Made by a program: the position numbers and the translations under genes | From: Desulfobacteraceae bacterium | Lineage (GTDB): Bacteria > Desulfobacterota > Desulfobacteria > Desulfobacterales > Desulfobacteraceae | NCBI GenBank assembly: GCA_003353855.1 | Contig: PIVS01000003.1 | Span: forward strand, 1-41,054 | Reading direction: 5' to 3' | Length of the DNA stretch: 41,054 nucleotides | Shown: one piece after another, positions 1-41,054 of the stretch | Numbering within the stretch: the stretch's first letter is position 1 | Layout: each line of letters begins with the position of its first letter | Notes under the pieces: model-generated | What the model saw: the letters and a program-made list of their open reading frames with translations, nothing else | Databases searched by the model: none | Told to the model about the DNA's origin: nothing

Positions 1-392
1 CCGCTCGTACCGAAGGTATATGTACCAAGCCTGTTCCACTGACCACCGTTTTGAGTCTGATTAACGATTTCTGTATGACCGCCGTCAGAGGCGCTGATGT
101 CAACAGTGACATTTGCCCCTCTAGTGCCCGAATCTGTCCACCACATTAAGACTTCATAATCTCCTGCCGGCTGATTGTTAAACTGCCATATATAAGTTGC
201 TTCTGGACGTGCAAATATACTGGCTGTCCCATATGGATCACTTCCACTGGAAGTACTCCAGGTTCCTGTGGATAAAGTACCCGAATCACCGTTATCAATT
301 ATAACGTCCGCTGAAGCAGGTGCTGAAACAAATAACATCATCACCATGAACAAGGCGATACAAAAACAGATGTGGTTAAATTTCGTTTTCAT
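1..392 (-). CDS. Secreted golvesin-domain protein (C-terminus cut off by the window edge)
   Basis: An ATG at 392 opens a frame that stays open for 130 codons to the left edge, so only the N-terminal part is present. The first ~28 residues form a signal peptide (MKTK, then a hydrophobic core ending SAPASA before DVIIDNGD). The mature part matches the golvesin C-terminal/CBD-like domain: DNGDSGT near the start, GTWSTSSG, then a PAGDYEVLMWW core, and later NGGQWNRLGTYTF. That domain is a small beta-sandwich found on secreted or surface enzymes and repeat proteins; the ligand here is unknown. An AGAGGA ribosome site lies upstream. It is the last minus-strand gene of the exopolysaccharide locus and follows a 328-base gap, so it may have its own promoter. 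Beside an exosortase it is a natural candidate for a sorted (PEP-CTERM-like) substrate, but the C-terminus that would show this is missing. Confidence 0.75.
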   Translation of the reverse strand, partial: MKTKFNHICFCIALFMVMMLFVSAPASADVIIDNGDSGTLSTGTWSTSSGSDPYGTASIFARPEATYIWQFNNQPAGDYEVLMWWTDSGTRGANVTVDISASDGGHTEIVNQTQNGGQWNRLGTYTFGTS

Positions 393-720
393 AGTAATTT
401 AATCCTCTTATCTTTAGATTTAGTTAATATATCTATTTATTGTCACTTAGATATATATAGGGAAGAGCATATTTTATGCCAATAGATATAGAAAATTAAA
501 AGCATTCTTTTTATTCTCGAGAATTTGATTATGAATATAGACAGTTACTCTCCACGAATTTTCTTTTTTTCCCATCTGTATAGAATTAAAACTTTGCGGG
601 AAAGTTTATTCTGTAATATTATTATGTAAATTATTACATAATAATATTACATAGTTTATACGTTTGGGTAATTCATTATAATAGACTTTTTTGTTTAAAA
701 GTTTATAACATGTATTCAAC
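393..720. other. AT-rich intergenic region with palindromes, no gene seen
   Basis: This 328-base gap separates the golvesin-domain gene (start 392) from the end of the aminotransferase gene (721). No frame looks coding. It contains a 12-base perfect palindrome ATTCTCGAGAAT at 513-524 and a 17-bp perfect hairpin at 613-650, listed separately. It should hold the promoter of the golvesin-domain gene, but I see no convincing -35/-10 pair on the minus strand. Confidence 0.6.
613..650. repeat. Perfect 17-bp inverted repeat (4-base loop)
   Basis: The left arm GTAATATTATTATGTAA (613-629) and right arm TTACATAATAATATTAC (634-650) are exact reverse complements around the loop ATTA. The arms are almost pure A/T and are not followed by a T-run, so it is not a classical intrinsic terminator. 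It lies about 70 bases past the stop of the wecE-like gene and 220 bases upstream of the golvesin-domain gene. It may be an mRNA 3'-end stabiliser, a bidirectional terminator or a protein-binding palindrome. Confidence 0.85.
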
Positions 721-1863
721 TTAGTGATTCTTAAAGAACTTTTTTATGGACTCAGTTACTTCTATTTGTTCTTCCTGTTTCAAGTCAAAATAAAATGGAA
801 GCCTGAGCAAACGAACACTCATTGATTCAGTCACTGGGAATTGCCCCTCTGAATAACCCATTGAAAGACCGACCGGTGAAATATGAAGGGGAATATAATG
901 AAACACTGCAAAAATACCATTTGATTTTAAATAGTCCATCAAAGCATTTCGTGTTTTTTCATCTTCAAGAATGATATAAAAAAGATGATAATTGCTCTGA
1001 CATTCACTTGCTATATTTGGCAACTGAAGTTTTCCATCGTTGGCAAGTGGAATCAATTCCCTGCTATAGAAATCATTCAATCTTTTGCGTCGGCTATTAA
1101 TTTTTCCAATATTTTCCAATTGGGCGTAAAGAAAAGCAGCAAGAATATCTGAAGGTAAATAAGATGAGCCTATATCAACCCATGTATATTTATCTATTTC
1201 ACCGCGAAAAAACTTGCTTCTGTTTGTCCCTTTTTCTCTTATAATTTCTGCCCTATCAATGAATTTAGCATTATTAATGACAATTGCCCCGCCTTCACCG
1301 GATATAAAATTTTTGGTCTCGTGAAAACTGAATGTACCGATATCGCCAATTGTGCCTAAAAATTGCCCCTTGTATTTCGCATTCACACCCTGCGCAGCAT
1401 CCTCAACAACAAATAAGGAGTGCTTATGAGCAATAGCCATTATAGTATCCATCTCACAGGCAACACCTGCATAATGCACAGGAACAATGACTTTTGTCCT
1501 ATCTGTAACTGCCTGTTCAATTTTAGTTTCATCCATATTTAAAGTATCTGGCCGGATATCAACAAAAATAAGCTTTGCACCACGCAGGTAAAATGCATTT
1601 GCAGTGGAAACAAAAGTAAAAGAAGGAAGAATAACTTCATCCCCTTTCTCGATCCCACATAATATTGCTGCCATTTCAAGAGCTGCTGTACACGAATGTG
1701 TAAGCAACACCTTTCGAGCCCCAAACATCTCTTCAAAAAACGAATTACATTTTTTAGTATATAAACCATCCCCGGCTATTTTCCCTGATAAAACAGACTG
1801 AGCAATATAATACAGTTCTTTTCCAACAATGAAGGGCTTATTAAAGGGAATTTTGTTACTCAT
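721..1863 (-). CDS. wecE: dTDP-4-amino-4,6-dideoxygalactose transaminase (WecE/RffA-like)
   Basis: This 380-residue DegT/DnrJ/EryC1-family PLP enzyme closely resembles E. coli WecE (376 residues) along its whole length. Shared blocks are IPFNKPFIVGKELYY at the N-terminus, LLTHSCTAALEMAA, SFTFVSTANAF, PVHYAGVACEMDTIM and EDAAQG (Asp155 for the PLP pyridine nitrogen). SFHETKN carries the Schiff-base Lys184. WecE transfers an amino group from glutamate to dTDP-4-keto-6-deoxyglucose, giving dTDP-4-amino-4,6-dideoxygalactose; RfbA and RfbB, encoded upstream at 7.4-9.5 kb, would supply the substrate. The ATG at 1863 has a good GGAGAA ribosome site. A long hairpin (1879-1936) ends 16 bases before the start and another lies downstream (613-650). 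It is the last enzyme gene of the EPS locus. Family and reaction are nearly certain; the exact sugar isomer is inferred from the WecE likeness. Confidence 0.93.
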   Translation of the reverse strand: MSNKIPFNKPFIVGKELYYIAQSVLSGKIAGDGLYTKKCNSFFEEMFGARKVLLTHSCTAALEMAAILCGIEKGDEVILPSFTFVSTANAFYLRGAKLIFVDIRPDTLNMDETKIEQAVTDRTKVIVPVHYAGVACEMDTIMAIAHKHSLFVVEDAAQGVNAKYKGQFLGTIGDIGTFSFHETKNFISGEGGAIVINNAKFIDRAEIIREKGTNRSKFFRGEIDKYTWVDIGSSYLPSDILAAFLYAQLENIGKINSRRKRLNDFYSRELIPLANDGKLQLPNIASECQSNYHLFYIILEDEKTRNALMDYLKSNGIFAVFHYIPLHISPVGLSMGYSEGQFPVTESMSVRLLRLPFYFDLKQEEQIEVTESIKKFFKNH

Positions 1864-1878
1864 GACGTATTCTCCATT

Positions 1879-1936
1879 AGTACCTTAGAAATAATTTCTG
1901 CGTTTTTTTGGCAAGAAATTATTTCGTTAAGGTACT
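1879..1936 (-). repeat. Long hairpin in the leader of the wecE-like gene
   Basis: AGTACCTTAGAAATAATTTCT (1879-1899) pairs with 1914-1936 (begins AGAAATTATTTC, ends TAAGGTACT) with a single 2-base bulge and a 14-base loop that contains a T7 run on the plus strand. It sits between the LPG-synthase-like gene (ends 2010) and the aminotransferase start. It leaves the ribosome site GGAGAA unpaired just outside the stem. On the minus-strand RNA no U-run follows, so it is not a standard terminator. A processing site, a stability element or a small mobile palindrome are all possible. Confidence 0.8.
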
Positions 1937-2009
1937 TATCCAGCTCTGCTGGGTTAGGTATATTAAAGTAAACAGGGAATTGAATTATTTATACCGGACT
2001 TTTTTATTT

Positions 2010-3065
2010 TCAGCCCCTCTGAAAAGATTTTTTACTTCCCCCGGAATGGGTCCCTATAAAAAGCATTACCATACCGCCTATCAGGTTGTTTAACAGAATA
2101 CCGGTTAAGTTAAAGAAACTTACCAGTAACGCTGTTTCCATAGGCACACCAAACAAGCCATATAAAATTATATAAACGCCTTCTCTTATTCCCAGGCTGC
2201 CAATAGAAATCGGTAATAAGAAAATGAAGTAAAGAGTGGGAACTATAAAAAGGTTTACAATAAACGGTATTTCATATCCCAGTGAATAAAAAAATATCCG
2301 ACTTTTAACAGCGCTGATAAATTGGATTCCAAATGAAAACAATATTACTTTTATAAAGTTTGTGTTTTGAAGTGAGGCTACTATATCTTTAAATTGGACA
2401 TTGATGACTTCGGTTTTCTTATTGAGGTTTAACTTTACCAGCAACTTTCCAAGGGATTTACTGAAGTACTGTTCAATTTTTTTAAAGATTATTTGCACTA
2501 TTGAATTACGGGATCCAAAGCTGATAACAAAAATTAAAATTATTAAACAAAACAAAACAACATAAGCCAGGTAATATATTTTTTTAATATCAGAGGTTAT
2601 GTTAGTTGAAACAAACGGGTAAATAGTAACAATAAGGGACATACATGTAATTAATGCGATATATTTTTCAATCAGAATGATAATTATATTAAAAGTATGG
2701 CTGCCAAATTTAGGGCTACTGATAATAACGCGATAAGCATCAAATCCGATGGCCCCGGGAGAAAAAAATCCCAGAGCAGAGCCAATCCAGTAATTTTTAA
2801 GAATAAAACAATATGGAATGTTTGAAGGATTGAATATAGACAGCATATAACGCCACCTGAAAGCGCCGGTTAAAATAAGAAATGGAGCGACTGCCAGGCC
2901 GAGTAATGCCAGCCACGGATTTGTTTGGGCAAGGCTTATTTTAAATTCAACAAAGTCAATACGTTTGAATATGCAGTATAGAATAATGACAGGGGTCACC
3001 CATAGAGCGACTCGCTTCAGCCATTTAAACCAGCCTGCTTTGCTTATATTTTTAATGGTATTCAA
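2010..3065 (-). CDS. LPG-synthase transmembrane-region / UPF0104 flippase-like protein
   Basis: A 351-residue polytopic membrane protein with about eight hydrophobic segments. It has the pattern of the lysylphosphatidylglycerol synthase TM-region family: an N-terminal helix followed by IDFVEFKISL, a FRWRYML stretch, NYWIGSALGFFSPGAIGFDAYR, and near the C-terminus LPISIGSLGIREGVYIILYGLFG. Members without the aminoacyl-transferase domain are common in polysaccharide and lipid clusters and are often annotated as flippase-like, but their substrates are not established. The only start giving full length is TTG at 3065, because an in-frame TAA lies directly upstream; the ribosome site is weak. It lies downstream of a 226-base stretch with relic small ORFs. 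With no Wzx-type flippase in the window, a role in moving a lipid-linked glycan is tempting but inferred. Confidence 0.8.
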   Translation of the reverse strand: MNTIKNISKAGWFKWLKRVALWVTPVIILYCIFKRIDFVEFKISLAQTNPWLALLGLAVAPFLILTGAFRWRYMLSIFNPSNIPYCFILKNYWIGSALGFFSPGAIGFDAYRVIISSPKFGSHTFNIIIILIEKYIALITCMSLIVTIYPFVSTNITSDIKKIYYLAYVVLFCLIILIFVISFGSRNSIVQIIFKKIEQYFSKSLGKLLVKLNLNKKTEVINVQFKDIVASLQNTNFIKVILFSFGIQFISAVKSRIFFYSLGYEIPFIVNLFIVPTLYFIFLLPISIGSLGIREGVYIILYGLFGVPMETALLVSFFNLTGILLNNLIGGMVMLFIGTHSGGSKKSFQRG

Positions 3066-3070
3066 TTAGA

Positions 3071-3151
3071 TTAATCTTTCGTGTTTTTTGCAGACACAAA
3101 ATCACGCTGTTTTTTCGTATATTTTAGGATTGAGAGCTTTGCACGAATCAT
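3071..3151 (-). CDS. Possible 26-codon ORF upstream of the flippase-like gene
   Basis: An ATG directly after the stop codon of the preceding relic (TAA then ATG) opens a 26-residue basic reading frame, beginning MIRAKLSILKYTKKQ, that ends five bases before the TTG of the next gene. It could be a coupled leader peptide or simply chance. There is no recognisable homology and no clear ribosome site of its own. Confidence 0.2.
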   Translation of the reverse strand: MIRAKLSILKYTKKQRDFVSAKNTKD

Positions 3152-3262
3152 TTATTCTTCCTCATATTCCCAGTACGGATATTGCTCCGGATTTTTTCCT
3201 TTTACTTCAATAACATCTGGGTTAAAGGCAGTATAATTTCAAATCCCATAACCCGGGTTCAT
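3152..3262 (-). pseudogene. Relic of a coding sequence with an in-frame TGA
   Basis: Reading on the minus strand from ATG at 3262 gives MNPGYGI, then TGA (3239-3241), then a 28-residue stretch from NYTAFNPDVIEVKGKN to YPYWEYEEE and a TAA at 3152. The composition (aromatic and acidic, no low-complexity bias) looks like the tail of a real protein, and a single change TGG to TGA would join the two parts. It lies just after the end of the PaaK-like gene. Selenocysteine is conceivable, but I see no convincing SECIS-like hairpin after the TGA. I do not recognise the family. Confidence 0.35.
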
Positions 3263-3291
3263 ATCAAGTAATTGAAGGGATGCTTAATAAA

Positions 3292-4605
3292 TTAGATATA
3301 CTTATGACCAAGCTTTGACATCAGGAATTGAGTCTTGCCTGCTGCGGTTTTTTCAAGCTCCGTGACGACTTTAATATCTATTTCCATTTCATCGCCGACT
3401 CTTTTTCTGAATGCTTTCATTATTTGGGCACCGGAATTATCATTAAAGGAGTCATCTATCACAACGTTTATATAAACATGATTCATTCTGTCCTGAACGA
3501 TTTGTGACATGATTACTCCATTTGCATTATCAATTGTGTGCTCCAAAACATTTCCAATAAGTTTTCCGTCAGCAGTCTCTATATAATCATTTTGCCTTCC
3601 GATAATTTTATTTACGATTCTGAATGGCCTTCCACATTTACATTGGAAGGGATTATCATCCATAACTACTGTATCGCCAATCCTGTAACGAAGCAACGGC
3701 ATTCCATAATTATAGAAACTGGTTCCTATAAGCTGACCTTCGCAACCGTTATCCAATACATTATCCTCATTATCAACAACTTCATGGAAGGCAAAATCCT
3801 CAATAAAATGTTTTTTATTATTGTTGCAGTCTGAAATCATTGCACTGCATTCATGGAGAGAATAGAAATCAAAAACCTTGCACCCATAAATACTTTCCAG
3901 CAATTCTCTTCTCCTGTCTGATAATGTCTCACCGTATACAATAATAGAATCAGGTAAATGCATGGCAATCCCTTTATTTAATGCAAATTGAGCCAACGTA
4001 AGAAGGGAAAAAGGATAACCATGGTAGAATTTTGGTTTAACTCTATTTAAAAAAGCAATGGCTTCAATACCTGCTTTCTCATTCAATTTATTGGAATCTA
4101 ACCGGTAATTGTTTAAAAGTCTCTTAAAATGGACCTTGCCCGTTTTGAAAAAGTAGCTTTTTGCACCAAAAGATTTTTTACCAAAAAAATACCCGGCCCA
4201 GTTGTAGCTCCTTAATAGAGCAGCATAGTAATTTGCTCTGGTAGAATGATCAATTATCATTTTTAAAGGTGTTCCTGTGGTACCGCTCGTAGTATCCCAG
4301 CTGATGCCATATTTATCAGCATTATCAGCAATAAATTCTTCTTGATGTGTTCTTAATGTTTCCTTATCTAAAATTGGAATCTTTTTCATATCCCCGCGAT
4401 TCATAAATGTTCCCGTATCGAATCCAATTGTCTTAAAAAGATTTCGATAATAGGGGACATTTTTACCGGCATGTCTCACAAGGCGTTGAAGCATAAGATC
4501 CTGGTAATTTTCCAGTCTCTTAGGACTCCACTTCTGACTCCTGAAATAAAACGGGATGCGTGTACTTAGTTTTAGAGCTATGTTTATTGTATCTAAAAAT
4601 TGCAT
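3292..4605 (-). CDS. PaaK/CapK-like AMP-forming adenylating enzyme
   Basis: A 437-residue member of the phenylacetate-CoA-ligase-like branch of the ANL superfamily; CapK-type proteins of this branch are common in capsule and O-antigen loci. The P-loop TTSGTTGTP is at residues 105-113. Later blocks are YGETLSDRRRELLE, FDFYSLHECSAMISDC, then PLLRYRIGDTVV and a short Cys-rich motif CKCGRPF, which in this family tends to sit before the GR hinge (IIGRQND). It presumably activates a carboxylic acid as an acyl-adenylate or acyl-CoA for attachment to a glycan; the acid is unknown. ATG 4605 has a strong GGAGG site. It lies 46 bases after the NeuD-like acetyltransferase gene, so the two are probably co-transcribed. 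The family assignment is firm and the role is inferred. Confidence 0.85.
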   Translation of the reverse strand: MQFLDTINIALKLSTRIPFYFRSQKWSPKRLENYQDLMLQRLVRHAGKNVPYYRNLFKTIGFDTGTFMNRGDMKKIPILDKETLRTHQEEFIADNADKYGISWDTTSGTTGTPLKMIIDHSTRANYYAALLRSYNWAGYFFGKKSFGAKSYFFKTGKVHFKRLLNNYRLDSNKLNEKAGIEAIAFLNRVKPKFYHGYPFSLLTLAQFALNKGIAMHLPDSIIVYGETLSDRRRELLESIYGCKVFDFYSLHECSAMISDCNNNKKHFIEDFAFHEVVDNEDNVLDNGCEGQLIGTSFYNYGMPLLRYRIGDTVVMDDNPFQCKCGRPFRIVNKIIGRQNDYIETADGKLIGNVLEHTIDNANGVIMSQIVQDRMNHVYINVVIDDSFNDNSGAQIMKAFRKRVGDEMEIDIKVVTELEKTAAGKTQFLMSKLGHKYI

Positions 4606-4651
4606 AAGCTGCCTCCTACGTTACCATTCTTCAATCCCATACTTTATCCAT

Positions 4652-5314
4652 CTATTTGAAAAACTTCAAATCCATAGCGGTTAGTTGGATTTTTTTACTT
4701 TTTATCCCAGGATATACACCACCTGCCTCGGTATCCTCCAGAATAATTGCACCGGCACCAATTACGCATCCCCGGGCTACCTTCACTCCCGTTGAAATTG
4801 TGGCATTATTTCCAACAAATGAATACTTTCCAATACTTACCTTACCTGATATTATTGATTGAGAGGATATGAAACAATGATCCTCAATTTTTGAATTCTC
4901 TCCAATCAGGGCGCTTCCTATAATAACATTATTTCCTATACTGGCAAAAGGCATGATGGCTCCATTCCCGTACATAAATGTATTTTCACCAATTTCAAAA
5001 TGTCCCCAGTTGGCAGTTTTGGAGCTGACATATGATATCAATTCATATCCTTTTTCCTTTACGCGTAAATAGGCCTTTTCACGAATTTTATTTAATTTTC
5101 TGTAACCGATCGCAACATAGATCGCAAATTCATCCGCTGGATATCTCTGTTCGATCTCTTCAAAGGGAACCATCTCCAATCCCATAAAGACGTTTTCTTG
5201 TATATAGTCTTTATTAATTGTGAATGCTGCAACTTCGAAATGCTTATCATGAGAAAGGTAAACATAAGCTTGTTTGGCAAATGAACTTCCCCCGAATATC
5301 ACAACCTTTTTCAT
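4652..5314 (-). CDS. NeuD/PglD-like sugar acetyltransferase
   Basis: A 220-residue protein with the two-part architecture of the NeuD/PglD family. An N-terminal Rossmann-like domain (KKVVIFGGSSFAKQAYVYL) is followed from about residue 95 by a left-handed beta-helix of hexapeptide repeats (GENTFMYGNGAIMPFASIGNN and VIIGSALIGENSKIEDH are successive turns). It ends with the typical PGIKSKKI segment. Family members O- or N-acetylate sugars using acetyl-CoA; PglD acts on a UDP-4-amino-sugar. Next to rfbA, rfbB and wecE the likely substrate is dTDP-4-amino-4,6-dideoxygalactose. The ribosome site AAAGGAGGAG before ATG 5314 is one of the strongest in the window. The usual catalytic His cannot be assigned with certainty; a His (EDHCFIS) lies in the beta-helix. 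Confidence 0.88.
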   Translation of the reverse strand: MKKVVIFGGSSFAKQAYVYLSHDKHFEVAAFTINKDYIQENVFMGLEMVPFEEIEQRYPADEFAIYVAIGYRKLNKIREKAYLRVKEKGYELISYVSSKTANWGHFEIGENTFMYGNGAIMPFASIGNNVIIGSALIGENSKIEDHCFISSQSIISGKVSIGKYSFVGNNATISTGVKVARGCVIGAGAIILEDTEAGGVYPGIKSKKIQLTAMDLKFFK

Positions 5315-5420
5315 ATCTCCTCCTTTAAGTCATTAACTTATAATATCATGATTTTGATACCTTTCTTGCTTTTAATGGACCACGACATTTCCAAGTAAAA
5401 AAGAATCCCCATCAGTTATC

Positions 5421-6365
5421 TTAATTATTTTCAGTATTTTTTTCTATATTTACTGTTTCTCTAATAACAAATTGTGGTTTTCTGTTTACAAACAGTAACA
5501 AACGTCCGATATATTCCCCTAATAATCCTAAAAACATCATTATTACACCATATGAAAACATGGATATAACAATAACAGATGTCCACCCCGCTATGATGGA
5601 TGAAGGGTAAAATATTTTGCGCATAACAAGAAACAATACAAACGCCATTGAAAATAAACAAAAAACAAATCCCAGCACTGATGCCAACCTTAGCGGAACT
5701 ATTGAAAATCCTGTAAAACCATTCAACCAGAGGTTTAACAGTTTAGCTAACGTGTAATTGGATTTGCCATGCATACGTTTTAGATGTTCTATCTTAACCC
5801 GACCGATCTTTGATGTTATTTGCAGTATCATCCCTCCCGGATAAGGAAAAGGGCCAGTATATTTTTTTAGCTCATTGGCTAAAAATCGATTTATTATGCA
5901 ATAGCTGGAAAACTGAACCCGTTTTGGCTTCCCCAAAAGCAGTTCAGCCATTTTATTGTTTACGGCGCTTCCAAAATTTTTAAAATAGGATTGCGATTTT
6001 TTTTCTGAAAAAGAATACACTACATCATAGCCCTTTTTTATTTCTTCAATCAGCTTATAAACCGATTCGGGTGGATTCTGCAGATCATCATCCATAAAAA
6101 TAATATAATCCCCGGCAACAAAATGAAGCCCCGCCATTCTCGCGTTATGCTGTCCGAAATTTCGATTGAGGCAAATTGTTTTTACAAACTGGTATTTCCG
6201 GGATATTTTTTTACAAACTTCTCTACTATCATCCTTACTATAATCATCAACAAGCACTATCTCGAAATCTGTACGTTGAGACAAAGTGTTTTTTAACGCT
6301 TCTACAACATTGCCAATTGTTTTTTCCGAATTAAAGACCGGTATTACAACACTTATTTTTTCCAT
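5421..6365 (-). CDS. GT2 glycosyltransferase of the ArnC/DPM1/GtrB type
   Basis: A 314-residue protein with an N-terminal GT-A domain (ISVVIPVFNSEKTIG; VLVDDYSKDDS; the DXD-type MDDDLQNPP at residues 91-99) and two C-terminal transmembrane segments (about 225-250 and 260-285). It ends in the basic tail typical of polyisoprenyl-phosphate glycosyltransferases. Such enzymes transfer a sugar from an NDP-sugar to undecaprenyl phosphate on the inner face of the membrane. The lipid-linked sugar usually serves a GT-C enzyme, and one is encoded at 9765-11354, so a donor/acceptor pair is plausible. ATG 6365 has an AAGG ribosome site. The exact sugar is unknown. Confidence 0.88.
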   Translation of the reverse strand: MEKISVVIPVFNSEKTIGNVVEALKNTLSQRTDFEIVLVDDYSKDDSREVCKKISRKYQFVKTICLNRNFGQHNARMAGLHFVAGDYIIFMDDDLQNPPESVYKLIEEIKKGYDVVYSFSEKKSQSYFKNFGSAVNNKMAELLLGKPKRVQFSSYCIINRFLANELKKYTGPFPYPGGMILQITSKIGRVKIEHLKRMHGKSNYTLAKLLNLWLNGFTGFSIVPLRLASVLGFVFCLFSMAFVLFLVMRKIFYPSSIIAGWTSVIVISMFSYGVIMMFLGLLGEYIGRLLLFVNRKPQFVIRETVNIEKNTENN

Positions 6366-6513
6366 TATCTACCTTCTTGTTATAAATAATGATTGCCAAT
6401 AAATTTTTGTAATCGTGCTTTCTTCCAATTTGTTTATGAAAATATGAAGTTATTTAAAGATACTTTAAAAGACATGATCCAGATAAAGGAACATTTACAA
6501 TGGAATAATTTTT

Positions 6514-7206
6514 CTATAAACTTTTCATATAATTTCTAACATTAGGTCCTTCATTAAAAATAAGATCAATAATACTCACAGAATGTTCAAAAGGTGGAAA
6601 AAGTTGATTATATTCAGGATACCCCGAGTAATCCATGAAACTTAAAGCTATATTCTCCTTTTCAAATAACTCCTCATTAATATAACTCTTAGCAGCAGGG
6701 CCTGAAATATACTCAGTTGCAGAAGCCTGTTTACATAAGTCAACAAGCTTTTCTGTTTTTTCTCCTTTGAATTTATATTCCATTGAAAATGAAATCTTGG
6801 TTTTTATTCCGATTAATTGGCAGATCTTCATGATAAATCTATGGTTTATCCGGCTAAGTAGATTTTCATCACATTCAATATATAATTCTTCAAATTCATC
6901 CCGGTAATCTTTAAAATATGGAGCTTTAGAATAATTTTCAGTGATGAACCGCCAGTGTTTGCTATTCCAATCGATATCATCTATCTCTGTTTCCCTGATC
7001 TTTTGCAGGTATTTACCTTTTATTTTTACAGGTATTGTAAGCCATTTGAAACCATTTTTTGTCTTGATTTTATTTCTATTCCTCCAGTCTCTCTTTGTGT
7101 ATTGCATATCATCATAAAGGATAAATTCGTCAACAAAATTAATTAAATCAAAATATCCTTTCCAAGGGATATAATTAGATTGAACAATGGCGACTCTTTT
7201 ATTCAT
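6514..7206 (-). CDS. WbqC-like family protein
   Basis: A 230-residue soluble protein with the WbqC family signature at the N-terminus: AIVQSNYIPWKGYFDLIN, then FILYDDMQYTKRDWRNRNKIK, and WLTIPVK; SGPAAKSYI follows in the second half. WbqC-like proteins are found in O-antigen and capsule loci and are thought to act in sugar modification, but their reaction is not well established. ATG 7206 has a good GGAGAAATC leader. Placement between rfbB and a lipid-sugar glycosyltransferase, with an acetyltransferase and an adenylating enzyme close by, suits a role in building or decorating an amino sugar. Confidence 0.88.
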   Translation of the reverse strand: MNKRVAIVQSNYIPWKGYFDLINFVDEFILYDDMQYTKRDWRNRNKIKTKNGFKWLTIPVKIKGKYLQKIRETEIDDIDWNSKHWRFITENYSKAPYFKDYRDEFEELYIECDENLLSRINHRFIMKICQLIGIKTKISFSMEYKFKGEKTEKLVDLCKQASATEYISGPAAKSYINEELFEKENIALSFMDYSGYPEYNQLFPPFEHSVSIIDLIFNEGPNVRNYMKSL

Positions 7207-7246
7207 GATTTCTCCGATTTTTACCTAAAATCATTTAAATTTAACC

Positions 7247-7339
7247 CTATTTTGCTTTATCTGATGCCTTAAGTACCATTTCTTTGCATCTGGACGCACC
7301 TATGCTGTCGCCTCTCGCTTTTTGAAGATGCTGTTTTTT
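7247..7339 (-). pseudogene. Possible relic of a gene tail between rfbB and the wbqC-like gene
   Basis: In the 212-base gap one minus-strand frame stays open for 30 codons before a TAG at 7247. It reads HLQKARGDSIGASRCKEM and then a Lys/Ala-rich end. It begins right after an in-frame TAA and has no upstream start except an internal ATG. The mixed composition looks protein-like rather than random in this AT-rich DNA. It may be the 3' end of a deleted gene, but I do not recognise the family. Confidence 0.3.
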
Positions 7340-7418
7340 TTAAAGCAATCAAAAAAAATCTTTATACCGAGTCCTTTTCTAAATTTTGAGAATATTAACT
7401 ACCGGCGCAAAAATCACT

Positions 7419-8513
7419 TTAGTCATAGTTTAAATTAAGCCAATCATTATAACTTTCATCCATTATTTTTCGCCACCACGTTTCATTGTCCAGAAACCAT
7501 TTCAAAGTTTTCTGTATACCGGTTTCAAAAGACTCTCCAGGAGAATACCCGAGCTCTGAAGATATTTTACCAGCGTTGATGGCATAACGGCGATCGTGTC
7601 CCGCCCTATCCTTAACAGGGGTAATGAGCTCTTCAGGATGTTTGCCGTGTGCAGCGGGACAATTTGGAAACTTATTCACAAGTTCCTTGTTTTGCAAAAC
7701 CTCCCTATGGATTAAACTAGATACAAGTTTGACAATATCTATATTCGTATATTCATTGTTACCGCCTATATTGTACGTTTCTCCAACCTTTCCTTTTCTA
7801 AGAATAAGATCAACACCAAGGTTATGATCATCCACATACAACCAGTCACGGATCTGTTTTCCATCTCCGTAGACAGGTAAGGCCTTCCCATTAAGCGCAT
7901 TTGTTATGATTAATGGAATCAGTTTTTCAGTAAATTGGTATGGTCCATAATTATTGGAGCAGTTGCTGATCGTTACTTGCAGTCCATAGGTTTTGTGGTA
8001 AGCTCGTACCAGATGATCTGACGCGGCTTTACTTGCAGCATATGGAGAACTGGGTGCATAGGGTGTTGTTTCAGTAAATGGTTGATCATCTGATTTTAAA
8101 GAGCCATATACTTCATCTGTTGAAATATGGTGAAAACGATGGTTTTCAAATTTTTCGTTAAACCAGTTCTTTTTTGCTGCTTTAAGCAGAGTATGGGTTC
8201 CAACAACATTGGTGTTGATAAATTTATCCGGGCCATGGATGGATCTGTCCACATGGGACTCAGCTGCAAAATGTACTATTGTATCTATTTTGTGGTTTAC
8301 AAGAAGTGATTCAACAAGGGGTTGATCCCGAATATCGCCATGGATAAATTCAAATTTAGATTTTTTTTCAGCTTCTGATAAATTATCTTTATTTCCGGCA
8401 TAGGTTAATGCATCTAACACCACGATATGATCTTCCGGGTATTTATCCATCCAGTAATAGACAAAATTTGTGCCAATGAATCCTGCACCACCAGTAACAA
8501 GGAGATTTTTCAT
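7419..8513 (-). CDS. rfbB: dTDP-glucose 4,6-dehydratase
   Basis: An extended short-chain dehydrogenase of 364 residues from the ATG at 8513; one more in-frame codon upstream is TTG. An AAAGGGA site sits nine bases before the ATG. It has the NAD-binding GGAGFIGTNFV, the catalytic region STDEVYG (Thr133, Asp134, Glu135 counted from the TTG) and YAASK (Tyr159, Lys163). The RmlB features DYGKQIRDWLYV-like (GDGKQIRDWLYVDDH) and YNIGGNNE are also present. It converts dTDP-glucose to dTDP-4-keto-6-deoxyglucose. rfbA lies directly upstream, and no rfbC or rfbD is present in the window. The product is therefore more likely used by the WecE-like aminotransferase than for rhamnose, unless rfbC and rfbD lie elsewhere. 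Confidence 0.95.
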   Translation of the reverse strand: MKNLLVTGGAGFIGTNFVYYWMDKYPEDHIVVLDALTYAGNKDNLSEAEKKSKFEFIHGDIRDQPLVESLLVNHKIDTIVHFAAESHVDRSIHGPDKFINTNVVGTHTLLKAAKKNWFNEKFENHRFHHISTDEVYGSLKSDDQPFTETTPYAPSSPYAASKAASDHLVRAYHKTYGLQVTISNCSNNYGPYQFTEKLIPLIITNALNGKALPVYGDGKQIRDWLYVDDHNLGVDLILRKGKVGETYNIGGNNEYTNIDIVKLVSSLIHREVLQNKELVNKFPNCPAAHGKHPEELITPVKDRAGHDRRYAINAGKISSELGYSPGESFETGIQKTLKWFLDNETWWRKIMDESYNDWLNLNYD

Positions 8514-8604
8514 CAATGAAATCCCTTTAGCATGATCTGTTGATAATTTTCCATTATATTTTTATAAAATAGTAAAGTCCATTTGAATTTTCTGTATGGC
8601 CAGG

Positions 8605-9495
8605 TTAATTCCGCATTACTCCTCGAACCTCATAATTCAGCATATTCAGCAGATATTGACCATACCCGCTGTTCACCAGACCGTTAGCCAGTTCTTCTAC
8701 CTGATTGGAATCAATGAACCCCATCCGATAGGCGACTTCTTCTATACAAGCCATTTTCAGGCCTTGTCTTTTCTCAATAGTTGCGACAAAATTTCCTGCA
8801 TCAAGAAGGGAGTCATGGGTGCCGGTATCCAACCACGCAAAGCCTCTACCCAATAATTTTATTTTAAGATTCCCCTGTCTAAAATATTCCCTGTTTATAT
8901 CGGTAATCTCTAATTCTCCGCGGGCGGAAGGCTTAACATTTTCTGCAATCAAAGTTACATCATTATCGTAAAAATAGAGTCCCGGAACAGCATAATTAGT
9001 TTTTGGTTTTATGGGTTTTTCTTCTATACTTATAACATTAAGTGATTCATCAAACTCAACAACACCATAACGTTCCGGATCATTTACCCAGTAGCCGAAA
9101 ACATATCCACCTTTTTTAAGGTTCACCGCTTCCAAGAGGAGTTTTTGAAACCCCTGTCCATAAAAAATATTATCCCCAAGAATTAGACTGACTTTGCTTT
9201 TTCCAATAAAGTTTCTCCCTATAATAAAAGCATGTGCAATGCCTTTGGGCTGTTTCTGCTCCGCAAATGTTAAACAAACACCCCATTGGGAACCATCGCC
9301 AAGGAGTTCTCTAAAAAGAGGCAAATCCCTGGGCGTTGAAATGATTAAAATTTCCCGGATTCCTGCAAGCATAAGCACTGATAAAGGATAATAAATCATT
9401 GGTTTGTCATATACTGCTAATAATTGTTTACTAACTACATTTGTAATAGGGTAGAGCCGCGTCGCGGCACCTCCAGCAAGAATAATCCCCTTCAT
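8605..9495 (-). CDS. rfbA: Glucose-1-phosphate thymidylyltransferase
   Basis: A 296-residue enzyme from the ATG at 9495; an alternative ATG at 9507 adds MEKI. I prefer 9495 because family members begin directly with MKGIILAGG and a TGGAAAA site is well placed. Motifs are [11 protein letters not shown] (nucleotide binding), [53 protein letters not shown] and [16 protein letters not shown]. It makes dTDP-glucose from dTTP and glucose-1-phosphate, the first step of the dTDP-sugar branch. It is preceded by a 257-base leader with alternative hairpins (9557-9614) and followed after about 90 bases by rfbB. Confidence 0.95.
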
Positions 9496-9556
9496 GATTT
9501 TTTCCATTTTTTAAGGCCTTTGAATTATCAGTTTTTGCTCCAATCTGAGAGAAAAA

Positions 9557-9614
9557 AGCCCTACCCTGCAAAAGACCTTATATAAGGTAAAATCGGGCTG
9601 GTTATCAGCCGATT
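9557..9614 (-). promoter_or_regulatory. Alternative-hairpin leader upstream of rfbA (possible attenuator)
   Basis: On the minus-strand RNA a 9-bp hairpin forms first: plus-strand 9591-9600 AATCGGGCTG pairs with 9606-9614 CAGCCGATT, with one bulged G and loop GTTAT. Further on, the palindrome ACCTTATATAAGGT (9575-9588) is followed by GGGCT and then a six-base U run (plus-strand 9552-9561). That GGGCT can pair with the AGCCC (9595-9599) that belongs to the first hairpin, so the two folds exclude each other, as in an antiterminator/terminator pair. The terminator stem is short (5 bp) and the switch is only a model. It lies between the GT-C gene (ends 9765) and rfbA (starts 9495). Confidence 0.35.
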
Positions 9615-9764
9615 GCCTCTTAAAAAAGGTTCGATTTTGGTTCTAAAGGACTCTTTTGAGTACTGATTTATAAAATTTTTTGTTCAAAATGTTGTAATTG
9701 GCAGTGTGGGCTTATCTTGTAAAGATCTCGTCTAAATTTAAGGCAATGAGTTATAAGGAATAAA

Positions 9765-11354
9765 TTAATCATAATATAACTTTACTATTTCAAATGCGTC
9801 AAGACTATTTGAATTTCCAATTCGAGCTATAGTTTTATGTTTTATTTCTGGAAACCACTTATATATTGTATCTTTAATTCCAGTTGTGTGCAACTCATTA
9901 TTTAATACAATATAATCAACTTGATTAATATAACCTGATAGTTCATTTCTTTTTTTGAGGTATCTTTTATCAACAATTGTTATATTTGAATTCTCTGGAA
10001 AATAAGGCCATAACTCAGTTGGACAAATTATTAAATATTTTTTTTCAGGTGAAAATTCATTTTGCAAAGCTTCTTCTACTTTTGTATTGCTATAATTGTT
10101 CTGGATACTATTTATGGTAATTTTAGCACTTAAAGCAATTTTTAAACTGGAAGACAACATTATTATGAAGAGTATAAAAAAAATAGCTTTTTTCTCTTCT
10201 TTTCCCATTAATTCAACAACTTTTAAGATCAATAAAATAAAAAAAGGAATTAATGGAACAGCATGATGAGGAGTATCATGAGGGTCCATTAAAGCAAGAA
10301 CAATTATTGATACAAAACAACTAAAAAATGTTATTAAAAATTCCTTTGTTGGTTTAGATATTCTTACAGTTCGTGGTTGCGAGGTAATTAAAAGGTACGA
10401 ATAGTATATGCAGAGCATAATACCTGTAATTAATAAAAGAAAATTAGCATAATTAGATATAAAAAAATATTCTGTCCACCTGTGAAACTCTTTAGATATA
10501 ATTGGTACGAATCCGCTTGAAATTAATGTAGAAATTTTATCAAATAAAGGAGGGGATTTTAAATTAGGAATTATTTTTGTAGGCAAAAATATATTGACAA
10601 TTGATTTAGAGTATAGAACACCTAACACTCCTGATAATATAATAATTACCAAAGAATATATCTGTGCTAAGTTTAAAGATCTCCAAAAAACAATAATTGC
10701 ACATAATGTATAAAAAACGATAAAAGATAAAGGTAATGCTGCTGTTATATGAAAAGAAAACAAGAAAAAACAGGATATTCCACCTACAAATAACCAAAGA
10801 ATATCAATAGATTTTATTATTTTTGAAATTGCAATAAATGATAAAATCGAAACAATTGCAACAGCTAAGTCTGGTCGTACATCACTAGCACCCAAAGAAA
10901 TTATGAGGCTATCCGTAATAAAAATGCACCAAAATAATAGCGCTTTTTTAACAGTACTTGCATGAATTAAAAAAGTATAAAAAACCAAAATAAATAATAT
11001 ACATAGTTCAAGTAAACTATAATATTTTAGTCTCGTAATATTGTACCCCATTAGTTTAATCCACAAGGAAACTGGTATTAACCGTAATTTTCGTGTAGAA
11101 AAACCAAATTTAGCATTTATTCCTTTTTTCTCTTGTAGTTCTTGTATTGACAATAAATTAGTATTTGGATCTTCCCCTTTAGATAATTCATATGCTGGAT
11201 AACTATACCATCCACCATCTACCCCAAGTGGGACATAATAAAAATATGTACATATCAAAATTACGGAAGATAAAATTGCAAAAGCTATAGTACACAATAT
11301 TATCTTATCATTGGCATTATTATATAGGTTGTCTATACTCCCAGCTAAATTCAT
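9765..11354 (-). CDS. GT-C (GT39-like) membrane glycosyltransferase
   Basis: A 529-residue protein with about 11-13 hydrophobic segments in residues 1-410 and a soluble C-terminal part. After the first helix comes the periplasmic-loop motif VPLGVDGGWYSYPAYEL, whose acidic residue is typical of the PMT/GT39 and ArnT-like fold that uses polyprenyl-phosphate sugars. A DPHDTPHHAVPLIPFF stretch at about residue 358 resembles the later conserved loop. The ATG at 11354 overlaps the stop of the GT4 gene as ATGA, so translation is coupled. The gene is strikingly AT-rich even compared with the rest of the EPS locus, which suggests separate acquisition. It might add a side sugar delivered by the ArnC-like GT2 (5421-6365). 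A polymerase role cannot be excluded. Confidence 0.75.
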   Translation of the reverse strand: MNLAGSIDNLYNNANDKIILCTIAFAILSSVILICTYFYYVPLGVDGGWYSYPAYELSKGEDPNTNLLSIQELQEKKGINAKFGFSTRKLRLIPVSLWIKLMGYNITRLKYYSLLELCILFILVFYTFLIHASTVKKALLFWCIFITDSLIISLGASDVRPDLAVAIVSILSFIAISKIIKSIDILWLFVGGISCFFLFSFHITAALPLSFIVFYTLCAIIVFWRSLNLAQIYSLVIIILSGVLGVLYSKSIVNIFLPTKIIPNLKSPPLFDKISTLISSGFVPIISKEFHRWTEYFFISNYANFLLLITGIMLCIYYSYLLITSQPRTVRISKPTKEFLITFFSCFVSIIVLALMDPHDTPHHAVPLIPFFILLILKVVELMGKEEKKAIFFILFIIMLSSSLKIALSAKITINSIQNNYSNTKVEEALQNEFSPEKKYLIICPTELWPYFPENSNITIVDKRYLKKRNELSGYINQVDYIVLNNELHTTGIKDTIYKWFPEIKHKTIARIGNSNSLDAFEIVKLYYD

Positions 11355-12472
11355 CTCTGAACTTTCATGTTTATCTTAGAGTATATTTCAAGATATGATT
11401 GAGACATCACTTTTGATGAATAATGCTTCATGACCTTCTCATATGCCGTCGCTGTCATTTCCTTAGACAGTTCATTTTGGTTGATACAATTGCAAATACA
11501 AACAATTAAATCTTCTATTGATTGTTTTGGGAATAGGAAGCCTGATTCCTCGTGCTTTATTATGTAGGGGATCCCCCCTACATTGCTTGCTACAATTGGC
11601 ACTTGTGCTTGCATAGCTTCAAGCAAGGTAATTGGAAGGCCTTCAGTTAAAGAGGGCATAACGAACATATCAAAAAGTTTAAGATAATTTTTTGCTGTTT
11701 GTTGATAGCCTGCAAGACATACATATTGCTGAAGATCATATTTTTTTATTTCCTGTTCAAGATTTTCACGTTCAGGTCCCTCACCTATAATCACAAGTCG
11801 AACAGATATTTCTTTTTTCCTTAACAAGGATAGTGCAACAATAAGATTATCAAAGCCCTTTTCCTTTGATAATCTGCCAATGGCACCAAGTATAAACCCG
11901 TGAGCACAAAATTTCTTGATGCGTGGTTCTAAACAGGAGGTGTCAAAATTAATTTCTGGTATGCCATTGTTGACAACCTGAATTTTCATTTGTCGATTTT
12001 GTAAATAGGGATGTGTGGTCATGGATTTATTCACCACCACAACTGCATCCATAAACTTTAAAGAGACACGATCAAGCTGCTCAAAGAGCCAGAGTTTTGT
12101 AAATTTCTTTGTGCTGCACCAACCATGCAGCGTTGTTACTATAGGTAATTTCCGCAGCCATCCGGGCATCAGTCCCAGAAGTATGTTTGCTTTATACCCA
12201 TGACTATGGATAATATCAAAATGGTTGTTCCGGGCATAATGTACTATCCTTTTGGCACCTATGATATCCAGACCGGACTTCAGGGGTATTATAGCAAATT
12301 CAAGTCCTTGCTTGCGAGCTTCGGCTTCAAGAGACTGATCTCCCACAGGACAGGGCCGCATATTCAAAATAGTTGCCTGAACTCCATTTCTTCCTTGTTC
12401 GGCTGCAAGATCAATAAGTACGGTTTCCGCGCCATAAAATCCCTCGCTGTCAATTACATGTAATATTTTCAA
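11351..12472 (-). CDS. GT4-family glycosyltransferase
   Basis: A 373-residue GT-B fold enzyme. The N-terminus ILHVIDSEGFYGAETVLIDLA carries the Gly/Ala-rich acceptor-side loop, HSHGYKANIL follows, and the C-terminal donor domain has LGAIGRLSKEKGFD (the Arg/Lys pair binds the nucleotide-sugar phosphates) and the EX7E motif EGLPITLLEA. It should add one sugar to the lipid-linked repeat unit in the cytoplasm. The start is TTG at 12472, overlapping the TGA of the upstream deacetylase gene (TTGA); its own stop overlaps the next gene. It therefore sits in a tightly coupled run of genes (about 9.8-16 kb). Confidence 0.88.
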   Translation of the reverse strand: MKILHVIDSEGFYGAETVLIDLAAEQGRNGVQATILNMRPCPVGDQSLEAEARKQGLEFAIIPLKSGLDIIGAKRIVHYARNNHFDIIHSHGYKANILLGLMPGWLRKLPIVTTLHGWCSTKKFTKLWLFEQLDRVSLKFMDAVVVVNKSMTTHPYLQNRQMKIQVVNNGIPEINFDTSCLEPRIKKFCAHGFILGAIGRLSKEKGFDNLIVALSLLRKKEISVRLVIIGEGPERENLEQEIKKYDLQQYVCLAGYQQTAKNYLKLFDMFVMPSLTEGLPITLLEAMQAQVPIVASNVGGIPYIIKHEESGFLFPKQSIEDLIVCICNCINQNELSKEMTATAYEKVMKHYSSKVMSQSYLEIYSKINMKVQR

Positions 12473-13278
12473 AACATGTTTCCAACTCTTTTCATGGCGG
12501 ACTGGGCAATCAGGGATTTAATCCGCATATACCCTTTAAATCCAAGAACCTTCTTTGCCAGATATAAAACATTTTCAACACAATATTGTGGTATCATCTT
12601 GTTTCGTTGTTGAGTCATAATATGTACAAACTCATTTTGATTCATTTTTGCTTTCATTGTGAAGCGAGGCAGTACCTTAAATGAATTCATGTTAGGTGAA
12701 TAATACCCCATCTTCTCTGTCACTACGCTTTTATAACCTGCATTTTTAGCGTATTGAATGAGATCTTTGTTATAAAAACCATAGGGGATACAAAAATGAT
12801 TAATGTTTTTGTTTACAATTTTCTCAATGACAGCTTTTGATTCTGTAATCTCACGGACCATCACTTTTCTACTTAGCGCCAGGAGGTAGGGGTGAGTTAA
12901 TGAATGACTCTCAAAATGCATTCCGGCCTTCTGCATCTCCTGGATATGTTCAACAGTGAGATAGTTTTCTTGCCCAATAAATTGAGCGACAAGAAAGAAG
13001 GTGGCCTGAAAACCAAACTCCTGCAAGAGAGGCAATGCACATTCATAATTGCTGATATGCCCGTCATCAAAGGTGAGAATGACTGCTTTTTCAATAATCC
13101 TATTATTAAATAGATCATCAACTGAAATTGTCTTAAAACTATTCTCCTTCAACCATTTTAATTGATCATAAAATTTTTGAGGATCAAGGACATAGGGAGA
13201 ATGAAAAGATGATTTATCCCTAAACTCTTTAATTAGATCATGGTATTCAAGGATTGGTATATAAGTGGTTGCCATCAT
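12469..13278 (-). CDS. Polysaccharide deacetylase (NodB/CE4 family)
   Basis: A 269-residue protein from the ATG at 13278 (TTG 13281 and ATG 13275 are alternatives). The CE4 motifs are clear: motif 1 LTFDDGHISN (catalytic base and metal Asp at about residue 71) and motif 2 SHSLTHPYLL (metal His pair). No signal peptide is visible, so it may act in the cytoplasm on lipid-linked sugar or belong to a class secreted without a classical signal. The family removes N- or O-acetyl groups from sugars such as GlcNAc. It is the second deacetylase of the locus and differs clearly from the XrtA-type one at 16784-17650. It is coupled to the GT4 gene downstream. Confidence 0.87.
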   Translation of the reverse strand: MMATTYIPILEYHDLIKEFRDKSSFHSPYVLDPQKFYDQLKWLKENSFKTISVDDLFNNRIIEKAVILTFDDGHISNYECALPLLQEFGFQATFFLVAQFIGQENYLTVEHIQEMQKAGMHFESHSLTHPYLLALSRKVMVREITESKAVIEKIVNKNINHFCIPYGFYNKDLIQYAKNAGYKSVVTEKMGYYSPNMNSFKVLPRFTMKAKMNQNEFVHIMTQQRNKMIPQYCVENVLYLAKKVLGFKGYMRIKSLIAQSAMKRVGNMF

Positions 13279-13289
13279 CAATATTACGA

Positions 13290-14453
13290 TTAATCCCGCA
13301 CCGTATGCCAGGTTATTGCCTGTTTCTTTCTAAAAAAATCAATGATTCCAAACGTTGCTGCAAGATTTACAAGGCAGAAATAAAAAGGAATGGTTAAAAC
13401 TTTATTTTTTTTCCCAAGCTTTTCAAAAATCCAGCCCAGGAAAGCTGCAAGAAAAAACAAAACATATAAAGGCAGCAGTATTTTTGCTGGCAAATAATTT
13501 AGTATGAGCAATCCTGAAAGGGCTACGATGTTAAGAAACACAAGCGGACCTACAAACCAGCGTAAAATCTTATGGGTGAATATGTGCAAACTTATTAATG
13601 GGTGCTTAAATGGATTTATGATATTTGTATGGGAAAAAATCCCTATCATTCCCCTTAAAGTAATACGGCGGCGTGTGGAAAATTCGTCCTGACTTTTTTG
13701 TGTTGGTTTTTCATCTACATAGGCTTGTGTTTCCAGAATTGCTTTTTTCCCTTGTTCCAGAATTAAGAGCGGGGTTATTAAATCGCTTATTATGTTTGCA
13801 TTCAGGGGGACATAGCATTCTTTTCTGACTGCATACAAGGGACCATCTACTCCAATAAGGCGTCCAAGGCTTGATTCAAGTTTCCTAATCAATACTTCAT
13901 AACGCCAGTACAGTCCTTGGCTCTGTGTGGTTAAGTTTTTGTTAGTATCTACAAAACGCAACTTGCCAGCCACACAGCCTACCCGGTTATCAGCAAAGTT
14001 TTGCATCAAATATTTTAAAGAATCCGGTGGCAGGAAAGATGCTGCATCTGTGAACACAAGGATATCGCCTTTTGAGACTTGTACAAGATCATTCTGGACT
14101 GTTGTTTTACCCCTGTTATTTTGGAAATTATGAAAGATTAATTTTTTGCCGGTTAGAGGTTCTACTATATTTGCTGTATTATCAGTGGAGCCGTCTGAGC
14201 CTATGAGTATTTCAAATTTATCTTCAGGATAATCCAGGGAGAGTGTGTTCTTAATTTTGTTGGCAATATCATTCTCTTCATTATATGCTGAAATAATTAT
14301 GGAAACAAAAGGAGTGATTTTTTTTTTATGGATATCGAATGGAAAAATTTTTCCTGTCGCCGCAAGCGCAAGGGGAAACAGGAAGTATGTTGTACTGCAT
14401 AAAAAAATAGTCAGCAAAAAAATAAAAATGCAAAATATCTGCATGGGAATCAA
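13290..14453 (-). CDS. Membrane-bound GT2 glycosyltransferase
   Basis: A 387-residue protein: one N-terminal transmembrane helix, then a GT2 domain (VSIIISAYNEENDI; LIGSDGSTDNT; VFTDAASFLPPDS with the metal-binding Asp; then EKPTQKSQDEFSTRRRI in place of the usual QXXRW-type loop) and three C-terminal transmembrane helices. This layout resembles processive or membrane-anchored EPS glycosyltransferases. The start is either TTG 14453, which has GGAG five to six bases upstream and overlaps the epsI stop as TTGA, or ATG 14444. The gene is directly behind epsI and in front of the deacetylase, within the coupled run. Confidence 0.85.
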   Translation of the reverse strand: MIPMQIFCIFIFLLTIFLCSTTYFLFPLALAATGKIFPFDIHKKKITPFVSIIISAYNEENDIANKIKNTLSLDYPEDKFEILIGSDGSTDNTANIVEPLTGKKLIFHNFQNNRGKTTVQNDLVQVSKGDILVFTDAASFLPPDSLKYLMQNFADNRVGCVAGKLRFVDTNKNLTTQSQGLYWRYEVLIRKLESSLGRLIGVDGPLYAVRKECYVPLNANIISDLITPLLILEQGKKAILETQAYVDEKPTQKSQDEFSTRRRITLRGMIGIFSHTNIINPFKHPLISLHIFTHKILRWFVGPLVFLNIVALSGLLILNYLPAKILLPLYVLFFLAAFLGWIFEKLGKKNKVLTIPFYFCLVNLAATFGIIDFFRKKQAITWHTVRD

Positions 14454-15100
14454 CTGCTCTCCTGGATATAATCTAAAAATCCAGGGTAAAAGTCTTTAAT
14501 AAAATCAATACCAATATTATAAGCTTTTTCACTTGTTAAACTATTCATGGGAATAGAAACTCTGACAAAGGCATTTTCACTGCTTTTTCGGGTTATCATG
14601 TTTAACAGAGAATACATTTTTTGGATAAAAGTTCCTGTTGAAGTTTTATCATATATCTGAAACCAGTATATTATTAATTCTTTTTTTCCGCTGTTGGTTA
14701 TTTCCATTGACATTAAATTTATTAGATGTTTCCCAATTATTTCTTTTGATTTTTTTTTGTTTGAAATATCCCAGCCCTGGCCGGGATAGCAGACAAGAGG
14801 TGAATGAGCGGCTGATATTTTTTTTGATGAATAATAATAGCCGACATAAAGGGAAACTTGATAGTTGCTTTTATAAAAGGTTTTAAATACATAATCGTCA
14901 AGGTCTAGTGCCATTATTACTTTATCATTCAGATCTATTTTGTCTGATATTTTCCATTCAGTTGCAATATTTTCAACCACCTGGTTGATTGATTTGTCTT
15001 TACTGATATTTGGGTTGTTGTCTTTTTGATATATTGTAAAGGCAGTTATAGCAAAACAGACTATGACAATTAAATAACGATTTATTAGGTTTGGTCCCAA
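14450..15100 (-). CDS. epsI: EpsI (exosortase-associated DUF3485 protein)
   Basis: A 216-residue protein with one N-terminal membrane anchor (residues about 9-23) and a periplasmic domain carrying the signature HSPLVCYPGQGW at 99-110, including Cys104, which is characteristic of EpsI. In many bacteria this domain is fused to the exosortase C-terminus; here it is a separate gene that overlaps the exosortase gene by 16 bases. The start is TTG 15100 with AGGA eight bases upstream. EpsI is required with the exosortase for surface polysaccharide formation in Methylobacillus-type clusters, but its biochemical role is unsettled. Confidence 0.92.
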   Translation of the reverse strand: MGPNLINRYLIVIVCFAITAFTIYQKDNNPNISKDKSINQVVENIATEWKISDKIDLNDKVIMALDLDDYVFKTFYKSNYQVSLYVGYYYSSKKISAAHSPLVCYPGQGWDISNKKKSKEIIGKHLINLMSMEITNSGKKELIIYWFQIYDKTSTGTFIQKMYSLLNMITRKSSENAFVRVSIPMNSLTSEKAYNIGIDFIKDFYPGFLDYIQESS

Positions 15101-15933
15101 ATTGATATTCCTTTCTGCACAGCAAAAACCGCAATTAAAGCCAAAATATATATTGCAACACCAAACAGTGTATGGATAGATTCTTTAGTTAAATCAAAAT
15201 CAAAGTAATGGAAGGCCAAAATCATTAAAAAAATGCGAATAAAATTTACAAAAATAGATATGGGTATTCCTGCTAAGAACAAAATTGTTTTTAATAAATT
15301 TGACCTTAGTGAAAAAAACCCAAATACTGCACCTAATGCCATTAGAGAAACCATTGATCGAAGGCCACTGCATGCTGTAACAACCTGGAGCGTATGTTCA
15401 GGGATTTGAATGATATTGCCATCTCTAAAGACAGGAATTCCAATTGCACTTGAAATTGAAGAGCTTATGGATGAAACAAACAGTTGCAAAGGCAGAGTAA
15501 GTGATGCGTATATTTGTGCCGGGACTGGTATCATAAACAGAAGGAATGTAACCGGAAATGCAAGTTCTTTTAACATGGAAAAACCAAAATAGTAGATTAT
15601 CATACCAGCAATGAGACTCACGAGTGAAAAGGATGCAACTGTTGCTATTTCAGCATAGTATGCTGCAATATATACAACAAGGGAAAACAGAATCAAAAAT
15701 AATCCCGATATTGATGGATTTCTTGAGACTTTTTTTAATATTTCTTTTTTAGACCAGATAATAAACAGGCTTAAGGGAATAACCAGAAACCCGTGAGAGT
15801 AGTCATCTGAAGTACTCCAGCTTAAAACCAATTTTTGAAAAACAGGGAAAAAAGCAATAATACAACCTGTTATTAATAGAGATAAAAAAAACCAGCTTAT
15901 AATATGGGGTTTATTTTTATGGAAATTATTCAT
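15085..15933 (-). CDS. Exosortase (XrtA/EpsH-like membrane transpeptidase)
   Basis: A 282-residue polytopic membrane protein with about eight helices. The exosortase catalytic triad is visible: Cys188 in VVTACSGLRS, Arg233 in NFIRI and His254 in HTLFGVA. An N-terminal SDDYSHGFLVIPL block and a central FPVTFLLFMIPVPAQIY block are also typical. Exosortases cleave PEP-CTERM-like sorting tails of exported proteins at the inner membrane and are genetically linked to EPS production. The EpsI domain is detached here. No complete PEP-CTERM substrate is visible in the window; the truncated golvesin-domain protein is the only candidate. The 58 bases before the ATG are T/A-rich with a short direct repeat TTTTTAAAG. 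Confidence 0.94.
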   Translation of the reverse strand: MNNFHKNKPHIISWFFLSLLITGCIIAFFPVFQKLVLSWSTSDDYSHGFLVIPLSLFIIWSKKEILKKVSRNPSISGLFLILFSLVVYIAAYYAEIATVASFSLVSLIAGMIIYYFGFSMLKELAFPVTFLLFMIPVPAQIYASLTLPLQLFVSSISSSISSAIGIPVFRDGNIIQIPEHTLQVVTACSGLRSMVSLMALGAVFGFFSLRSNLLKTILFLAGIPISIFVNFIRIFLMILAFHYFDFDLTKESIHTLFGVAIYILALIAVFAVQKGISIWDQT

Positions 15934-15991
15934 ATTTTTTATAAATTTTTAAAGTTTTTTAAAGTTTTTGAACTACAATTTTCTGCCGGTT

Positions 15992-16787
15992 TCATTCAAA
16001 TGTGCGTCGTCGTTTGAACACTGTCTGCTGGATACTGTCTGCTACACGGTCTGCTATTCTACTATCCCAGAGGTCTGGGATGGTTCCTTTAATGAACTGC
16101 CCTGATATAATTTTGTCAGCCATTTCAGAAATCTCATCCGGGGTGCACAGTTTGTTCGTACCTTGGGTTATGGTTACTGGCCTCTCTGTATTAGGCCTTA
16201 ATGTAAGACAAGGAATTCCAAGATAGGTTGTTTCTTCCTGGATACCTCCTGAATCTGTTATCAAGGGAGTCTATCATTATGTTTCCGACACGTTCAATTC
16301 TTTCGTCAGCCACACCTTCTTTTTTCAGATTTTCATCACCATCTGCAGATGGAGTCCAGAGAATATCAGCAATAGAATCAGTGATTATCCTGTTTATTTC
16401 TTCAGGCATTGTTCTGTCGAAAGATCGGAGTCCTGCTTCAAGGTGGACTGTTTTTACACCGAGTTTTACAGCTGCAATGGTTGCTGCTACAGTGGAGTTT
16501 ACATCTCCGACAACTACTACAAGATCTGGCTTTTCAGCCATTAATATTTTTTCATAGGCTATCATGACATTGCCAGTCTGCTGGGCATGGGTTCCACTGC
16601 CAACAGACAAGTGGATGTGGGGTTCAACAAGTCCCAGATTCTGGAAAAAAATATCAGACATGTTGAGATCATAATGCTGACCCGTGTGAACAATTACAGG
16701 TTCAAACCCTTCTCTATTTGTGAGTTCATGATAAAGAGGGGCAATTTTCATAAAATTGGGTCTAGCAGCTATTAAATGAATTTTCAT
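15992..16787 (-). pseudogene. wecB: UDP-GlcNAc 2-epimerase gene with a large internal deletion
   Basis: The 5' part (16787 to about 16263) encodes a normal WecB N-terminal domain: RPNFMKIAPLYHEL, VHTGQHYD, VVVGDVNSTVAATIAA, HLEAGLRSFDRTMPEEINR and VGNIMIDSL at residue 175. The next bases read, one frame over, ITDSGGIQEETTYLGIP and the normal C-terminal end (RPNTERPVTITQGTN) down to 15992. In intact WecB about 100 residues separate these two blocks, including the conserved HRRE/HPR region. Roughly 300 bases are therefore missing, with a frame change at the junction. The protein cannot be an active epimerase. The ATG overlaps the deacetylase stop (ATGA), so the position is that of the usual wecB of XrtA-type loci. 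UDP-ManNAc would need another source. Confidence 0.92.
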
Positions 16788-17650
16788 TTTTTTTCACCAA
16801 GATAATCAATGCAGGTTGTAAATTTCAGATTTTTAAAATTATTTATCATTGATTCACATTTTTTAAGCGTTTTGTTAAGGTTAATATAATGTCGGAATTT
16901 AAAGCTTTTTGAAGCCTGTTTTACCCTTGGTTGGTCCGAATCAAATTCCCAGGGGTGGGAATAAAAAAGGAAGGTTTTGTCTTTTTTTAGAACATAATTC
17001 ATACCGAGTTTAAATATGGGGAAAGGTATTAATCTAAAATAGCCTCCGCCTCCAAGGGGAAAAATTTTTTTATTGATACTAAGATTGCTAATGGGCAGTT
17101 CAAAAAAATTATTTGAGATTTTGAAGGCGCCGTTTTTTTCAGTGCTGTCGGGAAGATCAATGGTTCCGTATCTTTTATGCATAGAAAAAGAGTTGAAGCT
17201 GGAATCATAAACATGGCCTGTTTCTTTAATGATTTTCAAAATATCATTGTTTATAGCAAAGCTGGGTGCGCGGTATCCATAAACGCGTTTGCCCAGAATG
17301 TCCTCAAGTAGGGCTTTCCCTGCAATCAGGTCCTGTTTTACTTCCTCAAAGGACTGTTTTGTACATAGGTGATGAAGGTTTCCATGGGAAGCGATTTCAT
17401 GGCCTCTGTCCCCTATTTCTTTTACCATGTTTGGAAGCTTTTTGGCTATCCAGCCGAGAACAAAAAAAGTGGCCTTGGGTTTGAAACTGAATTTATCCAA
17501 AAGGTCAAGAATCAAGTGGATATTTTTTTCGACTCTCAAGGAATGATTGTTCCAGGATGAAAAGGGAATATATTCTTTAAAATTTTCTACCTGGAACCAG
17601 TCTTCAACATCAAAGGTCAGGAGTATTGTTTTATTCTCTTCCAATGCCAT
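16784..17650 (-). CDS. XrtA-system polysaccharide deacetylase (DUF3473 type)
   Basis: A 288-residue CE4 protein from the ATG at 17650; a TTG three codons upstream is possible. Motif 1 is LLTFDVEDWF, motif 2 IASHGNLHHL, motif 3 YGYRAPSFAI. The C-terminal DUF3473-type part has FPLGGGGYFRLIPFP and FYSHPWEFDSDQPR, the hallmark of the deacetylase that accompanies exosortase A loci. It likely deacetylates GlcNAc-type residues of the EPS. No signal peptide is seen. The 5' end overlaps the end of ugd by about 20 bases and its stop overlaps the wecB start, so expression is coupled. Confidence 0.92.
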   Translation of the reverse strand: MALEENKTILLTFDVEDWFQVENFKEYIPFSSWNNHSLRVEKNIHLILDLLDKFSFKPKATFFVLGWIAKKLPNMVKEIGDRGHEIASHGNLHHLCTKQSFEEVKQDLIAGKALLEDILGKRVYGYRAPSFAINNDILKIIKETGHVYDSSFNSFSMHKRYGTIDLPDSTEKNGAFKISNNFFELPISNLSINKKIFPLGGGGYFRLIPFPIFKLGMNYVLKKDKTFLFYSHPWEFDSDQPRVKQASKSFKFRHYINLNKTLKKCESMINNFKNLKFTTCIDYLGEKK

Positions 17651-18965
17651 GGTATTCAAACCCGTACTCTGTTAATTCTTCAGGGTCATACTGGTTCCTA
17701 CCGTCAAATATAATTTTTTTGTTCATCTTATTTGACATCTGTTTGAAATCCGGCTGCCTGAATGCTTTCCACTCTGTCACAAGAATTAGTGCATCTGCCT
17801 TTTCAATGGCAGTGTATTGATTGCCTGAAAACTGAAGTTTATTGTCTTTGAACCATTCTCCAGGTAATTCTTTTTTTGCCTGATCCATTGCAATGGGATC
17901 ATAAGCATTTATACGAGCACCTGCTTTTAAGAGTTCATCAATGAGAACAATTGATGAGGCATCTCGCATATCATCTGTTCCCGGCTTAAAAGAGAGTCCC
18001 CAGACACAAAATGTTTTGTGTGAAAGATCTTCACCAAATCGTTTTTTAATTTTTGTGGGGAGGACTAATTTCTGGAATGTGTTTCTTTTTTCAACTGAGT
18101 TTAAAAGCTCTGGTTCAATTCCTAAATCACGGCTGGTACGAATTAAGGCTTTTACATCCTTGGGAAAGCATGATCCTCCGTATCCGCATCCGGGATAAAT
18201 AAATGAGTACCCAATTCTTGAGTCGGAACCAATGCCTTTTCTAACATTTTCGACATCCACCCCGAGGCCTTCGCAAATATTGGAGATTTCATTCATAAAG
18301 GATATCTTTGTAGCCAGCATTGAGTTGGCTGCATATTTGGTCATTTCTGCATCCCGTACATTCATCAGAATCAGTTTATCCTTGTTTCTGGAAAAGGGTG
18401 CATACAACCGTTTCATAATTTTCGCTGCCCGGTCGGAATTTACACCCACAACTATCCTGTCCGGTTTAAGGAAATCATTTACAGCAGCCCCTTCTTTTAA
18501 GAACTCAGGATTTGAGACCACATCAAATTCAATGGTAAGCCCCCGATTATCCAATTGAATTTGAATTGCTTTTTTTACTTTGTCTGCAGTGCCCACGGGA
18601 ACAGTTGATTTATTGACAATGACAGAATACTCGTTTATGTGTTGACCGATTTCTTTTGCAACCTCTAATACGTATTGCAGATCGGCAGAGCCATCTTCAC
18701 CCGGGGGTGTACCAACGGCAATAAAGAACAGGTTAGAGTCTTCTGCTGCTTTTCCAAGATTTGTCGTAAAAGTTAGATGATTTTCCTTATAATTCTGAAT
18801 GACCAGGTTTTCTAACCCGGGTTCGTAAATGGGAAGGATACCATTTTTCAGATTACTAATTTTTGTTTCATCGACATCCACGCAAGTTACAGTACTGCCC
18901 ATTTCCGAAAAACAGGCACCTGTAACAAGCCCCACATATCCGGTTCCAATAATTGTAATGTTCAT
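17631..18965 (-). CDS. ugd: UDP-glucose 6-dehydrogenase
   Basis: A 444-residue enzyme with the NAD-binding GTGYVGLVTGACFSEMG at the N-terminus, KSTVPVGTADKV, SNPEFLKEGAAVNDF, the catalytic Cys266 in YPGCGYGGSCFPKDVKAL, and GLSFKPGTDDMRDA followed by the UDP-binding C-terminal domain. It oxidises UDP-glucose to UDP-glucuronate with two NAD+. It is expected to feed glucuronate into the EPS, and possibly galacturonate through the epimerase at 28548-29552. It lies 30 bases after the beta-barrel gene and overlaps the deacetylase gene. The ribosome site is weak. Confidence 0.96.
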   Translation of the reverse strand: MNITIIGTGYVGLVTGACFSEMGSTVTCVDVDETKISNLKNGILPIYEPGLENLVIQNYKENHLTFTTNLGKAAEDSNLFFIAVGTPPGEDGSADLQYVLEVAKEIGQHINEYSVIVNKSTVPVGTADKVKKAIQIQLDNRGLTIEFDVVSNPEFLKEGAAVNDFLKPDRIVVGVNSDRAAKIMKRLYAPFSRNKDKLILMNVRDAEMTKYAANSMLATKISFMNEISNICEGLGVDVENVRKGIGSDSRIGYSFIYPGCGYGGSCFPKDVKALIRTSRDLGIEPELLNSVEKRNTFQKLVLPTKIKKRFGEDLSHKTFCVWGLSFKPGTDDMRDASSIVLIDELLKAGARINAYDPIAMDQAKKELPGEWFKDNKLQFSGNQYTAIEKADALILVTEWKAFRQPDFKQMSNKMNKKIIFDGRNQYDPEELTEYGFEYHGIGRE

Positions 18966-18995
18966 TTAAACTTTATTCTCTTTTTTAAAATGTTA

Positions 18996-20309
18996 TTAAC
19001 GGGGGGTAAACAATTTATTTTCAAGGGATCTCCTGGGACTATCACCTTCAAATCTTACCGGTTGTGACGGGGTGAACCGAAAGGTTAGCATTCCGATGTT
19101 TTCCTGGTAATCATCCCTTGCCACAGCATCGGTATCAAAATCTATGAATGAGTAAGACAGGTCGATACTCAACCATCTTAAGGGTGTCCAGACAAGACCG
19201 GCCCCCAACTCCAGGGTATTATCAGTCCTGTCAACGAAACCGACTTCTTCATACTGATTGACACGATAGGAACCGCTTATGTCAGTTGCAAGATTTTTTA
19301 GCAGTTGATATCTATAAAAGAAACCTGCCTGACCAAAAATATTAAATCCAAGACTTGCCGCCGTCGGGTCAACATCACCGTATCCGGTAGTCCCAGTGAT
19401 TGATAAGCTACTTCTTCTAGTGAAATCAAACCTTTTATACATATCAAGATCTAAAAAGAACCTTTCTTTATCGTAATCGTCGGCGATATCCCAATTTTGA
19501 AAGAGAACACCGATCCCGAGGAGTATTCCAGAATCATCAGTCGGTCTCCAGTCAAAACCGATTGAGGGATGGTATATATCGTAGGAACCTAAGTCCTGGT
19601 CGGTAGATGACTGAGCATATTTTGCGTATATATCAAGATGTCTATTAATCATCCGCAATAATCTAATATCCCCGGACCATGTCTCAGGATCATTAATGGA
19701 AATATCATACTTAGTGTTTGAATAGGAAAGATTTGTATCAAATCCCCATTTTGGTGAAAACCAATAGCCGAAAAATGCGCTGGGGTTATGGCGTTTAAAC
19801 TCGTCAAGATTGGCTTCATCATATAGGTCAAACGAATAGGTATAGTTTATTCCAAAGGAGTCTCGTTTACCAAACTGATGGACAATTCCCACAGAAGTAT
19901 CATTTGTATCATGCTCTTTAAAATTATTTGTTCTTACCGATTGATTCAGGTCTCTGACAAACCTTTCAGAAAACGTTAAACTTGTATTCCTGGTGGCCTG
20001 GTAACTTCCATTAATAGCGGCTTCATGGCGCCAGAAATCGTTTTCACTAAACTCGTTATGATCCGTATATTCAGGCGCATAGGTTAAAAATAAATTTCCC
20101 TTTTGGCCAATTACTCCAAAAGAAAGCTCTGCCCCGTAAATAGTCATATACTCGTCATCTTTATCGTCTTCAGTCCTGAAATAGTTATCTGTATACTCTC
20201 CTGAAATGGATAGAGAAGGGACAAACTCGGTTATGACTTTAGAAAAAGCAGGTGAGGCAAAAAAAAGTATTGCAAAAAAAAGTATCAGGATGTTTTCAAA
20301 AAATTTCAT
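18996..20309 (-). CDS. Outer-membrane beta-barrel protein of the EPS/exosortase system
   Basis: The start is set at ATG 20309 (437 residues) because a signal peptide follows immediately (MKFFENILILFFA to FASPAFS) and AAGG lies nine bases upstream; the longer frame adds 12 residues and overlaps wza. The mature protein is built of alternating polar/aromatic strands (for example SLSISGEYTDNYFR, GNLFLTYAPEYTDH, FGINYTYSFDLYDE, DLSYSFIDFDTDA) and ends in a strand rich in F and R, as in large outer-membrane barrels. It resembles the TIGR03016-type barrel that accompanies XrtA loci. It probably forms the outer-membrane exit or anchoring partner for the polysaccharide. The assignment is based on fold features and on position behind wza. 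Confidence 0.8.
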   Translation of the reverse strand: MKFFENILILFFAILFFASPAFSKVITEFVPSLSISGEYTDNYFRTEDDKDDEYMTIYGAELSFGVIGQKGNLFLTYAPEYTDHNEFSENDFWRHEAAINGSYQATRNTSLTFSERFVRDLNQSVRTNNFKEHDTNDTSVGIVHQFGKRDSFGINYTYSFDLYDEANLDEFKRHNPSAFFGYWFSPKWGFDTNLSYSNTKYDISINDPETWSGDIRLLRMINRHLDIYAKYAQSSTDQDLGSYDIYHPSIGFDWRPTDDSGILLGIGVLFQNWDIADDYDKERFFLDLDMYKRFDFTRRSSLSITGTTGYGDVDPTAASLGFNIFGQAGFFYRYQLLKNLATDISGSYRVNQYEEVGFVDRTDNTLELGAGLVWTPLRWLSIDLSYSFIDFDTDAVARDDYQENIGMLTFRFTPSQPVRFEGDSPRRSLENKLFTPR

Positions 20310-20334
20310 GTCACACCGCCTTATGCTAAAAGGT

Positions 20335-20913
20335 TTATGGAACAATTATGGTATCATCAGCCTTTAGGGAAATATCCTTGCTAAAATCACCTTTAAGAAT
20401 GTCATTGTATTTAATGATAGTGGTCGTCTCTTTTCCATCACTTCGCCGAATCAAGATGATTTTATTCTTGGAGGCCCATTCTGTAAAGCCGCCTGAAAGT
20501 GCAAATGCCTGCATAACCGTTAGTTTTTTAATAATGGGGTATTCTCCGGTCTTTATCACTTCCCCCAAAATATAGAATTTCTGGCTGACGGGGTTTTCCA
20601 GGGTAACGGTAACATTGGGGGATTCCACATACTCTGCTAACTTTTTTTCAATTTCTGCTTTAAGCGCCATGGTGGATACCCCCTGGGCCTGTATATCATC
20701 AATCAGGGGAAAGGTTATCTTGCCGTCACTTCTCACCAATGCAGCCCCTAAAGAAAGATCAGGTTCCTTCCAGGTGTTGATGCGCAGAATATCACCAACG
20801 CCTATTTTATAGGGGGCTGCACCTTTGTCTGCAAGGCAGATAGACGGCAGGCAAACCCAGCATAATACAAAACAAATGAATAAATATTTTTGTAAATTTC
20901 TTAATAAGAACAT
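20335..20913 (-). CDS. Wza-type polysaccharide export protein
   Basis: A 192-residue exported protein. A signal peptide (residues 1-28, ending CLA before DKG) has no convincing lipobox. It is followed by the Poly_export domain (YKIGVGDILRINTWKEPDLS; VRSDGKITFPLIDDIQAQG; LAEYVESPNVTVTL) and one SLBB-type domain (KFYILGEVIKTGEYPI to IIVP). It is much shorter than E. coli Wza, as is usual in XrtA-type loci. It should form the periplasmic part of the export channel with the Wzz-like protein (23230-24870) and the beta-barrel downstream. The ATG has a strong GGAGCGGAG leader. Confidence 0.92.
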   Translation of the reverse strand: MFLLRNLQKYLFICFVLCWVCLPSICLADKGAAPYKIGVGDILRINTWKEPDLSLGAALVRSDGKITFPLIDDIQAQGVSTMALKAEIEKKLAEYVESPNVTVTLENPVSQKFYILGEVIKTGEYPIIKKLTVMQAFALSGGFTEWASKNKIILIRRSDGKETTTIIKYNDILKGDFSKDISLKADDTIIVP

Positions 20914-20984
20914 AGCTCCGCTCCTTCGATTACATCGACTTCCATTACACGCAAATTATGTTTTACAGCAAATTGACTACAATA

Positions 20985-22379
20985 TTACCTGGCGCCTTTG
21001 CCAAACAATACTGTTTTTACCGTTCTGATTATTATAACTAGGTCCATGGTGATGGATAAATTTTTTATGTAAAAAAGGTCATAGTTCAGTTTTTCTATGG
21101 CATCCTCAATTGTTGCTCCATAACCATATGAAACTTGTGCCCAGCCTGTCAAACCTGGTTTTACTTTAAATCGTTCCCCATAGTAGGGGATCTTTTCTTC
21201 AAGTTCATCCGTAAAACATTTACGTTCCGGCCTGGGTCCTACCATACTCATTCTGCCCATTAGGACATCCCACAACTGGGGCAATTCGTCAATTCTGAAT
21301 TTTCTTATTATTTTACCTATCCGGGTAATTCTATCATCATCGGGTTGAGCCCAGACCGGTCCTGTTTGTTTTTCTGCATTTTCAACCATTGATCGAAATT
21401 TATGCATCATATATTCATTTTTATTCTGTCCCACCCTGTCCTGGGAAAAGAGAACCGGTCCTCTGGATTCAAGCTTGATCACAATAGATGTAAGCAGAAG
21501 CAGCGGCGATAAAAGAATTAACATGAGACTTGAAATAAAGATATCTTCCAGACGTTTGACAAATGTAAGAAGCCTGGATTTTCTAAACCCCTCTGAAAAG
21601 ATCAGCCATGAAGGTTTTATTTTTGTTACAAGCAGTTTTCCGGTCAACATCTCATAGAAACTGCTGCCTTCAAGCACATCAAGCCCTGCCGTTCTGCAAT
21701 TGAGCAATTCTTTCGCAGGGAAATCCCCCCTTTGTTCTTTTAATGCTACTACCACTTTTTTAACTCCTAATCCCAAAGCGATTTCGCAAAAGTTCTCTCT
21801 GTTATAATCAATATGAGTTTTATCAGAAATCGTTTTTTCAATGTTTTCTTTATCTGAGTCCGGGATTAAAAGGCCAACCGTGTACCCGCAGTCAATGGTT
21901 TCATTTATTTTGCTGATAATATCAAAAGCAAGTGGCGTGGAACCCAAGATAATAACACTTTCGTTAAAAAGTCCCTTGTTTAAAATCCAGATGTAAAGAA
22001 TCCTCCAGCCGATAATCAAAACGAACAATAGTAGAATGCCTAGAATAAATATTTTTTGATCAATGATTGCAACGGGAAATATAAAATAAATCATCGCCAG
22101 GGCAATTGATGTTACACCAAGCACCTGAAGAAGTCTGATGCTGACCTCGGGAATAGAGGATGCAATTTCAAAATCATAGAGGTCATTATAATAAAGGCAG
22201 ACCTGGCAAATCAAGGTAATCAGACCTATCTTCAGGAATAAAAAAAGATCAAATAAAAAAGAATGGGACTCAGTTAACAGAAATGAAGACATAACTACAG
22301 ATCCGTATATGACAACACCCTCAAATAAAAAGAAAAGGATGTTTCGTATGGGAAAATATTGTTTTAAAAGCCTAAGCAT
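20985..22379 (-). CDS. Initiating sugar-phosphate transferase (EpsB_2/WcaJ type)
   Basis: A 464-residue polyprenyl glycosylphosphotransferase. It has four to five N-terminal helices (to about residue 125), a central Rossmann-like CoA-binding-type domain (SVIILGSTPLAFDIISK), another helix at about 285-310, and the bacterial sugar transferase domain. The latter has SRGPVLFSQDRVGQNKNEY, HKFRSM, ITRIGKIIRKFRIDELPQ, GRMSMVGPRPE and KPGLTGWAQV. It transfers a sugar-1-phosphate to undecaprenyl phosphate, the first step of repeat-unit assembly, and matches the TIGR03013-type enzyme of exosortase loci. The ATG overlaps the kinase gene end by 8 bases. Confidence 0.94.
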   Translation of the reverse strand: MLRLLKQYFPIRNILFFLFEGVVIYGSVVMSSFLLTESHSFLFDLFLFLKIGLITLICQVCLYYNDLYDFEIASSIPEVSIRLLQVLGVTSIALAMIYFIFPVAIIDQKIFILGILLLFVLIIGWRILYIWILNKGLFNESVIILGSTPLAFDIISKINETIDCGYTVGLLIPDSDKENIEKTISDKTHIDYNRENFCEIALGLGVKKVVVALKEQRGDFPAKELLNCRTAGLDVLEGSSFYEMLTGKLLVTKIKPSWLIFSEGFRKSRLLTFVKRLEDIFISSLMLILLSPLLLLTSIVIKLESRGPVLFSQDRVGQNKNEYMMHKFRSMVENAEKQTGPVWAQPDDDRITRIGKIIRKFRIDELPQLWDVLMGRMSMVGPRPERKCFTDELEEKIPYYGERFKVKPGLTGWAQVSYGYGATIEDAIEKLNYDLFYIKNLSITMDLVIIIRTVKTVLFGKGAR

Positions 22380-23214
22380 TTTTTAATCCTGTCCCATATT
22401 TACCGTAACCATATTTTCCATATCCGTAGCCGATTTTCTTCTTAGCAAAATTAGACACAATACCAATAATTTTCTCTCTGCCATAAATATCTATAAGATC
22501 TAAAACATCTTTTTTCCGTGTTTTTCCCTGTTGTACTACAATCACTATTCCATCTACCTGTCTGGATATTGCATTTGTTTCTGAGGTTAGATAGGGCGGA
22601 GGCGTATCAATAATAATGTATCTATCAATATATCTTAATTTAACCTCTTGAATAAGCCTTCTCATCTGATCAGACGATAAAAGTTCCGAAGGGTTGAAGG
22701 GAATTTTCCCGGCCGGAAGTATGGTCAGTTTCTCCAAAAAAGTTTTAACCAGCAGCGATGATAACGATTTTGCCTCGGAAAGGTATTCACTTAATCCTTG
22801 AATTTCATCAAATCCGAACAAAGAATGGATGGATGGAGATCTCAAGTCACAATCCATTAAAAAAACATGTTCATCTATGCTCTGTGCAATGCTGATTGCC
22901 AGATTCGCAGCCACAAAGGATTTTCCTGCACCCGGAGCAGTACTGGTTATCATGATTGATTTTGCCGGATCACCCTTTCTCGGGAAAAGAATGTTATTTT
23001 TTAAAATTCGGAATTTTTCTGCCTCTATGGATTGTGGATCAAGGCCGCTAACCAGCATGGGATCAATGGCAAAAGAGATCTCTTCAATATCAGGAACAGG
23101 CAGATCTTGGCCAGGGAAGTCAGATGATATTTCAGCTCCGACATCATCTACTGCATTTAGTACATTTTCAATATTTTGCTGCGATTTTTCCAGTGCTTTG
23201 AAAATTTTTCCCAA
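22372..23214 (-). CDS. BY-type tyrosine autokinase (XrtA-associated, Wzc-C-like)
   Basis: A 280-residue cytoplasmic ATPase of the MinD/Wzc type. Walker A is APGAGKSF (93-100), Walker A' is FLMDCDLR (118-125) and Walker B is IIIDTPP (200-206). The C-terminus is a tyrosine cluster with Tyr263, 265, 268, 270 and 273 embedded in GYGYGKYGYGKYG, the likely autophosphorylation tail. The Wzz-like activator is a separate upstream protein (23230-24870), the split arrangement common in XrtA loci. The phosphorylation cycle controls polymer length and export. The start is TTG 23214 with GGAG eight bases upstream. Confidence 0.93.
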   Translation of the reverse strand: MGKIFKALEKSQQNIENVLNAVDDVGAEISSDFPGQDLPVPDIEEISFAIDPMLVSGLDPQSIEAEKFRILKNNILFPRKGDPAKSIMITSTAPGAGKSFVAANLAISIAQSIDEHVFLMDCDLRSPSIHSLFGFDEIQGLSEYLSEAKSLSSLLVKTFLEKLTILPAGKIPFNPSELLSSDQMRRLIQEVKLRYIDRYIIIDTPPPYLTSETNAISRQVDGIVIVVQQGKTRKKDVLDLIDIYGREKIIGIVSNFAKKKIGYGYGKYGYGKYGTGLKNA

Positions 23215-23229
23215 CTCATCACTCCGATT

Positions 23230-24870
23230 TTAAAGGTTGCTATAGGTTTCAAACAAACTGAGTATTTTGTCAATCCCTTTTATATTTAAAAGACCAAAAA
23301 CCAGAAGGACTGTACCGGCATAAGAGAAAACAATGGCAAATGCCGCACCTTCAATCCATTTTTTCCAGCTATCACCCGGCTGTACTATGGGCGGAATTGA
23401 AGCAAGTATTGGCAGACCGATTTCTGTTTCAATCTGTTCTTCGCCTCTTATAACCGGATTGAGGAATTCAAGCAAAAAGATAATCCCCCCGCCAAAGCCA
23501 AGACCGACTGCAAGGGAAAGCATAAAAAGCCTCCTTACATCAGGCGACATTGGTTTCTCGGGGAGCCTTGCATAATCGAGGATACGGAACTGTTCACCCT
23601 TTTGTTTCTTTTCCATATTGACCGCAAGTTCAGCCTCGAGGCGTCTGGCAAGAAGAGAACTATAACTTTCTCTTATGTTGTTGTAGTCCCTTTGAATAGA
23701 TTGAATTTCCTGTTCTCTTTTCGGTGTATCCTCAACTCTTTTCTGATAAACCAGCATTGCTTGTTTAATTTTTTGGATACTTGTTTTTATGTTTAGAATT
23801 TCCATTTCCATTTGTTTAAGATTAAGTTCGTGCTGGAATACAATATTATCATTGGGAGATACAGACCGGGTATTATCAGGCTCAGGATTCTGACCCGACC
23901 TTGCAATATGCTTTTCCTCTTTTTCCTTTTTTATTCTTTGCTCAAGTTTGGCAACACTTTTGCTTAATTTAATAACTTCCGGATGTTTGGCCGTATATTT
24001 TAAAAGCAGCTCATCCAATTGTCTTTTTTCCGCCCCGTGTTGCTGTTCTGTTGTTGATAACCCAGTTCCCACAAAAGTGCCATCCAACTGCAAAGCTGCA
24101 GCACCACTTTGTGACATTTCCTTTAGTTTTGAAATTTGATTTTTCAAGAGATTTGCCGCATTTTGGTTATCCCTTAACGCATTTAAAGCGTCGGTATGCT
24201 GCAGCTGAAGTCTGTCAAGGGTCCTTAAGTTTGTTTCCAGCTCGTCTGGCAATCCGCCAATATGTATTGCCCTGTATGCTGCAAGTGCTTTTTCCCTATT
24301 TTCAAGTTTTATTTTGATTTTTTCAAGTTCTGATTCAAGGAATTCACTGGTCCCGATGGCCTGTGTTTCTCTTGCTTTGAGGTTTGCGTCCATAAAAAAA
24401 CCTGCCAACTCATTGGCAATTTTCATTACCGTATCAGGATTGCTGCCGGTAAATGATACAGAAAAAGCTTCCGTGCCTCGTCTCCTGGCGCTTTGCTGCG
24501 TCACTGCAACCCGTTTTCTAACACTATTGACTTTATCCTCTTGATACATACCAGGGGAATCCTGGAAAAGCCTATATTTTTGAATTATTTTTTCAAGATT
24601 TGTTCTGCTTAGTATCTGCTGGGAAATACTATTAATTCTTTGACCAATGTCTGTTGTGACAATTGACTGGACATAGTTCCTCGGCACTTTTTGGGGTTGA
24701 ATGAGAATTGTTGTGGATGCTCGGTATGTTTTAGGTGCAGTAAGAGTATGCAAAAGACCCAAAGTAAGAAAAAAGCAAAACGGGATAATAATAAGCCATC
24801 TGCGCCTAATTATTATTTCAAGTATCTGTTGCGGTTTTAGCGCTGCTGACTGCTGATAAAGTTCTGCCAT
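23230..24870 (-). CDS. Wzz/GNVR chain-length determinant protein (XrtA type)
   Basis: A 546-residue inner-membrane protein: helix at about 29-48 followed by YRASTTILIQPQKVP, a long periplasmic coiled-coil region (about 150-430, rich in Lys/Glu/Gln), the GNVR-like segment and the Pro-rich RLPEKPMSPDVRRLF that precedes the returning helix (about 445-470). A further C-terminal helix lies at 505-530. It sets polymer length and activates the BY kinase encoded directly downstream. It is the first gene of the EPS transcription unit. No good ribosome site is seen next to ATG 24870 (AAAGGA lies 14 bases upstream), which could make initiation weak or regulated. Confidence 0.92.
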   Translation of the reverse strand: MAELYQQSAALKPQQILEIIIRRRWLIIIPFCFFLTLGLLHTLTAPKTYRASTTILIQPQKVPRNYVQSIVTTDIGQRINSISQQILSRTNLEKIIQKYRLFQDSPGMYQEDKVNSVRKRVAVTQQSARRRGTEAFSVSFTGSNPDTVMKIANELAGFFMDANLKARETQAIGTSEFLESELEKIKIKLENREKALAAYRAIHIGGLPDELETNLRTLDRLQLQHTDALNALRDNQNAANLLKNQISKLKEMSQSGAAALQLDGTFVGTGLSTTEQQHGAEKRQLDELLLKYTAKHPEVIKLSKSVAKLEQRIKKEKEEKHIARSGQNPEPDNTRSVSPNDNIVFQHELNLKQMEMEILNIKTSIQKIKQAMLVYQKRVEDTPKREQEIQSIQRDYNNIRESYSSLLARRLEAELAVNMEKKQKGEQFRILDYARLPEKPMSPDVRRLFMLSLAVGLGFGGGIIFLLEFLNPVIRGEEQIETEIGLPILASIPPIVQPGDSWKKWIEGAAFAIVFSYAGTVLLVFGLLNIKGIDKILSLFETYSNL

Positions 24871-25003
24871 GCTGTGTCTGAAATCCTTTCTATTTGTATC
24901 AAGAGACTAAAAATGAAAACAACAAACGCACTTAATACAGCGTTGACATTGATGAAGTTTATATTTCACTTTCTTTTTTATTGAGCATTAACTTTCTTGG
25001 ACA

Positions 25004-25032
25004 ATCTTAAAAATAATTATGCAATGTGTCAA
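25004..25032 (-). promoter_or_regulatory. Candidate sigma70 promoter of the EPS operon
   Basis: On the minus strand TTGACA (25027-25032) is followed by a 17-base spacer and TAAGAT (25004-25009), a perfect -35 and a 4/6 -10. Transcription would start near 24997 and give a leader of about 125 bases before the Wzz-like start. Confidence 0.45.
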
Positions 25033-25161
25033 TGCGAATTACATGCCACCGCCAAAACAGTGTTTTTTTAGAGAAAAAAATGATAGTATGTGAAAAAGTT
25101 TTCCTAATATGTTAATTTTTATCCAATTATTGGGTACTTTTTTTCACACTCAACCCTATTG

Positions 25162-25190
25162 TTGACAATCCCCAAGATTGCCTTAGTTTG
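25162..25190 (+). promoter_or_regulatory. Candidate pepN promoter
   Basis: TTGACA at 25162-25167 is followed 16-17 bases later by a poor -10 (TAGTTT). It would give an almost leaderless mRNA, and indeed no Shine-Dalgarno sequence is visible before the pepN ATG at 25199. The -10 is too weak for confidence. Confidence 0.25.
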
Positions 25191-25198
25191 TTTTTATT

Positions 25199-27808
25199 AT
25201 GAAAAAACCAAAGACTATTTATTTAAAAGATTACAAGCCTCCTGGGTTTATGGTTGATACCATAGATCTCACCTTTGAAATGAGTGAAGATCAAACCCGG
25301 GTAACATCTGTCATGCAGATTCATAGAAACAAGGAGAGTGAAGACCAATATTCTCCCCTTATTTTTGACAAGGGAGACTTTGAAATTCTTTCCGTGGTGG
25401 CCGACGGAATGATTTTATTAGCCGATGAATACCAGATAGGAGAAGACTTTTTAAGGCTTGCCAGCACACCGGACAGGTTTACCCTGGAAATTGTCTGCCT
25501 ATTAAACCCAAAAAAGAATACCAGTTTGGAAGGATTGTACTTATCCTCAGATACGCTTTGCACCCAGTGCGAGGCCCAGGGATTTCGGCAGATCACCTCT
25601 TTTCCTGACAGGCCTGATGTTATGTCTGTTTATACCTGTACTATTATTGCCGACAGGGACAAATATCCTGTTCTGCTTTCCAACGGGAATCTGGTTAAAT
25701 CCGGAGATCTTGATAATAATCGGCATTATGTCCGCTGGGAGGACCCTTTTAAAAAACCCAGTTATCTGTTTGCCCTTGTGGCAGGAAATTTGTCATACAT
25801 AGAGGATAATTTTATCACCCGCTCCGGGAAAAAGATTGATTTGAAAATCTATTCGGAACAAGAAAATATTGATAAATGTGACCATGCAATGAAATCCCTT
25901 CAACAGGCCATGAAATGGGATGAGGATCGGTTCGGCCTTGAATATGACCTAGATTTATACCAGATTGTGGCCATTAATGATTTTAATGCCGGTGCCATGG
26001 AAAACAAGGGACTGAATATTTTTAATTCAAAATATGTCCTGGCCAACCCAAAAACTGCCACAGACGACGATTTTATGAATATCCAGGGGGTAATCGGGCA
26101 TGAGTATTTCCACAATTGGACAGGGAACCGTGTGACCCTTAAAAACTGGTTTCAGCTGAGCCTCAAGGAAGGGCTCACTGTCTTCAGAGACCAGGAATTT
26201 TCATCAGATTTAAATTCCCGGACGGTTAAACGAATATCCAATGTGAAAAATCTGAGGGCCTCTCAGTTTCCGGAAGATTCAGGCCCAATGACCCACCCTG
26301 TCAGGCCTGAATCATACATTAAAATGGACAATTTTTATACCATGACCGTCTATGAAAAAGGATCGGAATTGATCCGGATGATTTATCAACTTTTAGGAGA
26401 ATCTGATTTCAGAAGGGGGCTGGATCTGTATTTTGAAAAATTTGACGGGATGGCAGTAACCATCGAAGATTTTGTTTCGGTGATGGAAGAAGTATCCGAT
26501 ATGGATCTTACCCAGTTCAAACTGTGGTATTCCCAGTCCGGCACCCCCCAGGTGACTTTGACTCGGTCCTATGATCCTAAGCTGCAGGCCCTGACCCTGG
26601 TTTTTGAGCAGGCAACACCTCCGGACAGGAATCAAAAAGAGAAAAAGCCCCTTCATATCCCTGTTCAATTCGGCCTCCTGGACGGCAAAGGCAATGACAT
26701 CACCCCTGAGGGGAGGTCTCTGCTTGAGCTGAAATCCCGAAAAGAAATTTTTATATTCAAAAATATGGGACCTGACACCTATCCGTCCGTTTTCAGGCAG
26801 TTTTCTTCTCCTGTAAAACTTGTAACGGATTTCTCCGATGTAGATCTTGCCTTTCTCATGGCCCATGAAAAAGATGAATTTAACAGATTTGATGCCGCCC
26901 AGACCCTTTTCATCAAAGAGATACAAACCCTGGTTTCTAAAATTCAAAATAAAGAGTCCCTTGAAATTTCTCCCGGCCTGGTCCAGGCATTTAAAACGGC
27001 ATTGGATTCAAGGACCGACAGAGCATTTCTTGCCAAGGCGCTGGCTTTGCCCCAGGAAAATGAAATAAAGGATTATTATGAATGTATTGACGTGGCAGCC
27101 ATCCACAAGGCCAGATCCTATCTAAAAAATCAACTTGCCCTAAAATTACAGGATCTGTTCATGGAGATCATTGCCCAGTGCTCCCATGCTGATCCTTTGA
27201 GCATTTCCCATGCAGATATGGCGGATCGCAGCCTTAAAAACCTGTGTTTGTCCTATATAGGCAGCATTGGGGAAAAACAAACAACTGATTTTGTTTTTCA
27301 GAAATTTGAAACTGCCCTGAACATGACCGATGAATATGCAGCACTCAGAGTCTTAAGTCAGATCGATTCAGATATAAAACAAGCTGGGATGGACCGGTTT
27401 TATCAAAAATGGCATGATGACAAACTGGTGCTGGACAAGTGGTTTTCCCTTCAGGCAGCCTCCTGTCTTCCGGACACCCTGGCACAGGTTCAAGCTCTTT
27501 TGAACCATCCGGATTTTACCATGACCAATCCCAACAAGGTTCGATCCCTTATTTATATGTTTGCCATGCATAATCCAATTAATTTTCATCGACCCGATGG
27601 AAGCGGGTATCGATTTGTCTCAGACCGGATTATTGCCCTGGATTCCATTAATCAACAGGTGGCGGCCAGACTGGCATCTTGTTTCAATCACTGGAAAAAA
27701 TATGATAATTTAAAAAAGGCCTTGATGAAAACAGAACTTGAACGAATTTTGTTAATTCAGACACTTTCTAAAAATGTATATGAGATTGTATCGAGGGCCT
27801 TGGAGTAA
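25199..27808 (+). CDS. pepN: Aminopeptidase N (M1 family)
   Basis: An 869-residue zinc aminopeptidase colinear with E. coli PepN (870 residues). The exopeptidase motif GAMEN is at 265-269, the zinc site HEYFH at 301-305 with the third ligand Glu324 in LSLKEGL, and FYTMTVYEKG carries the catalytic Tyr region. LCTQCEAQGFRQIT near residue 120 and the C-terminal helical domain ending in NPNKVRSLIYMFA and DGSGYRF also match. It removes N-terminal residues from peptides in the cytoplasm. The start matches the family length, though no ribosome site is visible. It is transcribed divergently from the EPS operon and ends 14 bases from a convergent gene. Confidence 0.97.
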   Translation: MKKPKTIYLKDYKPPGFMVDTIDLTFEMSEDQTRVTSVMQIHRNKESEDQYSPLIFDKGDFEILSVVADGMILLADEYQIGEDFLRLASTPDRFTLEIVCLLNPKKNTSLEGLYLSSDTLCTQCEAQGFRQITSFPDRPDVMSVYTCTIIADRDKYPVLLSNGNLVKSGDLDNNRHYVRWEDPFKKPSYLFALVAGNLSYIEDNFITRSGKKIDLKIYSEQENIDKCDHAMKSLQQAMKWDEDRFGLEYDLDLYQIVAINDFNAGAMENKGLNIFNSKYVLANPKTATDDDFMNIQGVIGHEYFHNWTGNRVTLKNWFQLSLKEGLTVFRDQEFSSDLNSRTVKRISNVKNLRASQFPEDSGPMTHPVRPESYIKMDNFYTMTVYEKGSELIRMIYQLLGESDFRRGLDLYFEKFDGMAVTIEDFVSVMEEVSDMDLTQFKLWYSQSGTPQVTLTRSYDPKLQALTLVFEQATPPDRNQKEKKPLHIPVQFGLLDGKGNDITPEGRSLLELKSRKEIFIFKNMGPDTYPSVFRQFSSPVKLVTDFSDVDLAFLMAHEKDEFNRFDAAQTLFIKEIQTLVSKIQNKESLEISPGLVQAFKTALDSRTDRAFLAKALALPQENEIKDYYECIDVAAIHKARSYLKNQLALKLQDLFMEIIAQCSHADPLSISHADMADRSLKNLCLSYIGSIGEKQTTDFVFQKFETALNMTDEYAALRVLSQIDSDIKQAGMDRFYQKWHDDKLVLDKWFSLQAASCLPDTLAQVQALLNHPDFTMTNPNKVRSLIYMFAMHNPINFHRPDGSGYRFVSDRIIALDSINQQVAARLASCFNHWKKYDNLKKALMKTELERILLIQTLSKNVYEIVSRALE

Positions 27809-27822
27809 TAGATAATTTTATA

Positions 27823-28548
27823 TTACCACAGTTCCCAATGGCCGGTGAAGTAAACATACAGGGCCAGGGTCAGGTTGGTTGTACCATGGGCGATGATGCA
27901 TGAAAACAGATCTTTTCGGATGATCCATAAAATGGAAATTAAAATACCATAGGCAAGGGCTGCCGGCCATTCCGGAAGGGTGTGTCCGGCAGCAAAAATA
28001 ATACTTGAGATCAAAATGGCAGGGACACTCCATGCCCCGGGCCTGACAACCGATATATTGGATTCATCAAGAACCATTAACAAGTAGCTATTGATTTTTT
28101 GTTTTTTGATCTTGTTTCTGATGATCTGGTCCCATTGCAAAACAAACCGGAATACATAACCGCGCATGACTATTTCTTCAAAAACAGGGACAACCAGGGA
28201 AGCAGATATGAGCCTCAGGTAAAATCCGGAAGTTGACCATGCCGTGGTGTCAGGTTCTGTAAAGGGCGCATAGAGGAGACACCATAAAACAAGCCCCACT
28301 AGTCCAAAGCCCACTCCATAGACAAAAGAGTCAACCAGGGATTTCGGGCCGGTCAGTGGCAGATACCACTTCCAGGCCCAGATAAGCAAGGCAGGAACAA
28401 CAATTAACCTGAGAACATAATTAATTTCCATGGGCAATATGTTTTGAAAAAGAACGGCAATGCCCACATATGCAAAATATGGCGCAAAATAAGGGATTAT
28501 CAAATCCCTGTTTGACAGTGTGGAAACATCAGCCTTCTTAAAGGCCAT
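27823..28548 (-). CDS. CPBP intramembrane protease, exosortase-associated CAAX-protease-like
   Basis: A 241-residue membrane protein with about seven helices and the CPBP (Abi/CAAX) motifs: PVFEEIVMRGY (Glu124, Glu125, Arg129), FAAGH (His189) and AHGTTNL (His221, Asn225). These are the expected metal ligands and catalytic residues of a glutamic-type intramembrane protease. It resembles the TIGR03008 subgroup (CAAX prenyl protease-related) that occurs in genomes with PEP-CTERM/exosortase systems, so it may process membrane-embedded tails. The ATG overlaps the stop of the upstream epimerase gene by one base (TGATG). Subgroup membership is my recollection of the family; the CPBP fold is clear. 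Confidence 0.87.
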   Translation of the reverse strand: MAFKKADVSTLSNRDLIIPYFAPYFAYVGIAVLFQNILPMEINYVLRLIVVPALLIWAWKWYLPLTGPKSLVDSFVYGVGFGLVGLVLWCLLYAPFTEPDTTAWSTSGFYLRLISASLVVPVFEEIVMRGYVFRFVLQWDQIIRNKIKKQKINSYLLMVLDESNISVVRPGAWSVPAILISSIIFAAGHTLPEWPAALAYGILISILWIIRKDLFSCIIAHGTTNLTLALYVYFTGHWELW

Positions 28549-29552
28549 CAGATATAATATCCCATGTACCAGTCAACAAAATTCTGAATTCCCTTCTCAA
28601 TGGGAGTGGATGGCTTGAATCCGGTATCTGCTATCAGATCACCCACGTCGGCGTATGTGGCAGGAACATCCCCGGGCTGCATGGGCAGGTAATCGATCAT
28701 GGCTTTTTTCCCAATGGCAGTTTCTATGGCACGGATAAATTCCATGAGAGCCACCGGCTGGTTGTTCCCTATATTGTACAATTTATAGGGAACGCAGCTT
28801 GAGGAAGGATTTGGAGAGTCGGAAGACCATTCAGGATCTGCCTCGGGAACCTTTTTCATTACCCGGATCACTCCTTCGACAATATCATCGATATAGGTAA
28901 AATCCCGCTGCATATTCCCGTTGTTAAACACCTTGATGGGTTTATTTTCCATAATGGCTTTGGTAAACAGGAACAATGCCATATCCGGCCTTCCCCAGGG
29001 GCCATACACCGTAAAAAACCTCAGACCGGTTGTTGGCAGTTTATACAGATAACTATAGGTATGGGCCATCAGTTCATTGGCCTTTTTTGAGGCGGCATAA
29101 AGACTGATGGGATGATCCACGTTGTGACGCACGGAAAACGGCATTAGTGTGTTGAGGCCGTAGACAGAGCTGCTGGAAGCATATACCAGATGTTTGACCT
29201 TTGAATGGCGGCACCCTTCCAGGATATTTCCAAATCCCACAAGATTGGAATCCACATAGGAGGAGGGATTTTCAATACTATGACGAACCCCGGCCTGGGC
29301 AGCAAGATTAACCACACAATCAAATGAATTAGAGGCAAACAGCGCTTCTATCTTACCCCTGTCTGCCAGGTCAAGCTGCTGAAAATCGAACCCGGAAAAT
29401 TTTTTAATCAGGTCCAGCCGGGCTTTTTTCAAATTGACATCATAATAATCATTTAAATTATCGATTCCGCACACATTATACCCTTCTTTGAGGAGACGGA
29501 GGGTGAGGGTAGACCCGATGAAACCGGCAGCACCGGTTACAAGAACATTCAT
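28548..29552 (-). CDS. UDP-glucuronate 4-epimerase-like SDR enzyme
   Basis: A 334-residue extended SDR from the ATG at 29552, chosen because AAAGGA lies six bases upstream and the protein then begins [13 protein letters not shown]; a longer TTG frame is unlikely. Motifs are [30 protein letters not shown] (the CapI/LspL signature), [23 protein letters not shown] and YAASKKANE (catalytic Tyr and Lys), then [20 protein letters not shown]. The family interconverts UDP-glucuronate and UDP-galacturonate; ugd at 17631-18965 would supply the substrate. It is coupled to the CPBP protease gene downstream. Confidence 0.92.
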
Positions 29553-29674
29553 GATAGATCCTTTATAAATCAAGTAAAAACATGGTGAACAATTTTATGA
29601 CAATTTCCTATCACGAACCAGATGTCAAAACAAGGGGAGAATCCCATGGCAGGTAATCTAACAATAAACTGTAT

Positions 29675-29914
29675 TCATGGTAGATCTGGATATACAGGAG
29701 AACTGCTCCATCTGCTGCTTCGCTCCCAGCCATATCGGTCTTCCCATCCCCTTCGTCTGTCCTTGATGGTTATACGATCTTCAGCCCCGGGATAGCCGGG
29801 GCCCATATCCAAAACCCGACGATCAACCGGGGATCTGCGGTCAAGAAGCGTTCTTTCTACATAAACATTTTCTACCTGGGCCTTTGCTTTTTTGTTTTGT
29901 ATTTGTTCCTTCAT
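29675..29914 (-). CDS. Small DRR-rich hypothetical protein
   Basis: A 79-residue very charged protein. The N-terminus is Lys/Gln-rich. A central block has three Asp-Arg-Arg repeats (TLLDRRSPVDRRVLD, later IKDRRRGWEDRYGWE), separated by GPGYPGAEDR. The C-terminus is Trp/Ser-rich (RSSRWSSSPVY). No signal or membrane segment is present. Small proteins with RRSxxDRR boxes are seen in many deltaproteobacteria, but I know of no function; an RNA-, DNA- or membrane-lipid-binding role is possible given the charge. A near-consensus promoter lies about 95 bases upstream (30016-30043), so expression is probably strong and constitutive. Confidence 0.7.
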   Translation of the reverse strand: MKEQIQNKKAKAQVENVYVERTLLDRRSPVDRRVLDMGPGYPGAEDRITIKDRRRGWEDRYGWERSSRWSSSPVYPDLP

Positions 29915-30015
29915 AATACATTGTCCTTGCCTGATACATGTTATTGGTTGATCGTTTCAGAGGATGACGAATTGGCACTTACGAAATTCAAATCAAATGC
30001 GATCTAATTACCTTA

Positions 30016-30043
30016 ATTATATTAGATATAAAGAAATTGTCAA
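30016..30043 (-). promoter_or_regulatory. Near-perfect sigma70 promoter for the DRR-rich gene
   Basis: On the minus strand TTGACA (30038-30043) and TATAAT (30016-30021) both match the consensus exactly with a 16-base spacer. Transcription should start near 30009, giving a leader of about 95 bases before the ATG at 29914, and could continue into the epimerase and CPBP genes. Confidence 0.75.
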
Positions 30044-30052
30044 AATATTTTT

Positions 30053-30427
30053 TTAGGGAAAAATCAATTTGTCCAGTATTAGGCCATAAAATTGATCATG
30101 GTCTGAACTAAAAACCCAGCCCAAATGGGTTTTGCAATCACGGCAGATGCCTATGTTCCAAAGATACCCCTTAAACCAGGAAAAATCAGAAAATGAGGGT
30201 GAAAGAAAGGAGCATCCTGTGGCAGCATTAAAACAACCGATCTCAAACACTTGTCCGTGTGGATTTGCAAAGGTATGGCAAAAGGCTTTTTCAATTTGTA
30301 TTTGACAGGCAGGATCGGTAATATGCCGGTGGCAATTTCGGCAGGTGATGATTGAATCTTCAAGGCTGGCTGGCTGAACAGCTTCTTTGGGCTGGATCTT
30401 TGATTCCTGTTTTGCAAAAAGATACAC
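30053..30427 (-). CDS. CULT-domain protein (bacterial cereblon-like)
   Basis: A 124-residue soluble protein made almost entirely of a CULT domain, the ligand-binding fold of eukaryotic cereblon. Zinc is expected to be bound by Cys29/Cys32 (CRNC) and Cys95/Cys98 (CRDC). The aromatic cage is intact: Trp84 (FSWFKGYLW), Trp90 and Trp104 (HLGWVF). Their spacings of 6 and 14 residues equal those of human cereblon (W380, W386, W400) and of the single-domain Magnetospirillum protein MsCI4. Phe106 takes the place of the fourth aromatic. FANPHGQVFEIGCF in the middle is also typical. The start is GTG 30427 with AGAGG upstream, 11 bases after the EI24-type gene, so the two form an operon. Bacterial CULT proteins bind uridine- and thalidomide-like compounds, but their natural role is unknown. 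Confidence 0.9.
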   Translation of the reverse strand: MYLFAKQESKIQPKEAVQPASLEDSIITCRNCHRHITDPACQIQIEKAFCHTFANPHGQVFEIGCFNAATGCSFLSPSFSDFSWFKGYLWNIGICRDCKTHLGWVFSSDHDQFYGLILDKLIFP

Positions 30428-30438
30428 CGGAAAACCTC

Positions 30439-31170
30439 TTATTGTTCTCGGTCAAGAACATACAGAGTTGCTCCCACCGGTGCAAAAGACAAAAACAGGA
30501 TATTCAGCCATGGAATAAGAAATAAAATGCCAAACCCAAGGTGGAATAATAAATTTCCCTTTAAAAAAGTAATCCTATTCACAAGTGGTATCATCCGCCT
30601 GGCCGGAATCAGATCAGTGTTGTCCCAGGCCAAAAACATACCGGCCACCCCGGAGGACAGTATAAAAATAAAAGGACTGATAGGCGTAAAAAGACCCGCA
30701 AGCATGATGACAAGGGTAATTAATACCGGCAGGATTGCCCGGGGTATTTCCTGGCGAATCAAATAGAAAAAAAACTGTAACCAGGGACCCTGATCAAATT
30801 GGACCTCATGTCCCAAAACAATTCGTTCTGTGATTCGTGACATGTAATCCATGATAAACACTCCAAAAAATAATTGGGCAATCAAATAGGAAATCAACAT
30901 GGCAATTCCGGCAAGCAAAAGAGACAAGAGCCATGCAGCAATATTCCATACATAGACAAGCCAACCACCTTCGGGTGCTTTCCATATCATGGCCAGAATT
31001 TGTTCATGCCAATAGAGAATCATTCCGGATAATAAAAGGCTTAATAAAAAAACGATAAAAAAACGCAGCAACCCGAGCATTAATAGTGAAGGGGTTTTTA
31101 GAGCCAGGGAAAAACCTTTAATATTATATTTGATACCTGAAAAAAATTCCATTTTTTTACCGCCTTCCAT
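30439..31170 (-). CDS. EI24/CysZ-like membrane protein
   Basis: A 243-residue membrane protein with about six hydrophobic segments and the EI24 (etoposide-induced 2.4/CysZ) family features: GIKYNIKGFSLALKTPSLLMLGLLRF at the N-terminus (my split: GIKYNIKGFSLALK then the helix), a long central amphipathic region MDYMSRITERIVLG, and LAWDNTDLIPARRM near residue 183. CysZ members import sulfate; other EI24-type proteins have no known substrate, so I do not assign one. ATG 31170 has AAGGA six bases upstream; ATG 31152 is an alternative. It is co-oriented and 11 bases from the CULT-domain gene. Confidence 0.8.
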   Translation of the reverse strand: MEGGKKMEFFSGIKYNIKGFSLALKTPSLLMLGLLRFFIVFLLSLLLSGMILYWHEQILAMIWKAPEGGWLVYVWNIAAWLLSLLLAGIAMLISYLIAQLFFGVFIMDYMSRITERIVLGHEVQFDQGPWLQFFFYLIRQEIPRAILPVLITLVIMLAGLFTPISPFIFILSSGVAGMFLAWDNTDLIPARRMIPLVNRITFLKGNLLFHLGFGILFLIPWLNILFLSFAPVGATLYVLDREQ

Positions 31171-31193
31171 TGAACTTCCTTGTGAAATACTTA

Positions 31194-31209
31194 TTCTACT
31201 ATTGTAGAA
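31194..31209. promoter_or_regulatory. Small palindrome in a divergent promoter region
   Basis: TTCTAC (31194-31199) and GTAGAA (31204-31209) form a perfect 6-bp inverted repeat with a 4-base spacer, in the 84-base gap between the divergent EI24-type and aminotransferase genes. It might be an operator; the evidence is only position and symmetry. Confidence 0.25.
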
Positions 31210-31254
31210 ATATTACTATAAAAATGCTTATTTTTCAACTTCTGGAGAGTATCC

Positions 31255-32106
31255 ATGAAAATATATTATGTAGACGGAAAATTTGTTCCATCAGACAAGG
31301 CAGTGATTCCGGTTGACGACCTGTCAATTTTACGCGGTTATGGGGTGTGTGACATCATGCGGACCTATAAAGGCAAACCCTATTTTCTGGATGAACATGT
31401 CCTGCGCCTGGAAAATTCGGCCACAAAAGTTGGACTGTCCCTGCCCTGGAACCGGAAAAAAATTAAAAAAATTATTATTCAAACTCTGATCCATAACCCT
31501 GATATTGATGAAGCCAATATCAGGGTTATGATAACCGGCGGCTCCAGTACTGATTTTTTTACTCCCATGGGAAATCCCAGGCTCATTATCATGGTCACCC
31601 CCATAAAAAAACTGCCGGAATCATGGTATGATAATGGTGTAAAAACCATCACCATTCATCATGAGAGAGATTTGCCCGATGCAAAGGTAACTTCGTATAT
31701 ACAGGCTGCATTGGCCCTGGCAAAAGCAAAAGAACAAAATGCTGTGGAAGCGATCTACGTAAACCAAAGGAATGAGGCCCTTGAAGGAACCACGAGCAAT
31801 TTGTTTGCTTTTTTCAAAGACAGTTTAGTTACCCCGGATAGAAACGTTTTAAAAGGGATAACCAGAAGGGTTATTTTGTCCCTGGGAAATCGTTTTTTTA
31901 AGGTAGAGGAGAGACCTCTTAAGTTAGAAGAATTGTTCCGGGCAAATGAGGTGTTTCTCACGGGCACCAATAAAGGTGTTGTTCCGGTTATTCAGATAGA
32001 TGACAAGATCATCGGTCATGGGAAACCAGGAAAACACACAAAAACCATTATCCGGGCCCTGGACAAACACGTCCTTAATTTTATGGAAACCCAGCTTGAA
32101 AAATAA
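31255..32106 (+). CDS. Class IV aminotransferase (IlvE / D-amino-acid transaminase family)
   Basis: A 283-residue fold-type IV PLP enzyme. The N-terminus is IYYVDGKFVPSDKAVIPVDD. The Schiff-base lysine is Lys144 in DAKVTSYIQ, and Glu177 in EALEGTTSNLF binds the pyridine nitrogen. The C-terminal EVFLTGTNKGVVPVIQID holds the phosphate-side Thr/Gly residues. The family includes branched-chain aminotransferase, D-amino-acid transaminase and aminodeoxychorismate lyase. The length and the FLTGT block fit the first two, but I cannot choose between L- and D-substrates. GGAG lies about seven bases before the ATG. A perfect 16-bp inverted repeat (31492-31530) lies inside the coding sequence around codons 80-92. 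Confidence 0.9.
   Translation: MKIYYVDGKFVPSDKAVIPVDDLSILRGYGVCDIMRTYKGKPYFLDEHVLRLENSATKVGLSLPWNRKKIKKIIIQTLIHNPDIDEANIRVMITGGSSTDFFTPMGNPRLIIMVTPIKKLPESWYDNGVKTITIHHERDLPDAKVTSYIQAALALAKAKEQNAVEAIYVNQRNEALEGTTSNLFAFFKDSLVTPDRNVLKGITRRVILSLGNRFFKVEERPLKLEELFRANEVFLTGTNKGVVPVIQIDDKIIGHGKPGKHTKTIIRALDKHVLNFMETQLEK
31492..31530. repeat. Perfect 16-bp inverted repeat inside the aminotransferase gene
   Basis: CATAACCCTGATATTG (31492-31507) is the exact reverse complement of 31515-31530 (CAATATCAGGGTTATG) around the loop ATGAAGC. It encodes HNPDIDEANIRVM of the aminotransferase, so it must satisfy both the protein and the palindrome. The mRNA hairpin would be strong. A match this long is very unlikely by chance. 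Confidence 0.95.
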
Positions 32107-32112
32107 ATCTCG

Positions 32113-33750
32113 TTAAATCCCGGGACACACAACGGGACTGATGGTTTCAGGTATACATTGAATCAGATAGGTGATCTCTTTGGAAAAATCTTTATAGGAA
32201 ACAGGGCCTCGCCTTTGGATCAATTCATTTTCCAGGTTGAACAGGTTTTTATAAAAATCAAAAAACCGAATATATTCCTTTGCCCTGAGCCAGGCAGCAT
32301 TTTTTTCTTCCATTGCAATATCCCGGATCATAGGGGTATCCTTTGACACCATTGCAGTATCAAGTAACTTCATGGTTGTCTTTGTAATATGGATTTTATC
32401 TTTGATACCGCTGCTCTCAAGCCTGGATGCTGTATCAACAGCCTTTCCAATGGCCGTAACAATTTTTCTTTTACGGCTTCCCATGGGGCCGATCAGGGCA
32501 GGTCCCTGTTCCAGTCCTGCCCTGAATTGAATGTTGACGCCACTATTTTTAATCAGGTTGAACATCCGTCGCTCCCTGTCCATTGGATGACGACCCTGTT
32601 TTAAAAGATGAATCTCATTAAAAACAGAGGCCAGCATACAGATCATTAACATGACCCGTTCTCCTGCCCCGGGATTGCACTCTTGCCTGGGATCATCAAA
32701 AATGAAAACATTCTGAAAAAAAACGGAATCCCCAATAAAATTATCCAGACGGCAGCCAAACCGGCCCGCATTTTCTGCTGAAATTTCATGACACAAATTT
32801 AAAGCCAGGAAAAAATCCCTGGGGTGTAAACATTCTCTTATGGAGGAAGACCCAACCATATCAATGAAGGCATATACTCCGTCCGGAACGCTTAAGGGGA
32901 CCATATTCAACTGTTTTGCTGTTACTCCGCCAACGGCCCTGAGATACTTTTTCTGAGTATTTAATTGTTCGTCCTTTTGCTTCAGGCGATCGGCTGTCCT
33001 TCTAAGCTCCCTTTCTTTGCGGCGGATGACCTGGACTGCCGGCTTTCCTTTTGCAAATCCCAGGTAGGCCAGGGAGGCTGATTCAATGGCAGTTATGAGT
33101 ATATCCAATCTTTTTCTAAGATCTATCTCCCTTGCAAAGCAACCATTTATTTTTGACACCAATTCCCGGTCAACAGTATTAAAAACAATGGCACCGTAAT
33201 CCGGAATATAGGCAACAATAAAATTTTGAGATTTGAACTGTCTTACAATATCTGCATTAATTCTAATATTTGAAAGAAAATTAAAAAAAAGGCCGTCATA
33301 GGAGATAATAGAAAAATTTGAAAAAAAAGGATTATTATTTACTTTGTTACAAACTTGATTATCAATAATCAAAATTTTTATTCCTTTTTTATAAAAATCT
33401 TGATGGTTTCGAAGTACATAGGAAATAACCCCTTCATTTTCAATCCTGTCACCAAATTGATTGATGCGATATAATTGAACCGGAGAAATATTTTTAATTC
33501 TGACCAAGGTTTTGCCAAAAAATTTCAAAAAGACTCCATTCACCCCTTTTCCCTCAAATTTATCCATTACCCCCCTGTCCCATTTTTTGGGCGATAAAAA
33601 ATTTAAAAGGCTGCGATCTGTACCATAAATAAGGCCTGCCTGTTTTCCTTCCATCAATTTTAATGAAAAGGAAAGTAGATAGCCAAGTACATTTTTTTTC
33701 TGAAAAATCCTATTTTTAAATTTTTGGATGTCCGGCAATTCTTGATTCAT
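32113..33750 (-). CDS. Class III nucleotidyl-cyclase-like protein with odd active site
   Basis: A 545-residue protein. Residues 1-230 are of unknown type and could be a sensor; about 240-275 is a charged coiled-coil; 290-460 is a class III cyclase homology domain. The metal-binding aspartates are present: Asp297 (FIDMVGSS) and Asp341 (FIGDSVFF). RKIVTAIGKAVDTASRLE matches the second catalytic block and Arg443 is kept. However, the purine-specifying Lys is Asn337, the specificity Asp is Lys436, and the catalytic Asn is Asp439. The protein may use another substrate, act as a heterodimer partner, or be a signalling pseudoenzyme. The 5' end overlaps the end of the cyclopropane-fatty-acid synthase gene by 35 bases, implying coupled expression. 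Confidence 0.82.
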   Translation of the reverse strand: MNQELPDIQKFKNRIFQKKNVLGYLLSFSLKLMEGKQAGLIYGTDRSLLNFLSPKKWDRGVMDKFEGKGVNGVFLKFFGKTLVRIKNISPVQLYRINQFGDRIENEGVISYVLRNHQDFYKKGIKILIIDNQVCNKVNNNPFFSNFSIISYDGLFFNFLSNIRINADIVRQFKSQNFIVAYIPDYGAIVFNTVDRELVSKINGCFAREIDLRKRLDILITAIESASLAYLGFAKGKPAVQVIRRKERELRRTADRLKQKDEQLNTQKKYLRAVGGVTAKQLNMVPLSVPDGVYAFIDMVGSSSIRECLHPRDFFLALNLCHEISAENAGRFGCRLDNFIGDSVFFQNVFIFDDPRQECNPGAGERVMLMICMLASVFNEIHLLKQGRHPMDRERRMFNLIKNSGVNIQFRAGLEQGPALIGPMGSRKRKIVTAIGKAVDTASRLESSGIKDKIHITKTTMKLLDTAMVSKDTPMIRDIAMEEKNAAWLRAKEYIRFFDFYKNLFNLENELIQRRGPVSYKDFSKEITYLIQCIPETISPVVCPGI

Positions 33751-35026
33751 TTGCTGACCCCTTTGTCGGCCAAATATTTGACCCGCTCTTGGAAAAGGGT
33801 GTTGAAAAATAATTCAATATAGATTCATCCGATTTGACTGCATTTGACTTTGATTTATAAAAAAGATTTTGAAACAATGCAATTTCCTTTTGCTTAAAGG
33901 AGACCATGGATCCTATGAAGAACACATGATAGATCCGGTATACATTTTCCGAAACAATTTTGATCAGTTTGTCTTTATGGGTCTCCATTCGAAAAATCCA
34001 ATCCGCAAGGGTTTTTACATAATGCACTCTAAAATTTTCTGCATTTAATAATTCGAACCCTGATCCTGCTGCCGATTCAATCAATTCCTGTTGAAACATC
34101 AGTTCACCGCCCGGGAACATAAAGGTATCCAGAAATGAATTCTTATATCCTTTATTCCTCTTGGTATTGGTGGTTATAGTATGCTGGAGAAAAAATCCGT
34201 CTTCCTTAAGGCTATTATAAACGGTTTTATAAAAGAGCTTCATATTGCTTCGCCCCACATGTTCAGACATACCCACGCAGGAGATTTTATCAAACTGTTC
34301 ATGGCCCAGGTCCCTATAATTTAAGATTTCAATATGAACCTGATCCCCAAGGCCTTCCCTGTGGATCCATTGATCTGCATATTCTTTTTGCTCGGAGCTT
34401 AAAGTAATCCCAACCACCCGGACCTGGTAATATTTTGCCGCATAAACAGCAAAATTTCCCCACCCGCAACCGATATCAAGCAGGTGTTCTCCTTTTTTCA
34501 GTCGGAGTTTTCTGCAAATTATATCCATTTTTTCATTCTGTGCTTCGGACATGGTGGCATCTTTACCGAAATAGTAACCACAGGTATATCCCATGGTTTC
34601 ACCTAAAAACAATCGATAGAAATCACTGGGAACATCATAGTGGTATTCAATATTTTCTTTTTCTCTGGCCTTGGCAAAAAATTTGGAAACCCGGGTCTTT
34701 AAACTCTTTGGTTGATCAGTATTCAACAATTTTTTGCAAACCATTTCATACAATTCCCTAATACTGCCTGACACGTCAAAATAGCCTTTGACATATGCTT
34801 CTCCCAGGGAAAACGCATCCGGCGATATTAATGCATCAAAAAACTTTGGATCTTTGATCAGGAGTCTGTGCTGAATATCGCCCTGGGCTGTTGCATATTT
34901 TTTCCCGTTGTAATCAACAATTTCAATGGGAATCATCTCCTGTTTGAGAGTTTTGATAAACTTTTTAAGAAAGACCCCTTCTGTTCCGGGGATAAACTTT
35001 GACACCATAGCAAGGCCTGATTTCAT
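33716..35026 (-). CDS. cfa: Cyclopropane-fatty-acyl-phospholipid synthase
   Basis: A 436-residue SAM-dependent enzyme of the CFA/CMAS family. An N-terminal domain includes FSLGEAYVKGYFDV. ENIEYHYDVPSDFYRLFLG and MGYTCGYYFG form the lipid-head/cyclopropanation region. LLDIGCGWGNFAVYAA is SAM motif I, followed by VVGITLSSEQKEYA and KISCVGMSEHVG. The C-terminal part has FLDTFMFPGGEL. It methylenates unsaturated acyl chains of membrane phospholipids. ATG 35026 has AAAGGA eight bases upstream. It is slightly longer than E. coli Cfa (382) at the C-terminus. A TATAAT on the minus strand at 35091-35096 could be its -10, but the -35 is poor. Confidence 0.94.
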   Translation of the reverse strand: MKSGLAMVSKFIPGTEGVFLKKFIKTLKQEMIPIEIVDYNGKKYATAQGDIQHRLLIKDPKFFDALISPDAFSLGEAYVKGYFDVSGSIRELYEMVCKKLLNTDQPKSLKTRVSKFFAKAREKENIEYHYDVPSDFYRLFLGETMGYTCGYYFGKDATMSEAQNEKMDIICRKLRLKKGEHLLDIGCGWGNFAVYAAKYYQVRVVGITLSSEQKEYADQWIHREGLGDQVHIEILNYRDLGHEQFDKISCVGMSEHVGRSNMKLFYKTVYNSLKEDGFFLQHTITTNTKRNKGYKNSFLDTFMFPGGELMFQQELIESAAGSGFELLNAENFRVHYVKTLADWIFRMETHKDKLIKIVSENVYRIYHVFFIGSMVSFKQKEIALFQNLFYKSKSNAVKSDESILNYFSTPFSKSGSNIWPTKGSANESRIAGHPKI

Positions 35027-35090
35027 GATATATCCTTTGCTGGGTTAAGAGAATATGAAACTGATAGAGAAAAACTTTAATTTTATCGCT

Positions 35091-35096
35091 ATTATA
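35091..35096 (-). promoter_or_regulatory. Possible -10 box for cfa
   Basis: A perfect TATAAT on the minus strand, about 65 bases upstream of the cfa ATG, lies in an AT-rich 123-base gap. The sequence 17 bases further upstream (CTTTAT) is a poor -35, so an activator or an alternative sigma factor may be needed. Confidence 0.3.
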
Positions 35097-35149
35097 TAAA
35101 ACAGGTTAAAAAAATAAAGGTTTAAATTTAAAAAACTTTAATCACCTTT

Positions 35150-38100
35150 TTAATCGCCAATGGCCTTTAAAATCTGTTTGGCTTCCAAGAGAGCTTTGGA
35201 GATATTGTTTCTTTTTTGTCCCAGTTGAATATGGATGGTCTCTTTCTTAACATATCTATAGGAGACCATTTTCTTTAAAATAACATCAATTGATTCCAAC
35301 GGTATTTTCAGATGCTCCAGGGAAAATGCCAGGGTCAGGGAATTTGGAGTAATGTCCAGGCGCTTCACCCCGGCTTTTATGGCAAATATCCGTAGCATAA
35401 TTTTTAAGAGCATATTTTCCGCTTCCCTTGGTAATTTACCATACCTGTCCAATAATTCTTTTTGCATGTCTGAAATATCTGAAACCTTTGTCAGTCTGGA
35501 CAAACGACGATAGAGGGTTAGACGCTGTTCAACCGATTCGATATATAGGTCTGGAAATCCTGAAGACATACTGGCATTTATTTCCGGATCAAGGGGTTCA
35601 ATGCTCTCATCTCCTTTAAGATCATTGACTGCCTGATCCAGCAGTTTCAAAAAGATATCATACCCCACGGCGGCAATATGACCGGATTGGGAAGCACCCA
35701 GGGCTGTTCCTGCCCCCCTGATCTGTAAATCCTTCATGGCAATCTGGAATCCGGATCCCAGATCCCTGTGTTCCATTAAAGCAGATAATCGTTTTTGGGC
35801 ATCCTTTGTGAGCTTTGATTCATCCGAGACAAACAAATAGGCATAGGCCTGATTGTCTCCCCTGCCGATACGCCCTCTTAACTGATAAATCTGGGAAAGT
35901 CCAAATCTTTCCGCCTTATTTATGATCATGGTATTGGCAGAAGGAATATCAAGGCCTGATTCAACGATGGTGGTACAGACCAGCACATTAATCTCCAGAT
36001 TAACGAACTGGAACATTACCTTTTCCAACTCGCTTTCGGACAGCCTTCCATGGGCTACCCCCACTTTGGCATGGGGAACAATTTTTTGTATCTGATCGGC
36101 TATCTTAAAAATACTCTTTATATTATTGTGGATGAAAAAAACCTGTCCTTTTCGTTCCAATTCCTTTTCCACGGCATCTTTAATAATTGTATCTTCATAT
36201 TTTGAAATATATGAAACGATAGGCTGCCGGTCAGCAGGTGCTGTGGTAATAACACTTATGTCCCTCATGCCGGTCAAAGACAGGTGCAGGGTTCTGGGAA
36301 TGGGGGTGGCGGTCAGAGCCAGCACATCCACAGTATTTCTCTTTTTTTTCAATATTTCCTTGTGCTTGACGCCAAACCGCTGTTCTTCATCTAAAACCAG
36401 CAGCCCCAGAGCCTTGAATTCCACATCCTTTTGCAGCAGCCTATGGGTCCCGATTACAATATCGACCAGGCCTGCATCCATCTTTTTTAAAATTTGAATC
36501 TGCTCTTTACGACTTCGAAACCGTGACAAACATTCAATTTGAACGGGATAATTGGCAAACCGCTCTTTAAACGTTGCCAAATGCTGCTCGGCAAGGATGG
36601 TGGTTGGTACGACAACCGCAACCTGCTTTCCGTCATTGACAGCTTTAAAGGCCGCCCGGATAGCAACTTCAGTCTTCCCGTATCCCACATCGCCACAGAC
36701 AAGCCTGTCCATGGGAATTTTAGATTCCATATCCAAATGGACGTCGTCAATGGCCTTGAGCTGATCCCGGGTCTCTTCATAGGGGAAGGAGGCTTCAAAA
36801 TCATTATAGTAATTGTCCGGCAGGCTGAAGGCAAAACCATTATTTACCTTGCGCGTGGCATACAGATCCAGAAGATCAGCTGCCAGTTTTTCCACTTCCG
36901 CTTTGGCTTTGGCCTTTGATTTAATCCAGTTTTTTGATCCGATTTTATCAAGTATCGGAGAGTAGCCGTCCACCCCGATATATTTACCGATCATTTCGAT
37001 TCGGTCCACCGGCAGATACAATTTGTCATCATCCTGGTATACAATCAGAATAAAATCCTGGGAAATTCCGGAAATATTCAGATTGCATAAACCTTCATAC
37101 TTCCCCACCCCATGTTCCATGTGAACAACTATATCACCGTTTTTTAATTCTTCCGGTGCAATAAATTCCGTTTTTAAATCCCGGTGCTGACTTTTTTGCC
37201 TCCTGATTCTTTTTTTACCAAAAATCTCGTTTTCAGTAACAAGGGCCAGGCTTTCCTCCGGCAACACAAATCCCGAAGACAGGCCGGCAATAATATAATA
37301 CACCCCAGGGGGAAGATGTTTTAACTTATCAAAGGACTCACAGGGGGACGGCGCAATTCCATAGGGGGCAAGCAGAGAGATCAGTCGTTTGGACTGAACC
37401 TCCTGGCTAATAGTGCACAGCACCCTCCTTCGCTGATTCAAATGCTGGTCAAACCAGTCGACCAGGGGTTTTAAGGGGTTTTCATCCTCTATCTGATTCT
37501 GCTGGCCCTGGCGTTTAAGGCTATCAGACAATTCCAGATTGTCCCCATAATCAAAGGAGAGGATGGCTGAATCTTCTTTATCTGTTTCAAGAAAAATTTG
37601 TTGAAATGCAATCTGTTTGTGATCACTAATACTGGTTTTGACCTGGTCCCAGTTCAGGTAGATGGTTTCAGGTTTAACACAGAGTCTGTTTTCTGCTGTC
37701 ACGGTTTTATAATTGTGCAGGGCCTTATTTTCAAATTCCATGGCCTTGGCCGCAAGTGTATCTGGAGAATCCAACAAAAAGACGGCTTGCTCGGAAAGGT
37801 AATCAAACAAAGAATCAAGGCGCTCATATACAATGGACAACATACTTTCAATCCCTGGAAATCTTCCTAATTCCCGGGTTTCATTCACATATTCGCGTGT
37901 TTGGTTGGCAGTAAGACCTGCCAAATTGCCGGCATGCCTTAACCTGGCAAGGATGTGGGGCAAGTTCTCTTTGGAAATAATGGCTTCGGTGGCGGGTAGT
38001 ATGATGGTTTCATTTAATTCTTTGGTACCTCGCTGGGTAAAGGGTGAAAAATAACGGATGGATTCAACCAGGTCTCCAAAAAATTCCATGCGAATCGGTT

Positions 38101-38668
38101 TTTTCTCACCTGGAGAAAAAACATCGAGTATCCCCCCTCTTACTGAGTATTCCCCTGGATCTTCCACAAGTGAAACCCTTGAATAACCTCCAGCCTCAAG
38201 GCTTAAAATCAATTGTTCCCTGTCCATTTCCTCATTGGTTATGACAATTTCTGAAAAATCAATGATACTTTTTTGGGGAATGAGTTGCTGCATCAAGGTA
38301 TCAATATAAGTGACTACCAAATATTTTTGGGAACCGGACTCAAGAATTTTAGACAGGGCAGCCAGCCTCAGGCTTGATGTTTCCCTGTGATAGGAAAGAG
38401 ATTTAAAAGGCAGGATATTATATCCTGGAAAATAGAAGATCTTCTCTTTTTCATCGCCCATGAAAAAGAAAAGATCTTCGATAAACCTTAAAGCTTGTTT
38501 TTGACCCGGCAGAATAACCACAAGGGGATCGGTCATGGAACCGAACAATTTTGCGGTTAAATAGGCTTTATGGGCCCCATCCCCACGCAAAGTGATAATG
38601 CTGCGGTTGCTCTTATTTATTTTCTGGATTAGTGGATCTGGCATCTTTACCTGATTGTTAGAAATCAT
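35150..38668 (-). CDS. mfd: Transcription-repair coupling factor
   Basis: A 1172-residue protein with the full Mfd layout. The UvrB-like N-terminal part (residues about 20-340) includes ARGGILDVFSPGE-like VRGGILDVFSPGEKKP. The RNA-polymerase-interacting domain is near 515 (NGDIVVHMEHGVGKYEGL). Helicase Walker A GDVGYGKTEVAIRAA is near 660, DEEQRFGVKHKE (Walker B) near 757, TATPIPRTLHLS follows, and QLRGRIGRG is motif VI. The C-terminal TRCF domain has DLEIRGAG-like LQIRGAGTALGASQSGHI. It removes stalled RNA polymerase and recruits UvrA. ATG 38668 starts MISNNQVK. It lies 97 bases downstream of the PrkA-type kinase gene. Confidence 0.97.
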   Translation of the reverse strand: MISNNQVKMPDPLIQKINKSNRSIITLRGDGAHKAYLTAKLFGSMTDPLVVILPGQKQALRFIEDLFFFMGDEKEKIFYFPGYNILPFKSLSYHRETSSLRLAALSKILESGSQKYLVVTYIDTLMQQLIPQKSIIDFSEIVITNEEMDREQLILSLEAGGYSRVSLVEDPGEYSVRGGILDVFSPGEKKPIRMEFFGDLVESIRYFSPFTQRGTKELNETIILPATEAIISKENLPHILARLRHAGNLAGLTANQTREYVNETRELGRFPGIESMLSIVYERLDSLFDYLSEQAVFLLDSPDTLAAKAMEFENKALHNYKTVTAENRLCVKPETIYLNWDQVKTSISDHKQIAFQQIFLETDKEDSAILSFDYGDNLELSDSLKRQGQQNQIEDENPLKPLVDWFDQHLNQRRRVLCTISQEVQSKRLISLLAPYGIAPSPCESFDKLKHLPPGVYYIIAGLSSGFVLPEESLALVTENEIFGKKRIRRQKSQHRDLKTEFIAPEELKNGDIVVHMEHGVGKYEGLCNLNISGISQDFILIVYQDDDKLYLPVDRIEMIGKYIGVDGYSPILDKIGSKNWIKSKAKAKAEVEKLAADLLDLYATRKVNNGFAFSLPDNYYNDFEASFPYEETRDQLKAIDDVHLDMESKIPMDRLVCGDVGYGKTEVAIRAAFKAVNDGKQVAVVVPTTILAEQHLATFKERFANYPVQIECLSRFRSRKEQIQILKKMDAGLVDIVIGTHRLLQKDVEFKALGLLVLDEEQRFGVKHKEILKKKRNTVDVLALTATPIPRTLHLSLTGMRDISVITTAPADRQPIVSYISKYEDTIIKDAVEKELERKGQVFFIHNNIKSIFKIADQIQKIVPHAKVGVAHGRLSESELEKVMFQFVNLEINVLVCTTIVESGLDIPSANTMIINKAERFGLSQIYQLRGRIGRGDNQAYAYLFVSDESKLTKDAQKRLSALMEHRDLGSGFQIAMKDLQIRGAGTALGASQSGHIAAVGYDIFLKLLDQAVNDLKGDESIEPLDPEINASMSSGFPDLYIESVEQRLTLYRRLSRLTKVSDISDMQKELLDRYGKLPREAENMLLKIMLRIFAIKAGVKRLDITPNSLTLAFSLEHLKIPLESIDVILKKMVSYRYVKKETIHIQLGQKRNNISKALLEAKQILKAIGD

Positions 38669-38765
38669 GGCCCTGGTTTAATGGAAGTTTTCAAAAGAAT
38701 CAAGTAATAAATAATCTCTTCACCCGAAATTCTTCCGATTTTCATCTGCCAATCATTTGAAAGGC

Positions 38766-41054
38766 CTATTGAAATTTATTGGCCAGGTCATTATCGATGA
38801 CGTAGATACAGGCTTCATTGGCTCCCTTTTGGGTGTATCCGAACTTTGTGGACAGGTTGTCCATTAAAAACTTAACATCTTTTTTAATTCTCTTGTCATG
38901 GGACTTGAACTTTTCAGTATCAAAATCCTTGATGGCATTTCTAAAATTTTCATTGGCGATAAAGGGTTCCAGAACCCGTTTTTTGAGATTATGGACATAT
39001 CGTTCGTACAGTGATTGAAATAACCGGGTTTCAAGAATATTTTTTCCTTCGATCATAATTTCATGGGTAAGGGTTCGTGTGGTATATTCTTTTAATACAT
39101 CAATTCTGATTTCTTCCCTGCGTTTTTTATTCATATTCTCTGAAAGCAGGCGGTTTTCAATGCTTTCAAGAAAGGCTTCTGTCACATGGATTTCTTCCTT
39201 TGTAAATATACATTTCACCACTGAATCAAATTCATTGGTGACAGCGGAAATATAGTTTTTAATATCCTTGGCAATCTGATCTTCATTATAATAGTAAAGG
39301 GATTCTTTCACCTGCTGGAGAATACCATAATCATACATCCGCAAAAGGGAGGATAAAAATCCCTGGGGTATAATTTTTTTGGGTTGATCATCCAGTTTTT
39401 TGAAAAAAGTGCAAAGATCGGGCATATTGATAAATCGGTCTTCCTTGGCATATTTGGAATAAAACTGATCAAATATTTTAATGGAATCTCTTCCTGACAA
39501 TCCTTCTTTCCCATATATTTCAGATTCTGCGATGATTTTTTTGAGCATATTCTGATCAAGGGCTTTGACATCATCATCATCCAGCCACTTGGGAATCTTT
39601 CCCGAAAAAATTTCCATTTTAAGCAGCATGAACGTTTCATCACAATAGTTCTTATATTTACCAGGGCTTTTGATCCATTCTTCCAGGGCCAATGATTTTT
39701 TACCAATACGGGTGCAGATAATAATTCTTGCAAAATTTTCCAATACCATGGGAAGAAAGCTGCCTTCAACATGACGCCCGAATATGTTCAAATATATTTT
39801 GACTTCTGTTTGAACATCCAGCACATAGGGAATATCAATATACTGAATCCGATCATCAAAGGAGGGAAAATCCCTGATGTTTCGTTTATCCTCAGGATTC
39901 ATCAAGGCAAAAAACAATGAATTGACCTGTTCTTCCACATTCTCAACCTTGTGAACCCCTTCGGAAATAATATTATGAAGTTCAACCATTCGCTCAACAT
40001 TATGGGATTTTATGTCCATGAGTGCATAAATGCCATTGTTGATTTTGGCAAAATTAGAACAGATATAGTTGATGACATTGCTGTCCTGGAACAGGGCATT
40101 GATCCTGTTCTGCAGCATCTGGTTGGAGATAACGTTCTGCTGCAGTGGCTGATCCCCCGGGTTGAATACACTGATACCATTTCCAAGCCGTCGGTTAAAA
40201 TAATAGGGGCGTGCATAGAGCATTTTAAACACCTCAGTGGGATTTCCAAGACGCTCCAGCAGAGAGTGATAAATAGAAGAACAAATGGTGCAGACATCTT
40301 CTTTAAATACCCATTCATATTCTTTTTCCGTAAATAGCCGCCACTTGAATTCATCATTCTTGATGAGTTCATCCAGCACACTCCGGCGCTGTTCCTTGGG
40401 AATAATAAGGAAGGGGTTATCATGGGAAATACAGGGAATCTCGATGTAATCACTGTCATTACCCATTAATGCAAATTCATCCTGCTGGACCCCGGCACTG
40501 GCCCCTTTTTCCGTTTCAACATATTGAATGAGTTTCTCAAAGGTTGACAGGGTCATCATTGATTTGTCTTTGTCCTGTAACTTTTTGATATTAAGTCGCC
40601 ACACCACCTCATACCGGAGTCCTTCTTCGGTATTGGCATATTTTTCAAATTTTTTTAGCAGATTATTTAAAAAGGTACTTTTCCCACAGCCATGGGGTCC
40701 GTAAAAGATATAGATGCGATTTTGCTGGGCTCCATGGCGCAGATATTCCATCTGCTTCATCAGCCGATTGGCAAAGAGCATATCCGTAAAATAAGGATTG
40801 ATCGAGTCTTCAACAAAAAGTCTTGTGCAATCATAGTTTGTAAACTTAAGTTTATCCAGGTCACCGGTAATGGATTCTTCGGATTCATCCACATAGCTCT
40901 TGATCATATCATGAAAGGACTGAAAAATATTTCTCAGGATTTTAGAAGGATTTGCATTGAGAATACTTAAAAATTCTTGAAATGCAATTGGTTTCAGCCT
41001 TTGATAGTCAGTTATATTCTTATTTAGCAGTTCAAGGGCCTGGTCCACGGATTC
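38766..41054 (-). CDS. PrkA-type serine protein kinase (5' end open at the window edge)
   Basis: The frame is open to the right edge; a GTG at 41048 could be the start (760 residues, beginning MDQALELLNKNITDY), but the true start may lie outside. The N-terminal AAA+ PrkA domain has FVEDSINPYFTDML and the P-loop GPHGCGKST (residues 117-125). A C-terminal kinase-like domain follows. The PrkA C-terminal pattern includes EMEIFSGKIP-like LLKMEIFSGKIPKWLDDD and the ending VKFLMDNLSTKFGYTQKGANEACIYVI. PrkA kinases act in stress or starvation signalling and usually lie next to a YeaH-type VWA protein and SpoVR, which may lie beyond the edge. Its 97-base downstream gap to mfd holds nothing recognisable. 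Confidence 0.9.
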   Translation of the reverse strand, partial: ESVDQALELLNKNITDYQRLKPIAFQEFLSILNANPSKILRNIFQSFHDMIKSYVDESEESITGDLDKLKFTNYDCTRLFVEDSINPYFTDMLFANRLMKQMEYLRHGAQQNRIYIFYGPHGCGKSTFLNNLLKKFEKYANTEEGLRYEVVWRLNIKKLQDKDKSMMTLSTFEKLIQYVETEKGASAGVQQDEFALMGNDSDYIEIPCISHDNPFLIIPKEQRRSVLDELIKNDEFKWRLFTEKEYEWVFKEDVCTICSSIYHSLLERLGNPTEVFKMLYARPYYFNRRLGNGISVFNPGDQPLQQNVISNQMLQNRINALFQDSNVINYICSNFAKINNGIYALMDIKSHNVERMVELHNIISEGVHKVENVEEQVNSLFFALMNPEDKRNIRDFPSFDDRIQYIDIPYVLDVQTEVKIYLNIFGRHVEGSFLPMVLENFARIIICTRIGKKSLALEEWIKSPGKYKNYCDETFMLLKMEIFSGKIPKWLDDDDVKALDQNMLKKIIAESEIYGKEGLSGRDSIKIFDQFYSKYAKEDRFINMPDLCTFFKKLDDQPKKIIPQGFLSSLLRMYDYGILQQVKESLYYYNEDQIAKDIKNYISAVTNEFDSVVKCIFTKEEIHVTEAFLESIENRLLSENMNKKRREEIRIDVLKEYTTRTLTHEIMIEGKNILETRLFQSLYERYVHNLKKRVLEPFIANENFRNAIKDFDTEKFKSHDKRIKKDVKFLMDNLSTKFGYTQKGANEACIYVIDNDLANKFQ

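Follow-up and report, generated by a model that had tools for sequence, protein, structure and literature searches.

A free-standing CULT protein with a conserved N-terminal tail, encoded beside an EI24/CysZ-fold membrane protein gene in one bacterial family

Thalidomide and most degrader drugs act on the ligand-binding domain of cereblon, a domain whose natural job is still being worked out. Its bacterial relatives have, to our knowledge, no known role, and we are aware of no in vivo ligand, partner or phenotype for any bacterial CULT (cereblon-like) protein. Such proteins have been established since 2015, "primarily in delta-proteobacteria" (PMC4287342). Among them is MsCI4 (MGR_0879, Magnetospirillum gryphiswaldense cereblon isoform 4; PDB 4v2y and others), which binds uracil, uridine and imide drugs (PMC4287342). 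Cereblon itself recognizes proteins carrying a C-terminal cyclic imide, which arises from backbone cleavage at Asn or from PCMT1 (PMC11974815).

This work describes a CULT gene in a window of 41,054 nucleotides (the whole stretch of DNA that was analyzed) from a member of the Desulfobacteraceae. The locus offers a culturable-family setting (Desulfobacter, Desulfotignum and Desulfobacula belong to the clade), in which a single-copy CULT gene forms a compact operon-like pair with the gene for an EI24/CysZ-fold membrane protein (Table 1). Between the stop codon of EI24 and the start codon of CULT lie 11 bases, in agreement with the preliminary description of this DNA, which had placed the CULT gene that far behind an EI24/CysZ-like gene. 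Both genes are genuine, with matches far beyond chance.

Table 1. Features of the CULT locus, in window coordinates
Feature	Coordinates	Strand	Details
DRR-rich ORF, 79 aa, downstream of CULT	29675..29914	-	Cluster in 19 loci, family-conserved
CULT (cereblon-like) protein gene	30053..30427	-	124 aa, GTG start; ORF, phmmer, predicted fold
CULT domain, residues 25-121	30065..30355	-	phmmer, AlphaFold2 model, fold comparison
Cage tryptophan W104 (human W400)	30116..30118	-	Invariant, 169/169 rows
Zinc motif CxxC, C95/C98	30134..30145	-	Invariant, 169/169 rows
Cage tryptophan W90 (human W386)	30158..30160	-	Invariant, 169/169 rows
Cage tryptophan W84 (human W380)	30176..30178	-	Invariant, 169/169 rows
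Zinc motif CxxC, C29/C32	30332..30343	-	Invariant, 169/169 rows
Linker, residues 10-24	30356..30400	-	Low conservation, predicted disordered (pLDDT); acidic in most homologues
N-terminal tail motif, residues 1-9 (MYLFAKQES)	30401..30427	-	Divergent copy of family motif hh[LCF][RK]
GAGG Shine-Dalgarno-like sequence	30435..30438	-	7 bases upstream of CULT GTG start; from sequence
EI24/CysZ-fold membrane protein gene	30439..31152	-	237 aa from conserved start; ORF reaches 31170; PF07264, fold
Class IV aminotransferase gene	31255..32106	+	Divergent from EI24; PF01063, E=3e-51

The CULT protein is a bona fide, well-preserved member of an already known family. The preliminary description had given it 124 residues, all four zinc cysteines and, at a spacing of 6 and 14 residues, the three cage tryptophans, and all of these elements were found at 30053-30427 on the minus strand; the tryptophan spacing matches that of W380, W386 and W400 in human cereblon. 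In the CULT family alignment, the complete set of seven residues is present in all 169 aligned rows, and the tryptophan cage is equally invariant in genomes with and without EI24. When PDB chains were searched with phmmer, the best match was MsCI4 (4v32; E=2.2e-19), and human, mouse and chicken cereblon were matched at E values of about 1e-9 to 1e-11. An AlphaFold2 model built from an alignment of the protein's own family (pLDDT 86) was overlaid on MsCI4, as the preliminary description had proposed. This comparison gave Z 19.6 and an rmsd of 1.0 over 100 residues, with the beta-tent and its inserted hairpin present in the model; against human cereblon, Z was about 17.

MsCI4 and the window's CULT protein are alike in several respects: both are single-domain proteins of about 124 aa, with the same zinc cysteines, the same cage tryptophans and a Phe two residues before the first of these (Phe82 in the window's protein), at about 36% identity. 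They differ in that the host of MsCI4 belongs to a different phylum and in that the window's gene is coupled to EI24. The thalidomide-binding domain of eukaryotic cereblon likewise shares the zinc and cage residues and the tryptophan spacing, but the human protein has His378 in place of Phe82, and the window's protein comes without cereblon's LON domain, DDB1-binding region and ubiquitin system. No LON or DDB1-binding fusion is encoded in the 124-aa ORF, which consists of the CULT domain and a 24-residue N-terminal extension. Secretion with a signal peptide, as in animal CULT proteins, seems unlikely, as inspection of the protein by eye revealed no signal-like stretch.

CULT genes were detected in 126 of the 194 genomes sampled from the window's order, nearly always as a single copy, and in 13 of 148 genomes in a phylum-wide sample. 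The window's own 5.9-Mb genome carries one copy, and the named close relatives with CULT (Desulfobacula, Desulfotignum and Desulfobacter) are all Desulfobacteraceae. A mobile or phage origin was rejected, since searches of 72,556 plasmid records, 50,697 phage records and viral contigs returned no CULT matches. Given this result and the single copy in nearly all carriers, CULT behaves as a resident housekeeping gene.

Our preferred reading, which is tentative and which we rate at somewhat below an even chance, is that a free-standing cytosolic CULT protein reads cyclic imides and docks a partner through its tail, the pairing with EI24 being a lineage-specific operon. In this model, a zinc-pinned beta-tent, free-standing in the cytosol, holds a three-tryptophan cage, which would bind a cyclic-imide (or uracil-like) group. 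The most plausible ligand in vivo would be a C-terminal aspartimide or glutarimide on damaged or cleaved proteins, as for cereblon, and the MsCI4 structures matched by the CULT model include complexes with thalidomide, deoxyuridine and glutarimides. A flexible, usually acidic linker joins the domain to a short N-terminal tail; the tail, in turn, probably docks the ligand-bound protein onto a partner, candidates for which we infer below by analogy. Within the Desulfobacteraceae, EI24 would be co-transcribed with CULT. Against this reading, no neighbors common across families and suggestive of protein repair or proteolysis were seen at the CULT loci, the window's own tail is degenerate, and the strict tail pattern is confined to fewer than half of the CULT lineages (see below). 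Each of the order's 194 genomes has homologues of the imide-forming methyltransferase PIMT (protein-isoaspartate methyltransferase), at no more than 12 matches per genome; PIMT co-occurrence was therefore uninformative about the cyclic-imide model, the enzyme being found in genomes with and without CULT alike.

The conserved N-terminal tail carried on an acidic linker is a new, apparently undescribed feature of bacterial CULT proteins. In many CULT proteins of the order, a pair of hydrophobic residues precedes [LCF][RK], and x-P-x-[DE] often comes next, with many tails reading LFRVP or CLRVP. Among 91 dereplicated N-termini, the motif reached 963 bits versus 644 ± 12 for shuffled sequences, a comparison in which shared ancestry is uncorrected and in which N-termini follow the start codons as called, such that untranslated sequence may be part of some segments. 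The strict pattern was present in 91 of 168 loci, where shuffles gave 11 ± 3; counted by CULT lineage, it occurs in 39 of 87. At the key position of the tail, R or K is found in 83 of 91 homologues, and this column is far more informative than those of the linker, which in the family contains 25 to 27% D+E. Conservation of the tail extends to the CULT proteins of families without a linked EI24. Within the window's genus, identity is 45% for the tail, 32% for the linker and 71% for the domain. The window's own tail is a degenerate copy of the motif, and residues 11 to 21 have pLDDT values below 50 in the AlphaFold2 model. We regard the tail as the most useful new lead from this analysis: it provides a concrete handle for the partner of a bacterial cereblon-like protein.

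One candidate for such a partner is an AAA+ protease. The tail might tether CULT to the ClpX N-domain or to Lon, with CULT delivering imide-marked proteins for degradation. By analogy, the layout resembles that of the ClpXP adaptor SspB, in which a disordered acidic stretch links a small reader domain to a terminal peptide of two hydrophobic residues and R—the E. coli protein ends in an acidic linker and ALRVVK, and LFRVP and CLRVP tails invite comparison with this peptide. The SspB peptide binds the zinc-binding domain of ClpX whatever its position in the chain (PMC12373786). Moreover, in cereblon, CULT and a LON domain are fused in one chain (PMC4287342). The likeness to SspB is one of layout, as its fold is unrelated to that of CULT, and its peptide is C-terminal where the CULT tail is N-terminal. 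The SspB domain (PF04386) was found neither in the window's CULT protein nor in any of 39 relatives searched; its absence from these relatives speaks for the adaptor reading of CULT, and for the same reason a direct comparison of the tail with the SspB peptides of the same organisms was dropped. Against the proposal, the motif resemblance is short and lies at the opposite terminus, the window's own tail is degenerate, and no protease gene was recognized among the recurrent CULT neighbors. On balance, such tethering is unlikely, though delivery of damaged proteins to a protease by CULT is a possible outcome of tail docking as we infer it. That free-standing bacterial CULT proteins might generally act as protease adaptors, their tails handing imide-ended proteins to ClpXP or Lon, is an extension by analogy that we place at the lower end of the same low estimate. 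If it were true, the damage-degron job of cereblon would be older than ubiquitin and would have been carried by an SspB-like architecture.

Comparably unlikely is the reading of CULT as a uracil or uridine sensor tied to pyrimidine or nucleic-acid damage metabolism. The binding of uracil and uridine by MsCI4 (PMC4287342) and the match of the CULT model to the MsCI4-deoxyuridine complex in the PDB are consistent with it, but pyrimidine genes are not prominent among the recurrent neighbors of CULT, and it is the C-terminal cyclic imide that is documented as the degron for cereblon (PMC11974815).

The remaining readings concern the EI24 gene, for which the more conserved start is an internal ATG at 31152 rather than the ORF start at 31170. 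The encoded protein matches PF07264 (E=2.1e-16; 61.1 bits, compared to a Pfam gathering cutoff of 32) and is predicted to share its fold with the CysZ sulfate permeases 6d9z, 6d79 and 3tx3. The predicted fold aligns with 6d9z at Z 17.4 and an rmsd of 3.8 over 226 residues, while the best unrelated chain reaches Z 7.9. The two proteins nevertheless differ, with only about 17% identity. The sulfate-binding motif of CysZ is GLR(R), located between H1 and H2 (PMC5967866); the aligned region of EI24 reads GLLRF, with a single invariant Arg, in a register that is uncertain. In a survey of the sulfate transporters of sulfate reducers, TSUP models were used to search for the "CysZ" class, and the text makes no mention of EI24 by name (PMC5840216).

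To place the pairing in its family, we surveyed 34 genomes of the family besides the window's own. Both genes were present in 27, EI24 alone in 4 (G023, G025, G029 and G032), neither in 3 and CULT alone in none. Of the 27 genomes with both, 22 have the genes side by side on the same strand, 3 have them 1.2 to 1.5 kb apart and 2 carry them on separate contigs. In several genomes the EI24 stop and CULT start codons overlap (ATGA or TAGTG), so translation of the two genes is probably coupled there. The family pattern points to a possible one-way dependence, in that CULT was never seen without EI24 (27/27) and EI24 was seen without CULT. In G023, G025 and G032, EI24 is directly joined to its usual downstream genes with CULT missing; in G022, an intact EI24 block (EI24, dodecin, DRR protein and epimerase) lacks CULT, which is on another contig; and in G011, G013 and G021, one or more ORFs lie between the two genes.

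Outside the family, this type of EI24 is present in 42 of 120 CULT genomes of the order and absent from the other 78. In six of the 42 genomes with both, the genes share a contig; in the remainder the two fall on separate contigs, of which many are short. The only near pair (1/42) is in G221 (locus L154), where the genes are divergent and 2.7 kb apart, with EI24 at 3249-4007 (-) and CULT at 6456-7058 (+). EI24 is the most recurrent CULT neighbor among 168 nonredundant CULT loci, and all but one of the loci with this neighbor fall in one clade. On the CULT tree, most of whose deep forks are unresolved, linkage to EI24 takes four changes to explain, and a single origin followed by losses is compatible with it.

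The EI24-CULT pairing is thus real, confined to one bacterial family and separable. As far as could be found it is also undescribed: our literature search retrieved no paper on it, as the preliminary description had remarked. The recurrence that this description had suggested surveying holds within the family and fails beyond it.

The same description had gone on to suggest a transported or membrane-derived ligand. In its fuller form, this reading joins the two in a functional transporter/receptor unit: CULT would sense or sequester a cyclic imide or a uridine-like compound, and EI24 would transport that compound or govern how much of it is present. It can draw on the adjacency and stop/start overlaps within the family, on the presence of EI24 in every family genome with CULT, and on the frequency of CULT among EI24 carriers outside the family (42/49; odds ratio 4.7, Fisher P=2e-4, a figure that ignores relatedness and is therefore not relied on). 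Of the 120 CULT genomes outside the family, however, 78 lack this EI24 and a single one of the other 42 has it nearby, EI24 has been kept after loss of CULT, and CULT has been kept after relocation. In addition, the modeled fold of EI24 resembles that of sulfate permeases, a match that suggests an anionic substrate more than an imide and lends no support to imide transport. The earlier suggestion is not borne out by these surveys, which reject EI24 as an obligate partner of CULT, and we consider a transporter/receptor unit quite improbable. Because EI24 has conserved neighbors of its own and survives without CULT, the pair is better described as a lineage-specific operon, and the survey makes EI24 a weak guide to CULT function. 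A role for CULT as a cytosolic regulatory subunit that binds the EI24 channel directly and gates it in response to ligand is equally improbable, the translationally coupled gene order and a tail that could plausibly serve as a docking peptide being offset by conservation of the tail in families without a linked EI24 and of EI24 in family genomes without CULT.

Several other genes recur around CULT and EI24. An elongation factor G gene lies within 5 genes of CULT in 18 loci from 10 CULT lineages (L193, L010, L082, L050 and others; at position +1 or +2 from CULT); its standing as an ancestral CULT neighbor was set aside, as two different types of elongation factor G are mixed among these loci. 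In at least one family genome, CULT is found beside an acyl-CoA carboxylase beta subunit-like gene, away from the intact EI24 block (L163, from G022:C116, and L043). The class IV aminotransferase gene occupies position -2, on the opposite strand, in most EI24 loci, and its linkage to EI24 is nearly as steady as that of EI24 to CULT. Downstream of CULT or EI24, 19 loci encode a DRR-rich protein of 79 to 80 aa (DRRSPVDRR ... WEDRYGWER; e.g., L032:8520-8762), which is without a Pfam match. Finally, in several Desulfobacula-type genomes, the gene directly 3' of CULT encodes a dodecin, and where CULT is missing the dodecin gene directly follows EI24 (e.g., L008:1131-1340 on the minus strand and L162:2880-3089).
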